64,000 nt of DNA from Paracoccaceae bacterium (GTDB lineage Bacteria; Pseudomonadota; Alphaproteobacteria; Rhodobacterales; Rhodobacteraceae), in assembly GCA_002402045.2 (NCBI GenBank), contig NVUX02000042.1, positions 1 to 64,000 of the forward strand, in the 5' to 3' direction. A program made the translations under genes and the position numbers. Below the pieces are notes generated by a model. That model had not been told where the DNA came from. It ran no database searches and saw only the letters and a list, made by a program, of their open reading frames with translations. Positions 1 to 64,000 of this stretch are shown here, piece by piece (positions within the stretch are counted from its first letter, which is position 1; every line of letters begins with the position of its first letter).

Positions 1-79
1 CTTGCTGAGACGAATAATAATAGTAACCACCACCAATTGCGATCACGGCAACAATAATCATCATTATAGACTTATTCAT
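1..79 (-). CDS. Small membrane or secreted protein, 3' part outside the window
   Basis: The reading frame begins with ATG at 79 on the minus strand and runs off the left edge, so only 26 residues are seen. They read MNKSIMMIIVAVIAIGGGYY and then YYYSSQQ. This is a short basic N-terminus followed by about 15 hydrophobic residues, which fits a signal anchor or an uncleaved signal peptide. An AAAGG Shine-Dalgarno sits 7-8 nt before the ATG, which supports the start. The family cannot be identified from this fragment. Confidence 0.6.
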   Translation of the reverse strand, partial: MNKSIMMIIVAVIAIGGGYYYYSSQQ

Positions 80-319
80 TTTTCAAACCTTTCAAAATTT
101 AATGAATTGCCTTCCCCTAGCCCTATTAGTCAACGCATTCAACCATAGCGCCATAAAGTAGGCGGAAATCCCCTTCTATCTGGAAAATTCAGCGCTTCGG
201 GTGCTCCAAGATTGGCACCGTCGGCCAATAAGCCGAGACGCCCTCTCATTTGCATTCAAAGCTTGCGGCTGGCCATTACGGCTTGTTCAGGCTGGTAGAG
301 CGCGGGATATGTGGGGTGG
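80..319. other. Gene-less stretch
   Basis: No convincing gene is visible here. Short open frames on both strands lack ribosome-binding sites and protein-like composition. Around 280-300 the sequence resembles a tRNA D-arm, but no anticodon or T-arm can be folded. The 5' leader of the minus-strand gene at 79 and the 3' end of the gene at 320 border the stretch. Confidence 0.5.
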
Positions 320-589
320 TTAAACGAGTTCGGAAGCGCGTAGCTCGTATGACACGGTTCGTGCCTTGTCCAAAGCATCCGATAGCAAGTAAAACTCGGC
401 GTTATCTCCATATGGAGACCATACCCGCCATTTGTTTTGGTCATGATCGTGCCAAATCTTTAAGACCAAACGGCTACTTTTGCTAAACAGTCCAGCCCAC
501 ACAGATATTACTTCCGTAGTTTGGTTAACGTACATATCACGCAGGAGGTTCATCATCAGAATTTGTGTAACTTGTTTGAGTGAGGTCAT
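320..589 (-). CDS. Hypothetical protein, 89 aa
   Basis: An 89-residue protein of unknown function. I place the start at the ATG at 589 because AAGGA lies 7 nt upstream; an in-frame ATG at 607 has no comparable site. The N-terminal 40 residues are moderately hydrophobic (MTSLKQVTQILMMNLLRDMY). The centre is rich in Trp, His and Asp (KIWHDHDQNKWRVWSPYGD) and the C-terminus is helical and charged. There is no clear signal peptide or membrane segment. It stands alone, divergent from groES. Composition looks protein-like rather than random, but I recognise no family. Confidence 0.5.
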   Translation of the reverse strand: MTSLKQVTQILMMNLLRDMYVNQTTEVISVWAGLFSKSSRLVLKIWHDHDQNKWRVWSPYGDNAEFYLLSDALDKARTVSYELRASELV

Positions 590-691
590 TATATTTTCCT
601 TGTCCATTGGTTGATTCGCTTAAATCTAACGGGAAGACAAAAAATTATGCGGATTTAATTTAACTAGCCGGGCACTGCCCCCCCCCTGCCC

Positions 692-720
692 TTGACTCAC
701 CCTGCCCCCCTGCCTAGATA
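692..720 (+). promoter_or_regulatory. Promoter of groESL
   Basis: TTGACT at 692-697 and TAGATA at 715-720 are separated by 17 nt, a good match to a housekeeping-sigma promoter. The predicted transcription start, near 727, falls at the left edge of the CIRCE operator. The -35/spacer region lies within an unusually C-rich segment (678-714). An RpoH-type promoter overlapping the same bases cannot be excluded. Confidence 0.65.
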
Positions 721-727
721 CCACTCG

Positions 728-754
728 TTAGCACTCAAAGGTGGTGAGTGCTAT
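728..754 (+). promoter_or_regulatory. CIRCE operator for HrcA
   Basis: TTAGCACTC (728-736), a 9-nt spacer and GAGTGCTAT (746-754) form the CIRCE inverted repeat. Eight of nine arm positions pair; only the last base departs from the consensus TAA. HrcA binds CIRCE and represses groESL in many alphaproteobacteria. Its position just downstream of the -10 box and 44 nt before the groES start fits repression of initiation. No hrcA gene is in the window. Confidence 0.92.
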
Positions 755-798
755 TAAATGAAAATCCACCATTTGACAGACCAAGAGGAGCATCCAAA

Positions 799-1086
799 AT
801 GGCATTTACACCATTGCATGACCGCGTTGTGGTTCGCCGCATCGAAGGCGACGAAAAAACTGCTGGCGGGCTTATTATCCCTGACGCCGCAAAAGAAAAG
901 CCTTCCGAAGGCGAGATTATTTCTGTTGGCGCAGGCGCGCGCGACGAAGCGGGCAACCGCATCGCTATGGACGTTAAAGCTGGCGACAAAGTGTTGTTTG
1001 GCAAATGGTCCGGCACCGAGATCAAACTTGACGGCGAAGACATGCTGATCATGAAAGAATCCGATATTATGGGCATCATTGCCTAA
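799..1086 (+). CDS. groES: Co-chaperonin GroES
   Basis: GroES (Cpn10), the heptameric lid of the GroEL folding chamber in the cytoplasm. At 95 aa it has the usual length. The N-terminus [10 protein letters not shown], the mobile-loop region [20 protein letters not shown] (about residues 18-37) and the C-terminal [10 protein letters not shown] are all typical. I chose ATG 799 because AAGAGGAG lies just upstream and MAFTPLHDR is the conserved start; longer in-frame openings run back through the CIRCE element. It is the first gene of a groES-groEL operon, 28 nt before groEL, under a CIRCE operator. Confidence 0.98.
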
Positions 1087-1102
1087 TTATCCCAATATAT
1101 AA

Positions 1103-2761
<1,659 letters not shown>

Positions 2762-2787
2762 GCTTTGCCGCTTAGCTAAAGTATTAG

Positions 2788-2813
2788 GGGTCGCCTTCGG
2801 GCGGCCCTTTTTT
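2788..2813 (+). terminator. Rho-independent terminator after groEL
   Basis: The stem GGGTCGCC (2788-2795) pairs with GGCGGCCC (2800-2807), with one G-U pair, around a TTCG tetraloop. Six T residues follow (2808-2813). It ends the groESL transcript. Confidence 0.92.
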
Positions 2814-2992
2814 GTGAGTAGGCTCTTAACGGGACTAAACTAGCATTTGTGCTACGGTTCAAATGAGCACACCAGGTTAAATCTAACTGCCACCTTATGC
2901 CGCCGGTTAGTCACCTGCGAACCCGCAGAAGCGTCTTACGCGATTTGAGATGCACCTCGCCGTACATCAAAATCAGCTCGCCACGCTCAGAC

Positions 2993-3565
2993 TTAAAGCA
3001 GGCTGAGACTATCCGCGATCTCAGTAGCGATCGCTTTAGCGTCAACACCTTCACGTTCAGCAGATACGCGAAGCCCTAATAGATCAGACTGATATCGCCG
3101 AGCGAGCACTTTCGGATCAAGTGATTTATCGACATCGCCAGCCGATTGCGCCTGTTGAAACAGCTCTGCAAACTGCGTTTCCATCTTTAACAAATGGGCG
3201 TTTGCCCGGCTAGCCAGCGGGTGGTCGCGCGCGTGCAATTCCAGCACAGTCTTGGCCAGCATACAGGCCTTCGCGGGGGCCGCGTCGTTCTCAATCGCCA
3301 TCTCGGGGAACCGCTGTAGCGCTTTGATCGGGCCAAGCTCTGCGGCCAAAATCTGCAAGCGCAGTTGGCCATCTTTCGCATACCTATCAAGGGCAAGTTC
3401 AAACAATGCATCTTTTGATCCAAAGGCCGCGTAAAAACTACCAGGTTTCATTTGCAATGCAGCCTCAAGGTTTTTGAGGGACGTTCCCGCCCAGCCTCGT
3501 CGCCAGAATAGATCGCGAGCACGATCTATCAAATCATTACGGTCGTATTCTGGTTTGCGTGGCAT
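2993..3565 (-). CDS. TetR/AcrR-family transcriptional repressor
   Basis: A 190-aa one-domain-pair repressor. Residues about 8-55 form the TetR N-terminal helix-turn-helix (DLIDRARDLFWRRGWAGTSL, then LEAALQMKPGSFYAAFGSKDALF), and the remainder is an all-helical ligand/dimer domain. I chose ATG 3565 (MPRKPEYDR) because AGGTGA precedes it and because the in-frame alternative at 3595 would begin inside the operator. The gene is divergent from a carboxymuconolactone-decarboxylase-like gene across 98 bp that hold two operator-like palindromes. It probably represses itself and that neighbour; the ligand is unknown. Confidence 0.88.
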   Translation of the reverse strand: MPRKPEYDRNDLIDRARDLFWRRGWAGTSLKNLEAALQMKPGSFYAAFGSKDALFELALDRYAKDGQLRLQILAAELGPIKALQRFPEMAIENDAAPAKACMLAKTVLELHARDHPLASRANAHLLKMETQFAELFQQAQSAGDVDKSLDPKVLARRYQSDLLGLRVSAEREGVDAKAIATEIADSLSLL

Positions 3566-3578
3566 CGGGTCACCTATT

Positions 3579-3596
3579 CTTGAATGGTCACTCAAT
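3579..3596. promoter_or_regulatory. Second, imperfect TetR-type operator
   Basis: CTTGAATGGTCACTCAAT matches the perfect palindrome at 3603-3620 at 15 of 18 positions. The centre-to-centre distance is 24 bp. It lies just upstream of the repressor start codon, so binding here would fit autorepression. Confidence 0.6.
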
Positions 3597-3602
3597 TATA
3601 TA

Positions 3603-3620
3603 CTTGAGTGATCACTCAAG
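3603..3620. promoter_or_regulatory. TetR-type operator, perfect 18-bp palindrome
   Basis: CTTGAGTGATCACTCAAG is a perfect palindrome in the middle of the divergent region between the TetR gene (start 3565) and the gene starting at 3664. Size and symmetry are typical of TetR-family operators. Assignment to the adjacent regulator is inferred from position. Confidence 0.8.
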
Positions 3621-3663
3621 AAAGCCTAAAAGCACATATCAAACGTTTTTGAAAGGACACCCC

Positions 3664-4233
3664 ATGACGAACTTCCCATCCCATGATCTCGACACAGCCC
3701 CAGAGGCCTCCAAACCCCTGTTGGAGAAATCACAAAAAGCCTTTGGCCGGCTGCCCGGTCTGCACAAGGTTCTAGCCGAAAGCCCACAAGCATATGAGGG
3801 CTATCAGCTGCTACACAAACTGTTCACCGAAACGGATTTTAATGCAGATGAACTGACGGTCGTTTGGCAGGCAATTAATGTTGAAAACGCGTGCCACTAT
3901 TGCGTTCCGGCCCATACCGGCATCGCAAAAATGATGAAGGTGTCTGACGAAATCACCGAGGCCCTGCGCACCGAAACAGCGCTACCGTCAAGCAAACTTG
4001 AGGCATTGCGCAGGTTTACCGTTCAAATGGTACGTGAGCGCGGCAATGTGACAGACGCACAGATGAACGCTTTCTTTGACGCCGGTTATGACCATCGCGC
4101 TGTGCTGGACGTCATCCTCGGCCTAGCGCAAAAAACTATGTCAAACTACGTCAACCACGTCGCGCAAACACCAGTTGATGAGGTTTTTCAACCGCTCGCA
4201 TGGCAACGTGGCGATAAGCCTTTAAAGGTCTAA
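3664..4233 (+). CDS. Carboxymuconolactone decarboxylase / AhpD-like protein
   Basis: A 189-aa alpha-helical protein of the carboxymuconolactone decarboxylase superfamily. The signature is ENACHYCVPAHTG (about residues 75-87), a CxxC followed by a His three residues later, as in AhpD-like alkylhydroperoxidase proteins where the Cys pair is redox active. AAAGGA precedes ATG 3664; a longer in-frame opening would run through the operators. It is alone on the plus strand and divergent from a TetR repressor, so expression is probably induced by an electrophile, peroxide or toxic small molecule. The substrate cannot be told from sequence. Confidence 0.85.
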   Translation: MTNFPSHDLDTAPEASKPLLEKSQKAFGRLPGLHKVLAESPQAYEGYQLLHKLFTETDFNADELTVVWQAINVENACHYCVPAHTGIAKMMKVSDEITEALRTETALPSSKLEALRRFTVQMVRERGNVTDAQMNAFFDAGYDHRAVLDVILGLAQKTMSNYVNHVAQTPVDEVFQPLAWQRGDKPLKV

Positions 4234-4244
4234 CTTTGGGGAGG

Positions 4245-4280
4245 GCGTGCTCGGGATTAGGTGCCGAGCACGCACTTTCA
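4245..4280 (+). terminator. Rho-independent terminator
   Basis: GCGTGCTCGG (4245-4254) and CCGAGCACGC (4264-4273) form a perfect 10-bp stem with a 9-nt loop, followed by the T-rich ACTTTCATT. It lies 12 nt after the AhpD-like gene and 105 nt beyond the 3' end of the oppositely oriented parC. Confidence 0.82.
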
Positions 4281-4384
4281 TTCTACGAGGAAACCCCTGT
4301 CTGGGATGAGGGATTCATTGAATTATTAACAACCGTCAGCATCATTCGTTTTGGAGCAACGACAAAACCGTATGATCGAACAAA

Positions 4385-6634
4385 TTACAGGTTAAATTTG
4401 TTATCCCTCGGGAAGCCGCGCGGGGCCATGCGGCCAGAGGCGGCGCGTTTGCCTTGCCAATCAGCGAGTTCTGAGACGGTGCGGGTGCGGCCACCGGCAT
4501 CAAGCCATTGCAGGCCGTTTACCAGATCGAAGCTTTTCAAATCACTCAGCTCGCCATCCCTATCGGCATATTTTTGCAGGCGCACGCCTTTGCCACGGCC
4601 AAGGCGCGGCAGATCAGCCGCTGGGAAAACCAGCAGTTTACGGTTAAGGCCAACGCAGGCGATATGGGTGCCGATCAGCGGAATGCAAACGCGCGCACGG
4701 GTGTCACCCTTCACATTCAGCACTTGCTTGCCACTGCGGGTTTGCGCAATCACATCGGATTCAGACACGACGAACCCATCACCTGCGCTGGAGGCGATGA
4801 TAAGCTCGCGGGCGGGGGTGTGGATGAACAGGTCAACAATGGCGGACTCGTTTGGCAGATCAACGATCAGCCGCACAGGCTCACCCATGCCGCGCCCGCC
4901 GGGCAGGCCGGCAGCGGCAAAGGTGTAAAAGCGGCCATTATCGCCGAGCAGCAAAAGCTTGTCGGTGGTGTGAGCGTGGAAGATAAACCGGCCCTCGTCG
5001 CCGTCTTTAAACTTCATCTCGGCATCAAGGGCCGCGTGGCCCTTAAGCGCCCGTATCCAGCCCATTTTGGAGCACACAACCGTGATAGGTTCTTTCTCGA
5101 TCATGGCTTCAATCGGCACCTCTTCCACATCTGGCGCATCGGCCAATGTGGTGCGGCGGGCGCCAATTTCGGCTGAGCCGAATTGCTTTTTGGTTTCGCG
5201 CAGCTGGGCGATAATTTTCTGCCATTGCTGGGTAACATCTCCAAGCAGGCCTTCAAGGCCAGCTTGCTCGCCCAGCAGCTCGTCCTGCTCGCGCTTCAGC
5301 TCCATTTCCTCAAGCTTGCGCAGGCTGCGCAGGCGCATGTTGAGAATGGCTTCGGCTTGCACATCGCTCAGCTCAAACTCGGCCATAAGCATGGCTTTTG
5401 GCTCATCCTCATAACGGATAATCGCGATCACGCGGTCAAGATTGAGAAAGGCAATAATGTAGCCGCTGAGCACTTCCAGGCGGCTCTCGATTTTACCAAG
5501 CCGGAACTTTGTCCGCCGCACCAGCACGTTACGCGCGTGGTCAATGAAGGCGCGCAGCATGCCTTTCAGGCTGGTGACTTGCGGGGTTAGCCCGTCAATC
5601 AACACATTCATGTTCATCGCAAACCGGATTTCGAGGTCCGTCTGGCGAAACAGAGTTTCCATCAGCACTTGGGCATCCACCGTTTTGGCGCGCGGCTCAA
5701 GGATCAGGCGAATATCTTCGGCGCTTTCATCCCGCACATCGGCCAGAATCGGGATCTTTTTCTGGTTGATAATATCGGCGATCTTTTCAATCAGCTTGGA
5801 TTTTTGCACCTGATACGGGATTTCGGTGACCACGATCTGCCACTGGCCACGGCCCAAATCCTCAGTCTCCCAACGCGCCCGAAGGCGGAAGCTGCCCTTG
5901 CCGGTGGCATAGGCTTTGAGGATGTTTTCACGCGGCTCAACCAAAATGCCGCCTGTGGGGAAATCTGGCCCCGGGACCAGCTCGGCGAGGGTTTCGTCGC
6001 GGGCATTTGGCGTGCGGATAAGATGGATGGCAGCGTCACACAACTCGCCCAGATTATGCGGCGGAATGTTGGTGGCCATGCCCACGGCAATGCCGCTGGA
6101 GCCATTCGCGAGCAGGTGCGGAAAGCGGGCGGGCATCACCACGGGTTCTTGCAGGGTGCCGTCGTAATTGTCTTTAAAATCAACCGCGTCTTCCGAAAGG
6201 CCCTCCATAAGAGCCACGGCAACATCGGTCATCCGCGCTTCGGTGTAACGGGCGGCGGCAGGGTTATCGCCATCAATATTGCCAAAGTTGCCTTGGCCAT
6301 CAACCAGCGGATAGCGCACGCTAAAATCTTGTGCGAGGCGGGCCATGGCGTCATAAATCGCGCTATCCCCGTGGGGGTGGTAATTGCCCATCACATCGCC
6401 AGTGATCTTTGAGCTTTTCCGGTAGCGGCCCTTTGGGTCGAGCTTAAGCTCGCGCATGGCATAAAGAATGCGGCGATGCACGGGCTTGAGGCCGTCACGC
6501 GCATCGGGCAGCGCGCGGTTCATGATGGTGGACAGGGCATAGGTGAGATAACGCTCCCCCAGCGCTTGCTTGAGCGGCTCGCGGGTGATTATGCCGCCAT
6601 CATCAATATCGGGGGTATCTGCTTTTTTGGCCAT
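4385..6634 (-). CDS. parC: DNA topoisomerase IV subunit A
   Basis: ParC, the DNA-cleaving subunit of topoisomerase IV, which decatenates daughter chromosomes together with ParE. The 749-aa length is normal. The catalytic tyrosine is Tyr130 in [13 protein letters not shown]. The quinolone region reads [14 protein letters not shown] (about 84-97), with the usual Ser and an acidic residue four positions later, so no resistance change is apparent. The C-terminal half holds degenerate beta-propeller repeats (for example [16 protein letters not shown] and [13 protein letters not shown]), fewer and less regular than in GyrA. parE is not in the window. The start at 6634 ([14 protein letters not shown]) is typical of alphaproteobacteria. 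Confidence 0.96.
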
Positions 6635-6797
6635 AAATGTTTTGTATATCGGCTATGGAAGATGGTCTAGCGCAAATGTGGCCTCGCGGCGCGCAGGCCT
6701 TTTTGCTTGGGCGAGGGAGCTCCTGCGCCGCGCTGCGGTGTTTGCGCTTGTGACGGACGGGCATTGGCGGCAATATGCACGCAAAACGGGGCGTAAA

Positions 6798-7619
6798 ATG
6801 AAAACTATTTTGATAACGGGCTGCTCAAGCGGCATTGGCTATGACGCGGCGCACACGCTGCATAAACGCGGCTGGCGGGTGTTTGCCACCTGTCGGCAAG
6901 AGGCCGATTGCGAGCGGCTTCGGGGCGAGGGGCTGGAGAGCTTCCAGCTGGATTATGCCGACGAGGCCTCAATTGAGGCCGCCGTAGCCGAGGTCCTCAC
7001 CCGCACCGATGGCACACTGGATGCTCTGTTTAACAATGGGGCCTACGCCATTCCGGGGGCAACGGAAGACCTACCGAGGGATGCGCTTCGGGCTGTTTTC
7101 GAAGTGAATGTGTTTGGCCAGTTTGACCTGATTGCACGGCTGCTTCCCGCAATGCGGCCAGCGGGGCGCGTGGTAAATTGCTCTTCGGTTCTGGCCATTG
7201 CTGCCCTGCGGATGCGCGGGGCTTATTGTGCGACCAAGTTTGCTATGGAAGCGATGACCGATGCACTCCGATATGAGAACTACCATACCGAATTGAAAGT
7301 CATTTCCATTCAACCGGGGCCGATTCCAACACGCATCCGCGCCAACTCCATTCCGCATTTTGAAAAGTGGATTGATTGGGAAAACTCAGCGCATCGGGCG
7401 ACCTATGAAGGAAAACTGATCCCGCGGCTTTATGATGAAACTGGCGAGCCTGACCGCTTTCAGCTACCCTGTTCAGCGGTTACGGACGCCCTGATAAAAG
7501 CAATTGAGGCGCCGAATCCCAAGCCGCGCTATATGGTCACAAAGGCCACGGCTATTACAGAAATCACGCGGCGCTTCTTGCCTAAGCGACTGCTCGACCG
7601 TATATATGCCGGAATGTAA
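6798..7619 (+). CDS. Short-chain dehydrogenase/reductase
   Basis: A 273-aa classical SDR with an N-terminal Rossmann fold. The cofactor motif is TGCSSGIG (residues 7-14), NNG lies at 79-81 in place of NNAG, the catalytic Ser is in NCSSVLA (about 129-130), and Tyr143-x3-Lys147 is present in GAYCATKFAM. It is divergent from parC and 10 nt upstream of a small membrane protein and an adenosyltransferase, so it may share their transcript. ATG 6798 opens at the conserved KTILITG strand; upstream in-frame codons overlap the parC leader. The substrate is unknown. Confidence 0.9.
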   Translation: MKTILITGCSSGIGYDAAHTLHKRGWRVFATCRQEADCERLRGEGLESFQLDYADEASIEAAVAEVLTRTDGTLDALFNNGAYAIPGATEDLPRDALRAVFEVNVFGQFDLIARLLPAMRPAGRVVNCSSVLAIAALRMRGAYCATKFAMEAMTDALRYENYHTELKVISIQPGPIPTRIRANSIPHFEKWIDWENSAHRATYEGKLIPRLYDETGEPDRFQLPCSAVTDALIKAIEAPNPKPRYMVTKATAITEITRRFLPKRLLDRIYAGM

Positions 7620-7629
7620 GGAGTGAAAA

Positions 7630-7842
7630 ATGTTTTCTGACCCTCTGTTTATTCTGGTAATTTTAGCCGGACTTTCGACACTGGCCGTACTGGTGCTTGG
7701 CCTGATGAGCTTTGCCAAATCTGGTAATTTCCACAAGCGGAACTCTAATAAAATTATGCGCTGGCGGGTGGGGCTTCAGTTTCTCACCGTGGCCCTGTTT
7801 ATGACATGGGTATACTTTACCCAAGATTTTCGTCCGTGGTAA
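7630..7842 (+). CDS. Small two-helix membrane protein, HIG1/twin-TM type
   Basis: A 70-aa protein with two hydrophobic segments (residues about 5-27 and 47-64) joined by a short basic loop (KSGNFHKRNSNKIMRWRV). This layout is that of HIG_1_N-like twin-transmembrane proteins found next to cobalamin adenosyltransferase genes in Rhodobacterales. TAAGGAG lies just upstream. Its stop codon overlaps the GTG start region of the next gene, which suggests coupled translation. The family name is from memory of that gene pair; a biochemical role is not established here. Confidence 0.7.
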   Translation: MFSDPLFILVILAGLSTLAVLVLGLMSFAKSGNFHKRNSNKIMRWRVGLQFLTVALFMTWVYFTQDFRPW

Positions 7843-8408
7843 CGCTCAATAAAATATACACCCGCACCGGAGATGGCGGCGACACCGCGCTGGGAAACGG
7901 CGTGCGGGTGGCCAAAGAATCCCTGCGTGTGGCGGCCTATGGCACGGTTGATGAAACCAACGCCACCATCGGCATGGCGCGGCTTTATGCCGAGGGCGAA
8001 ATGGACGCCGCACTAGCGCGTATTCAAAACGATATGTTTGACCTCGGGGCAGACTTGTGCCGCCCCGACATGGCGAAAGACGCCGACGTCCCCTACCCGC
8101 CCCTGCGAGTAAATGCGGCATTGGTAGACCGGCTTGAAGCCGAAATTGACGTGATGAATGCGGATCAGGAAACCCTGAAAAGTTTTATTTTGCCGGGGGG
8201 CTCACCCTTGGCGGCGCATCTGCACCTGTGCCGGACGGTTTCACGTCGAGCCGAAAGGTTAAGCGTTGAACTATCTCGTATTGAAGCCGTAAACCCTGTG
8301 GCGATCAAATACCTTAACCGGCTATCAGACTGGTTTTTTGTGGCCGCGCGCGCGGCCAACGAAAACGGAAAATCCGACGTTCTTTGGGTGCCCGGTGCTA
8401 ATCGCTAA
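7836..8408 (+). CDS. pduO: Cob(I)alamin adenosyltransferase, PduO type
   Basis: It transfers the 5'-deoxyadenosyl group of ATP to cob(I)alamin, giving AdoCbl for mutases such as methylmalonyl-CoA and ethylmalonyl-CoA mutase. At 190 aa it has the usual length. The N-terminal ATP-binding motif [15 protein letters not shown] (about residues 7-21) and the conserved [11 protein letters not shown] helix (about 133-143) are present. I prefer GTG 7836, which gives [12 protein letters not shown] and overlaps the stop of the preceding membrane protein by 7 nt; an ATG at 7806 lies inside that gene. The product fits the ethylmalonyl-CoA pathway genes elsewhere in the window. Confidence 0.93.
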
Positions 8409-8500
8409 CGGCTAACGCAAGTTTTTCTTGCAGTGCAGCAAAAATGCTGTTTGACTGCGCGCGAACCCCGATTTTGGGCCCCAAACTGGAGATTCGCGCT

Positions 8501-9259
8501 ATGAAGGTGCTTGTGCCTGTCAAACGTGTGATTGACTATAATGTGAAAGTTCGCGTGAAAGCGGATGGTAGCGGAGTTGATCTGGCAAACGTTAAAATGT
8601 CTATGAACCCATTTGACGAAATTGCAGTGGAAGAAGCCATTCGCCTGAAAGAAGCGGGGACGGTGAGCGAAATCATCGCGGTTTCTATCGGCGTAAAGCA
8701 AAATCAAGAGACCTTGCGCACGGCTTTGGCCATGGGCGCAGACCGTGCGATTTTGATCATTGCGGCTGACGATGTACACCAAGACATTGAGCCGCTCGCG
8801 GTTGCTAAGCTGCTTAAAGCCGTGGCCGACGAAGAAGAGCCAGGGCTTATTTTGCTTGGAAAACAAGCGATTGATAATGATATGAACGCCACAGGGCAGA
8901 TGCTCTCGGCGCTTTTGGGCTGGTCTCAGGCAACCTTTGCTTCCGAGCTTGCGGTTGATGGCGATTTCGCCACCGTGACCCGCGAAGTGGATGGCGGCCT
9001 ACAAACGATCAAGGCGAAAATGCCGGCGATTGTGACTGTGGATTTGCGGTTGAATGAGCCGCGCTATGCGTCTCTACCCAACATCATGAAAGCCAAGCGC
9101 AAGCAAATGGACGAGAAAACACCCGCCGATTACGGCGTGGATGTGACGCCTCGGCTGACCATCACCAGCACGGTTGAGCCCTCGGGCCGCAGTGCAGGCG
9201 TGAAGGTGGCTGATGTGGCCGAACTGGTTTCCAAACTTAAAGACGCGGGGGTTATCTGA
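8501..9259 (+). CDS. etfB: Electron transfer flavoprotein subunit beta
   Basis: The beta subunit of ETF, which binds AMP and, with EtfA, carries electrons from acyl-CoA and N-methyl-amine dehydrogenases to ETF:quinone oxidoreductase. At 252 aa it is full length. [20 protein letters not shown] is the classic N-terminus, and the signature with [20 protein letters not shown] lies near residue 185. ATG 8501 is preceded by GGAG; the longer reading frame begins in non-coding sequence. It overlaps etfA by one base (TGATG). Likely partners are Mcd at 17.4 kb and perhaps the flavoproteins at 50-55 kb. Confidence 0.98.
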
Positions 9260-10185
9260 TGGCTGTTCTTTTATTGGCAGAGGTCAACGGGGCTGAGCTT
9301 TCGGTTGACCAAACCGCAAAGGCCGTAACGGCCGCGCAAGCTTTGGGCGATGTAACGGTGCTATGCGCCAGTGCGGGCTGTGGTGGGGCTGCCGAAGCCG
9401 CTGCCAAGCTTGACGGCGTGGCCAACGTGCTGTGTGCCGACGATGCCGCTTATGGCAATGGGCTGGCAGAGCCGATTGCAGACCTCTTGGTGAGCCTCGC
9501 CAGCGATTACGAGCATATCGTAGCGCCGGCAACAACAAGCGGCAAAAACATTTTGCCACGGGTTGCAGCTTTGCTGGATGTGATGTTGATTTCGGACATC
9601 ACCGGCATTGTGAGCGCCGACACATTTGAGCGCCCGATTTATGCGGGCAATGCAGTGCAAACCGTGCAATCGGTTGACGCCAAAAAGGTGATTACGATCC
9701 GGACAACCGGATTTGAAGCCGCTGCTGAGGGCGGAAGTGCTGCTGTTGAAAGCATAGCCGCTGCGGCCAATCCGGGCCTCTCGGAATGGGTTGAAGACAA
9801 GCTGCAAACCACGGATCGGCCTGAGCTAACATCGGCTAAAATTGTAGTTTCCGGTGGTCGCGGCGTTGGATCGGAGGAAAACTTTGCACTAATCGAACAA
9901 TTGGCAGATAAATTGCAAGCTGCCGTCGGAGCCTCTCGGGCCGCCGTGGATTCGGGCTATGCTCCGAATGATTGGCAAGTTGGCCAGACCGGAAAAGTGG
10001 TTGCGCCCGATCTTTATATCGCCGTGGGCATCTCGGGGGCTATTCAGCACCTCGCAGGGATGAAAGACTCTAAAGTGATTGTGGCGATCAACAAAGACGA
10101 GGAAGCCCCGATCTTCCAGATCGCCGATTTTGGCTTGGTGGCAGACTTGTTTGACGCCGTGCCCGCGCTGACCAAAGCGCTCTAA
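9259..10185 (+). CDS. etfA: Electron transfer flavoprotein subunit alpha
   Basis: The FAD-binding alpha subunit of ETF, 308 aa. The C-terminal FAD domain shows [14 protein letters not shown] (about 197-210) and the long signature from [19 protein letters not shown] through [20 protein letters not shown] (about 252-297). It is translationally coupled to etfB. A stable hairpin follows the stop, before the hydroxyacyl-CoA dehydrogenase gene, which may give etfBA more transcript than the third gene. Confidence 0.98.
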
Positions 10186-10191
10186 CACCTT

Positions 10192-10212
10192 GGCTCGCCA
10201 CATTGGCGGGCC
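10192..10212 (+). terminator. Hairpin between etfA and hbdA, probable (partial) terminator
   Basis: GGCTCGCC (10192-10199) pairs with GGCGGGCC (10205-10212), with one G-U pair, around a 5-nt loop, and ACTTTCATTT follows. It lies 6 nt after the etfA stop and 21 nt before the next start codon. With a weak T-tract it may act as an attenuator or 3'-end stabiliser rather than a full stop. Confidence 0.5.
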
Positions 10213-10233
10213 ACTTTCATTTAAGGAAATATC

Positions 10234-11109
10234 ATGGCTATTCAATCTGTTGGCGTTATTGGCGCGGGGCAAATGGGCAATGGAATTGCCCATGTTTTTG
10301 CGTCTGCTGGCTTTGATGTATTGCTGCATGATATTTCCGCCGAGGCCGTTGCTGCCGCACTTGCCAAAATTTCGGGCAATATGGACAGGCAGATCAAAAA
10401 AGAGAAGCTGACAGAAGCGCAGAAAGCGGAAACGCTTTCGCGCATCCAAGCCTCTGATTCCCTTGCCATAATCGGAAAATGTGACCTGATAATCGAGGCA
10501 GCCACCGAGGTGGAGAAAATCAAACATCAGATTTTCGCCGACCTTGCGCCTCATTTGGCTGAGCACACGATTTTGACCTCAAACACCTCGTCAATTTCGA
10601 TCACACGACTGGCTGCTGCCACAGCAAAGCCCGAGCAATTTATGGGGCTTCACTTCATGAACCCCGTGCCGGTTATGCAGCTTGTAGAGCTCATCCGCGG
10701 CATTGCCACCAGTGAGCCAACATTTAAGGCGCTTGAAGACGTGGTGGTGCGGCTTGGAAAAACCTCAACCAGTGCAGAAGACTTCCCCGCTTTTATCGTG
10801 AATCGCATCTTGATGCCGATGATTAACGAAGCGGTTTATACCCTTTATGAGGGCGTGGGAACGGTGCAAAGCATTGATACTTCGCTGAAATTGGGTGCCA
10901 ACCACCCAATGGGGCCGTTAGAGCTAGCGGATTTTATTGGCCTAGATACATGCCTTGCCATTATGAATGTGCTGCATGAGGGGCTGGCTGATACCAAGTA
11001 TCGCCCCTGCCCGCTTTTGGTGAAATATGTTGAAGCCGGATGGCTAGGCCGCAAAACCCAGCGCGGTTTTTACGATTATCGCGATGGCACCCCAGTGCCG
11101 ACCCGCTAG
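10234..11109 (+). CDS. hbdA: 3-hydroxybutyryl-CoA dehydrogenase
   Basis: It oxidises or reduces 3-hydroxyacyl-CoA / 3-oxoacyl-CoA with NAD(P). At 291 aa it is full length for a stand-alone enzyme. The Rossmann motif is GVIGAGQMGNGIA (7-19), the catalytic His140 is in MGLHFMNPVPVMQLVE, and the C-terminal dimer domain contains NRILMPMINEAVYTLYEGVG. TTAAGGAAAT precedes the ATG. Being next to etfBA is common in Rhodobacterales and ties both to fatty-acid or polyhydroxybutyrate-linked metabolism. Its 3' end overlaps the convergent HPr gene by 4 nt. Confidence 0.94.
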   Translation: MAIQSVGVIGAGQMGNGIAHVFASAGFDVLLHDISAEAVAAALAKISGNMDRQIKKEKLTEAQKAETLSRIQASDSLAIIGKCDLIIEAATEVEKIKHQIFADLAPHLAEHTILTSNTSSISITRLAAATAKPEQFMGLHFMNPVPVMQLVELIRGIATSEPTFKALEDVVVRLGKTSTSAEDFPAFIVNRILMPMINEAVYTLYEGVGTVQSIDTSLKLGANHPMGPLELADFIGLDTCLAIMNVLHEGLADTKYRPCPLLVKYVEAGWLGRKTQRGFYDYRDGTPVPTR

Positions 11110-11366
11110 CGGCCCTCACCGAAGAAATCATTTACCAGTGCATAAAGCGCCGTCATCAGCTTGTCGGCTTCCGGGCCCTCTGTGGTCACATCAATTTGTG
11201 TGCCCTTTGAGGCCGCCAGCATCAACAGCCCCATGATCGAGTCGCCATTGGCCGTTTCCCCGTCTTTGCTGACGGCCGCGGTCGCGTCAAAACGCTCACA
11301 GATTTCAACAAATTTGGCCGATGCCCGCGCGTGCAGACCTTTTTCGTTTTTGATATCCAAGATCAT
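11106..11366 (-). CDS. ptsH: Phosphocarrier HPr
   Basis: HPr of a PTS phosphorelay, 86 aa. The EI-phosphorylated residue is His12 in KGLHARASAKF. The HprK site equivalent is Ser43 in GDSIMGLL, the same pattern as Ser46 of classical HPr. The gene directly abuts the upstream EIIA gene with no intergenic base. No PTS sugar permease (EIIB/EIIC) is nearby, so this chain is probably regulatory. EI is not in the window. Confidence 0.96.
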   Translation of the reverse strand: MILDIKNEKGLHARASAKFVEICERFDATAAVSKDGETANGDSIMGLLMLAASKGTQIDVTTEGPEADKLMTALYALVNDFFGEGR

Positions 11367-11768
11367 CTATTCGTCGCTTTTCTTACAAGGTTCCATAGTA
11401 TTCATATACTTACGCCCTGCCTCACAGGCACATCTGGTGGACTCATCTAGCGGCAGATGCCTCGATTTCGCAAGCTTCACCAGCAGCGGCAAGCTCGCCC
11501 CATAAATCACTTTACGCGCACCACTTTCACAAGCGCTTATCGCCAAATTTGACGGTGTGCCGCCAAAAAGATCGGTGACAACCACCACACCGTCACCATC
11601 ATCTACTTCGTTTACCGCTAAGCGTATTTCGGTTTGTTTAGTCTCCCGATCATCACCACGCGAAATCGAAATGGCGCGCGTACCAGGCTTGTGTCCAACC
11701 ACGTGTTCCATCGCTGCTAAATATTCGGCCGCAAGTCCACCATGCGCCACGATCACAATTCCAATCAT
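11367..11768 (-). CDS. PTS EIIA component, mannose/fructose family
   Basis: A 133-aa stand-alone EIIA of the mannose family that accepts phosphate from HPr. The active-site His9 lies in MIGIVIVAHGGLA, and VVVVTDLFGGTPSNLAI (about 64-80) is the family's second signature. I chose ATG 11768, which forms an ATGA overlap with the rapZ stop and gives the conserved MIGIVIVAH start; the longer frame extends into rapZ. Without EIIB/EIIC in the operon it probably acts as a signalling protein next to ChvG/ChvI and HprK. Confidence 0.93.
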   Translation of the reverse strand: MIGIVIVAHGGLAAEYLAAMEHVVGHKPGTRAISISRGDDRETKQTEIRLAVNEVDDGDGVVVVTDLFGGTPSNLAISACESGARKVIYGASLPLLVKLAKSRHLPLDESTRCACEAGRKYMNTMEPCKKSDE

Positions 11769-12655
11769 TTTTGCGCGCCCCCCTTTGGCCAACGTTCCAT
11801 TTCTTTATGCCGCGTATTAACCATCCAACCTTTTGTTGACAGCGCCTTTGCGAGCTTTTCAGCCACAAAAACCGAGCGGTGCTGGCCGCCAGTGCAGCCC
11901 ATTCCAATACTAAAATAGGCTTTACCCTCGGCCTGATATGCTGGCAAGAGAAGCTCGACAAAATCCTGAAGTTTTTCGAAAAATGCATCAAAAAGGGGAT
12001 CTTCAGTGACATATTCTCCGACCTGCGGCGCCAAGCCCGTAAGCTGGCGCAGAGCCGGCTCCCAGTGTGGATTGCGTAAAAACCTGCAATCAATCATCAT
12101 ATCCACGCCACGCGGTGTCCCGCGCTTATAGGAAAAGGATTGCACAGATATCGAAAGCCCCCGTCCCTCTGATTTATCAAACCAACGGGCAAGCTCAGCG
12201 CGAAGCTGGTGAGGGCTAAGCTCGGATGTGTCAATGAGTATGTCGGCGCGATCTCGTAGCGGATTGAGGGTTTCGACCTCCTGTTTGATCCCCATAGCCG
12301 GGGTGCCATCGGGCGAAGACGGATGCCGGCGCCGGGTTTCGCTAAATCGTCGAAGGAGGGTTTCTTTGCGGCAGTCAAGGTAAAGAAGTGTGGGCTTATA
12401 GTTCGGGTGTTCTCCAATGCTATCAATGATCTCTAGCAATGCGTCGGTGGAGAAACCGCGGGTCCGAGTGTCTATTCCAATGGCCAAGGTATCCCCCGTT
12501 GGGGGGCCAAACAAGATCCGGTTAATCAGGTTTAGCGGCAGGTTGTCGATGGTTTCGACCCCAAAATCCTCGATCGCTTTGATCGCGGTGGTGCGCCCTG
12601 CCCCTGCAGGCCCAGTTACGATCACGATCTCTTGCTTGTGTTGGTTTTGTTCCAT
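11765..12655 (-). CDS. rapZ: RapZ/YvcJ-family nucleotide-binding protein
   Basis: A 296-aa protein with an N-terminal P-loop domain and the highly conserved C-terminal RapZ domain, including SIGMGCTGGQHRSVFVAEKLA near residues 249-269. In enterobacteria RapZ controls GlmS through small RNAs; in alphaproteobacteria the target is not known. The P-loop reads GPAGAGRTT (15-23), so the usual Walker-A Lys is Arg. It starts one base after the hprK stop and overlaps the EIIA gene by ATGA. The gene lies between hprK and the PTS genes, as is typical of the family. Confidence 0.95.
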   Translation of the reverse strand: MEQNQHKQEIVIVTGPAGAGRTTAIKAIEDFGVETIDNLPLNLINRILFGPPTGDTLAIGIDTRTRGFSTDALLEIIDSIGEHPNYKPTLLYLDCRKETLLRRFSETRRRHPSSPDGTPAMGIKQEVETLNPLRDRADILIDTSELSPHQLRAELARWFDKSEGRGLSISVQSFSYKRGTPRGVDMMIDCRFLRNPHWEPALRQLTGLAPQVGEYVTEDPLFDAFFEKLQDFVELLLPAYQAEGKAYFSIGMGCTGGQHRSVFVAEKLAKALSTKGWMVNTRHKEMERWPKGGAQK

Positions 12656-13078
12656 TTAATCTACCGGCAGAATCTGCCCTTCTCCTAATAAACACCACAC
12701 AATCGCGCCCAAATCTGGATTGCCTTTACCGAAAACCAATGGGAATTTCATCCCATGGAGCAAAACATCTTTAGGCTGGGGCAATCTCGCATCTGCAGTT
12801 TTATCCAAATCCACCACAAATGCCAGTGCTGCTTTTTCAATTGCATCCACAGTCAGGAGACCAACGCCCCGAGCCTCTATCATGCCTTTGATTTCGCTAG
12901 GACAGCTCAGCATAATGCCTTTGTGGTTTGGGGTGAGCTCCACAGCATCATCCGCAACCAATTCTGCGCCATAAGCGAGCAACTGAAAAGCAAGCCTGGA
13001 TTTGCCGGCTCCCGGCCTTCCAAGAATGAGCACCGCGCGGCCATTGCGGGATACAGCGGTGCCGTGTTGCGTCGTCAA
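12656..13078 (-). CDS. hprK: HPr kinase/phosphorylase, short alphaproteobacterial form
   Basis: A 140-aa protein holding only the C-terminal kinase domain of HprK. The Walker A motif is GRPGAGKS (20-27) and the HprK-type catalytic acidic pair is in LVADDAVEL (about 40-48). The N-terminal regulatory domain of Gram-positive HprK (about 130 residues) is absent, as usual in this class. The start is TTG 13078, giving a TTGA overlap with the chvG stop; I see no better ATG, so the exact start is uncertain. The presumed substrate is Ser43 of the HPr at 11106-11366. Confidence 0.88.
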   Translation of the reverse strand: MTTQHGTAVSRNGRAVLILGRPGAGKSRLAFQLLAYGAELVADDAVELTPNHKGIMLSCPSEIKGMIEARGVGLLTVDAIEKAALAFVVDLDKTADARLPQPKDVLLHGMKFPLVFGKGNPDLGAIVWCLLGEGQILPVD

Positions 13079-14700
13079 AACGGTAGTTTAACGCTAAACA
13101 AAGCGCCACCTGCTTCTGTGTTCGTTGCGGTTATCGAGCCTCCATGGGCTTCCACAATTTGTTTTGAAATTGCCAGTCCAAGGCCGGAATGTTCACCGAA
13201 TTGCTCAGCAGGGCGCTCGGAATAAAATCGCGTAAATATATCTGCAAGATTGTTTTCCGGAATACCTGGGCCATTATCGCTGACTTCGACGAGCACGTAA
13301 TAATCGGACGTTTCGGATATCGAAATCTTCACCCAACCATTTTTTGGCACAAAACTAAGCGCGTTGGAAATCAGATTAGAAAACACTTGATCAAGTCGGC
13401 TTGATAGGCCTCGAATCATACAATCCTTAACCGAAGTTTCAAAAATATATTTGACTTCAGGACAGCCACCTCGAGCTTCAAAGTTTTTCATTAGGCCTTG
13501 AAGCATGGCGCAAAGCTCAATGTTCTCCCATGTATCACGCACCAATTCTCCTTCTAGCCGCGACGCATTAGAGATATCAGTCACCAACCGATCCAGCCGT
13601 TCAACGTCATTTTGAATCACCTCTAGCAATGCGGTCCGGGACTCGTCATCCTTTACGTATCCAAGCGTTTCAACCGCTGAACGCAATGATGTTAAAGGGT
13701 TTTTTATCTCATGGGATACATCTGCGGCAAAGGATTTGTTTTCGTCAATCCTATCCAGCAATGCATCTGTCATATTCCGCATCGAGCGGGATAGATCGCC
13801 AATTTCATCGGGGCGGGCTGAAAGATCAGGAATGTTAACCCGCGCGAGGTTAATTTTTTCTCCAGCTTCATTTTGAGCATTTTTGGCCGCAGCCGACAGC
13901 CTTCGAAGCGGGCGGGCAATGGAGTTTGCCAAAACAATCGAAAGCACAATGGAGGAAATGGTCGCCAGCAAAAACATCTGCAAAATTTGCTCGCGCGCGG
14001 TTCGAATAATCGAATCAACTTCGCCCTCTCGCGTGGAAACCAAAATAGCGCCCTCTGCACCATCTGGCGCTTCTATCGGGATCGCCACCGCAATAAATAT
14101 CTTACCTCCAATAGAAAGGACCACGTTCTTTGTTTTCCCATTGGCAGAAATGGCTTCATTGGCTAGTTCGTAAAGGTGTCGATCCAAATTTTGTTGGGCG
14201 CCGTCTTCGGCCCCGGTTTTTGTTGGAAAGGTCAGTTTTGACCATAGGCTTTGAAAAAATCTTGTGAACACGTTTGTGCTCAATTCTTTGGTAGATTTTG
14301 GGCGCTCCCGCGGCACATAGCTCAACGCCACGTCACCTGACTTGCTATAGACTTGGACGATCGAATCAGAGTTGACGACCATCGAATTAAAAAACGACCG
14401 AAAGACGGGTCCGTTTATATTTTCGAAATCGGGGTCCCCTGCATGACTCCGTATCGCAGCAGACATTATTTGCGCTTGCCGGCTAAGGGCTTCACTCCGA
14501 AAATCGACTTGAGTATCTTGAGATTGGTTCAAATAGAGCACGCCGCTCACCAAAATACCAAGCGCAATCAAATTAAAAAGGATGATTTTTCGCGCCAATG
14601 GCGAGCGATTAAACACCAGAAATCGCTTGGATTTTGCACCGCGGTGCTCAACGCGATCCAAACTTAGCAAACCAGAAGAACTGTCGCCCCTTTTTGCCAT
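13075..14700 (-). CDS. chvG: Sensor histidine kinase ChvG
   Basis: A 541-aa inner-membrane sensor kinase. TM1 is at about 37-57, a periplasmic domain spans about 58-238, TM2 is at about 239-260, and HAMP follows. HisKA carries His330 in AADVSHEIKNPLTSL. The HATPase domain has an N-box near residue 447 and G-boxes DNGPGIP and GLGLAISK. In rhizobia and Agrobacterium ChvG senses acid and envelope state and phosphorylates ChvI. The gene is contiguous with chvI (no gap) and overlaps hprK by 4 nt, making one operon down to ptsH. Confidence 0.95.
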   Translation of the reverse strand: MAKRGDSSSGLLSLDRVEHRGAKSKRFLVFNRSPLARKIILFNLIALGILVSGVLYLNQSQDTQVDFRSEALSRQAQIMSAAIRSHAGDPDFENINGPVFRSFFNSMVVNSDSIVQVYSKSGDVALSYVPRERPKSTKELSTNVFTRFFQSLWSKLTFPTKTGAEDGAQQNLDRHLYELANEAISANGKTKNVVLSIGGKIFIAVAIPIEAPDGAEGAILVSTREGEVDSIIRTAREQILQMFLLATISSIVLSIVLANSIARPLRRLSAAAKNAQNEAGEKINLARVNIPDLSARPDEIGDLSRSMRNMTDALLDRIDENKSFAADVSHEIKNPLTSLRSAVETLGYVKDDESRTALLEVIQNDVERLDRLVTDISNASRLEGELVRDTWENIELCAMLQGLMKNFEARGGCPEVKYIFETSVKDCMIRGLSSRLDQVFSNLISNALSFVPKNGWVKISISETSDYYVLVEVSDNGPGIPENNLADIFTRFYSERPAEQFGEHSGLGLAISKQIVEAHGGSITATNTEAGGALFSVKLPF

Positions 14701-15402
14701 TTAGGCCTCGTTATATCGATAGCCGACCCCATAAAGCGTCTCGATAGATGAATAATTGTCGTCCACCTTTTTGAACTTTTTACGCAAGCGTTTAATATGA
14801 CTATCGATGGTACGATCATCAACATAAACTTGGTCGCTATAGGCTGCATCCATCAGCTGATTACGTGATTTTACCACACCCGGGCGCTCCGCCAGCTCAT
14901 GAAGAATGATGAATTCTGTTACTGTGAGCACCACCGCCTGATCTTTCCACGTCACCTTATGCCGTTGTTTATCAAGGATAAGCGACCCACAAGATATCAA
15001 CTCTTCCTCGGGCTTTTCCTCGCCATTTCCATTTAGGGCAATATCATTGCGCCGCAGCACGGCTTTGATTCGCTCTATCAGAAGCCGCTGGGAAAAAGGC
15101 TTGGCGATATAGTCATCCGCCCCCATTGACAGGCCGACAACCTCGTCCATCTCATCGTCTTTTGAAGTAAGGAATATCACTGGTAGGGTCGACTTTTGCC
15201 GCAATCGCCGCAAAAGCTCCATGCCATCCATCCGAGGCATTTTTACATCAAAAACTGCCAAATCCGGCGGGTTATCCTGCAGCCCAAAGAGCGCGGACTC
15301 GCCATCATTATAGGTTTCAACTTCGAACCCCTCAGACTTAAGAGCAATTGAAACAGAAATTAAAATATTTCGATCGTCATCTACCAAAGCTATTTTTGCC
15401 AT
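14701..15402 (-). CDS. chvI: Response regulator ChvI
   Basis: An OmpR/PhoB-type regulator of 233 aa. The receiver domain has the acidic pocket VDDD (7-10), the phosphoacceptor Asp52 in [12 protein letters not shown] and Lys102 in DDYIAKPF. The C-terminal winged helix ends in [10 protein letters not shown] chose ATG 15402 because GGAGG lies just upstream and [10 protein letters not shown] is the conserved start; the frame continues upstream without support. It is the first gene of the chvI-chvG-hprK-rapZ-EIIA-HPr unit and divergent from pckA, an arrangement conserved in the order. Confidence 0.96.
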
Positions 15403-15481
15403 ATTGACCTCCGGCTTTCGCTTTTCGCCACTGTCTCCCATATTGAAGAAACTTGCAACCGATCTTCGGAAATGTTCCGTT

Positions 15482-15512
15482 TTGTTGCACTGCGACAATT
15501 TATTCGCAACAA
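15482..15512. promoter_or_regulatory. Inverted repeat in the chvI-pckA divergent region
   Basis: TTGTTGC (15482-15488) and GCAACAA (15506-15512) form a 7-bp inverted repeat with a 17-nt spacer, in the 248-bp region between chvI (start 15402) and pckA (start 15651). A role as a regulator site is inferred from position alone. Confidence 0.35.
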
Positions 15513-15517
15513 GTGAA

Positions 15518-15539
15518 AATAGCACTGGATTTTGCTATT
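15518..15539. promoter_or_regulatory. Second inverted repeat upstream of pckA
   Basis: AATAGCA (15518-15524) and TGCTATT (15533-15539) form a 7-bp inverted repeat with an 8-nt spacer, 5 nt after the preceding repeat and about 112 nt upstream of the pckA start. It could bind a regulator; no match to a known motif is claimed. Confidence 0.35.
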
Positions 15540-15650
15540 CCGATCCGCTTTACAAAATTTACGTAAGCGCGCGGGGCGAATTATCGGTGTCCGGCGCATA
15601 TCTTTCTTGGGAACCGGGGCCAATGGCCTCGAAACTGGAGCACCCAAACT

Positions 15651-17258
15651 ATGATGACTGGCAAGGTAAATCCTACGCAAACGCTTGAAGCTACAGGTAT
15701 TTCCGGCATAAAAACCGTTCACTATAACCTGTTGGAGCCCGCCTTGATGCAGCACGCGGTGGCGCGCGGTGAAGGAGATATAGGCATTGGCGGGGCGTTT
15801 CTGGTTTCAACCGGTGTGCATACCGGCCGCTCTCCAAAAGACAAGTTTGTGGTAAATGAACCTTCGGTTAAAGATACCATCTGGTGGGAAAACAATCCGC
15901 CAATGGAGATGCAAGCCTTTGATAACCTATATAAAGATATGCTGGAGCACCTGAAAGGGCGCGAAGTTTTCGTCGAGGACCTATATGGCGGTGCAGACCC
16001 AGAGTATCGGCTAAACGTGCGCATGATAACCGAACTTGCGTGGCACGCGCTTTTTAACCGCACAATGCTACGACGGCCCGCATTGGCGGAGCTCGAGAGC
16101 TTTTTGCCTGAATTCACCTTTATCAATTGCCCCAGCTTTAAAGCCAATCCAGAGCGCCATGGCTGCCGTTCTGAGACCGTTATTGCCCTTAGTTTTGAGA
16201 AAAAGCTCGTGCTGGTTGGCGGAACATCATACGCCGGTGAAAATAAAAAATCTGTATTTTCAGTGCTAAATTACCTTTTGCCAGATCGAAATGTGATGCC
16301 CATGCACTGCTCCGCCAACCACGCAATTGGAAACCCCGAAGACACAGCCATTTTCTTTGGGCTTTCCGGCACAGGTAAAACAACGCTTTCTGCGGACCCA
16401 GACCGCACATTAATCGGCGATGACGAGCACGGCTGGTCTGACAAGGGCACATTTAACTTTGAGGGTGGCTGCTATGCCAAAACTATCAACCTGAGCAAAG
16501 AGGCCGAGCCAGAAATATTTGCCACAACCAGCAAATTTGCCGCTGTGGTCGAAAACATGGTTTATGACGAGCACACCCGAGAAATTGACTACACTGACGA
16601 TAGTTTAACGCCCAATATGCGTTGTGCTTACCCCCTGCATTACATTGATAATGCTTCAGAATCGTCACTAGGCGGGTTGCCGAAAAACATCATCATGCTC
16701 ACATGTGATGCCTTTGGTGTGCTGCCCCCCATCGCTAGGTTAACGCCTGCGCAGGCGATGTATCACTTCCTTTCGGGCTTTACAGCCAAAGTGCCTGGCA
16801 CCGAAAAAGGCGTGACCGAGCCGATCCCTACGTTTTCAACATGCTTTGGTGCCCCCTTTATGCCCCGCCGGCCAGAAGTCTATGGAAACCTGTTGCGCGA
16901 GAAAATTGCCGCACATGGTGTGAATTGTTGGTTGGTAAACACCGGATGGACCGGCGGACCAAAGGGTAAAGGCGGCTCCAGAATGCCGATTCGGGCTACG
17001 CGCGCACTCCTAACCGCTGCCCTTAGTGGCGGATTGGATGAACGAGAATTCCGAGTTGATCAAAATTTTGGGTTCGAAGTGCCTGTTGCCGTAAAAGGGG
17101 TGGCGAAAATATTGCTGGACCCACGGCGCACGTGGGAAGATGGTGCGGAATATGATGTCCAAGCCAAGAAATTGGTGGAAATGTTTGACAATAATTTCAA
17201 ACAATACGAACAATTCGTTGATGAAGACGTATTGGCCGCCGCGATTAAGCCTAAATAA
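15651..17258 (+). CDS. pckA: Phosphoenolpyruvate carboxykinase (ATP)
   Basis: It decarboxylates and phosphorylates oxaloacetate to PEP with ATP, the entry step of gluconeogenesis from acetyl-CoA or C4 acids. At 535 aa it is full length. The kinase P-loop is GLSGTGKTT (237-245) and the second metal/nucleotide motif is IGDDEHGW (about 257-264). [11 protein letters not shown] (56-66) contains the substrate-binding Arg. The start is one of two consecutive ATGs (15651 or 15654) after CTGGAG. It is divergent from chvI and followed by a 30-bp palindrome. Confidence 0.97.
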
Positions 17259-17267
17259 CTTTCAAAT

Positions 17268-17297
17268 TGTCATGCAAGCGAGCTCGCTTGCATGACA
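17268..17297. repeat. Perfect 30-bp palindrome downstream of pckA
   Basis: The 15 bases 17268-17282 (beginning TGTCATGCAAGCG) are the exact reverse complement of 17283-17297. It starts 9 nt after the pckA stop. As RNA it would fold into a long stem with almost no loop. No T-tract follows, so it is not a textbook terminator. It may act as a 3'-end stabiliser, a cruciform or a protein-binding site. Confidence 0.75.
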
Positions 17298-17422
17298 GCT
17301 CAGAGAACTATAATTACGCACAGCCAGCGAAAATTGTATTTATATTACTCCGCCATTGACGGGCATATGGATTATCTTTAAGCATGCCCCATGTTGCATC
17401 GCACAATAATGAGGCCCGTCAA

Positions 17423-19072
17423 ATGTCAGATAGTGTAAATCCAATTTTAGAAAACCTCGCGGCTCTATGCGCCGAGGCGCTAACTGAAATCACGCCGCTG
17501 GTTGAAAGGGTGAAAACCCACGTGGCGACACTGACGACTGTTGATGGGCGGATAGATTCAGCACTTTTGGAAGAGAACCAATATGTTGCACACGGGCTAT
17601 CTTGGATAACAACTTACTATCAAAGCCTATCAACACTTGTAAACTGGCATCAATCACTTGTAACAAATCGCCTATCCAGTAAATTATCGCAGTTAACTCT
17701 GCAAATTGGCTTTTCCGAATACCTCACTCAAATTTACAATGGGATTCCCATGTCTCAAGGCGAATTCATTCGCCTGGAACAGATGATAGGGAATGTGGAG
17801 CAAGGCCGCTCCACGAAATTACTAATAGAAAACGGCAATACAGACGCTGCTCGTAAGGCTCTAGTAAACGAGATTATTCTGCAATCGGCGGACTTGACCT
17901 ATGGGCCAGATGGGCTGGACGATGAATACGGAATGATCCGCGACCAATTTCGCAAATTTGTTGAAAAACGGATCATGCCATTTGCCCACGAATGGCACCT
18001 TAAAGATGAGCTCATTCCAGACGAGATTATCATGGAAATGGGTGAGCTCGGGGTGTTTGGGCTAACTATCCCCGAAGAATATGGTGGCTTTGGTATGAGC
18101 AAAACCGCCATGTGTGTTGTTACCGAAGAGTTGGCACGCGGATATATTGGCGTTGGCTCGCTTGGCACCCGATCAGAAATCGCCGCCGAGCTGATAATTT
18201 GCGGCGGGACCGAGGCTCAAAAGGAAAAATGGCTGCCCCAAATTGCCGATGCCTCAATTTTGCCAACTGCAGTATTTACCGAACCCAACACTGGTTCTGA
18301 TCTTGGCAGCCTGCAAACCCGAGCTGTGCGCGAGGGGGATCACTATAAAGTAACCGGCGCAAAGACTTGGATAACCCATGCAGCGCGCGCCGATGTTATG
18401 ACCATGCTTGTAAGAACTGACCCAAAAAGCACCGACTATAAGGGCCTGTCTATGATTTTGGCTGAGAAACCACGCGGCGATCTTACAGAAGATTTTCCGG
18501 CTGAAAACATGTCGGGGAGTGAAATCAAGGTGCTTGGGTATCGAGGCATGAAAGAATTTGAGCTTGGGTTTGACGGATTTGAAGTAAAGGCCGAGAACCT
18601 ACTTGGCGGCGAAGAGGGCCAAGGCTTTAAGCAACTGATGAAGACATTTGAAGCCGCACGAATCCAGACGGCAGCGCGCGCAGTAGGGGTTGCGCAAAAT
18701 GCGTTGGAGGTAAGCCTGAAATACGCGCAAGACCGAAAACAATTTGGCAAGCAACTGATCAAATTTTCGCGGGTTTACAGTAAAATTGCCATGATGACGG
18801 TTGAAATTACAATTGCTCGGCAACTCACTTATTTTGCGGCAAACGAAAAAGACGAGGGGCGGCGCTGCGACCTTGAAGCAGGCATGGCAAAACTGTTAGC
18901 TGCGCGCGTAGCGTGGGCTGCTGCAGATAATGGCGTGCAAATTCATGGAGGGAATGGATTTGCACTCGAATACCCGATTAGCCGAATACTTTGCGATGCG
19001 CGAATTTTGAGTATTTTCGAAGGTGCTGCTGAAATTCAGGCGAATGTAATAGCGCGCCGGATATTAGCTTAA
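17423..19072 (+). CDS. mcd: (2S)-methylsuccinyl-CoA dehydrogenase
   Basis: A 549-aa member of the acyl-CoA dehydrogenase family. The flavin domain occupies about residues 155-549 (AVFTEPNTGSDLGSLQT, KTWITHA, YAQDRKQFGKQL, HGGNGFALEYPISRI). A 150-residue helical N-terminal extension distinguishes Mcd from ordinary 380-residue enzymes. The predicted catalytic base is Glu533 in IFEGAAEIQ. Mcd oxidises (2S)-methylsuccinyl-CoA to mesaconyl-CoA in the ethylmalonyl-CoA pathway and passes electrons to ETF. I chose ATG 17423, with GAGG 9 nt upstream, over the ATG at 17384, which has none. Mcl1 of the same pathway lies at 35.0 kb. Confidence 0.9.
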   Translation: MSDSVNPILENLAALCAEALTEITPLVERVKTHVATLTTVDGRIDSALLEENQYVAHGLSWITTYYQSLSTLVNWHQSLVTNRLSSKLSQLTLQIGFSEYLTQIYNGIPMSQGEFIRLEQMIGNVEQGRSTKLLIENGNTDAARKALVNEIILQSADLTYGPDGLDDEYGMIRDQFRKFVEKRIMPFAHEWHLKDELIPDEIIMEMGELGVFGLTIPEEYGGFGMSKTAMCVVTEELARGYIGVGSLGTRSEIAAELIICGGTEAQKEKWLPQIADASILPTAVFTEPNTGSDLGSLQTRAVREGDHYKVTGAKTWITHAARADVMTMLVRTDPKSTDYKGLSMILAEKPRGDLTEDFPAENMSGSEIKVLGYRGMKEFELGFDGFEVKAENLLGGEEGQGFKQLMKTFEAARIQTAARAVGVAQNALEVSLKYAQDRKQFGKQLIKFSRVYSKIAMMTVEITIARQLTYFAANEKDEGRRCDLEAGMAKLLAARVAWAAADNGVQIHGGNGFALEYPISRILCDARILSIFEGAAEIQANVIARRILA

Positions 19073-19074
19073 CA

Positions 19075-19788
19075 TTAAACAACATCGGCAAACCGCAACC
19101 GCGCCTCCGGTAGTTTTGGTGGGTTTATGGGGACATGTTTTTCAAAAAAATACCCGCTGAGTTTTAAGGACTGACGGAATTCTTCTGAAGAAATATTTGT
19201 GAGGCTTTCTGCTTGTAGGAAATCAGGAAATGAAAGCAGTTTGTCCTCCCAACCCATTGCTGATAATCGGCTTACTGCGCGCCCCGATTTAGGTGAAACA
19301 TGTGTAAGATCATGATGTTGTCCGGTGACAGCACACTGACTTAGGTCAATTCCATAGCCGAGCGAATTCAGCAATTCTAGCTCTAAAAGACAATATCGGT
19401 GCTGCCAGTTTTCATCGGAGCTAAACCGTTTTAGCAAATCCAAAATTGCAAAAAAGATAGCCGGGTTTGGCTCGCGCTCTGGCAAATATCGGGTAAGCAT
19501 CGCTGACAGCGCATTGAAGCCATAGAGCTTTAGCCGAGAAGACAGGAGATCAGCTGAGTGTGACCGCTTTAGTTCAACGGTAAACGACCCTAACTGATCC
19601 TCCAACCGCGCCTTCCAAGTGATTGCCAAATGGTTGCCTGGTTGCAACAGCGCCCCGGATTTTCGCGAGCCTCCCCCACGAACCAGCCCCGCGTGCCGGC
19701 CATGCGCCTCGGTCAGCACCTCGATTATCGCCGCGCCTTCACCATGCCGCCGAACAGTTAATAATACACCCTGATCTTGCCATTCCAT
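19075..19788 (-). CDS. recO: DNA repair protein RecO
   Basis: A 237-aa recombination mediator that helps load RecA on SSB-coated DNA with RecR. The N-terminal OB fold begins MEWQDQGVLLTVRRHGEGAAIIEVLT, and a helical domain follows (LLELELLNSLGYGIDLSQCAVTG, about 119-141). The usual zinc-finger cysteines of many RecO proteins are reduced here (one Cys in AVTG context), as in other alphaproteobacteria. It is the last gene of the era operon, 9 nt after the DUF1491 gene. Confidence 0.94.
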   Translation of the reverse strand: MEWQDQGVLLTVRRHGEGAAIIEVLTEAHGRHAGLVRGGGSRKSGALLQPGNHLAITWKARLEDQLGSFTVELKRSHSADLLSSRLKLYGFNALSAMLTRYLPEREPNPAIFFAILDLLKRFSSDENWQHRYCLLELELLNSLGYGIDLSQCAVTGQHHDLTHVSPKSGRAVSRLSAMGWEDKLLSFPDFLQAESLTNISSEEFRQSLKLSGYFFEKHVPINPPKLPEARLRFADVV

Positions 19789-19797
19789 AGCTAGAGC

Positions 19798-20127
19798 TTA
19801 ACCGAATAGGCCCTCTTCGTCGAGAAGCGTGCGGCCGCTCGGGTCCTCGACTTCGATCACCCAAAGATCTGGATCAAATTGGCGCTGACGTTTGACGATA
19901 TCATCCATTTCCAATTCTAAACCTTCCGCCAACTCACTCCACATCCGCTGACCCTCACCATTATATATGCGATGATACAATGTGCTCGTTTTATCGAGCG
20001 GATTGGCTTTTACTAACACGGCGCCGGCGGTTGGGTCTCCAATGTGAACCACAAAGGCCGGAATATTTGCAATATCTAACCGCCGCAAATAGGCCTGCAC
20101 CCAAAATTTGGCCGTTAGCCGAGGCAT
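19798..20127 (-). CDS. DUF1491 family protein
   Basis: A 109-aa soluble protein of unknown function. The pattern LTAKFWVQAYLRRLDIANIP, then GDPTAGAVLVK, then a C-terminal WVIEVEDPSGRTLLDEEGLF matches the DUF1491 family, which is confined largely to alphaproteobacteria. It overlaps era by one base (TGATG) and precedes recO by 9 nt, so it is translated with two nucleic-acid proteins. No catalytic motif is evident. Confidence 0.88.
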   Translation of the reverse strand: MPRLTAKFWVQAYLRRLDIANIPAFVVHIGDPTAGAVLVKANPLDKTSTLYHRIYNGEGQRMWSELAEGLELEMDDIVKRQRQFDPDLWVIEVEDPSGRTLLDEEGLFG

Positions 20128-21035
20128 CAGTCCCCGTCCTTAAATTCCAGTCCCATTTCGCTATAACGCTCACGATCTTCAAGCCAATTGGGGCGAACTT
20201 TAACCTGCAAAAATAGATGCACGGTGCGGTCGAGGAATTCGGATAGCTCTTTGCGCGCATCCATAGATACGCCTTTGATGGTGGCCCCTTTGGGACCAAG
20301 CAAAATGCCCTTATGCCCGCTGCGCATCACATAAATCATCTGATCAATTCGCACCGAGCCGTCTTTACGGTCGTCCCAGTTCTCAGTTTCTACGGTTAGC
20401 TGATAGGGCAGCTCCTGATGCAAGCGAAGAATCAGCTTTTCACGCGTAATCTCGGCAGCAATTTGGCGAAGGGGCGCGTCGGCAATTTGGTCTTCGGGAT
20501 AGTGCCACGGGCCTTCCGGTAGGGTGTCTGCGATTTGGGTTTTAAGGGAATCTACTCCGTATCCTTTTTCGGCTGACACCATAAACGTATTTTCAAAATT
20601 ATATAGTTTGTTCAAATCGTTAGTTAGCTGTAAAAGCTTTTCAGCCTTTATTTTGTCAATTTTATTGATGACCAATGACACCCGTACCGTACGAGGGATG
20701 TGCTCTGCCAAGCCGTCAAGTATGGCCTTAACGCCTTCGGTGATCCCTCTGTTTGCTTCGATAAGAAACAGCACTGAATCTGCATCGGCAGCACCGCTCC
20801 ATGCAGCCGACACCATGGCACGGTCTAACCGGCGGGTAGGGCGAAACAGGCCGGGCGTATCTACAAACACAATCTGGCTTTCGCCCTCCACCGCAATGCC
20901 GCGAATACGCGCCCGCGTGGTTTGTACTTTATGCGTTACAATTGAAATTTTGGCGCCGACCATGCGATTTAGCAAAGTAGATTTACCAGCATTCGGCTCA
21001 CCAATGAGAGCTACAAATCCGCAGCGTTGGGTCAT
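20127..21035 (-). CDS. era: GTPase Era
   Basis: An essential GTPase that binds the 3' end of 16S rRNA and assists 30S assembly. At 302 aa it is full length. G1 is GEPNAGKST (12-20), G3 is DTPG (about 59-62) and G4 is NKID (about 123-126). The C-terminal KH domain includes GHKGILLGPKGATIKGVSMDAR. It overlaps rnc by ATGA, the conserved rnc-era pairing, and is followed by DUF1491 and recO. Confidence 0.98.
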   Translation of the reverse strand: MTQRCGFVALIGEPNAGKSTLLNRMVGAKISIVTHKVQTTRARIRGIAVEGESQIVFVDTPGLFRPTRRLDRAMVSAAWSGAADADSVLFLIEANRGITEGVKAILDGLAEHIPRTVRVSLVINKIDKIKAEKLLQLTNDLNKLYNFENTFMVSAEKGYGVDSLKTQIADTLPEGPWHYPEDQIADAPLRQIAAEITREKLILRLHQELPYQLTVETENWDDRKDGSVRIDQMIYVMRSGHKGILLGPKGATIKGVSMDARKELSEFLDRTVHLFLQVKVRPNWLEDRERYSEMGLEFKDGD

Positions 21036-21718
21036 TTTACGTCCTTAATTTCGTTAAGCAGGGCAGTGGCAGCCTTCACCTGTGCAGATTTTTTCGAAGC
21101 GGCTTCGCCACGGGCGGAATGCCCATTTTCAAGAACAGCTTCCACGATGAAAATCGGCTGATGATCCGGACCGCTGCGGCTAATATCTGTATATACAGGC
21201 GTAGGGAGGCCGCGCGCCTGTGCCCATTCTTGCAGGCTAGATTTTGGATCAGCGGCACGGTCCTCCGCTGTAAATATCCGCGCCCCCCACAGGCGCAAAA
21301 TCAATGCCTGCGTGGTGGAAAATTCTGAATCAAGATAGACAGCCGCGATAACCGCTTCCATCGCATCTCCTAGTAAAGCCACCTTGCGGCGACCACCGGA
21401 GCGCATTTCTGAACGCCCGAGCATAAGGGCTTCCCCAAGGTCTATTTGCTCGGCAACCTCGGCGCAGGCTTCCTTACGCACAAGCGCGTTAAAGCGCGGC
21501 GCAAGCTGGCCTTCGCGGGCCCCTCGGTCTGCCTCAAACAACGCTTGCGAAATGGTTAAGCCAAGCACACGGTCGCCCAAAAACTCTAACCTCTGGTTAT
21601 CGTGCTCTTTATTTCTGGCAGCTGACGCATGGGTAAGGGCCTGCAGAAGCAAGCCCTCGTCCTTAAAGCGATAGCCGAGGCGCTCTGAAAAGCGCTGTAA
21701 TGCGGAATTGACGCTCAC
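21032..21718 (-). CDS. rnc: Ribonuclease III
   Basis: Double-strand-specific endoribonuclease processing rRNA and other structured RNAs. At 228 aa it is full length. The signature QRLEFLGDRVLGLTI (about 42-56) carries the catalytic acidic residues and LLGDAMEAVIAAVYLD (about 114-129) the second set. A C-terminal dsRNA-binding domain begins at DPKSSLQEWAQARG (about 157). The start codon is GTG at 21718, in a GTGA overlap with lepB. Confidence 0.98.
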   Translation of the reverse strand: MSVNSALQRFSERLGYRFKDEGLLLQALTHASAARNKEHDNQRLEFLGDRVLGLTISQALFEADRGAREGQLAPRFNALVRKEACAEVAEQIDLGEALMLGRSEMRSGGRRKVALLGDAMEAVIAAVYLDSEFSTTQALILRLWGARIFTAEDRAADPKSSLQEWAQARGLPTPVYTDISRSGPDHQPIFIVEAVLENGHSARGEAASKKSAQVKAATALLNEIKDVK

Positions 21719-22530
21719 TCGACCGCCTTGAAAAACCGGTCAGACCGCCATGTCCAAAAATAGAACATAGAGTTGCCAGCCGAGGAAAAAATGATCCGGT
21801 CAGCCCGGCCAATGATGTTTTCACGTGGGACAAAGCCAACGCCACGCTGGGGGCCCGTTTGCGAAAAGCGGCTATCAACCGAGTTATCGCGGTTATCACC
21901 CATAAAGAAAAACTGGCCGTCCGGTACGATGAATTCAGCGGTATTATCAACGTGGGTTTCGCGGATATCAAGAATATTGTGGCTAACCCCGTTCGGCAAT
22001 ACTTCGGTATAGCTGGCTTTAATGCACGCGCCATCAATCGCTGGGCGGTTAGAACAGCTTGGGCTTCTACCCTCGGGGCCTTGCGGCGCATAGGTTTCTA
22101 TAAAGTCGGCAGCTGGCGTTATCGAAACGGGTTCGCCGTTGATATACAAAAGGCTGTCAATCATTTGAATGCGGTCGCCGGGGAGGCCAATTAGGCGTTT
22201 AATATAATCAGAGCCAAGAACAGGGTGCTTAAATACCACAACATCGCCGCGCTCCGGATCAGAGCCAAAGAGGCGCTCGTCACTGCCCTTCGCAAAGCTG
22301 CAAAAATCAACGCCAAACATGCTGGGGCAGGAGGCGTAAGAGTAGCCGTAGGCGAATTTATTAACAAAGAGGAAGTCACCGATATACAGCGTGGATTTCA
22401 TCGAGCCTGACGGAATCCAGAACGGCTGAAAAATAAGCGTGCGAATGGCACCTGCGATCAGGAGCGCATAGACCACGGTTTTAACGGTTTCCATGATCGG
22501 ACCGTCTTTTTTCTTTTCACTTTTAGCCAT
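21715..22530 (-). CDS. lepB: Signal peptidase I
   Basis: A membrane-anchored protease removing signal peptides from exported proteins. It is 271 aa. One N-terminal TM helix is at about 16-34, the catalytic Ser43 is in WIPSGSMKSTL and the general base Lys111 is in DYIKRLIGLPGD. GDNRDNSVDSR (about 213-223) is the conserved box E. I chose ATG 22530 (MAKSEKKK) because GGAAAGAG lies upstream; an in-frame ATG at 22545 is less well placed. It is coupled to rnc and lies 53 nt after acpS. Confidence 0.97.
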   Translation of the reverse strand: MAKSEKKKDGPIMETVKTVVYALLIAGAIRTLIFQPFWIPSGSMKSTLYIGDFLFVNKFAYGYSYASCPSMFGVDFCSFAKGSDERLFGSDPERGDVVVFKHPVLGSDYIKRLIGLPGDRIQMIDSLLYINGEPVSITPAADFIETYAPQGPEGRSPSCSNRPAIDGACIKASYTEVLPNGVSHNILDIRETHVDNTAEFIVPDGQFFFMGDNRDNSVDSRFSQTGPQRGVGFVPRENIIGRADRIIFSSAGNSMFYFWTWRSDRFFKAVE

Positions 22531-22583
22531 TGGGACTCTTTCCATCGGGATAAGGCGCTATGTGAGGGTGTGGGGCGTAAATG

Positions 22584-22985
22584 TCAAGCATCTGGCACCG
22601 CTTCGATGATGACAAAAGCCTGCGCCCATGGGTGATCATCCGTAAGGGTAACGTGAATTTTGGCGGTATGGCCCTTTGGGGTGAGGCGATTGAGGCGCTC
22701 AAGTGCACCACCACTCAACTCCATCACCGGCTGACCTGTATTGAGGTTACGAACGGCCATTTCTTTCCATGCCACCCCCATGCGCAGGCCGGTGCCTAGC
22801 GCTTTGGAACAGGCCTCTTTGGCAGCCCAACGTTTGGCATAGGTTTCGGTGGTAGCGGCGCGATATTCGGCCGTTTTTTTCTCAGTTTCAGAAAACACCC
22901 GTTGCACAAATCGAACACCAAACCGCTGAATTGTGCCTTCAATCCGCTCAATACTTACCATATCCGAACCTATACCAAGTATCAT
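22584..22985 (-). CDS. acpS: Holo-[acyl-carrier-protein] synthase
   Basis: It transfers 4'-phosphopantetheine from CoA to Ser of apo-ACP. It is 133 aa. The magnesium ligands are Asp8 in [12 protein letters not shown] and Glu57 in [16 protein letters not shown]. It overlaps pdxJ by ATGA. The pdxJ-acpS-lepB-rnc-era order is conserved across proteobacteria. Confidence 0.97.
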
Positions 22986-23755
22986 GCGACGATCACGCCA
23001 CTGGCCTGTTGTCGTGCTTCGTCCATCAATGCGCGCATGCGCCGGATGGAGGAATCAAGGCCGGAGAAGATGGCTTCGCCGATGAGAAAGTGGCCAATAT
23101 TGAGTTCAAGTAATTCGGGCAGAGCCGCAATCGGCTTTACGGAGTCAAAAGTGATTCCGTGGCCTGCATGCACCTCTAACCCGAGATCAAACGCGAGGGT
23201 GGCCATGTCTTTCAGCTTGGCATATTCGCGGTCGCTATCTTCAAAGCGCCTTTCGGCAAGGGCATCACAATATGCGCCGACGTGTAGCTCCACAACGGGC
23301 GCGCCAATTTGAGCGGCGGCCTCAATTTGGCGGCGCTCTGCGGCGATGAATATCGAAACGCGGCAACCGGCGTCACGCAGCGGAGCGATGAAATGGGCAA
23401 TACGGTTCGCCTCGCGCGCCACTTCTAATCCGCCCTCCGTCGTGCGCTCTTCGCGCTTTTCGGGCACGATACATACGGCGTGAGGCTTATGGCGCAGCGC
23501 TATTTCCTGCATTTCGTCGGTGGCGGCCATCTCAAAATTAAGCGGGATATCAATGGCATCCAAAATTTTCTCAATATCAGCATCGGTGATATGGCGGCGA
23601 TCTTCACGCAGATGCGCCGTAATACCATCTGCCCCTGCCGCTTGCGCAAGCTTGGCGGCACGGGCGGGGTCCGGGGTGTCTCCACCTCGGGCATTGCGCA
23701 CGGTCGCGACATGATCAATGTTGATGCCAAGGCGAAGACGGGAAAACGTACTCAT
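22982..23755 (-). CDS. pdxJ: Pyridoxine 5'-phosphate synthase
   Basis: It condenses 1-deoxyxylulose-5-phosphate with 3-amino-2-oxopropyl phosphate to form pyridoxine 5'-phosphate (DXP-dependent B6 route). At 257 aa it is full length. The N-terminal [17 protein letters not shown], the [12 protein letters not shown] segment (about 44-55) and the C-terminal [12 protein letters not shown] are typical. I chose ATG 23755 with GGAGG 8 nt upstream; the TTG two codons earlier is not needed. Confidence 0.98.
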
Positions 23756-23809
23756 GAGCAAACCTCCAATAATAATAAGTGATAACGCTAGGCTGGAAAT
23801 GGCGTATTG

Positions 23810-24433
23810 TCAGCCCTCAGAGTGCTTCTTTTTTGCTTTTTTTGCAAGATTTTTACGGCGGAGCTTCTGATACGCAACGATTATGGGTTTGGTGATGTAA
23901 AATCCGGCAAAGGCGAAGGCAAGACCAAGCAGGGTGCCGCCAATGGCATATGGCAGCATGACTTCGGAGAAAAACGCGCCCAACCCACTCAAATCTCCAT
24001 TGCCAAAGCCAAAGAGTGCCTTAAATGCCTCCCCGATGGCACGAAAAGCTTCGCGGAAGGCATGACCAACGTGCTTCAAATCGTGCTCAGCCGGGTCTCG
24101 CCCTAAAACAAAGGTGCCAATTTTTAAGGCCGCGCCAATAATAAAAGGGAACGTAAGCGGGTTTCCTATAGCCGTACCGGCAAGCGAGGCAATGAGGTTA
24201 GCGCGCATAACTTTGGCCATAAGCACGGCAAGAACGATATGAAAACCAAAGAGCGGCGAAAACGATATGAAAATGCCAAATGCCACGCCGCGAGCAATGC
24301 GGGTTGGGCTATCAGGAATGCGGCGCAGCCGGTGGCCAAGGTAAACCAGCGTGCGCCGCCAGCCCGCGCGGGGCAAGACATAGCTGCGCAGGGTTTCAAC
24401 CCAGTGCAGTTTATTGCGGCGCTTAAAAACCAT
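23810..24433 (-). CDS. DUF2062 membrane protein
   Basis: A 207-aa protein with a basic N-terminus and about three hydrophobic segments (about 48-70, 85-105 and 160-182). The core GVAFGIFISFSPLFGFHIVLAV is the DUF2062 signature. The C-terminus is very Lys-rich. It lies 15 nt after the (p)ppGpp synthetase and 54 nt before pdxJ within the same run of minus-strand genes. Function unknown. Confidence 0.88.
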   Translation of the reverse strand: MVFKRRNKLHWVETLRSYVLPRAGWRRTLVYLGHRLRRIPDSPTRIARGVAFGIFISFSPLFGFHIVLAVLMAKVMRANLIASLAGTAIGNPLTFPFIIGAALKIGTFVLGRDPAEHDLKHVGHAFREAFRAIGEAFKALFGFGNGDLSGLGAFFSEVMLPYAIGGTLLGLAFAFAGFYITKPIIVAYQKLRRKNLAKKAKKKHSEG

Positions 24434-24448
24434 TGGTTTACCTTTTAA

Positions 24449-26599
24449 CTACTTGCCACCATCATTATCAGCCAGCTCGCACAGACTGGTATCTCTGAAG
24501 CGGATAACTTCGGCCACATCCGAATCTGCATTCAGCGCAGTTTCCACGTTTGTGAGATGTTCAATATCTCGCACCATAATGTCTAGCCGGATTCGGTAAA
24601 AATCTGGCTTACGGGCGGTAAAACTTATGTTGACAATATTTGAGCGGTGCTCGCCGACCAAAGTGCAGATACGGCCCAGCACGCCGGCATCATTAGCCAT
24701 GGCCACTTCTATCTTGGTTTCGTTGAAAGCGAGGCTTGAATCCGGTGTCCAGCGCAAGTCTACCCAGCGGCGATCATTGCCCTCGAATTTTTCCAGTATC
24801 GGACAATCTATCGCGTGGATAAGCACGCCCCGACCTGGCATAGCGATGCCAACAATGCGCTCACCGGGCACGGGCATGCAACAGGGCGCAGGGGCAGCAG
24901 ACTGGTTGGGCTGGAGGCCAATCACCCGGTCCTCATCTGGCCCGGGGCCAGCACTAACGCCCGATTTCACCAACTCAGGATAAAGCGTTTGCACCAGCTC
25001 TGAGCCGCTAATTTGGGCAGCGCCAATTTCGGCCAGCAGGGCCTCTCCGCTTACAAGCGTAAACAGTTTAGCGGCGGTTTCTAGTGCTTTATCGGTTGGT
25101 TTTTTGCCAACACGGCCAAGAGAAACGCGGGCAATTTCGCGGCCCAGCCGAATGTGCGCATCGCGGTGCTCATCGCGCATATAGCGGCGAATGGCCGATT
25201 TTGCGCGCCCCGTTACCACCATATCTTCCCAGCTTGATTGCGGGCGCTGGCCTTCAGCACGAATAATCTCAACCGACTGGCCATTGCGCAGCTTTGTCCA
25301 AAGCGGCACCCGCTGGCCATTCACCTTGGCGCCCACACAGGAGTCGCCGATTCGGGTGTGAATTGCATAGGCAAAATCTATGGGAGACGCCCCGCGCGGC
25401 AGCTTGATGACTTCGCCTTTTGGGGTAAAGCAAAACACCTGATCCTGAAACATTTCAAGCTTCACATGCTCTAGAAATTCATCGGGGTTTTCAGAGGCTT
25501 CAAAGCGTTCGGCCAAGGAGCGCAACCAGTGGAACGGGTCCACGGCAAAGGGATTTTCGGCGCGCGCACCGTCTCGATAGGACCAATGCGCCGCCACGCC
25601 ACTTTCCGCAACTTGGTGCATTTCTTGGGTGCGAATCTGGATCTCTACGCGCTTGGCGGACCGGCCTGAAACCGTAGTATGGATCGAGCGATAACCGTTG
25701 GATTTTGGCTGCGAAATATAGTCTTTAAAGCGGCCCGGAACGGCGTTCCAGCGCTGGTGAACCGCGCCCAGCGCTATATAGGCATCTTTTACAGAATCTG
25801 TGGTTATCCGAAAGGCATAGATATCGGAAAGCCGGTTAAATGGCTCGTTTTTCTCTTCCATTTTGCGCCAAATGGAATAAGGCCGTTTTTCACGGCCCGT
25901 TACCCGCGCCTCAACACCCGAGTTAAACAGCGCCACGCGGATATCTTCCGTAATACGCGGAATCAGGTCGTCATTCTCTTTGCTGAGGTTGATAAACCGC
26001 CGCATAATCGAGTTTCGCGCCTCAGGGTTAAGCACCCGAAAGCTGAGGTCTTCCAGCTCGTCGCGGATAAACTGCATGCCCATGCGGCCCGCCAGCGGCG
26101 CGTAAATCTCAATGGTTTCGCGAGCTTTGTGGCGTTGCTTTTCCTTGGTCATCGAGCGGATGGTGCGCATATTGTGGAGCCGGTCGGCCAGCTTTACCAG
26201 CAGCACCCGCAGGTCCTTGGACATCGCCATCAACAGCTTGCGAAAATTCTCCGCCTGCTTGGTTTCCACGCTGGAAAGCTCAAGATTCGTAAGTTTCGTA
26301 ACCCCATCAACCAGCTGAGCAATCTCGGGGGAAAACTGCTCAGAAACCTCGGCATAGGTCGCCGGGGTGTCCTCGATCGTATCGTGTAAAAGCGCGGTTA
26401 CGATAGTGGCATCGTCGAGCATCACCTCGGTCAGCAGCATCGCCACTTCAACCGGATGCGTGAAATACGGCTCGCCAGATTTACGAAACTGACCCTCATG
26501 CGCGGCCATGCCATAAGCATAGGCGCGCCGGATCAGGTCCGTGTCTGAATGCGGATTATATTCAAGGACCTTTGTGATCAAATCGTCAGCGGTGATCAA
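24449..26599 (-). CDS. rsh: Bifunctional (p)ppGpp synthetase/hydrolase (Rsh)
   Basis: A RelA/SpoT homologue of 716 aa that makes and degrades the alarmone (p)ppGpp. The N-terminal hydrolase HD domain has His72-Asp73 in ALLHDTIEDT. The synthetase domain has RLSDIYAFRI and GYRSIHTTV. A TGS domain starts at VFCFTPKGEVIKLPRG (about 390), and a C-terminal ACT domain contains DAGVLGRICTLVGEH. The hydrolase motif is intact, so both activities are expected. The start is TTG 26599 with GGAGG 8 nt upstream. It follows rpoZ by 18 nt, a conserved rpoZ-spoT pairing. Confidence 0.97.
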   Translation of the reverse strand: MITADDLITKVLEYNPHSDTDLIRRAYAYGMAAHEGQFRKSGEPYFTHPVEVAMLLTEVMLDDATIVTALLHDTIEDTPATYAEVSEQFSPEIAQLVDGVTKLTNLELSSVETKQAENFRKLLMAMSKDLRVLLVKLADRLHNMRTIRSMTKEKQRHKARETIEIYAPLAGRMGMQFIRDELEDLSFRVLNPEARNSIMRRFINLSKENDDLIPRITEDIRVALFNSGVEARVTGREKRPYSIWRKMEEKNEPFNRLSDIYAFRITTDSVKDAYIALGAVHQRWNAVPGRFKDYISQPKSNGYRSIHTTVSGRSAKRVEIQIRTQEMHQVAESGVAAHWSYRDGARAENPFAVDPFHWLRSLAERFEASENPDEFLEHVKLEMFQDQVFCFTPKGEVIKLPRGASPIDFAYAIHTRIGDSCVGAKVNGQRVPLWTKLRNGQSVEIIRAEGQRPQSSWEDMVVTGRAKSAIRRYMRDEHRDAHIRLGREIARVSLGRVGKKPTDKALETAAKLFTLVSGEALLAEIGAAQISGSELVQTLYPELVKSGVSAGPGPDEDRVIGLQPNQSAAPAPCCMPVPGERIVGIAMPGRGVLIHAIDCPILEKFEGNDRRWVDLRWTPDSSLAFNETKIEVAMANDAGVLGRICTLVGEHRSNIVNISFTARKPDFYRIRLDIMVRDIEHLTNVETALNADSDVAEVIRFRDTSLCELADNDGGK

Positions 26600-26617
26600 T
26601 CTAAGGCCCTCCAGAGG

Positions 26618-26974
26618 TTAGCTCGGGCTTTGAGCTTCCATCAAGGCACGCAGCATGTTTTCCTCAGACATATCGTCTTCGGCTGGTGCGTCGGGGCTGT
26701 CTTTTTCCATCAGCAACGGCATGGAATCTTCTTCCGGCTCGTCCACTTCGTTATGCTCTTGCAGCTCACCCACGGCGGCTTCGCGCAGCGCCTCAGCAGT
26801 AATGGTCTCTTCCGCGATTTCACGCAGAGCCACCACAGGGTTTTTGTCGTTGTCGCGCTCTACCGTGATCGGATCTCCAGCGGAGATTTCGCGCGCGCGG
26901 TGAGCGGCCAACACAACCAGCTCAAAGCGGTTGGCTACTTTATCAATGCAATCTTCTACCGTTACGCGTGCCAT
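26618..26974 (-). CDS. rpoZ: RNA polymerase omega subunit
   Basis: The 118-aa omega subunit that aids folding of RNA polymerase beta prime and contributes to ppGpp response. [20 protein letters not shown] and [12 protein letters not shown] are the conserved core, and the tail is acidic. ATG 26974 follows GGAG at 9 nt; an in-frame ATG at 26992 is less conserved. It is the first gene of the rpoZ-to-recO unit, 79 nt after folK. Confidence 0.97.
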
Positions 26975-27053
26975 GCGATCTGCTCCATTCAAATAGGGGA
27001 CCCGAAGAGTCAGCTATGTAATGGCAGGCGAGGACAAATACAAGGGAAAACGG

Positions 27054-27647
27054 CTAAAGTGGGCGGATTTCATTGCGGGCCTCGGCGGGGAGTGCTGCCA
27101 GCATCGCTCTGGCGGTTTTACCAAGAACAGGGTGCCGCCAAGCAGGCGCAATTTCGGCCATGGGTTTCAGCACAAAAGCACGGTCTTGCATGCGCGGGTG
27201 CGGCAGGATTAGTCCCTCGGGGGTGGCGTCCATTTGCGCGGCCAGCGATAGGCCCTGCCAATGGGAAAACCCCGCAAGACTGGGCGCGATTTCATCCCCA
27301 AAAGCAAGCAGATCCAAGTCTATTACCCGTGAAGCCCAGCGTTTGGGGCGGGTGCGGCCCAGCGCACCCTCGATATCGTGAAGCGCGGCCAGCACGGCCT
27401 TTGCAGAAAGCGCGCTCTCAATTTCCACCACACTATTTACATAGTCCGGCCCAATGCCCGCAGGAAAGGCAGGCGCGCTATACCATTGGCTTTGCTTAGT
27501 GATTCGGATTGCTGCACCTGCGAACAACCTCAGCGCTTCGTTAACAATTTCCAGAGATGTTCTGGTTGCAGATTGCAGGTTTGATCCCAGCGCTACGTAA
27601 CCGATGCGCGACAATTTGGCGGTTTTTCGCCCTTGTTTCTCACTCAT
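27054..27647 (-). CDS. folK: 6-hydroxymethyl-7,8-dihydropterin pyrophosphokinase
   Basis: HPPK of folate synthesis, transferring pyrophosphate from ATP to 6-hydroxymethyl-dihydropterin. It is 197 aa. YVALGSNL (about 17-24), the loop residues GALGRTRPKRWASRVIDLDLL (about 93-113; the RxxxxWxxRxIDxDLL motif) and LPHPRMQDRAFVL (about 148-160) are all present. It is divergent from the NYN-domain gene at 27745. Confidence 0.96.
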   Translation of the reverse strand: MSEKQGRKTAKLSRIGYVALGSNLQSATRTSLEIVNEALRLFAGAAIRITKQSQWYSAPAFPAGIGPDYVNSVVEIESALSAKAVLAALHDIEGALGRTRPKRWASRVIDLDLLAFGDEIAPSLAGFSHWQGLSLAAQMDATPEGLILPHPRMQDRAFVLKPMAEIAPAWRHPVLGKTARAMLAALPAEARNEIRPL

Positions 27648-27744
27648 TCGCTATTATTTCCCATTTCAGCCATTGTGCGATAGAGTATACGTCATATAGA
27701 TATTCATTCGCACAAGTATTTTCTTGTATAAGGGTCTTTAACCT

Positions 27745-28317
27745 ATGTTTTATCGTGACGAACGGCTCGCGCTGTTCATTGACGGGTCCAATCTTTACGC
27801 AGCCGCCAAAGCGCTGGGTTTTGATATCGACTATAAACTCCTGCGCACCGAATTTATGCGGCGCGGCAAGCTATTGCGAGCGTTCTACTATACGGCGCTT
27901 CTGGAGAATGAAGAATATTCCCCCATCCGGCCCCTCGTCGATTGGTTGAATTATAACGGCTACCATATGCGCACTAAACCCGCCAAGGAATTTACCGATT
28001 CCATGGGGCGGCGGAAGATTAAGGGCAATATGGATATTGAACTGGCGGTAGACGCCATGGAACTGGCCCCGCATGTGGATCACATCGTGATCTTCTCGGG
28101 AGACGGTGATTTTCGGCCCGTGGTCGAAAGCCTTCAGCGGCAAGGTGTGCGGGTTTCGGTGGTCTCCACCATCCGCTCCAGCCCGCCAATGATCGCCGAC
28201 GAGCTGCGCCGCCAATGTGACAATTTCATCGAGCTTGATGAATTGCGTGACGTGATTGGCCGGCCAACACGCCCCGATAGCGGCATGGGCGCTTTTGAGG
28301 AAACAGAGAGCCTGTGA
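27745..28317 (+). CDS. NYN-domain (LabA/DUF88) protein
   Basis: A 190-aa protein of the NYN family, PIN-like metal-dependent nucleases that act on RNA. The putative catalytic acidic residues are Asp13 in FIDGSNLY, Asp in [13 protein letters not shown] (about 95) and the SGDGDF motif (about 112-117). A TATAAG box lies about 18 nt before the ATG. It overlaps ispH by GTGA. The RNA target is unknown. Confidence 0.9.
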
Positions 28318-29261
28318 AGCCCGATCTGACCATTTATCTAGCGGCCCCGCGCGGATTTTGCGCGGGGGTTGATAGGGCCATTAAGGTGGTTGAGCTGGCG
28401 CTGGAAAAATGGGGCGCGCCGGTGTATGTGCGCCACGAGATTGTGCACAATAAATACGTGGTTGATGGCTTGCGAGACAAAGGCGCAGTGTTTGTGGAGC
28501 GGCTTGCCGATTGCCCTGATGACCGCCCCGTGGTTTTTAGCGCGCACGGTGTTGCAAAATCGGTGCCTGAAGCCGCTGAGCGCCGCAATATGCTCTACGT
28601 AGACGCCACCTGCCCCCTTGTTTCCAAGGTTCATATGGAGGCCGAGCGGCACCATAATGACGGGCTGCAAATGATCATGATTGGCCATAAAGGCCACCCC
28701 GAAACCATTGGCACCATGGGGCAACTGCCCGAGGGCGCCGTACTTTTGGTGGAGACAGCGGACGATGTCGCAACCGTGAATCCAGCCGACCCCGAGCGCC
28801 TCGCCTTTATCACCCAAACCACGCTCAGCGTGGATGATGCTGCCGATATTATTGCCGCCCTCAAAGCCCGGTTTCCGGCTATCATCGGCCCGCGCAAAGA
28901 AGATATTTGCTATGCCACCACCAATAGGCAAGCTGCCGTGCGGGAAATCGCGCCAAAAATTGACGCGCTTTTGGTGATCGGCGCGCCGAATTCCTCCAAC
29001 TCTCGCCGCTTGGTAGAAGTGGGGGAAAAGGCGGGCTGCGCCTATGCGCAACTGGTCGAGCGCGCCGTAAATATTGACTGGCGCGCGCTGGATGGCGCTC
29101 ACGCAATTGGCATTACAGCGGGGGCCTCTGCTCCCGAAGTATTGATTAATGAGGTCTTGGATGCGTTTCGGGAACGCTATACATTGCACGTAGAAATCGT
29201 GGAAACCGCCACCGAGAATGTCTCGTTCAAGGTGCCGCGCATATTGAGAGACCTCGCATGA
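28314..29261 (+). CDS. ispH: 4-hydroxy-3-methylbut-2-enyl diphosphate reductase
   Basis: The last step of the MEP isoprenoid pathway: an Fe-S enzyme reducing HMBPP to IPP and DMAPP. It is 315 aa. The three cluster cysteines are Cys16 (GFCAGV), Cys100 ([11 protein letters not shown]) and Cys199 ([10 protein letters not shown]). His41 and His126 regions ([16 protein letters not shown]) and Glu128-type ETIGT are also seen. The start is GTG 28314 inside the previous stop, and it overlaps the next gene by ATGA. Confidence 0.98.
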
Positions 29262-29680
29262 AACCCGTTCCTTTCCTCCCGGCCCTGTTTGGGCTGATCC
29301 TCATTTTACCGTTTATTTATGCGGGCGCAGCTTTGGCTGGGCTTATCACCCCGCCCCGCGCCTTTTGGGCCAGCCCCTATACGGTGCTTAATTCCTACGG
29401 CGCGATTTATCTCGGGATGCTCGGCGGGGTTTATTGGGGTTTTGCGGCCAAACGGCCAACTATCATTGATGTGCTGATCGCATTGGTGCCACCCTTTGTG
29501 GCTTTTGCAGCATCGGTTTCCCCAACGCCGATTCTGCCGTACGCTATCGGCATTGCGGGCATGTTGCTGTTTGATATGATCTATATTTCGCGCGGTATGG
29601 CCCCAAAATGGTGGCTTTCGTTGCGCATATATTCCGGTATTATCGCCATTGGCGTATTGGTTTTTGCCTATTATGTCTGA
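29258..29680 (+). CDS. DUF3429 membrane protein
   Basis: A 140-aa protein that is almost entirely hydrophobic, with four to five predicted TM helices. The motif [17 protein letters not shown] (about 46-62) is the DUF3429 signature. It overlaps ispH by ATGA and rnhA by 8 nt. Function unknown. Confidence 0.85.
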
Positions 29681-30125
29681 GCTATTTATTTACACCGATG
29701 GGGCATGCTCCGGCAATCCGGGCCCCGGTGGCTGGGGCGCGTTGCTGCTGGCCAAAGAAGGCGGCAAGCTGCTGAAATCACGTGAGCTTTGCGGCGGTGA
29801 AGCTGACACAACGAATAACCGCATGGAGCTAACAGCCGCGATTGAGGGCTTAAATGCGCTCGAACGGCCAAGTTCGGTAACCGTGATCACTGATAGCAAT
29901 TATGTCAAAGACGGTATCAGTAAATGGATGCATGGCTGGAAGCGCAACGGTTGGAAAACAGCCGCCAAGAAGCCCGTGAAAAACGTAGAGTTGTGGAAAG
30001 CTCTAGATGAAGCGCAAGCCCGCCATCAGGTCAGTTGGAAATGGGTTAAGGGCCACGCAGGCCACACAGAAAACGAGCTGGCAGATGATTTGGCCAACAA
30101 AGGCATGAAACCGTTTAAGGCTTAA
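29673..30125 (+). CDS. rnhA: Ribonuclease HI
   Basis: It degrades the RNA strand of RNA-DNA hybrids. It is 150 aa. The acidic catalytic residues are Asp9 ([11 protein letters not shown]), Glu52 ([13 protein letters not shown]), Asp74 (ITDSNYV) and a C-terminal Asp in [10 protein letters not shown]; His in [10 protein letters not shown] is present. I chose ATG 29673 ([10 protein letters not shown]); the longer frame lies inside the preceding gene. It ends one base before the convergent gene at 30126. Confidence 0.97.
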
Positions 30126-30368
30126 CTACCTTTTCTCGACAAAGCGTTTGTAGAGGTAAACCAGCACGGCCACACCCAGTATCGCCCCGATAAAGCCCGC
30201 CGCTACGCCCAAAACCGCGAGCACCATGCGCAGCGCCAACCAACCGAGCAGCGCGCCAACGATGCCGAGTGCGATTGTCTGCGGCAATGGCAGATCAATT
30301 TTCAGCAGACGCGTGCCAACATAGCCCGCCGCCGCACCAATAATTATCCAATATACAATCACGCCCAT
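30126..30368 (-). CDS. Small GlsB/YeaQ-like membrane protein
   Basis: An 80-aa protein with three hydrophobic segments. The pattern IIIGAAAGYVGTRLL, then LGIVGALLGWLALRMVL resembles GlsB/YeaQ/YmgE (transglycosylase-associated) stress-response membrane proteins. GAGG lies upstream of the ATG. It is convergent with rnhA with no gap. The family assignment is moderate because the sequence is short and hydrophobic. Confidence 0.65.
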   Translation of the reverse strand: MGVIVYWIIIGAAAGYVGTRLLKIDLPLPQTIALGIVGALLGWLALRMVLAVLGVAAGFIGAILGVAVLVYLYKRFVEKR

Positions 30369-30428
30369 CGCGGCCTCCTCAATGTTTCTGCCATTAACAT
30401 AGGGCGTCGGATGAATGATTTCCAGACC

Positions 30429-31334
30429 CTAGGCGAGCTTTTCGCCTTTAAGCAGCGGAAACCCACGAGAAAAGACTGCAGCGTCCATCGGCCCCTTGCC
30501 AGCACGTTGAAGTTTCAAAAGTTGCACCGCTCCTTGGCCGCACGCAATTTTAAACTCACCATTCAGCGCCTCGCCAGCAAGCCCTTCGCCATCAGCCACA
30601 ACGCAGCCCAAAAGTTTAACCCGCTCGCCGTTCATCTCGCACCATGCCCCAGGAAAGGGTGAAAGCCCCCTGATTTGGCGGTCGATGGCTTGTGCTGATT
30701 GGCTCCAATCAATCTTGGCCTCTGATTTGTCAATCTTGGAGGCGTAGGTAACGCCCTGATCAGATTGTGGTTCAGCGCTAAACTTTCCGGAAGCCAGCAC
30801 CTCCACAATTAGGCTCATGCCTATCTCTGCCAGCCTGTCATGCAAGCTGGCCGCAGTGTCATTTACCAAAATTTCGATTTCACGGCGTGCGATCACCGGC
30901 CCTGTGTCTAGCCCGGCTTCCATCTGCATAATGCACACGCCGGTCTTTTTATCTCCGGCCATTATCGCCCGCTGAATCGGCGCCGCCCCGCGCCAACGTG
31001 GCAAGAGAGATGCATGGATATTAAGGCAGCCCTTGGCGGGCATATCCAGTACCGTTTGCGGCAAAATCAGCCCATAAGCCACCACAACCGCGATGTCGGC
31101 ATTATGCGCGGCAAAAGCAGCGCGGTCAAATTCGTCTTTAAAATTCAGCGGGGTAAACACCGGAAGCACCAAGCCCTCGGCACAATTCTGCACAGGACTA
31201 GGCCGCGCCTTTTTCCCGCGCCCTGCCCTGCGTGGCGGTTGGGAATAAACAGCCACAATCTCGTGCCCTGCGCCATGCAGGGCCTCCAAAACGCTCACCG
31301 AAAAATCGGGCGTTCCCATAAATACAATCCGCAT
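30429..31334 (-). CDS. fmt: Methionyl-tRNA formyltransferase
   Basis: It formylates initiator Met-tRNA using 10-formyl-THF. It is 301 aa. The formyltransferase site [21 protein letters not shown] (about 106-126) and [13 protein letters not shown] (about 137-149) are intact. A C-terminal OB-like domain follows. It sits after the two deformylase-family genes, the common def-fmt pairing, 1 nt from the upstream gene. Confidence 0.97.
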
Positions 31335-31335
31335 A

Positions 31336-31836
31336 TTATCTCCGCTTCATGTTTTTGGCGTGCTTCGCCAGCAGCATTTTGCGCTTCACAGGGCTAAGGT
31401 GGTCTACAAATAGTTTACCGTTTAAGTGGTCTATCTGGTGTTGCACCGATGTTGCCCACAGCCCAACAAAATCTCGCTCGATAAGCGCGCCGTTTTCATC
31501 CATATACCGCGCAGTTATCGCCCTCGGGCGCAGCACTTTTGCGAATAGCCCAGGAATATTCGGGCTGCCCTCTTCATGCTCCCGCATCTTGGCAGAGGCA
31601 TGCAAAACTTCAGGGTTGGCCATCCGCACCGGCTCATTGCGCCCGTCCGAGCAATCCACCACGGCCAGCCGCAACATTTCGCCAATTTGCGGCCCTGCCA
31701 GCCCAACGCCGGGCATGGCATACATCGCGGCGAGCATTTCATCCCAAACCGCGCGCACATGTTCATCTACCGCCGCAACGGGTGGGCAAACGGTGCGCAG
31801 GCGCTTATCGGGAAACATCAAAAAAGGGCGCGTCAT
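31336..31836 (-). CDS. Peptide-deformylase-like protein with altered active site
   Basis: A 166-aa protein with the deformylase fold. Motif 1 reads [10 protein letters not shown], close to GxGLAAPQ. Motif 2 reads EEGSPNIPG where active enzymes have EGCLSIPG, so the metal-binding Cys is Ser. Motif 3 reads QHQIDHLNG where active enzymes have QHExDHLxG, so the catalytic Glu is Gln. It is coupled by ATGA to the intact def gene upstream and 1 nt before fmt. The reading frame is undamaged, which argues against a recent pseudogene. It is probably non-catalytic, perhaps binding formylated N-termini or the ribosome. Confidence 0.85.
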
Positions 31837-32354
31837 TCGTCCCGCGCCCGCTCTTTTTTCAGCTTTTTCATCTTGGCCGTTATCATTCGCCGCTTGATCC
31901 CCGAAAGGTAGTCCAAAAACAGCTTGCCATCCAAATGGTCCAGCTCATGCTGAGCACAGGTGGCGGCAATTTCCTCAAATTCTTCCTCGTGATCATTGCC
32001 ATCAATATCTTTGAACTGCATGCGCACCTTGGCAGGACGAGTCACATCCTCGTAAATTCCGGGGATAGAGAGGCAGCCTTCCTCATGCACGTTCAGCTCG
32101 TCAGACACCCATGTAATGCGCGGATTGATCAGCACGCGCGGCTCTGGCGCGGCTTCTTTCCCCGCCACGTCCATAACGAAAAACCGTTCTAAAACGCCCA
32201 CTTGCGGCGCAGCGAGGCCAATGCCCGGCGCGTCATACATGGTTTCAAGCATGTCTGTTACCAGCTTGCGCAGCTGGGGCGAAATGCCGTCTACCTGCTC
32301 ACACACCTTCTTGAGGCGTGGGTCAGGATGGATGATGATTTTCTTTAAACTCAT
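31833..32354 (-). CDS. def: Peptide deformylase
   Basis: It removes the formyl group from nascent polypeptides; a Fe/Zn enzyme of 173 aa. All three motifs are intact: GIGLAAPQVG, EEGCLSIPG (metal Cys) and QHELDHLDG (HExxH). I chose ATG 32354 (MSLKKIIIHPDPRLKK) on conservation; an in-frame ATG at 32372 has AGG upstream and cannot be excluded. It is divergent from the aminotransferase gene at 32454 and first of a def / def-like / fmt unit. Confidence 0.96.
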   Translation of the reverse strand: MSLKKIIIHPDPRLKKVCEQVDGISPQLRKLVTDMLETMYDAPGIGLAAPQVGVLERFFVMDVAGKEAAPEPRVLINPRITWVSDELNVHEEGCLSIPGIYEDVTRPAKVRMQFKDIDGNDHEEEFEEIAATCAQHELDHLDGKLFLDYLSGIKRRMITAKMKKLKKERARDE

Positions 32355-32453
32355 GGCGCTGACATAATCCAACCTGCCTGATCAAGCAAGGGCGTGATTG
32401 GGGGTTTTCCTTGAGACATAATGCGCGTAGCGTGGCCCGAAATGGAGAATGAT

Positions 32454-33626
32454 ATGGCTAATTTTGACGAGATGATCGACCGGCGCGGCACCCATAGTGC
32501 CAAATGGGATGTGATGGAAGCCGTGTATGGCGTTTCGCCAGAAGATGGCCTTTCGATGTGGGTTGCCGATATGGATTTCCGCCCGCCGCAAGCGGTGACA
32601 GATACACTTCAGGCAATGACTGACCACGGCGTGCATGGCTATTATGCACCTGATACCAGCTATAAAGCGGCCGTTTGTGGCTGGATGCAGCGGCGGCATG
32701 GCTGGGAGATTAAGCCCGAGTGGATCTCTACCACACACGGATTGGTGGCGGCAGTAGCGCTGGCGCTTCAGGCCTATACTGAAAAGGGCGACGGGGTTAT
32801 TTTGTTTACCCCCGTTTACCACGCCTTTGCCAAGATGATTAATAGTAACGAGCGGAAAATTGTAGAGGCTGAGCTGGCGCTTAAGGCTGGCCGCTACGAG
32901 TTGGACCTCGCATCGCTGGAAGCGGCGCTTGATGGCAGTGAAAAAATGGTGATTTTGTGCTCACCCCATAACCCCGGCGGGCGAGTTTGGAGCGGAGATG
33001 AGCTGCGCACCGTCGCTGATTTTTGCGTGAAGCATGATCTGATTTTAGTGTCTGACGAAATCCACCATGATCTGGTGTTTGCGCCGCATAAACATACGAT
33101 GATGGCTTTGGCCGCGCCCGAAATTGCAGACCGGCTGGTGACGCTGGTGGCGGCGTCAAAAACCTTTAATCTTGCGGGTGGTATGACCGGCGTTGTGGTG
33201 ATTTCAGACGACGCGCTGCGGGCGCGGTTTGCAAAGGCGCATCAGGCCGCGGGGGCCTCGCCCAACCGCTTTGGCATGATGATGACAGAGGCGGCCTATA
33301 CCGAGGGCGAAAGCTGGCTGGAAGAGCTGCTGGCTTACCTTACCGAAAACAAGCGGGTGTTTGATGAAGGCGTAAATGCCATTCCGGGACTGCGCTCAAT
33401 GAACCTTGAGAGCACCTATTTGGCGTGGGTTGATTTTAGCGGCACGGGCATGGACATGCCCGAGGTAATTGACCGCGTGCAAAGCCGCGCCAAAATTGCG
33501 GCAAACTACGGCGAGACTTTTGGCAAAGGTGGCGAGAAGTTCCTTCGGTTTAACCTTGGCTGCCCGCGAGAAATGGTGGAAGATGCTGTTTCACGGCTGC
33601 AATTGGCATTCGCTGATTTGCAATAA
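32454..33626 (+). CDS. patB: PatB/MalY-family pyridoxal-phosphate aminotransferase or C-S lyase
   Basis: A 390-aa fold-type I PLP enzyme. The MalY/PatB features are the N-terminal FDEMIDRRGTHSAKWD and MWVADMDF, HNPGG (172-176), and the PLP lysine Lys236 in AASKTFNLAG. Members act as cystathionine beta-lyases or cysteine-S-conjugate lyases. ATG 32454 follows GGAG; longer frames are not supported. It is followed by a small hairpin and an MFS exporter. The exact substrate is uncertain. Confidence 0.9.
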   Translation: MANFDEMIDRRGTHSAKWDVMEAVYGVSPEDGLSMWVADMDFRPPQAVTDTLQAMTDHGVHGYYAPDTSYKAAVCGWMQRRHGWEIKPEWISTTHGLVAAVALALQAYTEKGDGVILFTPVYHAFAKMINSNERKIVEAELALKAGRYELDLASLEAALDGSEKMVILCSPHNPGGRVWSGDELRTVADFCVKHDLILVSDEIHHDLVFAPHKHTMMALAAPEIADRLVTLVAASKTFNLAGGMTGVVVISDDALRARFAKAHQAAGASPNRFGMMMTEAAYTEGESWLEELLAYLTENKRVFDEGVNAIPGLRSMNLESTYLAWVDFSGTGMDMPEVIDRVQSRAKIAANYGETFGKGGEKFLRFNLGCPREMVEDAVSRLQLAFADLQ

Positions 33627-33638
33627 AACAACAATTTG

Positions 33639-33655
33639 AGGGCCATGCCGGCCCT
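33639..33655 (+). terminator. Short hairpin after patB
   Basis: AGGGCC (33639-33644) and GGCCCT (33650-33655) form a 6-bp stem around a 5-nt loop, 13 nt after the patB stop. TAACTTG follows, so the T-tract is poor. It may be a weak terminator, leaving the MFS gene 35 nt later to be read through. Confidence 0.4.
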
Positions 33656-33689
33656 TAACTTGCACATATCGAACAAGTTAGGACGTAGC

Positions 33690-34925
33690 GTGGAAAATCA
33701 CGTTAAACCCGTTTGGCTAGACAAAACCACGCCCCCGCATGTGGTCACATTGGTGGCCATAGCGGGCATTGGCGCGCTGAGCATGAATATTTTCTTGCCC
33801 GCACTTCCGGCGATGGCCAGCTTTTTTGATGTAGATTACGCCCTGATTCAGCTGGCAATTTCAGCCTATCTAGGCGTGGTTGCGCTGCTGCAAATTATCA
33901 TTGGCCCATTATCAGACCGCTTTGGCCGCCGCCCCGTATTGCTCGGCGGGCTGGGTATTTTTGTGCTGGCAACACTCGGCTGCGTTCTGGCCACCGACAT
34001 AGAAACCTTGCTCGGGTTTCGCATGCTGCAAGCAGCGGTAGCCTCGGGTATTGTGCTTTCGCGCGCCATTGTGCGCGATATGGTGCCACCGGAAAAAGCG
34101 GCGAGTATGATCGGCTATGTAACCATGGGCATGAGCCTGATGCCGATGATCGGCCCCGCGCTTGGCGGCGTGTTGAATGATGCTTTTGGCTGGCAGTCCA
34201 GCTTTATCATGCTCGGGGTTTCCGGCCTTTTGGTTTTGTTCCTCATCTATGCCGACCTAGGGGAAACGAACCAGCATAAAAGCGCCAGTTTTGGGGCGCA
34301 GTTCCGTGCCTACCCAGATCTTATTCGTGCGCGACGGTTTTGGGGCTATACCCTCACGGCGGGCTTTGCCTCGGGTGCTTTTTTCTCGTTTCTGGGGGGC
34401 GCTCCGTTTATCTCAAAAGAAGTTCTGGGCTTGAGCGCCACCGAAATGGGGGGGTATTTCGGCATTGTGGCCTTTGGCTATATGGTCGGAAATTTCTTTT
34501 CGGGCCGATATTCCCAGCGCGCGGGCATTAACCTGATGATGGTCATGGGGAGCGTTGTCGCAACGTTCGGTGCGCTTATCAGCCTTGCCCTATTTGAATT
34601 TGGCATCCTACATCCGCTCTCGCTTTTTGGCCCAATGTTCTTTGTTGGCATCGGAAACGGCATGACCCTGCCCAATGCCAATGCTGGTATTGTTTCAGTG
34701 CGGCCACATCTGGCAGGCAGCGCTTCAGGTTTGAGCGGGGCCATTACCATTGGCAGCGGCGCCGCGCTTTCAGCCCTAGCGGGGGCGCTGCTAACGCCCG
34801 AAACAGGGGCGATGCCGCTTTTTGCCCTTATGGTTGCCGTTTCCCTTCTGGCCATACTGGCTAGCTTTTATGTAATCTGGGTCGCAAAACGGGCCGAGCC
34901 GCTGGGCAAAGACGGGTTTTCCTGA
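33690..34925 (+). CDS. Bcr/CflA-type multidrug MFS exporter
   Basis: A 411-aa major facilitator with twelve predicted TM helices. MFS motif A is IGPLSDRFGRRPVLLGG (about 70-86), and AIVRDMVPPEKAASMIGYV and LMPMIGPALGGVL are typical of the drug:H+ antiporter Bcr/CflA branch. I chose GTG 33690, which has AGGA 8 nt upstream; an in-frame TTG at 33636 lies inside the hairpin. It may share a transcript with patB. The substrate is unknown. Confidence 0.85.
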   Translation: MENHVKPVWLDKTTPPHVVTLVAIAGIGALSMNIFLPALPAMASFFDVDYALIQLAISAYLGVVALLQIIIGPLSDRFGRRPVLLGGLGIFVLATLGCVLATDIETLLGFRMLQAAVASGIVLSRAIVRDMVPPEKAASMIGYVTMGMSLMPMIGPALGGVLNDAFGWQSSFIMLGVSGLLVLFLIYADLGETNQHKSASFGAQFRAYPDLIRARRFWGYTLTAGFASGAFFSFLGGAPFISKEVLGLSATEMGGYFGIVAFGYMVGNFFSGRYSQRAGINLMMVMGSVVATFGALISLALFEFGILHPLSLFGPMFFVGIGNGMTLPNANAGIVSVRPHLAGSASGLSGAITIGSGAALSALAGALLTPETGAMPLFALMVAVSLLAILASFYVIWVAKRAEPLGKDGFS

Positions 34926-34952
34926 TCCGTTCGCAGGTGCAGCATTTTACGG

Positions 34953-34980
34953 TTGACATAAGAGCGCAAGATTGTGACTA
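34953..34980 (+). promoter_or_regulatory. Possible mcl1 promoter
   Basis: TTGACA (34953-34958) is a perfect -35 box. The best -10 candidate is TGACTA (34975-34980) after 16 nt, which is weak, so an activator may be needed. It lies 70 nt upstream of the mcl1 start. Confidence 0.35.
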
Positions 34981-35022
34981 CTAACCTTAATTCAGCGCAA
35001 CATTATATCGCAGGAAAATTAC

Positions 35023-35979
35023 ATGAGCTTCAAGGTCCAACCCGCCAGCCCCGCCCAACCCAACCGCTGCCAGCTTTTCGGCCCCGGCTCCCGCCCCGCG
35101 ATTTTTGAGAAAATGGCGGCCAGCGCGGCGGATGTGGTGAACCTTGATTTGGAAGACAGCGTGGCGCCCTCAGACAAAGCCCAAGCGCGGGCGAATGTGA
35201 TTAAGGCCGTGAATGAAATTGATTGGGGCAACAAGACCCTGAGTGTCCGGATAAACGGGCTGGATACCGAATTTTGGTATAAAGATGTGGTAGACCTGTT
35301 GGAGCAAACCAACGGGCGGCTTGACCAAATTATGATCCCGAAGGTTGGTAATGCCAGTGATGTATACGCAGTAGACGCGCTGGTTTCTGCGATTGAAATG
35401 AGCAAACGCGCCGAAAAAGCTATCAAATTCGAGGTGATCATCGAAACCGCCGCTGGCCTTGCCCATGTGGAAGAGATTGCCGCTGCCAGCCCACGGATGA
35501 ACGCCATGAGCCTTGGCGCGGCAGATTATGCGGCCTCAATGGGCATGCAAACCACCGGCATTGGTGGCACGCAAGAGGCCTATTATATGCGCACGCCGGA
35601 TGGCGAAAAACATTGGGGAGACCCGTGGCATGCGGTGACAGTGGCCATTGTTGCGGCCTGCCGCACCCATGGGCTGCTGCCGGTTGATGGGCCGTTCGGA
35701 GATTTCTCTGATGATGCGGGCTTTACAGCCCAAGCGCGGCGCTCTGTCACTCTGGGGATGGTCGGAAAATGGGCCATTCACCCCAAGCAAATCGCGCTGG
35801 CGAACGAGGTTTTTACACCCTCAGAGGCGCAGGTTACGGAAGCGCGCGAAATTTTGGCCGCCATGGAGCAAGCCAAGGCCGAAGGACAAGGCGCCACGGT
35901 TTATAAGGGGCGGCTGGTGGACATTGCCTCTATCAAGCAGGCCGAAGTGATTGTGCGGCAGGCCGAGCTAATCAATTAA
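35023..35979 (+). CDS. mcl1: L-malyl-CoA / beta-methylmalyl-CoA lyase
   Basis: A CitE/HpcH-type TIM-barrel lyase of 318 aa. It cleaves beta-methylmalyl-CoA to glyoxylate and propionyl-CoA, and L-malyl-CoA to glyoxylate and acetyl-CoA, in the ethylmalonyl-CoA pathway. The sequence CQLFGPGSRPAIFEKMAASA, DVVNLDLEDSVAP (metal-binding Glu/Asp), FEVIIETAAGLAHVEEIAAAS and MVGKWAIHPKQIALANEVF closely follows the Rhodobacter Mcl1 enzyme as I know it. AGGAAAA precedes the ATG. Its 3' end overlaps the convergent araC-type gene by 12 nt. Confidence 0.95.
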   Translation: MSFKVQPASPAQPNRCQLFGPGSRPAIFEKMAASAADVVNLDLEDSVAPSDKAQARANVIKAVNEIDWGNKTLSVRINGLDTEFWYKDVVDLLEQTNGRLDQIMIPKVGNASDVYAVDALVSAIEMSKRAEKAIKFEVIIETAAGLAHVEEIAAASPRMNAMSLGAADYAASMGMQTTGIGGTQEAYYMRTPDGEKHWGDPWHAVTVAIVAACRTHGLLPVDGPFGDFSDDAGFTAQARRSVTLGMVGKWAIHPKQIALANEVFTPSEAQVTEAREILAAMEQAKAEGQGATVYKGRLVDIASIKQAEVIVRQAELIN

Positions 35980-36822
35980 CGGCAGGCAGATATCGGTGCG
36001 CAGGTCTGTGGGGGAGACCTCTCTCGGGTCTTCCAAAATCATCGCATAAATCGGCGAGTCTGAAAGCTCGACGCTATTATTGGGCACCCATTGGCCATAA
36101 AGATACCGGTAAGCCTCAAAAAGGCCAACGTAAGGGCCGGTAAAATGCAGCACAGCGCAACGGCTGGGGGCAATGCAAACCTCGCTAAAATCGTCTGGCA
36201 AGGCGGTATCTTCTGAAATAATAAAGCCGATATCGCTGCGAAGGTCAGGCTCGGCCACCAAAAACGGGTCATCATGCAGCACCGCCGCCGAAACACCGCA
36301 TTGGGTGTTTAAGTCAATTTCGCGCAATGTAAGGCGCGCGTGAAGCTGCGATATTGTGCGGCCCAAAAATTGGTAATCGCCTTTATGGGAGTCCGCCACC
36401 AATCGAATTTTGGGCTGCTGCCGGATTTCGATATCAAAAGCCTTGGGGGCCGAAAGCTTGGGCGGATCGGAGGCGCGGTAAGCGATCTCTGATTTACGAA
36501 ATTTTGAGGGGGTCAGCCCATAGTCGGCCTGAAAACTACGGGCAAAGCTTTGCACATTGCCATAGCCGCATTGCACAGCAATCTCGGCCACGCTTTGCTT
36601 GGTTTGCAGCAATAAAAATGTAGCGCAGTCCATCCGAACACGGCGAATACAGTTGGCCAAGGTCTCTCCGGTGATGCCAAAAAACACCCGATGCCAATGA
36701 AAGGGCGACATGCAGGCAACCTTGGCAAGCGTCTCCAGGCTCAAGTCCCCATCGAGGTTATCATGTATATGGCTGAGCACGCGCAAAATGCGCCGCTCAT
36801 AGCTTTGGTTGTGGTTGCTCAC
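35968..36822 (-). CDS. AraC-family regulator with GyrI-like C-terminal domain
   Basis: A 284-aa regulator. Two helix-turn-helix units occupy about residues 10-108 ([19 protein letters not shown] and [20 protein letters not shown]). A GyrI/SbmC-like small-molecule-binding domain follows at about 128-284. This is the Rob/SbmC layout, N-terminal DNA binding and C-terminal sensing. The start is GTG 36822 with AGGGGA upstream. It is divergent from accA (129 bp) and convergent with mcl1. The target is unknown; both neighbours are CoA-metabolism genes. Confidence 0.9.
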
Positions 36823-36951
36823 CGTTTTCCCCTTGTTTGGCTTAACTTAAGCATCGCGGAAAGTTGCTGCAAGGGGTATTGCGCGGGTCTTTCGCCGTTG
36901 CAATCTGCCCCGCTGCCCGCCATATATAAGAAGAATTTGCACGGGGTTGAT

Positions 36952-37914
36952 ATGCGGAACTATCTGGAATTTGAAAAAGGGCTGGCCGAGATTGAAGGCA
37001 AAGCTGAAGAACTGCGGGCCATGGCGCGGCAAAACCCCGAGATGGACGTGGAAGACGAAGCGGTGGCGCTGGATAAAAAGGCCGAGGCCTTGCTGGTCGA
37101 GCTTTATCGCAACCTCACGCCGTGGCGCAAATGCCAAGTGGCTCGCCACGCCGACCGCCCGCATTGCAAAGATTATATTGAAGCGTTGTTTCAGGAATAT
37201 ACCCCCTTGGCGGGTGACAGGAACTTCGCGGATGACCACGCCATTATGGGCGGCCTCGCGCGCTTTAATGACCGCCCCGTGGTGGTAATCGGCCATGAAA
37301 AAGGCCATGATACCAATACACGGATCAAGCGTAATTTTGGCATGGCGCGGCCTGAAGGCTACCGCAAAGCCACCCGCTTGATGGATTTGGCTGACCGTTT
37401 TAAGCTGCCTGTGATCACGATTGTGGACACCCAAGGCGCCTACCCCGGCAAAGGGGCCGAGGAGCGCGGGCAATCTGAGGCGATTGCGCGGGCGACTGAA
37501 AAGTGCCTGCAAATTGGTGTGCCGTTGATTGCGGTTATTATTGGCGAGGGCGGCTCTGGAGGGGCGGTAGCTTTTGCGGCAGCTGATAAGCTGGCGATGC
37601 TGGAGCACTCGGTGTATTCCGTAATTTCGCCCGAGGGCTGCGCCGCAATTTTGTGGAAAGACTCCGAAAAAATGCGCGAGGCCGCCGAGGCCCTTCGACT
37701 AACTGCGCAAGATTTGCAGAAGCTTTCAATAGCGGATGTAGTGATCCCCGAGCCAGTAGGCGGCGCGCATCGTGAGCGGGAAAACACCATTGAATCAGTA
37801 GGCAACGCGATTGAAAAGCTGCTGGTAGAGCTTGAAGGCACCGCTGGCCCAGACCTCGTTAAGGCCCGCCGCCAACGCTTTCTTGATCTTGGCCGCACTG
37901 CGTTTACGCTGTAA
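36952..37914 (+). CDS. accA: Acetyl-CoA carboxylase carboxyltransferase subunit alpha
   Basis: The alpha subunit that, with AccD, carboxylates acetyl-CoA to malonyl-CoA in fatty-acid synthesis. At 320 aa it is full length. [71 protein letters not shown] and [18 protein letters not shown] are the expected signatures. I chose ATG 36952 (MRNYLEFEK); longer frames run into the araC-type gene. Its 3' end overlaps the convergent HAD gene by 11 nt. Confidence 0.97.
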
Positions 37915-38623
37915 GCAGCCCTTGCAAAAGCTCAATAACCCCTGCCACCTGTGGCCGGGACGCTATGGTTTTGCAAACCGCCTTTACCTCGGCATTGGCA
38001 TTGGCAGGGCATAGCGGCCGGCCAACATATCCCAGCATTTTCAGGTCGTTATGGCTATCACCGATCCCGATGGCGCTTTCAGGCTGCAGGCCCATGTCCT
38101 GAAGCATCACGGCCACTGCGCTTTGCTTGCTCACGCCATATGGCGTCACATCAATCGAGGTGTGGGAGTTGGTCCAATTCAAGCCAAACCGCGTGTATCG
38201 CGCCTCAAGTCCCTCCCTGCGCGCCACAATCTCGGTTTGCGGCGCCTCTGAAATCCCCGGCCATGAAGCGCATAAAGAATATTCGTTTCCGACCTCCATG
38301 ATGAAGCCTTCGGCGGAGAGCGCTGCGTGCAATTCCCGCACGGTTTCCAGCGCAGCCACCGAAATCATCGCGGTTGCGAGGTCGGTTTCCGGCGTAAAAA
38401 TCATCGCACCGTTTTCGCAAATAAAGGGTGTTTGCACATCAACCACCTGCGCCATGGCCTCGGCAAAAGCCTGCGGACGGCCGGTACAAAGATGAAAACT
38501 GGTGCCCTGCCCCGCCAGTTGCTTGACGAGCGCGCGCACCTGCGCCAGCCCCTCCAGATCAAAAGCTTTGTGTTTTCCCGGCCCGAGACAGCCATCAATA
38601 TCGCAAAAAATCGCCTGTTTCAT
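37904..38623 (-). CDS. HAD-superfamily (IIB/Cof-like) phosphatase
   Basis: A 239-aa HAD hydrolase. Motif I is FCDIDGC with nucleophile Asp8 and acid Asp10, motif II is LCTGRP (about 45-50), and motif IV is [12 protein letters not shown] (about 196-207). The cap type fits sugar-phosphate or mannosyl-3-phosphoglycerate phosphatases. Its ATG overlaps the stop of the upstream ABC ATPase gene by one base (TGATG), so it is translationally coupled to the importer. That context suggests it dephosphorylates the imported compound. The substrate is inferred, not shown. Confidence 0.85.
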
Positions 38624-39681
38624 CAGCTTGCCACCAGCCGAATTTCGGCGGCATCAAAGCTAATGCGCACGTTCTGCCCCATAGTAAACGGGTTTGCCGT
38701 GGTGTCAGCAATGGCAAAAAGCGGGCCAAGCTCGCCGTCGAGCGTGTATTGGATTTGGTTGCCAAGGTAGGCCGCATAGGTGATGTTGCCCGCAAAGCCC
38801 TCGCCACCATCCGCAAGCCGGATATGGTGCGGGCGCAGCACCATTTTGGCCGTGCCTTTATGGCCCGCCTCGTTTGGCACCATCAGCTTTTGCCCCGCCA
38901 CAGCAATTTCAGCCCCCCCATCGGCGGTGTTCAACACCTCGCAATCCACCAGATTGGCATCGCCAATAAAGTCGGCAATAAAGGCCGAGCTTGGCCGCTC
39001 GTAAAGATCGTGCGGCGAGCCTTCCTGCGCGATTTCAGCATTGCGCATCACGATAATCCGGTCAGATACCGCCATGGCTTCCTCTTGATCATGGGTCACA
39101 TACACCGCCGTTAGCCCCAGCTCCTGCTGAATCTGGCGAATTTCTTCGCGCACATGGCGGCGCAGCTTGGCGTCAAGGTTGGAAAGCGGCTCATCAAGCA
39201 GCAGCACTTCGGGCTCAAGCACAATGGCGCGGGCCACGGCTACGCGCTGCTGCTGCCCACCTGAAAGCTCGCTCGGAAGCCGATCTCCAAAGCCCTTAAG
39301 CCCCACCATTTCCAAGCCTTGCTCGGCTTTTTCATGAGTCTCTTTCTTCGGCATGTTTTTAACCGTAAGCCCGTAAGCCACGTTTTGGCGCACGGTCATA
39401 TGCGGAAATAGCGCGTAGCTTTGAAACACCATAGAAACCGCGCGGTAAGTGGCAGAAAGATGGGTCACATCTTTGCCGCCAATAAAAACTTTGCCTTCAG
39501 TTGCGGTCTCCAGCCCCGCGATCAGCCGCAGGGTTGTGGTTTTTCCACAGCCCGAGGGGCCAAGCAGCGTAACCAAAGTGCCGGGTTCAATGGTAAGATT
39601 CAGCGATTTGAGCGCCGTTACATCGCCATATTTTTTGACCACGTTTTCAAAGGTCACCGAGCCGGGCGTATTCGTATTCAT
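38623..39681 (-). CDS. ABC importer ATPase, AfuC/FbpC/PotA type
   Basis: A 352-aa ATP-binding subunit. Walker A is GPSGCGKTT (about 42-50), the Q-loop is in MVFQSYALFPHMTV, the signature is LSGGQQQRVAVARA, Walker B is VLLLDEPLSNLD, and the H-loop is in VYVTHDQEEAM. A C-terminal TOBE-like domain spans about 250-352. It is the third gene of the binding-protein / permease / ATPase operon, 9 nt after the permease gene, and overlaps the HAD phosphatase by one base. Confidence 0.93.
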   Translation of the reverse strand: MNTNTPGSVTFENVVKKYGDVTALKSLNLTIEPGTLVTLLGPSGCGKTTTLRLIAGLETATEGKVFIGGKDVTHLSATYRAVSMVFQSYALFPHMTVRQNVAYGLTVKNMPKKETHEKAEQGLEMVGLKGFGDRLPSELSGGQQQRVAVARAIVLEPEVLLLDEPLSNLDAKLRRHVREEIRQIQQELGLTAVYVTHDQEEAMAVSDRIIVMRNAEIAQEGSPHDLYERPSSAFIADFIGDANLVDCEVLNTADGGAEIAVAGQKLMVPNEAGHKGTAKMVLRPHHIRLADGGEGFAGNITYAAYLGNQIQYTLDGELGPLFAIADTTANPFTMGQNVRISFDAAEIRLVAS

Positions 39682-39690
39682 GATAATTCC

Positions 39691-41859
39691 TTAGGTTTCG
39701 ACACGGTCAGACGCGCGCAATTTGCGCCGTCCGATCAGGAGCTGTAGCAGCATTATAACTGTGATCATGGTCACGATCAGCACGGTGGAATAGGCGATGG
39801 CAATGCCAAACTCGCCGTTTTCCACCCGCCCAACAATAAACGACGTGGCCATATTGTGCTTGGCAGACACCAAAAAGATAACCGCGCTGACCGAGGTAAT
39901 GGCCCGCACAAAGCTATAGGTGAGTGCTGCCAAAATAGCGGGCCCCAGCAGCGGGGCTATCACCCTTCGGGCGGTGGTAAAGCTGTTGGCGCCGAGGGTA
40001 ATAGAAGCCTCATCAAGGCTCTTATCAAGCTGGCTCATGGCGGCAATGCCACCCCGCACACCCACCGGCATATTGCGGAACACAAACACGATTACGAGGA
40101 TAATACTGGTGCCGGTCAGCTCGATCGGCGGGAAGTTAAAGGCGAGAATGTAGCTCACGCCAATCACAGTGCCGGGGATGGCAAAGCTCAGCATGGTGCT
40201 GAATTCGAACACCTCTTTACCGGCAAATTTTTGCCGCACCAACAGGTAAGCGGTGGCCAACCCCAACAGCGCGGTGAGCGGAGCTGCGATAGACGCAATG
40301 GTGAGCGTGGTGAAAAAACTATCCCACGCCACACCGGAAAACCGCCAGCCGTGCTCGGTGATTTTAATGCCGAAGGCGCGGATGTAGTGGAAAAACGTAA
40401 AGCTGTTATCCACCCCCCAGAGCTTAACAAAGCTGCCGTAAATGATCATGCCATAGACAATGGCCGTGAAGGTCGCCCATGGCAGCGCGGTGAGATAGCA
40501 GGCCCATTTTACGCTTTTGCTTAGCGCCGCGTGGCGGCCTGAATCGCCCTTGCCGGTAACCGTCGCATAAGACTTTTTGCCAACCCAGCGCCGCTGGATC
40601 AGGAAGGCCCCGAGAGTGAGCATAAGGAGCGCGATGGAGAGAATGGCGGTGCCTGACGAGTCAGCCACCGTGCCGACAATCGAGAAATATATCTCGGTGG
40701 AGAGCACATCATAATTGCCGCCGAGCACCAAAGGGTTACCAAAATCAGCGAGGCTTTCGATAAAGCCGAGCAGGAAGGCGTTGGCCAAACCGGGGCGCAT
40801 AAGCGGTAGGGAAACATAGCGGAAGGTTTGCCAGCGGTCAGCATTTAGCGTTTGGGAGGCCTCTTCCATTGAGGGCGAAACGCCTTCAACGACGCCGATC
40901 AACACGAGAAACGCGATGGGGGTAAAGGAAAGCACCTGCGCCAAGTAAACGCCGCCGAAACCATAAATCCAGCGCGTTTTTTCAACACCGAATAGGTCGG
41001 CAAACATCTCTGTCACAGCACCGGTGCGGCCAAAGAGCAAGATGAGCGCGAGGCCAATTACAAAGGGCGGGGTAACGATGGGAATGACCGTGAGCAGCCG
41101 CAGTATTCTTTTGGCGAAAAACTGCGTGCGCGTGAAAATGAGGGCGAAGGCGAGGCCAAGCAGGGTGGTCGTGCCACCTGTCATAATGGCCAGCACCACA
41201 GAGTTGATGCCCGGCCCGCAAGACCCACCACTAAGGCAGCCAAGGCCCCAAATTTTTGCGGAAAAGAGGCGTGGCAGGAAGGCGGTGAGGGAAAAACCAT
41301 CGGGTGTATCAAAGGCGCGGATGAGAATATGCAGCACGGGGAAAAATACAAACACGCCGACCAGCGCGATTATCAGGCCGATGAGGCCGACGACAAAAGC
41401 ATCTCCGCGGCCTTTGCCCATGCCGGAAATGGCGGTGGTCAGCACGAATAGCAGCGATACCAGCAGCACAAATGCCCCAGCGCCAAAGCCGATCTGGCCG
41501 TCTTCCATGCCGCCAAAGGCGAATAGGTCTCCAAAGGCGCGCGGCCCACCGCGTACGATAAGCAGTCCTTGCAAGGCTGTCATAAATAGCCCGACCAGCG
41601 CGGCGAGCGCTGTCCAACGAGCGCGCTTTACGGGATCATTCATGAGCAACAACAGCGCGGCCACCAGCAGCGCCAGCCCGCCGGGCGCAAGCCAAAACCG
41701 GCCGTAATTCAGCACTTCAAACAGGGCGGGAGCCGAAATGGCATCGCCAAATTTGGGCACCCATTCAAACGACCAAAAGCCGCGTTTCAGCGTATACCAA
41801 GGCAATAGTGCGTAGCCAAAAAGCCCGAATAACAGCCAAAGGCCGGTGGTGCGTTTCAT
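39691..41859 (-). CDS. ABC importer permease, double-domain AfuB/FbpB type
   Basis: A 722-aa permease with two binding-protein-dependent transport domains fused in one chain. About twelve or more TM helices are seen, with an extended N-terminal membrane region of four to five helices (about 1-190). EAA-like loops are EGVSPSMEEASQTLNADRWQTF and DKSLDEASITLGANSFTTARRV. FbpB proteins are usually about 500-550 aa, so this is long and nearer the AfuB form. It lies between the binding protein (51-nt gap holding a hairpin) and the ATPase. Confidence 0.92.
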   Translation of the reverse strand: MKRTTGLWLLFGLFGYALLPWYTLKRGFWSFEWVPKFGDAISAPALFEVLNYGRFWLAPGGLALLVAALLLLMNDPVKRARWTALAALVGLFMTALQGLLIVRGGPRAFGDLFAFGGMEDGQIGFGAGAFVLLVSLLFVLTTAISGMGKGRGDAFVVGLIGLIIALVGVFVFFPVLHILIRAFDTPDGFSLTAFLPRLFSAKIWGLGCLSGGSCGPGINSVVLAIMTGGTTTLLGLAFALIFTRTQFFAKRILRLLTVIPIVTPPFVIGLALILLFGRTGAVTEMFADLFGVEKTRWIYGFGGVYLAQVLSFTPIAFLVLIGVVEGVSPSMEEASQTLNADRWQTFRYVSLPLMRPGLANAFLLGFIESLADFGNPLVLGGNYDVLSTEIYFSIVGTVADSSGTAILSIALLMLTLGAFLIQRRWVGKKSYATVTGKGDSGRHAALSKSVKWACYLTALPWATFTAIVYGMIIYGSFVKLWGVDNSFTFFHYIRAFGIKITEHGWRFSGVAWDSFFTTLTIASIAAPLTALLGLATAYLLVRQKFAGKEVFEFSTMLSFAIPGTVIGVSYILAFNFPPIELTGTSIILVIVFVFRNMPVGVRGGIAAMSQLDKSLDEASITLGANSFTTARRVIAPLLGPAILAALTYSFVRAITSVSAVIFLVSAKHNMATSFIVGRVENGEFGIAIAYSTVLIVTMITVIMLLQLLIGRRKLRASDRVET

Positions 41860-41877
41860 ACGGAAATCCTAGAGTTT

Positions 41878-41902
41878 GGCGCGCGAGAAAACCCCGCGCG
41901 CC
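41878..41902 (-). repeat. Intercistronic GC hairpin between binding-protein and permease genes
   Basis: GGCGCGCG (41878-41885) and CGCGCGCC (41895-41902) form a perfect 8-bp GC stem with a 9-nt loop, between the binding-protein stop (41911) and the permease start (41859). No T-tract follows on the minus strand. By analogy with malE-malF it may protect the upstream message or attenuate read-through, giving more binding protein than permease. Confidence 0.6.
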
Positions 41903-41910
41903 ATGTGGTT

Positions 41911-42927
41911 TTAGCCTTGTGGCTTTACTTCTGCATCCCAACGAGCCAGCAGGCGCGCGCGGGTGTCAGAGGAGCCGTAGGTGGCGAAATCATAGTCAAT
42001 CAGCTTGATGGACTCGACCGCAGGGGCCTCGGCAGGCAAAATCGCATTGCTGTTGGACGGCACGTTATAAACGCCCACTTCCGGCCCAGCTGATTGCGCG
42101 TCTGCGCTAATCACAAAGTTAACCCACTGCACGGCTTCGTCGAAGTTATCAGCGCCAGTAATAATGCTCACGCCACCAACTTCATAGCCAGTACCCTCGC
42201 AAGGCGACACGATTTCCAGCGGGAAACCAGCCAGCTTTAGCTTAACCATATCATGCTCAAAACCGATCGAAATGCCGGTTTCGCCACGGGCAGCGGCCTT
42301 AGATGGGGCCGAGCCAGATTTGGTGTAGCTGTTTACGTTAGCGCCGATTTCTTGCAGCAACGCAAAAGCGTCATCTTCGCCGAATACCTGCACCAATGTG
42401 GCCAGCTCGGTATAAGCCGTGCCGGATGAATTCGGGTTTGCCACCTGAATTTCGCCCGCATAAGCCGGGTTTGCAAGGTCACGCCAGCACGCTGGTGGCT
42501 CAATGCCCTTTTCAGCCAAAATCTCGCTGTTATACGCAACGCCAAGCACACCAAGGTGGATACCAATGGCACGACCGTTGGAAATTTCAGCCAAATTCAC
42601 AGCCCAGCCAAGCAGCTCGCTGGTATCAGCACCGGATGGTTGGGTCAGGTCTTCAGACGCGGCAATCAGGTGCGGGTCACCTGTGCCGCCCCACCAAACG
42701 TCAAACGTTGGGTTGCCAGCCTCGGCACGTACCTGTGCCAGCGTTTCACCGGTGGATTTACGCACCATGGAAACATCAATACCTGTGGCATCCTCAAAAT
42801 TGCCGACCATCAGGTCACACCAATCTTGCTCGTTTGAGCAGATTACATTCAGCTCTTGCGCGGCGGCTTGGCCCGCCAGCACAGTGCTGGCCAGCAGGGC
42901 CGCACTTATAATGGATAGTTTTTTCAT
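41911..42927 (-). CDS. Periplasmic binding protein, AfuA-like
   Basis: A 338-aa type-2 periplasmic binding protein. A signal peptide (about 1-23, ending QAAAQ) is followed by ELNVICSNEQDWCDLMVGNF. RKSTGETLAQVRAEAGNP, DVWWGGTGDPHLIAA and ANPNSSGTAYTELATLVQ follow the AfuA pattern. No adjacent tyrosine pair of the iron-binding FbpA type is seen in the C-terminal half. GGAGG lies 6 nt before ATG 42927; the longer frame (42957) is unsupported. It is the first gene of the importer operon, divergent from the two-component genes. Ligand inferred: a phosphorylated sugar or other organic phosphate rather than Fe3+. Confidence 0.87.
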   Translation of the reverse strand: MKKLSIISAALLASTVLAGQAAAQELNVICSNEQDWCDLMVGNFEDATGIDVSMVRKSTGETLAQVRAEAGNPTFDVWWGGTGDPHLIAASEDLTQPSGADTSELLGWAVNLAEISNGRAIGIHLGVLGVAYNSEILAEKGIEPPACWRDLANPAYAGEIQVANPNSSGTAYTELATLVQVFGEDDAFALLQEIGANVNSYTKSGSAPSKAAARGETGISIGFEHDMVKLKLAGFPLEIVSPCEGTGYEVGGVSIITGADNFDEAVQWVNFVISADAQSAGPEVGVYNVPSNSNAILPAEAPAVESIKLIDYDFATYGSSDTRARLLARWDAEVKPQG

Positions 42928-43167
42928 ATTTTCCTCCGTTGGTTTTCTTTTGGCCAACCCTTACGCGGGCCGCGCCTTTATGCCCAAAGCCTACGCCTAC
43001 ACCGCACAGCTTGGCGAGGCTCGCCCCATTAACAAACCTACAAACGCGCCGCCTTTTGGTTAACAATATTTCACAGCAAGTGATTTTTGTAAGCTAAATA
43101 CCATTAGGCAAACGCGGTAAATCATGCGTAAATACATTCGAGAACGGGAATAAAAGGCCAACGCATT

Positions 43168-43899
43168 TTGAACAATCCACCATCAGAATATAGGGCAAAA
43201 ATCGCTGTCATAGATGATGATGCCGATATGCGCTTAGCGCTGGAAGCGTTGCTCTTTGAAAATGGGTTTGACCCAATATTGCTTAAAGGCAGCCATGATT
43301 TCCATGCGCTTGGCCCGACGCCGGAGGTGGATCTGGCGCTGATTGACCTGAAATTAAAGGGAGAATCCGGCCTTGCGCTGGCAATACACATCCGAAAACG
43401 GTTTGATTTGCCGATTGTAATGCTTACCGGCGTTGGTGATGAGGTTGACAAAATCGTCGGGCTGGAAACCGGCGCGGATGATTACTTAATGAAGCCGTTT
43501 AACCCGCGAGAGCTGGTTGCCCGTATTCGCGCCGTGCTGCGCCGCTATGGCCGCGCGGCCCCGCATGTGCCACAGCCAGTGCAAGATGGCCTTATTTTTG
43601 GTGACAAAATTCTTAATACTGAAGCGCGACAGCTCAGCACGCGCGATGGTGAAGAAATTCCGCTCACCAATGCGGAATACCGCCTGCTGGAGTATTTCTT
43701 GCGCCATCCTGATGTTATAATTCCGCGCCCGCAACTCCTCACCGAGCTTGGCTCAGACCTTTCGCAATATGTGGACCGCACGATAGACGTGCTCATCCTG
43801 CGCCTGCGCCGCAAAATTGAGGCTGTGCCTTCAAAGCCCGTGCATCTTCAAACCCGCCGTGGGCAGGGCTATATTTTCGTTTTGGGCAATACCCCGTGA
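43168..43899 (+). CDS. OmpR/TorR-type response regulator
   Basis: A 243-aa regulator. The receiver has IDDDAD (15-20), the phosphoacceptor Asp60 in ALIDLKLKGESG, and the conserved Lys in DDYLMKPFNPREL. A winged-helix output domain follows (LTNAEYRLLEYFLRHP, RTIDVLILRLRRKIE, GQGYIF). The start is TTG 43168 with an AGG about 10 nt upstream; no in-frame ATG precedes the receiver, so the start is uncertain. It overlaps the sensor kinase by GTGA and is divergent from the importer operon, its likely target. Confidence 0.88.
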   Translation: MNNPPSEYRAKIAVIDDDADMRLALEALLFENGFDPILLKGSHDFHALGPTPEVDLALIDLKLKGESGLALAIHIRKRFDLPIVMLTGVGDEVDKIVGLETGADDYLMKPFNPRELVARIRAVLRRYGRAAPHVPQPVQDGLIFGDKILNTEARQLSTRDGEEIPLTNAEYRLLEYFLRHPDVIIPRPQLLTELGSDLSQYVDRTIDVLILRLRRKIEAVPSKPVHLQTRRGQGYIFVLGNTP

Positions 43900-46421
43900 G
43901 CCTGCGTTGGCGCCGCCCTGATATTAGAGCGCGGCTTTGGTTGGCGCTGGCTTTGTTAACGCTTTCCACGCTTTTTGTTGGCGGCATCGGCTGGTACGCG
44001 CTGGACCGCGCCGACACGCGCCTGCAAGCCCTGCATTCGCGCACATTGGAAGAAGTTGCCCGCTCGTTGCGCCTGTCCAAGCAATCCTCTGATCTGGCCA
44101 CTTCGGCTCCCTATTTGCTAAATCTGCAATCTTCCTATTTGATCCAGAAAGAAGGCCAAGAGCTTGTTGACGCGCTCGCACCTGTTTTGGAAGAATGGCC
44201 AGCCCGCGAAAACCGGCATATGCCCGAGGTCTATGCTTTTGACGGCGAAATCGCGCTGGCGGTTCGCCGCATGCAGATTGCAATTTCCGATCTTGTTATT
44301 GCGGCGCAAAACCTAAGTGTGGAGCGTGAAAAAACCCGCACAATAAACGCGACATTGTTTGTGCTTGAAAACCGGTTTTTCCAGCAAATGGCCAACGAAG
44401 GCACCCTTGGGATAGACCAGAGACTGTGGCTTGCTTTGCAAACAGAAACCAACGAGCTTGTGGGCGCGGGCCATGCAGGCAGCCTTGTAGGGGTTGGCGA
44501 GCGGCGGCGGCGTTTTCAACAATTGCGTCGGGATTTTTCCTTTCTCAATGCCTCGCCACCCCACTGGGAATGGGCGCAAAAGCTAAATGCGCTTGCTTAT
44601 GGAACAGACGGGCTTTTTACCGTGCGTCGCCGCGAGCTAACGCACCATGTTGATAGCCAAAATGCCCTGTTTCGCATTCGCCATAATGCCGCGCTAATAT
44701 CCAACCTCGCCGCGCAATTTGCGGCCAATGCAGAAGGTTTTCTCTCCAACGAACGCAACGCCACCGCAACCTCGATCAGCTATGCCAAGGTGCTGATACT
44801 GGGGGCCTTGCTGGCGAGCATCGCGATTGCGCTGATCGCCGCGCTCTATGTTTCAGGCTACGTGACCCAAAATATCCACGCCATTTCTGATGCCATGCAG
44901 CGGCTGGCCGCTGGCGACAGAGGCACAAAATTGCGACTGAAAATCCACAATGATGACGAGATCGGCAAGCTCCATGCGGCCTTTCGCGTTTTCCGGGCCA
45001 ACGCCCTGCGGCTAGACCGGAGCCACCGCCAACTACACCAACAAAATGCGCTGTTTGAAAAGATCTTTGCCAATATCTCTGACGGGGTGGCTATCACGGA
45101 TGACACGGGCCATCTTACCGCCACAAACCCGCATTTTGTGACGGTGCTTCGCCCAGATAAAAACCTACCTGAAAAGCCCGATATTGCTACATATCTGGCC
45201 CACACAGCCTTTGCCGATGAGGCCACCAAGGCAGGGCTAAAAGCCGGCTTTCGCGGATTTACTGAAGTGACAGGAAAGGATGGCCGGACGCTCGAAGTCC
45301 GATGTTCTCGACTGCCCGATGGTGGCGGAATTTGGCTTTTTGCCGATGCCACTGAACGGCGCAAAATGGATGACCGCCTCAGCCAAATTCGCCATATCGA
45401 GAGCTTGGGCAAGGTGACTGGCGAAGTGGCGCATGACTTTGGCAACATCCTCGCAGCGGTGAATTCTAACGTGCATTTGCTGCAAACCGGCAGCAAAACC
45501 GTGAGCCATGATGTTTTGCTCCAGCGGATCTCAAACGCCGTCGAGCTGGGCACCTCGCTCACGCAGCGCCTGCTCGCCTTTGCCCGCCAGCAAGCACTGG
45601 CCCCCGAGGTGGTGGAGCTAAACGAACTCATTGAAGGCCTTGAAGAACTGGTCAGCATTGGGCTTCAAGACGGGGTAACACTGGAAACGATTCCGGCTGA
45701 TGAACCTCTTTTTGTGCGCGTAGATCCGGGGCAGCTTGAAAGCGCAATTTTAAATCTGTGCCTTAACAGTAATCAAGCCATTACCGGTGTGGGAAATATA
45801 TGCGTGCACATCCAAAAAGCGCCCTCAGAAACGGTGTTAATTACGGTTTCCGACACAGGCTGCGGCATGGACGAAGCCGTGCTTTCTCAAGCGCTGGAGC
45901 CATTTTTTACGGCGCGAGCCGATGGCGAAGGCACCGGGCTGGGGCTATCTATGGTGTATGGGTTTATTAAACAAACAGGCGGTGACATCCAGATATCGAG
46001 CCAGCCGGGCATTGGGACCCAAGTGCGCCTCACCCTGCCCCGCTTTATGGGCAAAGCCGCACAACCCGCCCTGCTACACCGCGCGCTTTTGGTTGAGGAT
46101 GACCCTGAGGCGCTAGCTTCGGTGGCCGCCCAGCTCAAATCTATCGGGTATCAAGTGGTGCAGGCGCGCAGCTTTGAAGAGGGTAAAGCTGCGCTCGATA
46201 CCAAATGCCGATTTGATGTGATGGTAACAGATTTGCACTTGAATGAGGGGCAGATGGGCTGGGAACTGGCTGAAAAGTGCCTGGAAATGTGCAGCAATGC
46301 CAAGGTGATCATCACGTCAGGCCGCCTGCCAAAACACCATCGCTATACAGATGCGCCCCACCCGAGGGTTGCGTGCATTGCCAAGCCGCTTAGCCCCGAG
46401 ATTTTGCTGGAAAACGTATAG
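43896..46421 (+). CDS. Hybrid sensor histidine kinase, TorS-like
   Basis: An 841-aa membrane sensor. TM1 is at about 12-34, a helical periplasmic domain spans about 35-297, TM2 is at about 298-320, and HAMP is at about 320-372. A PAS-like segment covers about 385-490, HisKA has His513 in GEVAHDFGNILAAV, and HATPase has DTGCGMDE and GEGTGLGLSM. A C-terminal receiver (about 729-841) has Asp779 in VMVTDLHL. No HPt domain follows, so phosphotransfer is not of the full TorS type. The start is GTG 43896 within the regulator's stop. It probably senses the ligand of the neighbouring importer directly or through its binding protein. Confidence 0.9.
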   Translation: MSLRWRRPDIRARLWLALALLTLSTLFVGGIGWYALDRADTRLQALHSRTLEEVARSLRLSKQSSDLATSAPYLLNLQSSYLIQKEGQELVDALAPVLEEWPARENRHMPEVYAFDGEIALAVRRMQIAISDLVIAAQNLSVEREKTRTINATLFVLENRFFQQMANEGTLGIDQRLWLALQTETNELVGAGHAGSLVGVGERRRRFQQLRRDFSFLNASPPHWEWAQKLNALAYGTDGLFTVRRRELTHHVDSQNALFRIRHNAALISNLAAQFAANAEGFLSNERNATATSISYAKVLILGALLASIAIALIAALYVSGYVTQNIHAISDAMQRLAAGDRGTKLRLKIHNDDEIGKLHAAFRVFRANALRLDRSHRQLHQQNALFEKIFANISDGVAITDDTGHLTATNPHFVTVLRPDKNLPEKPDIATYLAHTAFADEATKAGLKAGFRGFTEVTGKDGRTLEVRCSRLPDGGGIWLFADATERRKMDDRLSQIRHIESLGKVTGEVAHDFGNILAAVNSNVHLLQTGSKTVSHDVLLQRISNAVELGTSLTQRLLAFARQQALAPEVVELNELIEGLEELVSIGLQDGVTLETIPADEPLFVRVDPGQLESAILNLCLNSNQAITGVGNICVHIQKAPSETVLITVSDTGCGMDEAVLSQALEPFFTARADGEGTGLGLSMVYGFIKQTGGDIQISSQPGIGTQVRLTLPRFMGKAAQPALLHRALLVEDDPEALASVAAQLKSIGYQVVQARSFEEGKAALDTKCRFDVMVTDLHLNEGQMGWELAEKCLEMCSNAKVIITSGRLPKHHRYTDAPHPRVACIAKPLSPEILLENV

Positions 46422-46434
46422 CACACATAAAAAG

Positions 46435-46453
46435 GGCACCCAATTTGGGTGCC
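46435..46453. terminator. Bidirectional terminator
   Basis: GGCACCCAA (46435-46443) and TTGGGTGCC (46445-46453) form a 9-bp stem between the convergent sensor kinase (stop 46421) and Hint-domain gene (stop 46484). On the minus strand it is followed by CTTTTT, a good terminator tail. On the plus strand the tail TCTAAATTTTA is weaker. Confidence 0.85.
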
Positions 46454-46483
46454 TCTAAATTTTATATAGCCTCAATAAGGCGC

Positions 46484-47596
46484 TTACATTTTCAGTAAGG
46501 CCGCCTCATGTGGGCGCAATGTGGAACGAACTGATGCGCCGTAGCTTCCGAAGCCATATTCAAGCTCCGGAAACAAGCTAAAAATCTCATTGCGGGCTTC
46601 TTGCGCCATGGTTCCAGCTTCCGCGGCATTGCCGGGATGGTAGCTTTCCGTGGCGGCACCGTTCGAAAAAATGATCTCGTGCGTATCAAACAAGATGTGG
46701 AAATAATCCACATTGTCATCTGCACTCTGGCGAATAATTGTGCTGTCATTGACCAGTGATTGTGCAGATGCCAGAAGCTCACCCTTGCCAAATAGCACTT
46801 CAGATTGCCATCCTTGTAGCATTACACGGTGAGCCGGAGAGAGCAAAAGATCGCGCGTATTGCCAATGGTACCTTTGCGGAAAAGAATCGGCGCTTTGCT
46901 GCCTTTGGCCTTTACACTCAGGGACCCAATCCAGCGGATAGGCTGAAAGCCATTATCCGCCGTGCGCACCAAATCGCCAACCGCAAGCGCTTCAATCGCG
47001 ATCTCACCACGGTCAGTCTCAATCATCGTGCCACGCACAAAACAATCCGGAACGGCTTCATCAAAGCTAACATCACCAATGCCAACATATCCCGTGTCTA
47101 CGTGATCTGCTCCGTTCGTAAATGTAACAGTAAAAGATGCTATTGGCGCGGAGAAGGTCACGGTTACAAATTCGCTGACAGCGGTATTCGTTTCGCCCTC
47201 AATTGACCCATCAGGTACGGATACCGTTTGGCCATCTAAATTTGTATAAATTACCGTAACCGGGTTCCCCATAGCATCAACGGCTGTGATGGTCACCAGA
47301 TCATCCCAGCTAAGGTTCCCGCCAGCGGCATTCCCGTCAACATCGTAAAGGTTGAACGTTACGTTGGCCATATCTTCGTTGAATTTTACGATAACTTCTG
47401 TTGGCTGGTCCGGAAAATCAGATTCGAGCGTTCCCTGGCCTACGGCCCCACCTATGCCCCATTGCTCACCGTTGCCGTTAACCGGGGTGAAAACATCCAC
47501 GCTCGCGGTATTAGTGCCTGTGCCGACAAAATCGTTGGTATTTCCCGGAGACGTGTCCAAATTGGCAGTCGTCCAATCAAGTACATATTCTGGCAT
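46484..47596 (-). CDS. Hint (hedgehog/intein) domain protein
   Basis: A 370-aa protein in two parts. Residues about 1-180 are an acidic, beta-rich module (Asn/Asp/Thr/Val), resembling secreted adhesin-like domains. Residues about 184-330 are a Hint_2 domain starting at Cys185 in DCFVRGTMIETDRGEIAIE, with the block LLLSPAHRVML (about 252-262) that carries the conserved His. There is no N-terminal signal peptide, so type I secretion is possible; I see no clear RTX nonapeptides. AAGGGG precedes the ATG. It is flanked by a terminator at its 3' end and a long AT-rich leader. Autoprocessing is plausible but not proven. Confidence 0.82.
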   Translation of the reverse strand: MPEYVLDWTTANLDTSPGNTNDFVGTGTNTASVDVFTPVNGNGEQWGIGGAVGQGTLESDFPDQPTEVIVKFNEDMANVTFNLYDVDGNAAGGNLSWDDLVTITAVDAMGNPVTVIYTNLDGQTVSVPDGSIEGETNTAVSEFVTVTFSAPIASFTVTFTNGADHVDTGYVGIGDVSFDEAVPDCFVRGTMIETDRGEIAIEALAVGDLVRTADNGFQPIRWIGSLSVKAKGSKAPILFRKGTIGNTRDLLLSPAHRVMLQGWQSEVLFGKGELLASAQSLVNDSTIIRQSADDNVDYFHILFDTHEIIFSNGAATESYHPGNAAEAGTMAQEARNEIFSLFPELEYGFGSYGASVRSTLRPHEAALLKM

Positions 47597-47971
47597 TTTT
47601 CACCCCTTACTTTGACTTGGCAACAATCACCAACATCAATTTAAAATAATATTAGAATGCAATTCATTTACTATGTATATCACCCCAAATTAGCCCGGCG
47701 CTACGTGCGGCGTCAAACCAAAATAGCTAAGTTGATTAATTTCATAGAATAGTATTGTTTCGTGTCAGAAATAAGACACAAAACCCCAAAATGCATACAA
47801 AATAGTTGCAAATTGATATTTGGAAGCCAAATTAACTGTGCCTTCGGAGAGTTGCATCTGCAAGGCTCCCCATAGGGTTGTTGTCGCGGTGAAAATCGAC
47901 CACAGCAGCCGAATCAGCAGCGAATGTTAAGAAAATTATCGGCAAATTGAAATCTGGACAATATTTCCCCG
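47597..47971. other. AT-rich intergenic stretch
   Basis: No gene is seen in about 375 bp between the Hint-domain gene and the rnpB promoter. It holds the leader of the minus-strand Hint gene (ribosome-binding site AAGGGG at its right side on that strand). It is clearly more AT-rich than the surrounding genes. I see no repeat or RNA fold that I can support. Confidence 0.6.
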
Positions 47972-47999
47972 TTGCACCTCCGAGTTAAACTGCTAAAAC
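47972..47999 (+). promoter_or_regulatory. Probable rnpB promoter
   Basis: TTGCAC (47972-47977) and TAAAAC (47994-47999) are spaced by 16 nt. The predicted start, near 48005-48006, coincides with the first paired base of RNase P RNA helix P1. Confidence 0.55.
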
Positions 48000-48004
48000 G
48001 CCAA

Positions 48005-48388
48005 TGCGGATGGCTGGATGACTGCGTGAAAGCGAGGAAAGTCCGGACTCCAGGAAGGCATGGCGCCGGTTAAGGACCGGCCGGGGTAACCCGAGGGAAA
48101 GCGCCACAGAAAATAAACCGCCAGCTAATGTCGTGGGTTCGCCTACGGCAAAACGCAGGTAAGGGTGAAACGGTGGGGTAAGAGCCCACCGCCTCGGAGG
48201 TAACTTTGAGGGCACGGCAAGCCCCGCCAGGAGCAAAGCCAAATAGGGGTCTCGCGAGGTTCGCCTCGGGTGCTTCCACCCAGAGACCCGGGTTGGCTGC
48301 TAGAGCGTATTGGTAACAATGCGCGCAGATGAATGGTCATCGAAGGGCTTTATGCCCGGAACAAAATCCGGCTTATAGGCCATCCGCA
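48005..48388 (+). ncRNA. rnpB: RNase P RNA, bacterial class A
   Basis: The catalytic RNA that matures tRNA 5' ends. The ends pair in helix P1: TGCGGATGGC (48005-48014) with GCCATCCGCA (48379-48388), ten perfect base pairs. The conserved blocks are all present: GAGGAAAGTCCGGACTC (48034-48050), GGTGAAACGGTGGGGTAAGA with AGCCCACCG after it (about 48164-48192), AGATGAATGGTCA (about 48327-48339) and ACAAAATCCGGCTTAT (48361-48376). The length of about 384 nt is usual for type A. The exact ends are set from P1. Confidence 0.97.
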
Positions 48389-48448
48389 AATACCCTTTCC
48401 AATGCACTTTCGCCGAAGCCGGTAAAATGGCATCGCAACCAAGAGCCT

Positions 48449-49222
48449 CTACGGGGTCGTATCAGGATAGGCGCGGGTGAAAACCAGACGTGTGGTCGTT
48501 GAGTCTGCGGGCTGAAAGCAATAGCCACCTTGGTCAAAGTTTTTGATACCCTCGGGGCTTTCGATACGGTTTTGCACCACATAGCGCGCCATCATCCCCC
48601 TTGCCTTTTTCGCAAAGAAGCTCACGATTTTGGCTTTGCCGTCCTTTAGCTCCATAAACACGGGCGTGGTCACCTTTGGCGCAAGCGCTTCGGGCTTCAC
48701 AGCGCTAAAGTATTCAACAGACGCACAGTTGAGTAGCGTTTCGCATTCGATCTCATTAATGGCCTCTGCAATGCGCGCGCCCCAATATTGATAAAGCGTT
48801 TTGCCGCGTCGCGTGGCAAGCCTGCTGCCCATTTCCAACCGATAGGGCTGAATATTATCCATCGGGCGCAGCAAGCCATATAGGCCAGACAGAATGCGGA
48901 GATGGTTTTGCGCATAAGCAAGCTCAGCGGCACTTAGGGTATCGGCTTGCAGGCCAGTATATGTGTCGCCGTTAAAGGCCAGCGCGGCGGGTTTTACCTG
49001 CTCGGGCGTTGGAGCCTCGGCAAAATCTTTAAAGCGGGCTTGGTTGAGCTTGGCCAGCGCGGGGCTGATACTCATCAGCTTTTGCAGCTCAGCCACGCTG
49101 AGGCGGCGGGCGGTGCGGCTAAGGCTGTAGGCATCGGCCTGATAGGCAGGCTCGGTGGCATCAAGTTTTAGCGCTACGCCCTCAAAATCAAGCTTTTTGG
49201 CGGGGGAAATAACGGTGAGCAT
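48449..49222 (-). CDS. yaaA: YaaA-family peroxide stress protein
   Basis: A 257-aa YaaA (DUF328/UPF0246) protein, linked in E. coli to lowering free iron during hydrogen peroxide stress. MLTVISPAKKLDF at the start, YTGLQADTLSAAELAYAQNHLRILSGLYG (about 98-126) and KKARGMMARYVV (about 204-215) are the family signatures. I chose ATG 49222, with AGGAGA upstream; the frame extends 22 codons further without support. Its 3' end lies about 60 nt beyond the rnpB 3' end, convergent. Confidence 0.95.
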   Translation of the reverse strand: MLTVISPAKKLDFEGVALKLDATEPAYQADAYSLSRTARRLSVAELQKLMSISPALAKLNQARFKDFAEAPTPEQVKPAALAFNGDTYTGLQADTLSAAELAYAQNHLRILSGLYGLLRPMDNIQPYRLEMGSRLATRRGKTLYQYWGARIAEAINEIECETLLNCASVEYFSAVKPEALAPKVTTPVFMELKDGKAKIVSFFAKKARGMMARYVVQNRIESPEGIKNFDQGGYCFQPADSTTTRLVFTRAYPDTTP

Positions 49223-49316
49223 GGCGGTCTCCTTTTGGTGATTTCTAGCGCGTTGTGCGCGGGGCGGCAAGCGGGCCGTGCTAGCCATATCCGCACAGAG
49301 CCGCTAGGCTTACGAC

Positions 49317-49955
49317 ATGACAGATTCCCTCATCCTCCCCGCAGCCGCCATGGTTATATTTACCTCAGCCGCCATTTATGGCTTTGGCTTTCTCAACGCT
49401 GAAATAAGCCATTGGCGCAGCTTTTGGAAAACCTTGCCCGTAGCAATTATGGCGCTTTTTGTCGCTGTTTTTGGGGGCTGGCTCCTAACCTTGGCCCTCG
49501 CGCTCAGCGCCATCGGAGACTACTTACTTTCTCGCGATGAAGACAAATTCACCATTGGGCTGGTCTCATTCCTCAGCGCGCATCTAATTTATATATGGCT
49601 GTTTTGGGAATTAATCGAGGTGGCTAGCTTTAGCTGGGGCCAAGGCGCAATGGTGGCCTATACCGTTATATATGGCGCATATTTATGGCCAAGAGCGGGG
49701 GAGCACCGCATACCTGTGCTGGCTTATATTATTGTGATCACAATAATGGTTGCCAGTGCGCTCATGCTGCCAACCGGCTATATGCTGGTGGTTTTGGGAA
49801 GCTTTTCCTTTGCTGTATCGGACAGCGTATTGGCGCTTGAGATGTTTGTGATCACAAAAAAGGAAACCAGAGTGGCGCTTAGTAAAGTGGTTTGGGTAAC
49901 TTATATCGCAGCGCAGGGGTTGCTCGTAATTGGCTTGCATGAAATTTCACAGTAG
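49317..49955 (+). CDS. YhhN/TMEM86-family membrane protein (lysoplasmalogenase-like)
   Basis: A 212-aa protein with about seven to eight TM helices. The core LALALSAIGDYLLSRDEDKFTIGLVSFLSAHLIYI (about 59-93, with GDYLLS then FxxGLxSFxxAHxxY) and the C-terminal SFAVSDSVLALEMF match the YhhN family. Characterised members hydrolyse the vinyl-ether bond of lysoplasmalogen. Bacterial roles are less clear. It ends 8 nt before an inverted repeat that precedes the XRE-regulated operon. Confidence 0.85.
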   Translation: MTDSLILPAAAMVIFTSAAIYGFGFLNAEISHWRSFWKTLPVAIMALFVAVFGGWLLTLALALSAIGDYLLSRDEDKFTIGLVSFLSAHLIYIWLFWELIEVASFSWGQGAMVAYTVIYGAYLWPRAGEHRIPVLAYIIVITIMVASALMLPTGYMLVVLGSFSFAVSDSVLALEMFVITKKETRVALSKVVWVTYIAAQGLLVIGLHEISQ

Positions 49956-49963
49956 TTTTTTCT

Positions 49964-49996
49964 TTTGGTGAAATTTTCTTTGACAATTTCACCAAA
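49964..49996. promoter_or_regulatory. Operator upstream of the XRE-cupin operon
   Basis: TTTGGTGAAATT (49964-49975) and AATTTCACCAAA (49985-49996) are perfect 12-bp inverted arms with a 9-nt spacer. The -35 hexamer TTGACA (49980-49985) starts in the spacer and ends on the first base of the right arm, so a bound regulator would block RNA polymerase. Binding by the XRE-cupin protein encoded at 50035 is inferred from position. Confidence 0.85.
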
Positions 49997-50009
49997 TCAT
50001 CCCTAACTA
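49980..50009 (+). promoter_or_regulatory. Promoter of the XRE-DMGDH-MttB operon
   Basis: A consensus -35 TTGACA (49980-49985) is followed after 18 nt by TAACTA (50004-50009), a moderate -10. It lies 26 nt upstream of the regulator's start codon and overlaps the operator, so the operon should be autoregulated. Confidence 0.6.
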
Positions 50010-50034
50010 AAGGCGCAACAACAAAAGGCGCGCC

Positions 50035-50616
50035 ATGTCCAACCTAGCAGAAACCACTGATACCGCACCCGGCGCGCTTGGCCGAAGTTTGCGTGGCCTA
50101 CGCAAAGCACGCGGAATAACACTGAAAGAGCTGGCCCTTAAAGTTGGCCGCTCTGTGGGTTTTATCAGCCAGATAGAACGCGGGATTTCAGAGCCATCCA
50201 TAACCGACCTGCGGCGCATAGCCGGCGCTTTTGAGGTGCCCACCAGCTGGTTTTTCATGTTGGAAGACATAGACACACCTGAGCAAAAATTCATTGTGCG
50301 CACAGGCGCGCGGCGGGCTTTGGGCACCTCTGAAGAGGGCATTTTAGAGGAACTGCTTTCGCCCGATCTGGGCGGGGCCTTCGAGATGTTTCGCACGGTG
50401 ATTGAGCCGGGGGCGGCGTCGTCTGAACTGCTGAAGCGCGACACTGAGGAAGCGGGCTATATCGCCGCCGGTGAAATTGATTTCTGGATTGATGAAACGC
50501 GTTTCAGCCTAAAGGCGGGAGACAGCTTTCGGTTTGACCATAAATCGCACCGTTGGCACAACAAAGGCCAAGTACAATGCGTTATTATCTGGGTTGTTAG
50601 CCCGCCGGTGTATTAG
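50035..50616 (+). CDS. XRE-family regulator with cupin domain
   Basis: A 193-aa regulator. The helix-turn-helix is at about residues 14-70 (LGRSLRGLRKARGITLKELA, VGFISQIERGISEPSITDLRRIA). A C-terminal cupin barrel is at about 115-190 (EAGYIAAGEIDFWI, LKAGDSFRFDHKSHRWHN). The PuuR-like family includes regulators of amine and amino-acid catabolism, in which the cupin is thought to bind the inducer. It is the first gene of an operon with two flavoproteins and an MttB-family enzyme (9-nt gap to the next gene) and lies right behind an inverted repeat. Confidence 0.92.
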   Translation: MSNLAETTDTAPGALGRSLRGLRKARGITLKELALKVGRSVGFISQIERGISEPSITDLRRIAGAFEVPTSWFFMLEDIDTPEQKFIVRTGARRALGTSEEGILEELLSPDLGGAFEMFRTVIEPGAASSELLKRDTEEAGYIAAGEIDFWIDETRFSLKAGDSFRFDHKSHRWHNKGQVQCVIIWVVSPPVY

Positions 50617-50625
50617 GAGCATATT

Positions 50626-53058
50626 GTGAGTTTACCACGCCATGCACGGGTTGTGATTATCGGGGGCGGGGCCATAGGAGCCTCTTGCCTGTACCACCTT
50701 GCCAAGGCCGGCTGGACCGACGCCTTGCTGCTGGAGAAAAATGAGCTGACCAGTGGCAGCACGTGGCATGCAGCGGGTAATGTTCCTACGTTTTCAATGT
50801 CTTGGTCGCTGATGAATATGCAGCGCTATTCGGTCGAGCTATACCAAGGGCTGGCAAAGGCAGTGGATTATCCGATGAATTACCACATGACGGGCAGCCT
50901 GCGCCTTGCGCATAACCGCAACCGAATGATGGAATTTGAGCGGGCCTGCGGCATGGGGCGGCATCAGGGGATGAACCTCGAAATGTGTGCGGTTTCAGAC
51001 CTGAAAGCGCGCTATCCGTTTTTGGAAACCCACGACCTCGCGGGTGGCATGTATGACCCCGCCGATGGCGATATCGACCCCTCGCAGCTTACACAAGCGC
51101 TGGCCAAAGGGGCGCGGGATATGGGGGCAAAGATCGAGCGTTTTTGCCCCGTTACCGCCGTGAGTCGGCAGGATGGCGAATGGATACTGAGCACCCCAAA
51201 GGGCAAAGTGCGGGCCGAAATCGTGGTGAATGCAGCAGGCTACCGCGCACAGGAACTCGGGCGGATGTTTATCCCGCATGGGGGCCGCGAAGTGCCGATG
51301 ATGACCATGTCGCATCAATACTTGCTAACTGACGAAATACCAGAGCTTCAAGCGTGGAGCGAAAGCGCGGGGCAAAAGCTGCCGTTGCTCCGCGATGTGG
51401 ATAGCTCCTATTATCTGCGGCAGGAAAAATTCGGGCTGAACCTTGGGCCGTATGAGGCCAACTGCAAGCCCCATTGGCAAACCCCGAGCGACCCTATGCC
51501 GGATGATTTCTCGTTTCAGCTTTATCCAGACGACCTTGAGCGGCTGGAATGGCACATGGAAGACGCGATGGCACGGGTGCCTATTTTGGGCACCGCAGGT
51601 ATTAACAAAGTCATTAACGGCCCAATTCCCTACACGCCTGATGGTAACCCGCTAATCGGCCCTATGCCCGGCGTGCCCAACGCCTTTGAGGCCTGCGTGT
51701 TTACCTTTGGCATTGCCCAAGCGGGCGGTGCGGGCAAAGTGCTGGCGGAGTGGGTAACGGAAGGCCAAACAGAGTGGGATATGTGGGCGGTGGACCCCCG
51801 CCGCTTTACCAGTTTTGCTGATCAGAGCTACACAAATGTGAAGGGCCGCGAGGTTTACGCCAATGAATATGCCATGCATTTCCCACATCATGAATGGCCA
51901 GAAGGGCGGGGCAAACGGCTTTCACAGAACCACGATAAAGTCACCGCTTTGGGCGGCGTAATGGGCGCGTATGCGGGCTGGGAGCGGGCGAATTGGTTTG
52001 CAAAATCTGGCGATGATACCCGTGAAGAAAGCACCCATACGTGGGGCCGCCAAGGCCCGTGGTTTGCCCGCGTAGCCGAAGAATGCGCGGCAGTGGCTGA
52101 GGGCGCGGGGGTGCTGGACCTCCCCGGGTTTTCCCGTTTTGAGCTGGGCGGCGCGGGGGCGGCGGCGTGGTTGAAAAGCCAAATCTCTGGTGCTTTGCCC
52201 AAAATAGGCCGAATGAACCTCGCCTATTTTGCCGACACGCGCGGGCGAATACTGACCGAAATGTCGGTCATGCGCTTTGAGGAAAATAACTTCCTTCTCA
52301 TGACCGCCGCCACGGCGGAATGGCACGATTTTGAGTTGCTGAAATCCACCCTCCCCGAGGGCCTGACCCTGCGCAACGTCACGGAGGCGTCCTCTGCTTT
52401 GATTGTCAGTGGTCCCAAAACCCGCGCACTGTTTGCAGGCATTTCTGATGCCGACCTAAGCCTCTCGTGGCTCAGCCACCAACGCACCAATGTAGCAGGC
52501 CGCCCTGCCCTTTTGGCGCGGGTATCCTTTGCAGGAGAGCTCGGCTGGGAGGTGCATGCAGCCAATGCTGATATGCCGAAAATATACGCCGCTGTGCTAG
52601 CCGCAGGGGCAAAGCCCTTTGGCATGTATGCGCTGGATAGCCTGCGGCTGGAAAAGGGATACCGGACGTGGAAAGGCGATCTTTCCAGCGATTATACTTT
52701 GCTGGAAGCGGGGCTTTCGCGCTTCATCAAGCTTGATAAAGCTGAGGATTTCCCTGGCAAAGCGGCGCTTGGTTCCGAGCCCCCCTCCAAGAAGTTTGCA
52801 ACACTCATTGTGACGGCAGGCGACCAAGACGCGCCTTATATGGCAACGGTTTGGCACGGTGATACCGTGGTTGGTGAGGTCACCTCGGGCGGTTGGGGCC
52901 ACCGAATAAACGCTTCGATTGCCCTCTGCATGCTTGGCACTGAGTGCGCAGTTGCAGGCACCAAGCTTGAGATAGAAATTTACGGCCAGCGCTACCCGGC
53001 CGAAGTACAACCCAATGGGCCGCTATATGACCCAAAAAACGAAAGGATTCGCGCATGA
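50626..53058 (+). CDS. Dimethylglycine-dehydrogenase-like flavoprotein with GcvT domain (copy 1)
   Basis: An 810-aa enzyme. The N-terminal FAD domain has IIGGGAIGAS (11-20) and the SGSTWHAAG motif, in which His48 aligns with the residue that binds FAD covalently in dimethylglycine dehydrogenase. An FAO_M-type linker follows. The C-terminal half (about 430-810) is a folate-binding GcvT domain (SFAGELGWEVH, ALDSLRLEKGYRTWKGDLS). Such enzymes oxidatively remove N-methyl groups and pass the carbon to tetrahydrofolate. The start is GTG 50626 after AGGAG. It overlaps the second copy by ATGA. Substrate inferred to be an N-methylated amino acid or betaine derivative. Confidence 0.9.
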   Translation: MSLPRHARVVIIGGGAIGASCLYHLAKAGWTDALLLEKNELTSGSTWHAAGNVPTFSMSWSLMNMQRYSVELYQGLAKAVDYPMNYHMTGSLRLAHNRNRMMEFERACGMGRHQGMNLEMCAVSDLKARYPFLETHDLAGGMYDPADGDIDPSQLTQALAKGARDMGAKIERFCPVTAVSRQDGEWILSTPKGKVRAEIVVNAAGYRAQELGRMFIPHGGREVPMMTMSHQYLLTDEIPELQAWSESAGQKLPLLRDVDSSYYLRQEKFGLNLGPYEANCKPHWQTPSDPMPDDFSFQLYPDDLERLEWHMEDAMARVPILGTAGINKVINGPIPYTPDGNPLIGPMPGVPNAFEACVFTFGIAQAGGAGKVLAEWVTEGQTEWDMWAVDPRRFTSFADQSYTNVKGREVYANEYAMHFPHHEWPEGRGKRLSQNHDKVTALGGVMGAYAGWERANWFAKSGDDTREESTHTWGRQGPWFARVAEECAAVAEGAGVLDLPGFSRFELGGAGAAAWLKSQISGALPKIGRMNLAYFADTRGRILTEMSVMRFEENNFLLMTAATAEWHDFELLKSTLPEGLTLRNVTEASSALIVSGPKTRALFAGISDADLSLSWLSHQRTNVAGRPALLARVSFAGELGWEVHAANADMPKIYAAVLAAGAKPFGMYALDSLRLEKGYRTWKGDLSSDYTLLEAGLSRFIKLDKAEDFPGKAALGSEPPSKKFATLIVTAGDQDAPYMATVWHGDTVVGEVTSGGWGHRINASIALCMLGTECAVAGTKLEIEIYGQRYPAEVQPNGPLYDPKNERIRA

Positions 53059-55481
53059 AAACGCTTCCAAAGCACGCTCGTGCTGTCATTATTGGCGGCG
53101 GCGTGGCCGGCGCTAGCGTGGCATACCACCTCGCCAATTTGGGCTGGACAGATGTGGTGTTGCTGGAGCGCAAGCAGCTCACCTCCGGCACCACGTGGCA
53201 CGCCGCGGGGCTTATTGGCCAGCTGCGCGCGTCCTCAAACATGACCCGCTTAGCGAAGTATTCGGCTGAGCTTTATCAAGGGCTGGAAGCCGAAACGGGC
53301 GTGGCTACGGGCTTGCGGCAAACCGGCTCGATTACGGTCGCGCTCACGGAAGCGCGGCTAGAGGAGCTTTACCGGCAGGCCTCTATGGCGCGGGCATTTG
53401 GCGTGCCGGTGGAGGAAATTTCGGCCACGGAAGTGAAAGCGCGCTATGAGCATTTGAATATCGACGGCGTGCTGGGCGCGGTTTATTTGCCGACAGATGG
53501 ACAGGGTGACCCCGCAAATATTGCGCTGGCCATGGCCAAGGGCGCGCGGCAGATGGGGGCGCATATTTTTGAAAATGTGAAGGTTTTGGATATTAGGACA
53601 GCCAACGGCCGCGTAGCATCAGTGCTGACAGATCAAGGTGAAATCACCTGTGACCACGTGGTGAATTGCGCCGGTATGTGGGGCCGTGAGGTGGGCGCGA
53701 TGGCGGGGGTTACCGTGCCGCTACACGCCTGTGAACATTTTTACATTGTCACCGAGGCCATTGATAACCTTGGGAAACTCCCCGTACTGCGGGTGCCTGA
53801 CGAGTGCGCGTATTACAAGGAGGACGCGGGTAAAATACTGCTCGGGGCGTTTGAGCCAGTGGCCAAACCGTGGGGCATGAACGGCATTCCGGAGGATTTT
53901 GAGTTTGACCAACTGCCCGAGGATTTTGACCATTTTGAGCCAATTCTGGAAAAGGCGATTAACCGGATGCCGCTGCTGGCGGAGGCTGGAATTCACACGT
54001 TTTTTAACGGGCCAGAGAGCTTTACGCCGGATGATCGGTATTACCTCGGCGAAGCGCCCGAGGTTGGTAATTTTTGGGTGTGCGCGGGGTTTAACTCGGT
54101 TGGTATCCAGTCTGCTGGTGGTGCGGGCATGGCGCTTGCGCAGTGGATGGAAGACGGCCAACCGCCGTTTGATTTGTGGGATGTCGATATCCGCCGCGCC
54201 CAGCCATTCCAGCGCAACCGGCGCTATTTGAGAGAGCGCGTAACCGAGACGCTAGGGCTGCTTTACGCCGATCACTACCCCTATCGCCAAATGGAAACGG
54301 CGCGGGGGGTGCGGCGCTCTCCGGTGCATGAAATCTTGAAAGAGCGCGGTGCGGTGTTTGGGGAAATGGCGGGCTGGGAGCGGGCGAACTGGTTTGCCAA
54401 TGAAGGCCAGAAGCGAGAATACGAATATAGCTGGGGGCGGCAAAATTGGTTTGAAAACCAGCGCGCCGAGCATATGGCTGTGCGCGAAGGCGTGGGCGTG
54501 TTTGACATGACAAGCTTTGGTAAAATTCGCGTAGAGGGCCGCGATGCGCTGGCCTTTATGCAACGGGTGTGTGCCAACCAGATGGACGTGGCCACTGGCC
54601 GAATTGTGTATACCCAAATGCTGAACCCGCGCGGCGGGATAGAGTGCGACCTGACGGTGACGCGGCTTTCTGAAACCGCCTTTTTGCTGGTGGTGCCGGG
54701 GGCAACTTTGCAGCGGGATTTGGCATGGCTGCGGCGGCATTTTGCAGATGAGTTTGTGGTGATAACCGACATAACCGCTGGCGAGGCCGTTTTTGCCGTG
54801 ATGGGGCCAGACAGCCGCGCGCTTTTGCAAAAAATCAGCCCAGCGGATTTCAGCAACGCGGCCCATCCGTTTGGCACGATGCGGGAGATCGAGATAGGCC
54901 TCGGCATCGCCCGCGCCCACCGCGTTACGTATGTTGGCGAACTGGGCTGGGAGATTTATGCCAGCACCGACCAAGCCGCGCATATCTTTGAGGAAATTCT
55001 GGGTGCGGGGGCCACACCCTGCGGGCTGCACGCGCTGGATAGCTGCCGGCTGGAAAAGGGATATCGCCATTTTGGCCATGATATTACGGATGAGGATCAC
55101 GTGTTGGAAGCCGGTCTTGGCTTTGCCGTAAAGCCCGACAAAGGCGATTTTATTGGCCGCGAAGCCGTGCTGGAAAAGCGCGAAACCGGCCTTACCCGCC
55201 GCCTTGTGCAGTTCAAACTAAACGACCCCGAGCCGATGCTTTACCACAACGAGCCCATCTTGCGGGATGGCAAAATTGTGGGCCACCTGAGCTCGGGCGG
55301 CTACGGCCATGCGCTGGGGGCGAGCATCGGGCTGGGCTATGTGCCGAGCCAAGAGCAAAGCGCGGCAGACGTGCTGGCCTCAAGTTATGAAATCGAAATC
55401 GCGGGGGCGCGCTTTAAAGCCACCGCCAGCCTTAAGCCACTGTATGACCCGACATCGGCGCGGGTAAAGGAGGACGGATGA
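53055..55481 (+). CDS. Dimethylglycine-dehydrogenase-like flavoprotein with GcvT domain (copy 2)
   Basis: An 808-aa paralogue of the preceding enzyme with the same layout. The FAD motif is IIGGGVAGAS (12-21) and the covalent-FAD His49 is in SGTTWHAAG. The GcvT half has TYVGELGWEIY and ALDSCRLEKGYRHFGHDIT. The two copies differ clearly along their length (for example VPTFSMSWSLMNMQRYS against IGQLRASSNMTRLAKYS near the active site), so they probably act on different substrates or successive methyl groups. It overlaps the MttB-like gene by ATGA, so all three enzymes are coupled. Confidence 0.9.
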   Translation: MKTLPKHARAVIIGGGVAGASVAYHLANLGWTDVVLLERKQLTSGTTWHAAGLIGQLRASSNMTRLAKYSAELYQGLEAETGVATGLRQTGSITVALTEARLEELYRQASMARAFGVPVEEISATEVKARYEHLNIDGVLGAVYLPTDGQGDPANIALAMAKGARQMGAHIFENVKVLDIRTANGRVASVLTDQGEITCDHVVNCAGMWGREVGAMAGVTVPLHACEHFYIVTEAIDNLGKLPVLRVPDECAYYKEDAGKILLGAFEPVAKPWGMNGIPEDFEFDQLPEDFDHFEPILEKAINRMPLLAEAGIHTFFNGPESFTPDDRYYLGEAPEVGNFWVCAGFNSVGIQSAGGAGMALAQWMEDGQPPFDLWDVDIRRAQPFQRNRRYLRERVTETLGLLYADHYPYRQMETARGVRRSPVHEILKERGAVFGEMAGWERANWFANEGQKREYEYSWGRQNWFENQRAEHMAVREGVGVFDMTSFGKIRVEGRDALAFMQRVCANQMDVATGRIVYTQMLNPRGGIECDLTVTRLSETAFLLVVPGATLQRDLAWLRRHFADEFVVITDITAGEAVFAVMGPDSRALLQKISPADFSNAAHPFGTMREIEIGLGIARAHRVTYVGELGWEIYASTDQAAHIFEEILGAGATPCGLHALDSCRLEKGYRHFGHDITDEDHVLEAGLGFAVKPDKGDFIGREAVLEKRETGLTRRLVQFKLNDPEPMLYHNEPILRDGKIVGHLSSGGYGHALGASIGLGYVPSQEQSAADVLASSYEIEIAGARFKATASLKPLYDPTSARVKEDG

Positions 55482-57013
55482 ATAAACGGTCTGGTGGGCG
55501 GCAAGCCCGTAGAAAACTGCGCGCGGCACCGCTTGAAGTGAAGCCGGTATATGCCGGGCTGGAGGGCGGGCAATATAGGCCGCTTTCCGAGAATGACATG
55601 GCACAAATTCATGCGGCGGCGTTAGAGGCGCTAGAGACCATCGGGCTAAACGAGGTGACGGATACAGCGGCGGCATATTGCACCAAAGCGGGCGCCGAGC
55701 TGCGGGATGGGCGGCTTTATTTTCCGCCCGCGCTGGTAGAGGCCGCCATCAAATCTGCCAACCGCGATTTTAAGCTTTATGGCCGCGACCCAAAGCATGA
55801 TCTGCACCCGGTTGGCCACAAGGTCCACTTTGGCACGGCGGGCGCGGCGGTGCATATTGTGGATGTTGAAAACAACGAATATCGCGATAGCACGTTGCTA
55901 GATCTCTATAATGCCGCCCGCATAACAGACCTGCAAGACAACGTGCATTTCTTCCAGCGCCCGATGGTGGCGCGGGATATGGAAACCACGCTCGACCTTG
56001 ATTTGAATACGCTTTACGCCAGCTTGGCGGGCACTAACAAGCATGTGGGCACCTCGGTAACCGTGCCGGAAAACACGGCGCCCTTTCTGGAAATGCTCTA
56101 TATGGTGGCGGGCGGAGAGGCGGCCTACCGCGCCCGCCCTTTTGTGAGCGCTTCCGTGTGTTTTGTGGTGCCGCCCATGCGGTTTGCGCAGGATGCGTGC
56201 GATATTATGGAGAGCCTTGTAAAAGGCGGCGTGCCGATTTTACTGCTGTCTGCCGGGCAAGCGGGGGCGACTTCACCCGCCGCTATTGCGGGCTCGGTAG
56301 TGCAGTCGGTGGCCGAAGTTTTGGCGGGGCTGATCTATGTAAATGCAATTTCACCGGGGCACCCCGCGATTTTTGGCACATGGCCGTTTGTGTCTGATCT
56401 GCGCACGGGGGCGATGTCTGGTGGCTCGGGCGAGCAGGCTTTGCTGAGTGCCGCCGTAAGCCAGATGGCGCGGTTTTATGACCTGCCATCGGGCTCGGCG
56501 GCGGGGATGAGTGATAGCAAAATGCCCGATATTCAGGCGGGTTATGAAAAGGGGATTACCACCACAATGGCAGGGCTTTCGGGCCTTAATATGGTGTATG
56601 AGGCCGCCGGAATGCACGGGTCGTTAATGGGGTTTTGCTTTGAAAGCCTGATCATTGATAATGATATGCTGGGGCAAGTGCTGCGCACCATTCGCGGAAT
56701 CGAGATTAATGAAGATACACTAAGCTTGGACACCATGCGCGCGGTCTGTCTGGGCGGGCCAGCGCATTACCTTGGCACCGAGCAAACTCTGCGCCTTATG
56801 CAAACAGAATATGTTTACCCCGAGATCGCCAGCCGCCTTAGCCCTAAGGAATGGGCGGAGATGCAAAAACCCGCGATCGTGGCCGAAGCCGGCAAACGGA
56901 AAGACCAGATTTTGGCCAGCCATTTCCCGAGCTACATTCCTGAAGACATTGACGAAGCCCTGCGCGAGCGGTTCAACATTTGCCTTCCGAAATCGGCGAT
57001 GCGTGCGCGGTAG
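55478..57013 (+). CDS. MttB-superfamily methyltransferase without pyrrolysine
   Basis: A 511-aa TIM-barrel protein of the trimethylamine methyltransferase superfamily. Signatures include SENDMAQIHAAALEALETIGL (about 37-57), LDLYNAARITDLQDNVHFFQRP (about 140-161) and the C-terminal DEALRERFNI. The frame contains no in-frame amber codon, so it is of the non-pyrrolysine type, like the glycine betaine methyltransferase MtgB and the proline betaine enzyme MtpB. Those transfer a methyl group to a corrinoid protein; no corrinoid protein is encoded nearby. Coupling to two demethylating flavoproteins suggests quaternary-amine demethylation. The substrate is not determined. Confidence 0.9.
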   Translation: MNKRSGGRQARRKLRAAPLEVKPVYAGLEGGQYRPLSENDMAQIHAAALEALETIGLNEVTDTAAAYCTKAGAELRDGRLYFPPALVEAAIKSANRDFKLYGRDPKHDLHPVGHKVHFGTAGAAVHIVDVENNEYRDSTLLDLYNAARITDLQDNVHFFQRPMVARDMETTLDLDLNTLYASLAGTNKHVGTSVTVPENTAPFLEMLYMVAGGEAAYRARPFVSASVCFVVPPMRFAQDACDIMESLVKGGVPILLLSAGQAGATSPAAIAGSVVQSVAEVLAGLIYVNAISPGHPAIFGTWPFVSDLRTGAMSGGSGEQALLSAAVSQMARFYDLPSGSAAGMSDSKMPDIQAGYEKGITTTMAGLSGLNMVYEAAGMHGSLMGFCFESLIIDNDMLGQVLRTIRGIEINEDTLSLDTMRAVCLGGPAHYLGTEQTLRLMQTEYVYPEIASRLSPKEWAEMQKPAIVAEAGKRKDQILASHFPSYIPEDIDEALRERFNICLPKSAMRAR

Positions 57014-57019
57014 CGCCGC

Positions 57020-58843
<1,824 letters not shown>

Positions 58844-59008
58844 TTTTGCGTGTCCTTTTTCTGCTCAGCTTTCTTTTGCGGCAAGACCATACCAATTTCA
58901 ACGCTGAATTGCGGGTTGAAACAAGGTTGAAACGTTGCGTGAGCCGTTTGCCGCTTCCCACGGCTGGTTATCTCGGGCATAAGGCAAGCGGTATCGCTCG
59001 GAGGAAAT

Positions 59009-59509
59009 ATGGCACGAGAACTCGCAAGGCTGGAAGTTTCGCAAGCAAGGCGCACGGTTGGCATTGCCATGCAAGGCGGGCTGGGGCTGTTTTTGCTCTA
59101 TATCGTGGCCTTAGGGTCCGGCGACGAGCTGCTCGGCACGCTTGTTTTGGCAGGATCGGGTTTTATCATGCTCTGGTTTGCGTATAAATTCTGGCGCGCC
59201 ACCGACGTGGCACTGGTACTCACCACCGAGGGTTTGTTTGACGGAAATGGCCGCCCGTTTTGTGGCTTTGACGATATTGAGAAGGTGGATCGCGGTTTTT
59301 TTGCCTTCCGACCATCATCCGGCTTTGTAATAATATGCAAAACACCGGTGCAGCGCGGCTGGGCGCCGGGGCTGTGGTGGGCGTTTGGCAAGCATATTGG
59401 CATTGGCGGCGCTACAGGGCGCGCGGCTGGCAAGCAAATGGCTGATATCATCAGCGTAATGCTCACCGAGCGCGGGGCCGAAATTAAGGCCGGCAAAAAC
59501 GAGCTTTAG
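59009..59509 (+). CDS. Small membrane protein, PH-domain-like
   Basis: A 166-aa protein with two hydrophobic helices (about 19-36 and 41-61), followed by a soluble beta-rich domain (about 64-150: VALVLTTEGLFDGNGRP, FDDIEKVDRGFFAFRPSSGFVIICK). This layout resembles bacterial PH-like membrane proteins. GGAGG lies just before ATG 59009. It overlaps the convergent DUF6505 gene by 4 nt. Function unknown. Confidence 0.78.
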   Translation: MARELARLEVSQARRTVGIAMQGGLGLFLLYIVALGSGDELLGTLVLAGSGFIMLWFAYKFWRATDVALVLTTEGLFDGNGRPFCGFDDIEKVDRGFFAFRPSSGFVIICKTPVQRGWAPGLWWAFGKHIGIGGATGRAAGKQMADIISVMLTERGAEIKAGKNEL

Positions 59510-59991
59510 GGGGCGTCCTCAAGGTCTCCGTGCACCGCTAAAATATCGAGGCTGGCCTCGGGTGGGTCAATCGTCCGGTAAGCCTCGGCCACGCCGGTTT
59601 CGGTAAGTTCCCGCGCCACTGTTAGCAAAATGTTTGGGTCGTGGTCGTCACAAAGATCAACCATATGGGCCAGCTCATCAACCGCTACGGGGCGCGCGGC
59701 CTCAAGCGAAGGCGCGCCGTAGATATTTACAAAATGCTGTGCAAGGCTCGTGAGCAGCGCCTCGTATTCGGCTGGCTCAATCTTGGTAACAGCCACAAAA
59801 GTAACACGCCCAAAGGTCTCTAACCCCAGCCAGCCGTTAGAAAACGCCTGCCGTGCTTTGCCAGTTAGATCCCCCTCGCCCCAATTCGAAAACTCGAACC
59901 CGCCGGAAATGGCCCACTCGCCGGTGCGCGCTGGGCTATGGAAAACGTTCATATCGCTTTCGTCAAAATGAATAGCGCGGGCGAGATTCAT
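59506..59991 (-). CDS. DUF6505-like protein
   Basis: A 161-aa soluble acidic protein. The pattern LARAIHFDESDMNVFHSPARTGEWAISGGFEF, then GWLGLETFGRVTFVAV, matches what I recall as DUF6505. It overlaps the ligase-like gene by ATGA and is the last gene of a mrp / ligase-like / DUF6505 unit. No catalytic motif is recognisable. The family name is given with moderate certainty. Confidence 0.68.
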   Translation of the reverse strand: MNLARAIHFDESDMNVFHSPARTGEWAISGGFEFSNWGEGDLTGKARQAFSNGWLGLETFGRVTFVAVTKIEPAEYEALLTSLAQHFVNIYGAPSLEAARPVAVDELAHMVDLCDDHDPNILLTVARELTETGVAEAYRTIDPPEASLDILAVHGDLEDAP

Positions 59992-60728
59992 GCGGTGCCT
60001 CCGGTTTTTAGAATGCTTGAAAGCGGAATGAGCTGGGTATCGCCAGCAACTTTTAGCAACAGGCCAAATTGTGCATCAACGCCCACAAATGTGCCAGAAG
60101 TGCCGCCTATAATAACCTCGTCGCCCATGCCCTTGGCCAGCCCGCGCCATTGCTCGTGTAGCGCGCGAGGGCCGTCGGTTTCGATGTCATTCAACCATAC
60201 CAATGTGTGGCGTGACCATGATTCCAGCAGCCGGATGGGGGAAATATCGCCGCAGCCTTCCATCATCAGGCAGGTATCATTGGGGTGCTCCCCGGTTTCA
60301 CCTTCGCCTTGCGGCAGCAGGTCCAGCTCCAGCCCAACCACCAGCCAATCCGGCTCTTTGCTCGGGTCATTCCCCGAGGCCGCCACGCGCAAACGCCCGG
60401 CACGGCCACCGTTTACATAGATTTCGCCCTGCCAGCCAAAATGCACACCCACCTCAGGCGGGGCCAGCGCCCCCATGGCGTTTTGAAAGCCAACCGCGCA
60501 GGCAATCATCGCCACCATGGCCTCTTCCAATGGGGTTTCAGGGGCAAACACTATCGCAGCCTTAATGAAATCAGGCGTGATGCTATGCACCAAAAGCCCG
60601 GCATCCACCCCAATAATGGCTTGCGTACAGGCCTTGGCAAAGGGGTCTGTGCGTCCGCTTACGGCCTCGCCGGTAAACAACGGCGGAAAGCTGGCGGGCA
60701 TCGGGGCCTCAAAAATATCGTCGATCAT
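59988..60728 (-). CDS. Biotin/lipoate-protein-ligase-like protein
   Basis: A 246-aa protein with a biotin/lipoate ligase fold (DUF4444-type). N-terminal [21 protein letters not shown], central [28 protein letters not shown] (about 112-139) and a C-terminal barrel [14 protein letters not shown] are seen. True ligases carry a catalytic Lys in a GxKxxG-like strand; here the strand reads [10 protein letters not shown] with Arg only, so classical ligase activity is doubtful. It is coupled by ATGA on both sides, to mrp upstream and the DUF6505 gene downstream. Confidence 0.75.
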
Positions 60729-61783
60729 ATGGTTCCATCCTTGATCAACCGCCGTGCGAGGCGGCGAAAAGCCTCTGCCTGCGGGGTGTCTGGTTTAGAG
60801 ACCACGATAGGCGCCCCGCCGTCAGATGCAATACGAATATCAATGTGCAGCGGCAGCTCGGCCAGCAGCGGCACCCCTATTTTGGCGGCTTCATCGGCCA
60901 CACCGCCATGGCCAAACGGATGGCCCCTATGGCCGCATTCCTCGCAAATCTGATACGACATATTTTCGACCATGCCCAAAATCGGCGTGCCGAGTTTGTT
61001 AAACATATCAATCGCTTTGCGCGCATCAATCAGGGCCACGTCTTGCGGGGTGCTCACAATAATTGCGCCGGTTACCACAGTTTTCTGGGCCAGTGTCATT
61101 TGCACATCGCCCGTGCCCGGCGGCAGATCCACAATAAGCACGTCGAGCGCGCCCCATTGCACTTGGTTCAGCATTTGCTGAAGCGCCCCAATCAGCATTG
61201 GGCCGCGCCACACCACGGCCTCGTCGTCATTTGTCATTAGCCCGATAGACATCATGGTAACGCCGTGGTTTCGCAGCGGCAAAATGGTTTTACCATCAGG
61301 CGATGCTGGTCGGCCAGACACCCCGAGCATACGCGGCTGCGAGGGCCCGAATACGTCGGCATCCAGCAGGCCCACGCGCTTGCCCTCAACCGCCAAAGCC
61401 ACGGCAAGATTAACCGAAAGGGTGGATTTCCCAACCCCGCCTTTGCCCGAAGCAATGGCAATAATCTTATCCACACCAGGGATCTTTTGTGGCCCCTTTG
61501 GCTCTGCCTTTCTGGTGCCCAAATCAGGCGGGGCTTGCGGCGCACTATGAGCAGTCATCACCGCGGAAACGGTCTCAATGCCCTCCACATTTTCAGCCGC
61601 CGCTTTTGCCGCCGCCAGCACTGGCTCCAGCGCCTTGGCCTGCGCGGCTGATACCTCAAACACGAAGCGCACTTTGCCCTCATCGACCGTTAGGGCCTTC
61701 ACCATGCCAGCGCTCACAATATCTGCCCCCGAGGGGGTTTTTACGGTTTTTAGCGCGGCCAATACCGCATCTCTCTGGCTCAT
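60725..61783 (-). CDS. mrp: Mrp/ApbC-family Fe-S carrier ATPase
   Basis: A 352-aa P-loop ATPase that carries and delivers [4Fe-4S] clusters. An N-terminal DUF59/MIP18-like domain occupies about 1-80. The deviant Walker A is [11 protein letters not shown] (about 111-121), [15 protein letters not shown] is the A-prime region, and the cluster-bridging CxxC is in [14 protein letters not shown] (about 284-297). CAGGAG precedes the ATG. It is first in a unit with the ligase-like and DUF6505 genes and is divergent from the cytochrome gene. Confidence 0.95.
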
Positions 61784-61841
61784 TTTAAACTCCTGAATTC
61801 TTTGGATTGACAGCGCGGCACTCTTTGCTCACCCTTTGGGC

Positions 61842-62600
61842 ATGATGCGTAAATTTACAAATTCCGCTTTGGCTATTCTGGCGTGCCTGCTCCCTGTGGC
61901 AGCTGTTCCGCAAGAGGCCGGGTTTGGCCTTTCCAGCCCAGCAGCCCTGCAAGAAAACGGCTTTTTGCGCTTCCTGCTGCCGAGGTTTTCCCTGAAAACA
62001 GGCATTCGGATCGACCTGCAAGCTAACAACCCCGAAGCGATTATCTCGACAGAAGACGGCGTGCCGCTGATGAACGGGTTGGGGCTGGTTTTTTATCTGC
62101 AAACCACGGTGGCAGCCACCCCGCGCGGCAAAAAAGCGCAGCGCTTTGCGGCGTGGCTTGATTCTGATACCGGCAGGCGCACCGTTGCGCAATTCAAGAT
62201 TGATGGCGTGCAGGTATTCACCCCGATCGAAACCCTGCAAGCCGCTGAACAAGCTACAGTATTTCAAGGAAGCGCCGCGCTGGGCGAGCGATTCTCTTTC
62301 ACCAATTGTGGCCGCTGCCATGTGGTCGGAGACAGTAACCGGATGAAAGGCATCGGCTCTACGCCGTCGTTTCCCGTGCTGCGGAGCCTGCCCGATTGGG
62401 AAGAGCGTTTCAGCACGTTTTATGCCCGCATTCCGCATCCGTCTATCGTGCAACTTGAAGGCGTTTCGAAGCCGTTTGACCCTGCCTTCCCGCCTGCAAA
62501 CCAGCCCCTGTGGCTGACGCTGGAGCAACTTGAAGACATCCTGACTTTTGTCAGCGGCCTCACCCCAGCCGACCTTGGTGCGCCGCTGGTGCAGCATTAA
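61842..62600 (+). CDS. Exported c-type cytochrome-like protein
   Basis: A 252-aa protein with an N-terminal signal peptide (about 1-26: MMRKFTNSALAILACLLPVA). A single haem c attachment motif CGRCH follows in SFTNCGRCHVVGD (about residues 155-167), and candidate axial Met residues lie after it (RMKGIGS). The region before the haem site (about 30-145) resembles no family I know. ATG 61842 or 61845 is likelier than the TTG at 61836. Its 3' end overlaps the convergent polyferredoxin gene by 4 nt. Periplasmic electron transfer is the expected role. Confidence 0.8.
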   Translation: MMRKFTNSALAILACLLPVAAVPQEAGFGLSSPAALQENGFLRFLLPRFSLKTGIRIDLQANNPEAIISTEDGVPLMNGLGLVFYLQTTVAATPRGKKAQRFAAWLDSDTGRRTVAQFKIDGVQVFTPIETLQAAEQATVFQGSAALGERFSFTNCGRCHVVGDSNRMKGIGSTPSFPVLRSLPDWEERFSTFYARIPHPSIVQLEGVSKPFDPAFPPANQPLWLTLEQLEDILTFVSGLTPADLGAPLVQH

Positions 62601-64000
62601 GTTTCCCGCTCTTTGAGATAGTCTTCCGTGGTGCGCGTCAGGGGGCGTGGGCCGCCCTGAAACGGGTTTGTCGTATTGCCGAATTGCGCCTCAACCCGGC
62701 ATTTATCGCACATCTGAACAAGCTTGGCATTGTCGGAGCCAGTAAACATCGGGTGCTTATCGGCCAGCATGCCAATAATCCGCTCTACGCTGGATCTAAC
62801 CCCGAAAAACGACCCGCAGGAGATGCAGGCAAAGGGGTCTTCCTCGTGCAAAATCCGCTGGGAAAACGCGGCGTCGGACAGGTCTAGCTGGGGCTGCAAA
62901 GTGATGGCATTTTCGGGGCAGGCGTGGCTGCAAATCCCGCATTGCAGGCAGGCATCTTCCTGAAAACGTAGCTGCGGGGTGTCCTCATTATCCAGCAGCG
63001 CGCCCGTGGGGCAGAGGGACACGCAGGAAAGGCACAGCGTGCACTTTTCTGTATCCACCACCACGGCGCCATGGGGCGCACCCAATGGCAGGGCGATCGG
63101 CGCATCGAGCTCGCCGCGCAGGGCTTTGGCGGCGAGGCGGGTAACCTGCCTGCGGTTTCCGAATGGCAAAATAGCGCCGCAGGGTTTGGCAATTGTTTGG
63201 CCGTAAAGCGCCTCAGACAGCGCATCGGGGTCGGTGATATCCAGCAGCCGAATGGCTGCGTTATCGCTGATCGCCAAAGCCAGCGTGAGGGCGGTTTCCA
63301 GCGGCGGGCGCTCGGTTTTTGGGGTGAGCAGCAGATCAACGGCCGCAAAACCGCAGCCAAGCGCGGCCAGCATTTCGGCATGTCCAAAGGTAGTGAGCGC
63401 TTCAACCTCAAGCGGGATTACATCAGCTGGCAAACCACGCCCGAACCTCGCCGAAAGCGAGATCATCTCACCGCCGAACTCAGTATCATGCACCAACAGC
63501 CGCGGGGCACTCCCACCCGCCTCACGGTAGGTTTTCGCCATGAGTTCAATGCGTTGCAGCAAGTTTCCAAAACTCTGCGCCTCATACGTAATTGCCCCCG
63601 AGGGGCAAACCGAGGCACAGCCACCACAGCCCGCGCAGGCCAGCGGATCTATCTTCACATGCTCGCCATCAGCGCTTATCGCACCGGTTTCGCAGGTATT
63701 GATGCAGTTGGAGCAGCCGGTTATGCCGGAGCGGGTATGGGCGCATATCAGCGTGTCTAGCGCCACATAAAACGGTTTTTCAAACTCGCCTACAAGCTGG
63801 CTGGCCTCAAAAATGGTTTTGCTGACGGCCTCGGCGTGGCGCGGGTCTGCCCGTAAGTAGCCGTCACGCTTATGGTGGAAAAGCGGGGTATCCCCTCGCA
63901 AATCAAGGACAATATCGCATTCAGATTGGCCACCATCGCGCGGGGCCGTTAGCTGCGGTGCACCGCGCCCACCCGGCTGCACCATTTGCAACGCGTCAAT
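62597..64000 (-). CDS. Polyferredoxin-type 4Fe-4S protein, 5' end outside the window
   Basis: At least 467 residues, with the frame open to the right edge, so the N-terminus is missing. Counting from the window edge (add 3 to a TTG at 63991), Cys groups lie near 83-100 (CSNCINTC, first Cys further upstream), 119-129 (CAGCGGCASVC), 317-327 (CTLCLSCVSLC) and 348-358 (CLQCGICSHAC). These are four [4Fe-4S] sites. A C-terminal CISCGSFFG plus CDKC could bind another metal. A segment of about 170 residues without Cys clusters separates the two pairs. The layout fits an electron-transfer or maturation protein of a molybdoenzyme system; this is inferred. Confidence 0.88.
   Translation of the reverse strand: MDALQMVQPGGRGAPQLTAPRDGGQSECDIVLDLRGDTPLFHHKRDGYLRADPRHAEAVSKTIFEASQLVGEFEKPFYVALDTLICAHTRSGITGCSNCINTCETGAISADGEHVKIDPLACAGCGGCASVCPSGAITYEAQSFGNLLQRIELMAKTYREAGGSAPRLLVHDTEFGGEMISLSARFGRGLPADVIPLEVEALTTFGHAEMLAALGCGFAAVDLLLTPKTERPPLETALTLALAISDNAAIRLLDITDPDALSEALYGQTIAKPCGAILPFGNRRQVTRLAAKALRGELDAPIALPLGAPHGAVVVDTEKCTLCLSCVSLCPTGALLDNEDTPQLRFQEDACLQCGICSHACPENAITLQPQLDLSDAAFSQRILHEEDPFACISCGSFFGVRSSVERIIGMLADKHPMFTGSDNAKLVQMCDKCRVEAQFGNTTNPFQGGPRPLTRTTEDYLKERET

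Follow-up and report, generated by a model that had tools for sequence, protein, structure and literature searches.

An operon in the 64,000-nucleotide stretch of Paracoccaceae DNA analysed here (the window) may strip all three N-methyl groups from taurine betaine by way of an MtgC-like corrinoid protein encoded elsewhere in the genome and deliver the resulting taurine to Xsc (sulfoacetaldehyde acetyltransferase), a reading of gene content and gene order that we place just short of an even chance. Its parts differ in strength: it is likely that the two flavoproteins and the methyltransferase of the operon work by way of MtgC on a single quaternary amine, and the case for taurine betaine as that amine stands at about an even balance. 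The window belongs to a genome assembly of 122 contigs (100% complete, 2.58% contaminated).

Structure of the operon

The operon lies on the forward strand and begins with an XRE-family regulator with a C-terminal cupin (positions 50035 to 50616; HTH_3 52 bits and Cupin_2 47.5 bits in Pfam), followed by FAD1, a flavoprotein like dimethylglycine dehydrogenase (DMGDH) with a folate-binding GcvT half (50626 to 53058), FAD2, a second and distinct DMGDH-like flavoprotein (53055 to 55481), and a non-pyrrolysine methyltransferase of the MttB superfamily (MttB; 55478 to 57013). FAD1 has a GTG start with AGGAG upstream of it and lies 9 bases downstream of the stop of the regulator gene, with which it shares no overlap; ATGA stop/start overlaps occur only between FAD1 and FAD2 (53055 to 53058) and between FAD2 and MttB (55478 to 55481). 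An earlier note on this DNA had described both the composition of the operon and the coupling of its three enzymes by ATGA overlaps, and the coordinates and Pfam domains confirm it. The XRE-cupin protein probably senses a ligand and regulates the operon. In 25 of 57 pooled FAD1 loci (tblastn) a homologue was found on the same strand and no more than 2.5 kb away, and 9 of the 27 FAD1-anchored loci of a 289-genome draw have one within 2.5 kb; a LysR gene was found in 7 of the 57 pooled loci.

Both flavoproteins contain the domains DAO, FAO_M, GCV_T and GCV_T_C above the Pfam cut-offs and the covalent-FAD histidine that together mark a DMGDH-like folate-linked N-demethylase. The histidine of the STWHAAG motif of FAD1 (His48) is invariant in all 58 aligned rows, the window included, and that of the TTWHAAG motif of FAD2 (His49) is present in 52 of 53 rows, the remaining row being a gap. 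The earlier note had likewise read covalent-FAD motifs and a GcvT half in both proteins. At the position of the catalytic acid in the folate half, Glu545 of FAD1 is identical in 58/58 rows and Asp532 of FAD2 in 53/53 rows; a loss of this acid in FAD1 was considered and rejected, as solved DMGDH has a Glu there in the same alignment. FAD1 scores 547.9 bits against solved DMGDH (4pab), FAD2 scores 473.9 bits against DMGDH and 402.3 bits against dimethylglycine oxidase, and the two are 37% identical to each other. They have the domain order, the covalent-FAD histidine motif and the folate-binding half in common with DMGDH and dimethylglycine oxidase but, unlike these, occur as two distinct paralogues in one operon, for which we propose successive amines of a sulfonate as substrates, FAD1 as the tertiary-amine (dimethyl) and FAD2 as the secondary-amine (monomethyl) demethylase.

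The methyltransferase and its paralogues

MttB matches PF06253 with 388.7 bits (cut-off 25) over profile positions 1-490 of 500 in one open frame, and does not reach TIGR02369, the trimethylamine:corrinoid MttB equivalog (372.3 bits, cut-off 525). The frame has no in-frame amber codon and no internal stop, as had been noted before, and Met344 aligns with the pyrrolysine of solved MttB (7xcl). The earlier placement of the enzyme with MtgB/MtpB-like proteins rather than with true MttB is not borne out by the comparison: its scores against solved MtgB (9yce, 216.4 bits) and pyrrolysine MttB (7xcl, 214.5 bits) are nearly equal, and the MtgB-like enzymes of this genome are its two other PF06253 proteins. 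These paralogues, which bring the number of PF06253 genes in the genome to three, reach 402.7 bits against MtgB versus 136.5 against MttB (contig C122) and 370.9 versus 99.7 bits (contig C12), and the best match of both is 4yyc. Judged against MtgB 9yce and MttB 7xcl only, the window MttB appears to form a separate subfamily, and we propose that it is a quaternary amine:corrinoid methyltransferase. Methyl transfer from a quaternary or tertiary amine to a corrinoid would be expected from the PF06253 domain that it has in common with pyrrolysine MttB and with the non-pyrrolysine enzymes MtgB, MtpB, MtcB and MtyB of anaerobes (the sequence comparison covered MtgB and MttB). It differs from the pyrrolysine MttB of methanogens by the Met at the pyrrolysine position, and from the MttB-type enzymes of anaerobes in that its operon has no corrinoid gene.

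Conservation of the three enzymes

The distribution of the operon genes was studied in 289 alphaproteobacterial genomes; the draws for FAD1, MttB, MtgC, Xsc and EutD were taken as identical, their handles and counts being in agreement. FAD1 orthologues were delimited where identities drop from 51% to 45% with nothing between (three best candidates scored per genome), which yielded 28 genomes including that of the window, and window-type MttB was defined by a best match per genome of at least 52%, found in 32 genomes. Window-type MttB is present in 27 of the 28 FAD1 genomes (the exception is G104), and both genes occur even in four genomes (G131, G018, G281 and G212) in which they lie far apart or on separate contigs. 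Of the 27 loci anchored on FAD1, 21 have FAD2 on the same strand at most 1.5 kb away, and 17 have window-type MttB no further than 8 kb away. When FAD1 loci from all sources were pooled, FAD2 was present in 48/57 and MttB in 40/57, the latter figure being biased, because 21 of the 57 loci had been found via MttB, whereas the 27 FAD1-anchored loci are unbiased. Loci were counted by tblastn, since in GC-rich loci some genes escaped greedy ORF picking, and FAD1 matches shorter than 1900 bases or below 47% identity were dropped, which excludes partial loci and L206, where FAD1 is in two pieces.

Since the 21 loci with FAD2 and 17 with MttB come from loci picked by FAD1 alone, the association exceeds chance, and FAD1, FAD2 and MttB appear from their conservation to be a functional trio. 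This would fit the stepwise pathway suggested in the earlier note, with MttB taking the first methyl group and the flavoproteins the next two. Seen from the methyltransferase, both flavoproteins occur in 20 of the 80 closest MttB loci, and a large MttB clade without the flavoproteins consists mostly of Rhodobacterales. An aminotransferase adjoins MttB in many Rhodobacterales loci, to which no weight was given, other clusters there being equally conserved.

A corrinoid hub elsewhere in the genome

That no corrinoid acceptor is encoded here, as previously stated, is true of the operon and also of its contig (C1), on which a genome-wide domain search found no B12-binding domain. Such domains occur at three other sites of the genome (C46, C43 and C37). 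Because only the C46 gene combines, in a short open frame, a B12-binding with a B12-binding_2 domain, its product is by domain content the only MtgC-like stand-alone corrinoid protein found in the genome, although it scores under the curated cut-offs of NCBIfam for MtgC (191.9 of 370 and 167.1 of 310). Neighbouring genes on C46 encode a DUF1638 protein and a homocysteine methyltransferase resembling MtgE, and contig C80 groups an MtgD-like pterin-binding methyltransferase with a MetF-like gene (named by eye) and an activator resembling RACo/RamA. The elements of an MtgCDE hub, namely a stand-alone corrinoid protein, a pterin-binding methyltransferase and a reductive activator, thus occur together in this genome.

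There is a precedent for this arrangement. Mausz et al. (2025; PMC12478193) describe, for Ruegeria pomeroyi, a corrinoid hub that takes the first methyl group of glycine betaine, and mtgC and mtgD mutants that could no longer synthesise methionine or use glycine betaine; the authors suggest other methylated compounds for further PF06253 paralogues. The MtgBCD system with its split methionine synthase in R. pomeroyi and Phaeobacter inhibens is, as described there, a case of a PF06253 enzyme feeding a shared stand-alone corrinoid protein, and the MtgC-, MtgD-, MtgE-, RamA- and DUF1638-like genes of the hub reported for R. pomeroyi are all present in the window genome too. Unlike R. pomeroyi MtgB, the window MttB is operonic with two DMGDH-like demethylases and stands outside the MtgB-like paralogues. 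Neither the hub nor a corrinoid protein encoded at a distance is therefore new; the distant methyl acceptor that the earlier note had envisaged, and the genome search for MtgC/MtqC-like proteins that it had proposed, both point to the single stand-alone protein on C46. Across the 289 genomes, MtgC (at least 70% identity) is present in 62, among them 31 of the 32 with window-type MttB; the one MttB genome in which it was not found (G147) has a completeness of 93%, and MtgC is carried by G228, which belongs to the same genus.

Proposed pathway

Gene order, domains, the MtgC-, MtgD-, MtgE- and RamA-like genes, Xsc and the co-occurrence of these genes are observed at the sequence level, and from them we infer the chemistry, the interaction of MttB with MtgC, the order of FAD1 and FAD2, the role of the regulator and the substrate. 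MttB would transfer the first methyl group of a quaternary ammonium compound to the cob(I)alamin of MtgC, the stand-alone protein encoded elsewhere; MtgD would then hand it to tetrahydrofolate or MtgE to homocysteine, while RamA, perhaps with DUF1638, would re-reduce MtgC. FAD1 would oxidise the dimethyl product and FAD2 the monomethyl product, the C1 unit passing each time to folate as methylene-THF. Three N-demethylases for three methyl groups would fit N,N,N-trimethyltaurine (taurine betaine), whose demethylation would end in taurine; this would be deaminated to sulfoacetaldehyde, which Xsc would cleave to acetyl phosphate and sulfite. The stepwise route and the distant corrinoid protein of the earlier note are retained here, its MtgB/MtpB class is not, and N-methylated taurine was missing from its candidate compounds.

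Taurine betaine is proposed because Xsc and TauABC-like genes lie near the trio in relatives and because Xsc is enriched in FAD1 genomes. At two loci (L017 and L029), a stretch of about 15 kb contains, in this order, XRE, FAD1, TauCBA-like genes, MttB, Xsc, a MocR-type regulator and FAD2. The Xsc of L017 reaches 968.2 bits (cut-off 676.4) and the TauA-like protein of the same locus 174.2 bits against a cut-off of 304.25, so that the latter is related to the taurine binding protein without being its canonical form. In G093, which falls in the clade of SAR116 rows of the FAD1 tree, TauABC-like genes and MttB stand together on one strand, and about 8 to 17 kb beyond TauA the same contig continues with FAD1, FAD2, Pta, Xsc and an AptA-type aminotransferase, the two blocks being separated by housekeeping genes. 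Paracoccus seriniphilus has the order XRE, TauABC-like genes, cupin, FAD1, FAD2, EtfBA, FolD and PurU, with Xsc on the opposite strand; MttB was not found within that stretch. In addition, a TauC-like gene adjoins MttB in L050, and TauBC-like genes (44% and 53%) lie about 6 kb from MttB in L192.

The four loci with linked Xsc (L017, L029, G093 and P. seriniphilus) are spread over three clades of a quick FAD1 tree, and one of these clades belongs to the 29-row clade of the window (SH-aLRT 100 in the same quick tree). Xsc lies within 12 kb in only 4/57 FAD1 loci, as against about 0.6 expected over all loci read (a rough hand estimate), these four representing three lineages; within the 289-genome draw G093 is the only case, and a single linkage among 28 FAD1 genomes does not exceed what chance could produce. 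The window genome itself encodes Xsc (937.9 bits, cut-off 676.4) on contig C120, unlinked to the operon, and no orthologue of the TauA of the linked loci was found in it, the best match being 26% (E 1e-7). The window genome thus has the Xsc of taurine dissimilation, and elsewhere Xsc is interleaved with, or near, the homologous genes; the proposed route differs from plain taurine dissimilation via Xsc by the three demethylation steps placed ahead of taurine.

Co-occurrence of Xsc with FAD1

Xsc above cut-off was found in 39 of the 289 genomes, in 24/28 with FAD1 and in 15/261 without it (raw p ~6e-21). As a control for an osmolyte-eater lifestyle we used the ectoine gene EutD (E at most 1e-100), which also tracks FAD1 over all 289 genomes (18/28 versus 26/261, p ~3e-10). 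Because this control is associated too, the raw co-occurrence of Xsc is partly a lifestyle signal. Among genomes with MtgC, Xsc is present in 23/27 with FAD1 versus 7/35 without it (p=4e-7, relatives not being independent), whereas EutD is flat (17/27 versus 18/35, p=0.44; above its own cut-off, 9/27 versus 9/35). The comparison among MtgC genomes is the only one that separates the Xsc signal from the ectoine signal, and the relatives in it are non-independent; collapsed to families with MtgC, the link of Xsc to FAD1 is weak (11/14 versus 6/19, p=0.013). Four genomes (G081, G242, G283 and G179) carry FAD1 and MttB but no Xsc above cut-off.

Alternative substrates and acceptors

These four genomes, together with the lack of a TauA orthologue in the window genome, speak for the alternative that the same three steps run through MtgC on a carboxylate betaine, e.g. 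beta-alanine betaine, or on a substrate that depends on the lineage. Further evidence in the same direction came from plasmids, of which 15 records contain FAD1 and 10 loci were read. In four of these ten (from Agrobacterium vitis, A. tumefaciens, Rhizobium leguminosarum and Sinorhizobium fredii NGR234), the omega-aminotransferase AptA follows FAD1-FAD2, with 713.8 and 714.7 bits (cut-off 500) in the two members scanned, the remaining two being assigned by 90% and 86% identity. The four loci also carry ETF, FolD, PurU and an ABC transporter, for whose binding protein no NCBIfam model gave a match, and MttB and Xsc are absent from the fetched stretches. A carboxylate substrate would, however, leave unexplained why clusters in three clades include Xsc and TauABC-like genes and why Xsc is enriched among MtgC genomes while the ectoine control stays flat, and an AptA-type enzyme accompanies Xsc in G093 and may thus serve taurine too. 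We consider a carboxylate betaine or a lineage-dependent substrate rather unlikely. The FAD1 family may have several substrates that differ between lineages, given that relatives carry AptA, Rieske, homocysteine-methyltransferase-like and PEP-mutase-like partners. The homocysteine-methyltransferase-like gene (within 4 kb of FAD1 in 7/57 loci) and the PEP-mutase-like gene (6/57 loci) are not explained by a taurine betaine pathway.

The operon is probably not a second route for glycine betaine, in which MttB would yield dimethylglycine, FAD1 sarcosine and FAD2 glycine, and we regard this as improbable even though FAD1 is closest to solved DMGDH. In two of the ten plasmid loci read (Neorhizobium and Rhizobium), FAD1-FAD2 is followed by a GbcA-related Rieske oxygenase, MttB was not found in the fetched stretch, and the Neorhizobium locus has carnitine genes nearby, which might recall glycine betaine; the Rieske proteins, however, reach only 257 and 255.8 of the 670 bits needed for GbcA. 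Replacement of MttB by a Rieske oxygenase is also what would be expected if the first step demethylates a quaternary amine and the FAD pair finishes. Moreover, the window genome already has two MtgB-like paralogues, and its contig C32 carries two other DMGDH-like genes next to an ABC transporter of the OpuAC/ProV/ProW type. The window MttB itself resembles MtgB no more than it resembles MttB. Finally, a bypass of MtgC, with homocysteine or folate as direct acceptor of MttB, is very improbable in view of the near-constant company of MtgC and window-type MttB described above, and the homocysteine-methyltransferase-like gene inserted near FAD1, which might suggest such a bypass, could be an MtgE-like module drawing its methyl group from MtgC.

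Occurrence of taurine betaine and significance

Tri-, di- and monomethyltaurine and taurine were found by NMR in the red alga Galaxaura rugosa (PMC10538540), and Madracis corals are cited as containing much taurine betaine (PMC5557254). Among the matches listed in our literature search (titles and abstract openings), no bacterial genes degrading taurine betaine or its di- and monomethyl forms were reported, and a search for MttB with DMGDH in Roseobacter found nothing. The hub and the enzyme families are known, while their combination and the specific substrate assignment would be new. On this basis we tentatively suggest, at somewhat less than an even chance, a B12-dependent removal of all three methyl groups of taurine betaine in presumably aerobic hosts, in which a dedicated MttB works on the MtgC/methionine synthase hub, two flavoproteins and Xsc follow, and a Rieske oxygenase takes the place of MttB in some Rhizobiaceae.

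If the substrate assignment is true, a substrate would be found for one among the numerous PF06253 paralogues that marine bacteria carry, a sulfonate osmolyte would be tied to vitamin B12 and methionine metabolism, and the genes of the pathway would serve as markers for the release of sulfur and nitrogen.

RNA models matching in the window

PYLIS_3, the Rfam model of the pyrrolysine insertion sequence of mttB, matched the window at 56507-56606 on the forward strand (61.7 bits; gathering threshold, 38). The match begins precisely at the Met344 codon of the non-pyrrolysine methyltransferase MttB even though an amber codon is absent, and what this model scores appears to be the coding homology of mttB. 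The bacterial class A RNase P RNA was located at 48006-48391 on the same strand (302.5 bits).

Variation among related loci

The closest relative, locus L013 (MttB, 92%), has a zinc-type quinone-oxidoreductase-like gene (2375-3421) inserted between the genes of the two DMGDH-like flavoproteins, FAD1 and FAD2, whereas this gene is absent from the window. At seven other loci (L014, L016, L022, L024, L149, L156 and L158), a homocysteine S-methyltransferase-like gene lies close to FAD1 and FAD2 and is perhaps a dedicated outlet of methyl to methionine. Within the window's own genome, an MtgB-like PF06253 gene on contig C12 precedes genes for an enolase of the mandelate racemase type and a flavoprotein of the old yellow enzyme type (L010, 9764-14621), a set presumably resembling that of proline betaine catabolism.

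Other DMGDH-like or MttB (43%) genes occur close to a TauABC-like transporter at L208 (2891-16441), L199 and L202, with D-cysteine desulfhydrase, racemase and hisD-annotated genes additionally present in L208 and L199; N-methylated C3 sulfonates are perhaps the substrates. The Ruegeria pomeroyi megaplasmid holds a related full set (L200, 9992-19312) of MttB (47%), a class III aminotransferase, two DMGDH-like flavoproteins and a TPP enzyme related to sulfoacetaldehyde acetyltransferase (Xsc; 393.9 bits against a cut-off of 676.4), the gene content pointing to a sister pathway that would act on a different methylated amine.
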